Part shown: positions 1-5,917 of the stretch, one piece after another
Numbering within the stretch: the stretch's first letter is position 1
Layout: every line of letters starts with the position of its first letter
Assembly (NCBI GenBank): GCA_030753015.1
Contig: JASMDC010000042.1
Span: forward strand, 25,342 to 31,258
Source: Candidatus Undinarchaeales archaeon
GTDB taxonomy: Archaea; SpSt-1190; JASMDC01
Direction of reading: 5' to 3'
Length of the DNA stretch: 5,917 nt
Program-made: the position numbers and the translations under genes
The notes under the pieces: model-generated
The model's input: the letters and a program-made list of their open reading frames with translations, nothing else
Database searches by the model: none
What the model was told of the DNA's origin: nothing

Positions 1-2
1 AG

Positions 3-140
3 GACAAGGTCCTAGAAGAGACGCAGCCCGGGACCCGCGTCATCCTCGTGGACCATAGGTTCGAGGACTGGGAGCCTGAGAAGATGGTGACCGTCCAGCG
101 GATACCTGTTAGGCTCTATATTGTGCCCGAGGAGAGCTAG
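3..140 (+). CDS. C-terminal fragment of a class I SAM-dependent methyltransferase-like protein (5' end outside window)
   Basis: An open frame enters from the left edge and ends at TAG 138-140, giving 45 residues. The peptide contains LEETQPGTRVILVDHRF, then GWEP-like DWEPEK, and ends with RIPVRLYIVPEES. That layout resembles the last strands of Rossmann-fold methyltransferases, where a 'PGTRVVSHDF..W.P' turn follows the last core strand and the chain ends in a hydrophobic 'YLY' strand. Some archaeal members of this shape act as protein-lysine methyltransferases, but substrate cannot be judged from this fragment. SAM-binding motif I would lie upstream, outside the window. The gene converges on the HD-domain gene and shares the CTAG stop palindrome with it. 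Coding in this frame is well supported, but the family call is moderate because only the tail is visible. Confidence 0.55.
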   Translation, partial: DKVLEETQPGTRVILVDHRFEDWEPEKMVTVQRIPVRLYIVPEES

Positions 141-946
141 AACTCCAGCCGTGTCCGCAGTGGCCGGTTCGAGGGTTCGGTCGTAGCGATGACCTCCACA
201 TGCTCACGAAGCGCGCTGGAGCGGATCTTCTCACCGAGGATGCGCTGCACCTGGAAGATTCCCGCGGACTCCGTCATCTCCACTTCGAAGCGGAGCGGCT
301 TCTCCTTTCCCTCCACGATCCGGAGCCTACGTACGGCCATGGCCGATACCGAATGGATGTCCACCTTGCCGAGCTTGTAAGGGATGCGCGAACGGCCTGC
401 AGCAAGGTCGGTCCCATCGGCCACGGACACGATGCCCGATTCCAATGTGACCGACTCGAGCTTCGGGTGCTCGTACACATCATGGACATAGATGCAGTTG
501 AGGATCTCGGTCATGATCCGGGTGCGGACCGTCACATCGGAATAGATCTGGGGAAGGAGCCGGTCGAGCACGCCTTTGGCGAGCATCACGGAGTGGATGA
601 AGTGGTTGTCACGGTGGACGGCGTTGCCCACATCATGAAGGTAGGCGCCAGCGGCCACGATACAACGGAGGTCGTCCGGTCCCAGCGAGAGGAGCTTGGA
701 CGTCTCCGAATTGACACCGGCTTTGTCGAGTATCCGCATCATGCGTAAGGCGTTATGGGTGACGATGAGGGAGTGGGTGCGTCCATGGTCGGTGAACCCG
801 TATCTCAGGATCATCATGGTGTTCGCCTGCTCCAGGAGCGCTTCGGTCTCTTTGTCCTTTCGTAGGAGGTCCATGAGCCCGGCGGCTTTGGGGGATGAAC
901 GCAGTTCCTTGTCGATCCCTTTGGAGGCACGCTGGGCGATGTCCAT
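137..946 (-). CDS. HD-domain metal-dependent phosphohydrolase (uncharacterised archaeal family)
   Basis: This complete 269-residue protein probably hydrolyses a phosphate ester or nucleotide using bound divalent metal; the substrate is unknown. Metal ligands of the HD superfamily are visible in order: H54 (with H58) in DHGRTHS, the doublet H104-D105 in AYLHDVGN, extra histidines H111, H115 and H118 in the following helix, H155-D156, and D177 or D180 in VADGTDLAAGR. The remaining C-terminal part, about residues 195-269, looks like an alpha/beta accessory domain and ends in TRLEF. No signal peptide or membrane segment is seen, so it is cytoplasmic. The ATG at 946 is chosen because GGAGGG at 951-956 (read on the minus strand) lies 4 bases upstream, and no earlier ATG, GTG or TTG precedes the in-frame stop near 1000. 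It stands alone as a transcription unit, divergent from rps15. Confidence 0.85.
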   Translation of the reverse strand: MDIAQRASKGIDKELRSSPKAAGLMDLLRKDKETEALLEQANTMMILRYGFTDHGRTHSLIVTHNALRMMRILDKAGVNSETSKLLSLGPDDLRCIVAAGAYLHDVGNAVHRDNHFIHSVMLAKGVLDRLLPQIYSDVTVRTRIMTEILNCIYVHDVYEHPKLESVTLESGIVSVADGTDLAAGRSRIPYKLGKVDIHSVSAMAVRRLRIVEGKEKPLRFEVEMTESAGIFQVQRILGEKIRSSALREHVEVIATTEPSNRPLRTRLEF

Positions 947-950
947 GGAG

Positions 951-956
951 CCCTCC
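951..956 (-). promoter_or_regulatory. Shine-Dalgarno site of the HD-domain gene
   Basis: Read on the minus strand this is GGAGGG, 4 bases before the ATG at 946. It supports that start and implies a leadered transcript. Confidence 0.55.
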
Positions 957-963
957 GCCAGCG

Positions 964-978
964 CAAACCTTAAAAATT
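964..978 (+). promoter_or_regulatory. BRE/TATA element of the rps15 operon, in the divergent intergenic region
   Basis: CAAACC followed by TTAAAAATT is the only AT-rich block in the 109-base gap 947-1055 and fits an archaeal BRE plus TATA box. Its centre (about 974) predicts transcription starting near 1000 on the plus strand, leaving a leader of about 56 bases before the TTG start of rps15. The same block reads TTTTTAAGG on the minus strand. From there the predicted start would fall right at the HD-gene ATG, which would exclude that gene's Shine-Dalgarno site. The rps15 assignment is therefore the firmer one. Confidence 0.55.
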
Positions 979-1042
979 GAGGCGGCGTCCGCAGGCATCA
1001 GAGGACGATCAAGTCCGCAGTACGGGCGTGGTCGTGCCTGTC

Positions 1043-1048
1043 GAGGTG
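1043..1048 (+). promoter_or_regulatory. Shine-Dalgarno site that fixes the rps15 start
   Basis: GAGGTG ends 1 base before the ATG at 1050, too close for use, but 7 bases before the in-frame TTG at 1056, which is the normal spacing. The site therefore argues for a TTG start. Confidence 0.65.
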
Positions 1049-1055
1049 TATGAAT

Positions 1056-1511
1056 TTGGCACGTATGTATGCAAGGAAGCGTGGCAGTTCAGGGTCCACC
1101 AGGCCCCTGAGGACCACAGCTCCCAACTGGGTTCGGCACTCGGCCAAAGAGGTCGAGTTGCTCGTTATCAAGCTCCGGCGTGAGGGGATGGAACCCTCGA
1201 AGATCGGTCTAACGCTCAGGGATTCCTATGGTATCCCTTCCGTGAGGATCATCACCGGTAAAAAGATCGTTCAGGTGCTCAAGGAGCACAAGATGCCCCT
1301 GGCCCTTCCCGAGGACCTTTCGAACCTCATCAAGAGGGCCATCCGCATCCGCAAGCACCTTGGGCCCAACAGGAAGGACCTGCATTCCAAGCGAGGACTC
1401 CAGCTGAACGAGGCCAAGATCAGGCGGCTGGTCAAGTACTACAAGAAGCAGGGGCTCCTCCCCGCTGAGTGGAAGTACACGGCCGACAAGGCCGCGCTGC
1501 TGGTAGAGTAG
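1056..1511 (+). CDS. rps15: 30S ribosomal protein S15 (uS15), archaeal type
   Basis: This is uS15 of the small ribosomal subunit, which binds 16S rRNA in the central domain. The archaeal/eukaryotic long form is about 150 residues, against about 90 in bacteria, and this one has 151. Recognisable parts are the basic N-terminus ARMYARKRGSSGS, the archaeal extension ending at LRDSYGIPSVRIITGKKI, and the conserved core with KHLGPNRKDLHSKRGLQL and RRLVKYYKKQGLLPAEW. An ATG exists two codons earlier (1050), but I choose TTG 1056. It gives the family-typical MARM start and proper spacing from GAGGTG at 1043-1048. The gene leads an operon with rps3ae and an AsnC-type regulator, and its stop overlaps the next ribosome binding site. 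Product identity is near certain; the start choice is likely but not proven. Confidence 0.97.
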   Translation: MARMYARKRGSSGSTRPLRTTAPNWVRHSAKEVELLVIKLRREGMEPSKIGLTLRDSYGIPSVRIITGKKIVQVLKEHKMPLALPEDLSNLIKRAIRIRKHLGPNRKDLHSKRGLQLNEAKIRRLVKYYKKQGLLPAEWKYTADKAALLVE

Positions 1512-1517
1512 GAGGTG
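1511..1517 (+). promoter_or_regulatory. Strong Shine-Dalgarno site of rps3ae overlapping the rps15 stop
   Basis: GGAGGTG begins on the last base of the rps15 TAG and lies 6 bases before the rps3ae ATG at 1524. It is a full match to the archaeal anti-Shine-Dalgarno sequence. Confidence 0.7.
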
Positions 1518-1523
1518 TGAGGC

Positions 1524-2105
1524 ATGGCACGACGAGTACGAAAGGATACATGGAAGACAAAGAAGTGGTACAAGGTCATGGCCCCCCCCATGTTCGACGA
1601 GCGGGAGATCGGGGAAACCCCCTCCTCCGACCCGAACGCAATCCTCGGGCGCCGGCTGCAGACCACCCTCAAGGAGCTCACTGGCAACATCCGCAAGGGC
1701 AGCAAGGTAAAAGTCGACTTCGAGGTGGAGTCCGTGACCGGGACCACGGCCAAGACGCGGTTCCACTCTATGGAGCTCGTTCGCTCCTATGTCCGAAGCA
1801 TGGTGCGACGGCGCGTCTCGCGCATCGACCCCATCTTCATCGTGGACACGAAGGATACCGACAAGCTGCGGGTGAAGGCTCTCCTCATAACCACGCGCCG
1901 CGTGCGCACGTCCATCAAGGACGCACTCCGGAGGGAGACCGCGAGGCTCATCCAGACCGCGGCCAAGGAACGAACGACCGACGAGTTCGTGAAGAGCATC
2001 GCTGACGATGCCCTGACAAAGGAGCTGAGGACCGGGCTGCATGCCATCTACCCGCTCAAGAAGGTGGAGATCCGCAAGATCGAGTCCCTTCGGCCAAAGG
2101 CCTAG
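1524..2105 (+). CDS. rps3ae: 30S ribosomal protein S3Ae (eS1)
   Basis: This small-subunit ribosomal protein is found in archaea and eukaryotes but not bacteria. It sits near the mRNA exit region of the subunit. The 193-residue length is typical. Family features are the N-terminal basic stretch with TWKTKKWYKVMAPPMFD, then IGETPSSDP and GRRLQTTLKELTGN. These are followed by the beta-rich core with MVRRRVSRID and KALLITTRRVRTS, and a C-terminal helix pair ending in YPLKKVEIRKIESL. It follows rps15 by 12 bases with a strong ribosome binding site and is surely cotranscribed. From recall, several other archaea carry a RecJ/GAN-type nuclease gene, sometimes with others, between these two ribosomal genes; here they are adjacent. 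The run of eight C at 1582-1589 is in frame and encodes the conserved Ala-Pro-Pro. Confidence 0.97.
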   Translation: MARRVRKDTWKTKKWYKVMAPPMFDEREIGETPSSDPNAILGRRLQTTLKELTGNIRKGSKVKVDFEVESVTGTTAKTRFHSMELVRSYVRSMVRRRVSRIDPIFIVDTKDTDKLRVKALLITTRRVRTSIKDALRRETARLIQTAAKERTTDEFVKSIADDALTKELRTGLHAIYPLKKVEIRKIESLRPKA

Positions 2106-2116
2106 GTGATCGTTGG

Positions 2117-2530
2117 ATGGACCGTCTCGACAGAGAGCTCCTAGAGCGGCTGCGACGCAACGCAAGAATGCCGTTCGTCAAGATGGCCGAGGAGCTCGGG
2201 GTATCCGAGGGTACCATCAGGTCGCGCGTGAGGAAGCTGGAGACCATGGGGGTCATCAGGCGGTTCACTGTAATCACCGATTTCAAGGACGGCGTCGAGG
2301 CGGTGGTGAACGTGAAAACGAGCACCTCCGCCGCGACACGGAACCTCGCGGATGCCATCTCACAGATGGAGAACGTCGACTTCACCTTCGAGATAATGGG
2401 TGAGACGGACATACTCACTCTGGTTAAGGCAGCGTCGACTGCGGACCTGGACAACCGTATCGAGGACATCCGCAAGCTCCCTGGTGTGGAGAACACCACC
2501 TCCTCCCTTATCCTCCGTAAGTACTACTGA
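2117..2530 (+). CDS. Lrp/AsnC-family transcriptional regulator
   Basis: This 137-residue protein has the two-domain Lrp/AsnC plan. Residues 1-50 form the helix-turn-helix domain (LDRELLERLRRNARMPF, then MAEELGVSEGTIRSRVRKLE, then GVIRRFTVI). Residues 55-137 form the RAM ligand-binding and oligomerisation domain, with GETDILTLVKA and the closing GVENTTSSLIL strand. Such proteins form dimers or octamers and often sense amino acids; the effector here cannot be read from sequence. It begins 11 bases after rps3ae, with AGGTGAT at 2104-2110 as ribosome binding site. It is thus the third gene of the ribosomal operon, which suggests constitutive, growth-linked expression or a regulator tied to amino-acid supply. 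That functional link is inference. A T-rich stretch follows the gene. Confidence 0.93.
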   Translation: MDRLDRELLERLRRNARMPFVKMAEELGVSEGTIRSRVRKLETMGVIRRFTVITDFKDGVEAVVNVKTSTSAATRNLADAISQMENVDFTFEIMGETDILTLVKAASTADLDNRIEDIRKLPGVENTTSSLILRKYY

Positions 2531-2540
2531 GGTGACATGG

Positions 2541-2580
2541 GGGGGGGTGGCCCCTCTTACCTACCTTTTTCAAGGTTTTC
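2541..2580 (+). terminator. Probable T-rich intrinsic terminator after the rps15-rps3ae-AsnC operon
   Basis: A possible GGGG-TGG-CCCC hairpin (2544-2554) is followed by TTTTT (2566-2570) and TTTT (2576-2579). Archaeal RNA polymerase can terminate at such U-rich tracts. The tracts are short, so read-through into the methylase gene remains possible. I see no separate TATA box for that gene in 2531-2593. Confidence 0.4.
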
Positions 2581-2593
2581 CTCCTGAGGACTC

Positions 2594-3220
2594 ATGATGG
2601 CTATCGGCTCGCGGAAGGTACTGGCCATGCGGCTCCAGGGCGTTGCCCACTTCACCCGTCCACAACTCGAGCTGGAGCAGTACGTGACCCCTCCTGACGT
2701 GGCGGCGTCCCTCCTCTGGGAGGCCTACCTCGCGGGCCATATCGAGAAACGGACCGTCGCGGACCTGGGCGCAGGGACCGGAATGCTCACCATCGGTGCC
2801 CTCCTACTGGGGGCTGAGAGGGTGGTCGCGGTCGAGGTGGACAAGGACGCAGCCGATGACCTGGAGCGGAACCTCGATTCGCTCGGTCTCGACCGGGAAC
2901 GTGTCGAGCTCGTGCGCGGTGATGCCCGGACCGTGGCCGTGAAAGCGGACACCGTAGTCCAGAACCCTCCCTTCGGAGTATGGCGACGTCATGCCGATGC
3001 CGAGTTCGTGCAGGCGGCCAAGCAAACGGGCGGTGTGGTCTACACCCTTCACAAGGACGCGACCGACGCAGTGACCTGGATGGAGGCCCAAGCTGCCCCG
3101 GACCATCGCGTGGAAACGCTGTCCCGCGTGGTCATGACCATTCCCCCTGTCCACGCCTTCCATAGGAAAAGGTTATATATGGTTGCGGTTCTGCTCTTCC
3201 GTCTAACGATACGAGGTTGA
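2594..3220 (+). CDS. METTL5-like RNA N6-adenine methyltransferase (predicted RNA methylase)
   Basis: This is a SAM-dependent methylase of 208 residues. The N-terminal LELEQYVTPPDVAASLL (residues 25-41) is a hallmark of the METTL5 / COG2263-like group. SAM motif I is DLGAGTG (57-63), the acidic ribose-binding strand is AVEVD (79-83), and the catalytic NPPF is at 124-127, which indicates N6 methylation of adenine. The segment GGVVYTLHK and the C-terminal IPPVHAFHRKR also match the family. The human member methylates 18S rRNA as a complex with TRMT112; archaeal members probably act on 16S rRNA, which is inference here. Two ATGs, at 2594 and 2597, are both usable after GAGG at 2586-2589. The last codons (tail LYMVAVLLFRLTIRG) contain the TATA box of rpoL, and the stop lies 5 bases before the rpoL ATG. 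Confidence 0.9.
   Translation: MMAIGSRKVLAMRLQGVAHFTRPQLELEQYVTPPDVAASLLWEAYLAGHIEKRTVADLGAGTGMLTIGALLLGAERVVAVEVDKDAADDLERNLDSLGLDRERVELVRGDARTVAVKADTVVQNPPFGVWRRHADAEFVQAAKQTGGVVYTLHKDATDAVTWMEAQAAPDHRVETLSRVVMTIPPVHAFHRKRLYMVAVLLFRLTIRG
3171..3180 (+). promoter_or_regulatory. TATA-box promoter of rpoL inside the upstream coding region
   Basis: GGTTATATAT, preceded by the purine-rich GGAAAA, is a good archaeal BRE/TATA pair. It predicts transcription starting near 3203, giving a leader of about 23 bases that still contains the GAGGT ribosome binding site of rpoL. It overlaps methylase codons for Leu-Tyr-Met, so coincidence with coding is possible. Confidence 0.6.
3213..3217 (+). promoter_or_regulatory. 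Shine-Dalgarno site that fixes the rpoL start
   Basis: GAGGT is directly against the in-frame TTG at 3217 but 8 bases before ATG 3226, so the ATG is the likely start. Confidence 0.55.
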
Positions 3221-3225
3221 CATTC

Positions 3226-3504
3226 ATGCAAGTGGAGCTGCTTCATAAGGAAAAGAAAACCTGGGTTCTGGGGATACCCGATGAGGGCCATACGTTCCTC
3301 AACATCGTTCGCTCCACCCTCAACAAGAACAAGGACGTGGAGGGTGCAGCCTATCGCATCGATCACCCGCTGGTGGGCACGCCCGAGTTGATCGTGGAGA
3401 CGAAGAAGAAGTCCCCCAAGGACGCCTTTGCCGGTGCAGCAAAGGACCTGCTCACTCTCGCAGGGGATTTCCGCTCCGCGTTCGAGAAGGGGTTGCGGCA
3501 GTAG
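3226..3504 (+). CDS. rpoL: DNA-directed RNA polymerase subunit L (Rpo11)
   Basis: RpoL is the archaeal counterpart of eukaryotic RPB11/AC19. It pairs with subunit D to form the assembly platform of RNA polymerase, like the bacterial alpha dimer. The 92-residue protein has the usual layout: strand MQVELLHKEKKTWVLGIP, then the signature EGHTFLNIVRSTLNKNKDVEGAAY, then RIDHPLVGTPELIVET, and a C-terminal dimerisation helix ending AFEKGLRQ. ATG 3226 is preferred over TTG 3217 because homologues start right at the first strand (M-x-V) and because of ribosome binding site spacing. It has its own TATA box inside the methylase gene and probably heads a unit with the DUF99, primase and GINS genes. A GC-rich hairpin region follows its stop. 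Confidence 0.95.
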   Translation: MQVELLHKEKKTWVLGIPDEGHTFLNIVRSTLNKNKDVEGAAYRIDHPLVGTPELIVETKKKSPKDAFAGAAKDLLTLAGDFRSAFEKGLRQ

Positions 3505-3531
3505 GCCGGGCTCGCCCCGGCCATACCGGGG
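3504..3531 (+). repeat. Two overlapping, mutually exclusive GC-rich hairpins between rpoL and the DUF99 gene
   Basis: GGCCGGG (3504-3510) pairs perfectly with CCCGGCC (3516-3522) around a 5-base loop. CCCCGG (3515-3520) pairs perfectly with CCGGGG (3526-3531) around CCATA. Both use bases 3516-3520, so only one can form at a time. The second takes up part of the GGGGAGGG ribosome binding region of the DUF99 gene. No T tract follows, so a simple terminator is not obvious. Confidence 0.5.
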
Positions 3532-3538
3532 AGGGAGC

Positions 3539-4171
3539 ATGGAGGGACTAGCAGAACGACGCCCCGATGAGGGGCTGGCTCATTTCTGGACCATCAAGTC
3601 CCAGGTCCGTGCCGTCGGCATCGACGACGGTCCTTTCGAGAAGTACAAGCCGGGAACGTCCATGATAGTGGGCGCCGTGTGCCGGGGTGGGGGCTGGCTC
3701 GATGGCGTCATGCGCACGGACGTGGAGGTCGACGGTGACGATGCAGGGACCCGTATCGCCACTATGGTGAACGCCTCTCGGCACAAGGGACAGATCAGGG
3801 TCATCTTCCTCAACGGTATCACCTTCGGCGGGTTCAACACCGTTGACATCGCTCGGCTCAACCATGAAACAAACCTACCCGTCATCGTTGTCATGCGGCA
3901 TCGTCCGGACCGGGAGGGCATTCTCGTGGCACTTGAGAAGCTTCCTCACCAGGAACAGCGCGTCGCGGCCATGGCGCACGCCGGCCCAGTGCATGCTGCG
4001 TCGGGCGGGAAGGGCAAGTCCGTGTTCCTACAGGTCTGCGGCATCTCGCTCGAAGACGCCATGAAGGTAGTGCAGGTGACGTCCACGCGGAGCGTAGTGC
4101 CCGAGCCCCTGCGCCTGGCCCATCTCATCGCCTCGGGCGTCACGCTCGGTGATTCGCGGGGGGGTGCATGA
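3539..4171 (+). CDS. DUF99 / UPF0215 family protein (endonuclease V-like fold)
   Basis: This is a 210-residue archaeal protein of unknown function. Family signatures are VRAVGIDDGPF (residues 23-33), VIFLNGITFGGFNTVDI (88-104), LPVIVVMRHRPD (113-124), and the C-terminal PEPLRLAHLIASGVTLGDS-G. The family is known to share the RNase H-like fold of endonuclease V, and the aspartates of GIDDGPF sit where endonuclease V keeps a metal ligand; nuclease activity remains unproven. The first 20 or so residues before VRAVGIDD look longer than in usual members, but no later start codon fits. ATG 3539 lies 4 bases after GGAGG (3530-3534). The stop overlaps the primase start in ATGA, which indicates translational coupling. 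This places the protein in a replication operon and makes a nucleic-acid role plausible, by inference only. Confidence 0.9.
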   Translation: MEGLAERRPDEGLAHFWTIKSQVRAVGIDDGPFEKYKPGTSMIVGAVCRGGGWLDGVMRTDVEVDGDDAGTRIATMVNASRHKGQIRVIFLNGITFGGFNTVDIARLNHETNLPVIVVMRHRPDREGILVALEKLPHQEQRVAAMAHAGPVHAASGGKGKSVFLQVCGISLEDAMKVVQVTSTRSVVPEPLRLAHLIASGVTLGDSRGGA

Positions 4172-5886
4172 TGGCCGACGAGCTCTCTCCGATGGAGGTC
4201 GTGGAGTACTACTCGCGCGATGACATCGCACAGGAGATGGTGAACTCCGCTCAGGACCGCGAGGTCGGTGGGCGCTACCGTTCTGGCGGCTTCGGCAAGC
4301 GTCCCGACGTGCTCATGTACCCCGCGGACGTGAAGGCCATGGCCCGGAGCGGCATGACCTCGTTCCATTTCTCGGTTGAGCGCTGGCGCAATCCGAAGAT
4401 GCTCAGGCCCGGGATGGCGAAGAAGGAGCTGGACGCCCTCAGGACCGGATGGGACCTGCTGCTCGACTTCGATCCAAAGGACTTCATCCTGGGGAAGATC
4501 GTCGCTGAGAAGTTCATCGAAGTGCTCAAGCAGCTCAAGCTGCGCAACGTGAGCGTGAAGTTCTCGGGGAACAAAGGATGGCATATCGCCATACCCTTCG
4601 AGAGCTTCTCCGGTATCGAGTCCTACGATGGCAAGCTCATTCAAGCGCATTTCCCCGATGCCGTCCGGAGGATCTGCGAGTACCTCATGTACGAGAAGGT
4701 ATCACCTCGGAAGATGGACAAGAGCGGCGCGCATATATTCCAGAACGACCTCGTTGAGCAGTTCGAGGACCGGCTCACCGTCGAGGAGTACCGCGTTCTC
4801 TCCGGGGCGTACCTCTTCAAATGGGACGATATCCCCGGTGCCGGGGAAGAGCATCTCCGACGGTTCCTATCCACCGCCCCGTACAACCATCTCCACCTCG
4901 AACAGGCACCCATACACAAGAACACGACGGGCTCCATGATAACGCTCCAGTCCGCTTCCAGCTGGATCAAGTTCAGGCTCAGTGACGATCGACGGAAAGC
5001 GAGCCTTGAGACGAGCGACCGACGCTTCGCCAAACTAAGCGTGATGGAGGTAGAGGGGAGCGTCAACATCTACGCTGACTCGGACGTTGCATGGACGAAG
5101 GACAACCACATCGATCCTTTCAAGATAGTCGATGTCGATGCCCTCCTCATGACCAACAGGCATATGATCCGTATGCCCTATAGCCTGCACGAGTCGTCAT
5201 GGCTCGTGTCGGTCCCCCTCCCGTATGAACGCGGCGTCATCAACCTGTTCGACAAGGCATCGGCACTGCCTCATAACATGCGGGTGAACGAGACCTTTCT
5301 CAGCGAGCGCTCCACGGCGAACGACGCTCTTGAGCTCTTCGTCCGGGCATACAACTGGTCTGCAGAACGACATGGCAAAGAGGAGGAGAAGCTGCACGCC
5401 CTTTCCCAGGAGGCGCTCTCCAGGATCCCGAAGGACGCCATCCCCGTAGACCATTTCCCGCCGTGCGTGGGTCGAGCATTGGAAGGGCTTGAGGACGGAC
5501 GCAAGCGCATGGAGTTCATCCTCGAGGGTTTTCTCCGTAAGTCCGGGTGGGGATGGCCACAGGTCGAGGCCCAGCTCCTCGAGTGGGACGCCAGGAACAC
5601 ACCGCCCCTGGGCGAGGGCTACATCAAGCGCCACATCCGCTATGGCATGAACCGGGAGCGTGACGTCCTCCCTCCGAACTGTCGAAACACGACATTCTAT
5701 CAGGAGTCGGGACTATGCCGGTCCGACGCCATATGCAAGGGTATAAAAAACCCCATCAGTTATTCCCGCATCTCCCTGAAGCGGGCCAAGGGGAAGAAGA
5801 AAGATGGCCGAGAACGAGGAAAAGATAACGTACGACACGATAGTGAACAAGGAGCGTCAGGAGAAGAACAGCAAGCGCCTTCTTGA
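4168..5886 (+). CDS. Archaeo-eukaryotic DNA primase: PriS-type catalytic domain fused to PriL-type Fe-S C-terminal domain
   Basis: This 572-residue protein is predicted to make primers for DNA replication. Residues 1-360 form a PriS-like AEP domain. It has metal-binding D100 and D102 in DLLLDFDPK, nucleotide-binding SGNKGWH (133-139), and RMPYSLH (335-341), matching the 'RLPGSLHG' motif that follows the third catalytic Asp (candidates D322 or D324). Residues 390-428 look like a helical linker. Residues 429-535 resemble the PriL C-terminal domain, with FPPC (C433), LPPNC (C505), C517, C523, and KNPISYSR, the usual 'HPLSYYR' ending; the four Cys should hold a 4Fe-4S cluster. The PriL N-terminal domain and the PriS zinc cysteines seem absent. 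The tail, residues 537-572, is charged, low in complexity and overlaps GINS. Either of two adjacent ATGs (4168, 4171) may start it. Whether it replaces or supplements a separate PriS-PriL pair cannot be seen here. Confidence 0.85.
   Translation: MMADELSPMEVVEYYSRDDIAQEMVNSAQDREVGGRYRSGGFGKRPDVLMYPADVKAMARSGMTSFHFSVERWRNPKMLRPGMAKKELDALRTGWDLLLDFDPKDFILGKIVAEKFIEVLKQLKLRNVSVKFSGNKGWHIAIPFESFSGIESYDGKLIQAHFPDAVRRICEYLMYEKVSPRKMDKSGAHIFQNDLVEQFEDRLTVEEYRVLSGAYLFKWDDIPGAGEEHLRRFLSTAPYNHLHLEQAPIHKNTTGSMITLQSASSWIKFRLSDDRRKASLETSDRRFAKLSVMEVEGSVNIYADSDVAWTKDNHIDPFKIVDVDALLMTNRHMIRMPYSLHESSWLVSVPLPYERGVINLFDKASALPHNMRVNETFLSERSTANDALELFVRAYNWSAERHGKEEEKLHALSQEALSRIPKDAIPVDHFPPCVGRALEGLEDGRKRMEFILEGFLRKSGWGWPQVEAQLLEWDARNTPPLGEGYIKRHIRYGMNRERDVLPPNCRNTTFYQESGLCRSDAICKGIKNPISYSRISLKRAKGKKKDGRERGKDNVRHDSEQGASGEEQQAPS
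5742..5750 (+). promoter_or_regulatory. Candidate TATA box for the GINS gene inside the primase coding region
   Basis: TATAAAAAA is close to the ideal archaeal TATA box. Its centre predicts transcription from about 5773, roughly 31 bases before the GINS ATG. It also encodes Ile-Lys-Asn of the conserved primase motif, so protein constraint alone could explain it. Confidence 0.4.
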
Positions 5887-5917
5887 CCTTGATCGCACCT
5901 TCTATTCACAGATACGG
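5804..5917 (+). CDS. GINS complex subunit, N-terminal fragment (3' end outside window)
   Basis: Thirty-eight codons are visible up to the window edge, starting MAENEEKITYDTIVNKERQEK and continuing NSKRLLDLDRTFYSQIR. The pattern 'ITYxxIxxxxRxEKNSxxLLxLDxxFY' matches the first helices of archaeal GINS, the replication factor that joins MCM helicase (and, in archaea, GAN/RecJ-type proteins) in the CMG-like complex. Beginning directly with the helical A domain suggests the Gins51 type rather than Gins23. The frame starts inside the primase gene and overlaps its last 83 bases in another frame. The ribosome binding site is weak (GGGGA at 5790-5794 at best). Adjacency of primase and GINS genes is common in archaea and supports the call. 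Confidence 0.75.
   Translation, partial: MAENEEKITYDTIVNKERQEKNSKRLLDLDRTFYSQIR

Follow-up and report, generated by a model that had tools for sequence, protein, structure and literature searches.

The window, as we call the whole 5,917-nucleotide stretch analysed here, derives from contig JASMDC010000042.1 of a Candidatus Undinarchaeales genome (GCA_030753015.1). At positions 4168-5886 of its plus strand lies one uninterrupted open reading frame (ORF) of 572 amino acids, in which a PriS catalytic half is joined to a PriL Fe-S domain. The gene has the following parts:

4168-5886, plus strand: single-chain primase gene, 572 aa, recognised from its ORF, motifs, profile matches and whole-chain homologues.
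4168-4692, plus strand: PriS catalytic domain, first part (aa 1-175), 35-46% identical to other archaeal fused primases.
4465-4473, plus strand: putative metal ligands D100 and D102, both invariant in all homologues covering them.
4564-4584, plus strand: S133GNKGWH139 motif, conserved in the alignment with homologous chains.
4693-4809, plus strand: variable helical spacer (aa 176-214), which differs widely in length among homologues.
4810-5079, plus strand: inserted 90-aa mobile domain (aa 215-304, YLFKWDDIPG...GSVNIYA), delimited by an independent profile, absence from homologues, paralogues in its own genome and predicted fold.
5098-5292, plus strand: PriS catalytic domain, second part, with the RMPYSLH motif, placed by alignment with homologues.
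5137-5139, plus strand: putative third metal ligand D324, where homologues show Asp or Glu.
5293-5439, plus strand: helical linker (about aa 376-424) standing where a PriL N-terminal domain would otherwise be, from the alignment of fused homologues, the helices being predicted with low confidence.
5440-5802, plus strand: PriL C-terminal Fe-S domain (aa 425-545), from NF003051 and NF002588 matches, PDB 9f26_B and conservation.
Within 5440-5802, plus strand: Fe-S cysteines C433, C505, C517 and C523, from sequence and conservation.
5803-5886, plus strand: unconserved C-terminal tail of about 27 residues (546-572), overlapping the next gene (ATG at 5804) out of frame.

The third-position GC content (GC3) of the tail is 0.22, against 0.73-0.85 in the rest of the gene. 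The gene that starts at ATG 5804 possibly encodes GINS; the contig stops where the window stops.

A preliminary description of this DNA had read the ORF as a single-chain primase from a D100xD102 pair, SGNKGWH, RMPYSLH and four cysteines (433, 505, 517 and 523), all of which are indeed present; the motifs expected of an AEP-type enzyme, namely DxD, SGxxGxH and a third Asp, can all be found in the protein. When profiles were applied to the two halves, as had been proposed, the PriS half gave weak matches (PF01896, E = 1.3e-4; LigD_Prim-Pol, E = 5e-5) and the PriL half clear ones (NF003051, E = 9.5e-7; PriL of PDB 9f26_B, E = 1e-4). Homologues of the window protein were detected in 26 of the 61 archaeal genomes searched, most of them with strong scores (best E 1e-35 to 1e-50), and the strong matches form two collinear blocks, residues ~5-175 and ~311-550, with 33-46% identity to fused homologues per block. 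By motifs, profiles and whole-chain homologues, the reading as one chain with PriS and PriL C-terminal domains thus holds, as does the predicted lack of a PriL N-terminal domain, which is replaced by a helical linker of ~50 residues. The extents given for the domains fared less well: the PriS and PriL parts stand, but homology is confined to residues ~1-175 and ~311-545, between which an unrelated insert occupies residues 215-304. Nor can the primase be called minimal, as it had been, because a transposon-borne domain of 90 residues enlarges its catalytic half.

We considered whether priS and priL might have been joined by an assembly error, or whether the bin is chimeric. The genome has an estimated contamination of 5% (98.9% completeness) and, at 3.85 Mb, is far larger than those of nine class-mates (0.6-1.1 Mb). 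Against an artefact, homologous chains in other genomes share the layout, nearly all as one ORF, and GC content is similar across all loci taken (0.56-0.67). Since the same layout recurs in other genomes and no separate PriL is found in the window genome, we reject an assembly error as the source of the fusion, and an artefact of either kind is barely credible. The search for a separate PriL relied on NF003051, chosen because PF04104 misses even the window's own PriL domain in a genome search; NF003051 finds the window gene alone in this 98.9% complete genome. The search for separate genes that had been suggested therefore turned up no priL, but it did reveal a second PriS-like gene, P0002 (C54:5630-6964, minus strand, 445 aa; PF01896, E = 4e-8), located on the same contig. 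P0002 has no PriL partner and is absent from the class-mates, its nearest relative (31% identity) being found in G043, a member of another archaeal family. With this second gene present, the organism may have a primase besides the fused enzyme.

The fused architecture is already known and expected for the lineage, whereas the inserted domain is unexpected. According to published work, fused PriS-PriL proteins occur in every archaeon of DPANN Cluster 2 and in the Undinarchaeota (PMC7414124; Raymann 2014), and the fused primase of Nanoarchaeum equitans has, according to a citing paper, been characterised (Schneider 2023, cited in PMC12770985). All nine class-mates have a homologue of both halves. 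Like those proteins, the window protein is one polypeptide with a PriS half, a PriL C-terminal Fe-S half and no PriL N-terminal domain; unlike them, it carries a transposon-derived domain of 90 aa between motifs II and III, and its gene sits in a 3.85-Mb genome. According to PMC3973330, PolpTN2 of plasmid pTN2 also unites a PriS-like N-terminal domain with a PriL-like C-terminal one, but is a plasmid polymerase. By analogy with the family, the metal ligands and the Fe-S domain would have their usual roles in the window protein, which is presumably active as a primase. Among the fused homologues, all four Fe-S cysteines have been lost at four loci (L008, L009, L010 and L025) and some of them at four more (L012, L020, L022 and L023); homologues devoid of the ligands amount to a natural test of the need for the cluster in priming. 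L025 (G024:C2:4924-5709) also contains a tandem pair of PriL-CTD-like segments, with the PriS N-terminal part on a separate ORF of 248 aa.

In the alignment of fused chains, residues ~176-310 of the window protein are missing from the homologues or face a shorter, unrelated spacer, and residues 215-304 are absent from all fused homologues compared. A fused primase from another genome (L006, G047:C21) has a zinc-ribbon-like insert, CPSC...CPSC, at the same spacer. A domain profile built from other genomes finds residues 215-303 with E = 3.5e-17, with no match among 200 shuffled controls. AlphaFold2 predicts an independent domain (pLDDT 88.7, pTM 0.79) that also folds within the full-length model, which, built with no related primases supplied, is otherwise uninformative (mean pLDDT 52). 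The predicted fold had no significant Foldseek match in PDB or BFVD, and VIA-align gave only partial matches scattered over unrelated folds (best Z 4.7), so that we assign it to no fold and do not call it new; Pfam, NCBIfam and PHROGs contained no credible match to the insert, and we found no earlier description of the domain or of its element in open-licence papers. An intein or intein-like self-splicing element was also considered, given that the domain is inserted in frame into conserved proteins, replication enzymes included. The domain has only 90 residues, and the repeats described below fit another class of element, making this reading next to negligible. The intein was rejected on its junctions (G/A-Y-L-F ... 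N-I-Y-A), which lack an N-terminal Cys, Ser or Thr and a C-terminal His-Asn.

About ten further, unrelated proteins encoded in the window genome contain the same domain of ~90 residues; the profile finds it at eleven places there, the primase counted. It lies in the middle of its hosts, which include a HEAT-repeat protein, a PQQ propeller, secreted and membrane proteins, and a protein with a metallophosphoesterase-like GNHD motif. In a sample of 393 other archaeal genomes, the profile detected copies in 8. For a wider scan we used a degenerate DNA pattern for the start of the domain, YLFxWDxVPG, which matched at least 120 stretches in named genomes. Among the matches listed, nearly all come from Candidatus Methanoperedens, Methanophagales (ANME-1), ANME-2, Methanosarcina, Methanothrix and Altiarchaeota, with a few under bacterial titles; the viral contigs scanned with the same pattern gave no match. 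Fourteen of the matched genomes carry 1-29 copies each, and most full copies (114 of 147) have 40 or more host residues on either side. The host families range from TopoVI-B, Cas3, RadC and LonB to Cdc48 (between the AAA core and the lid), TraB/PrgY, an ion channel and transposases.

Recent copies in Methanoperedens, ANME, Methanosarcina and Altiarchaeota genomes reveal the unit that moves. They measure 262 bp, are bounded by 14-bp inverted repeats, GTATWTGTTTAGCT, and have duplicated 8 bp of target on insertion. The 5' end reads GTATTTGTTTAGCT and the 3' end, reverse-complemented, GTATATGTTTAGCT, the consensus repeats being identical at 13 of 14 positions; the modal length of 262 bp comprises 261 bp, from TAT to TAC, and a leading G. 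Copies in unrelated genes are 77-85% identical at the DNA level over a region confined to ~265 bp, and the similarity between them ends within about 20 bp of the domain borders, mostly within 8 bp. A target duplication matching at 7 or more of its 8 positions was found in 18 of 127 copies, whereas 0.6 are expected and 1000 shuffles yielded at most 4. Each insertion adds 262 + 8 = 270 bp, or 90 codons, and the host frame is thereby kept. All 127 copies are open in one, and only one, common frame, as the search itself demands, and 92 of them are open in no other.

Mobility of the element family is apparent from nested copies and from empty and filled sites. In RadC of an Altarchaeum, an element flanked by an exact 9-bp repeat (L132) lies within an older one, which at another locus (L109) holds no nested copy; L117 is a second case of nesting, the nested copies having intact repeats, and a composite element occupies six sites. 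The latter belongs to an Altiarchaeales genome and consists of an IS1634 transposase with the domain. Its six copies share one outer end and are near-identical over ~1218 bp, and their flanks differ; because the contigs break inside the repeat, the far end is unseen. We found no domain-free copy. The simplest reading of these sequences is that the interrupted transposase would be active, although the composite may conceivably have been helped in trans by a related element. The spread of this domain-carrying transposase to six sites, when no copy free of the domain turned up, suggests that hosts can stay functional.

The 262-bp element itself encodes no transposase, and its repeats point to a partner. 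The 14-bp repeat was detected in 9 of the 10 genomes tested, with more than 50 occurrences in all and none for a reversed control. In ANME-1 GoMg2 (L228), GTATWTGTTTAGCT bounds an element of 1.54 kb with a 466-aa IS66 transposase (PF03050, E = 1.4e-34). The window genome contains an intact IS66 element of 1573 bp, whose transposase is assigned to IS66 by NF033517 (266 bits), whose ends, GTATTTGTTAAGCT and AGCTTAACAAGTAC, are near-identical to the repeats, and which is flanked by the 8-bp duplication CTCACGTA. The repeat also bounds short non-coding elements, for example one of 162 bp with the duplication GAAAAAAG (L230). Several families of such elements have GTATTTGTTTAGCT ends (loci L227-L244 of genome G395, among others L230; L206 and L221).

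IS66 elements are known for 8-bp duplications and ends starting with GTAAGCG (PMC11946415). The domain element resembles them in its ends, which start with GTA, in its 8-bp duplication and in the IS66 transposase of the elements with matching repeats; it differs in lacking a transposase of its own, nearly its whole length coding for the host-fused domain, and in its ends, GTATTTG rather than GTAAGCG. The Rickettsia palindromic elements (Ogata 2000, 2002; PMC10969869) are a counterpart in kind only, likewise short, non-autonomous and inserted in frame in unrelated protein genes, each with a conserved peptide. Those elements are, however, ~150 bp long, against 262 bp encoding a folded domain of ~90 residues in archaea, and the domain element further differs from them in its clear inverted repeats, 8-bp duplications and identified IS66-type partner.

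One could instead regard the domain as an ordinary adaptor, spread by recombination and gene fusion with no transposon involved. Many copies, including all those examined in the window genome, are too old for repeats, and some hosts contain several copies, as would suit an adaptor. Inverted repeats, 8-bp duplications, identity confined to the unit, nesting and matching IS66 elements all contradict this explanation, which we strongly disfavour and hold to be highly improbable.

The primase copy is among those in which no inverted repeats and no target duplication are recognisable at either end: by inspection, the insert ends match the repeat at 8-9 of 14 positions and the flanking bases match each other at 3 of 8. 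Its repeats having decayed, the transposon origin of this copy rests on homology. The GC3 of the insert is 0.73, close to the 0.76-0.85 of its flanks. With drifted ends, no visible duplication and near-host third-position GC, the copy is, as far as its sequence tells, old and has been kept in frame. The retention of the reading frame and of the core motif, although the DNA drifted to the host composition, argues that the folded domain is under selection. This, together with the position between motifs II and III, where the L006 homologue has its zinc-ribbon-like insert, could mean that the insert is a functional accessory domain of the primase of this lineage, kept for a role such as standing in for the PriS small subdomain or making contact with the template or with partner proteins. 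Yet the presence of the domain in propellers, HEAT repeats, channels, transposases and membrane proteins, that is, in many unrelated hosts, speaks against a primase-specific role, and selection merely to stay folded would account for its retention. We consider an accessory role unlikely and infer that the protein tolerates the insert rather than uses it.

The gene thus very probably encodes a replicative primase of the fused PriS-PriL(CTD) type known from DPANN archaea, into whose catalytic domain a protein-coding miniature transposon inserted itself long ago. As deduced from the family, D100, D102 and D324 of the PriS half would hold two metals and join nucleotides, and the Fe-S domain, on its linker of ~50 residues, would hold the initiating nucleotide and the template. 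An IS66-family transposase would act in trans on the transposase-less 262-bp element and duplicate 8 bp of its target, as seen in related genomes, and presumably moved the primase copy in the same manner. The element being open through both repeats in one frame, insertion in that frame would add a self-folding domain and leave the gene unbroken; the site in the primase, a variable spacer between motifs II and III, would explain why the insertion was tolerated. The primase copy would later have lost its repeats and acquired the host composition while keeping the protein motif. It also seems likely that IS66-driven miniature transposons of archaea persist in essential genes by encoding a stand-alone fold in frame and serve as a genome-wide domain donor, having entered primase, TopoVI-B, Cdc48 and LonB without inactivating them.

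Annotators should be aware that an unnamed domain of transposon origin is present in proteins of Methanoperedens, ANME and Altiarchaeota. More broadly, they describe a DNA transposon with a protein fold as its cargo, which lands inside coding sequences, those of essential enzymes included, and leaves a host protein that apparently works. How proteins tolerate, and possibly gain from, the abrupt insertion of a whole domain thereby becomes testable, and such elements would provide a natural route to new domain architectures in archaea.
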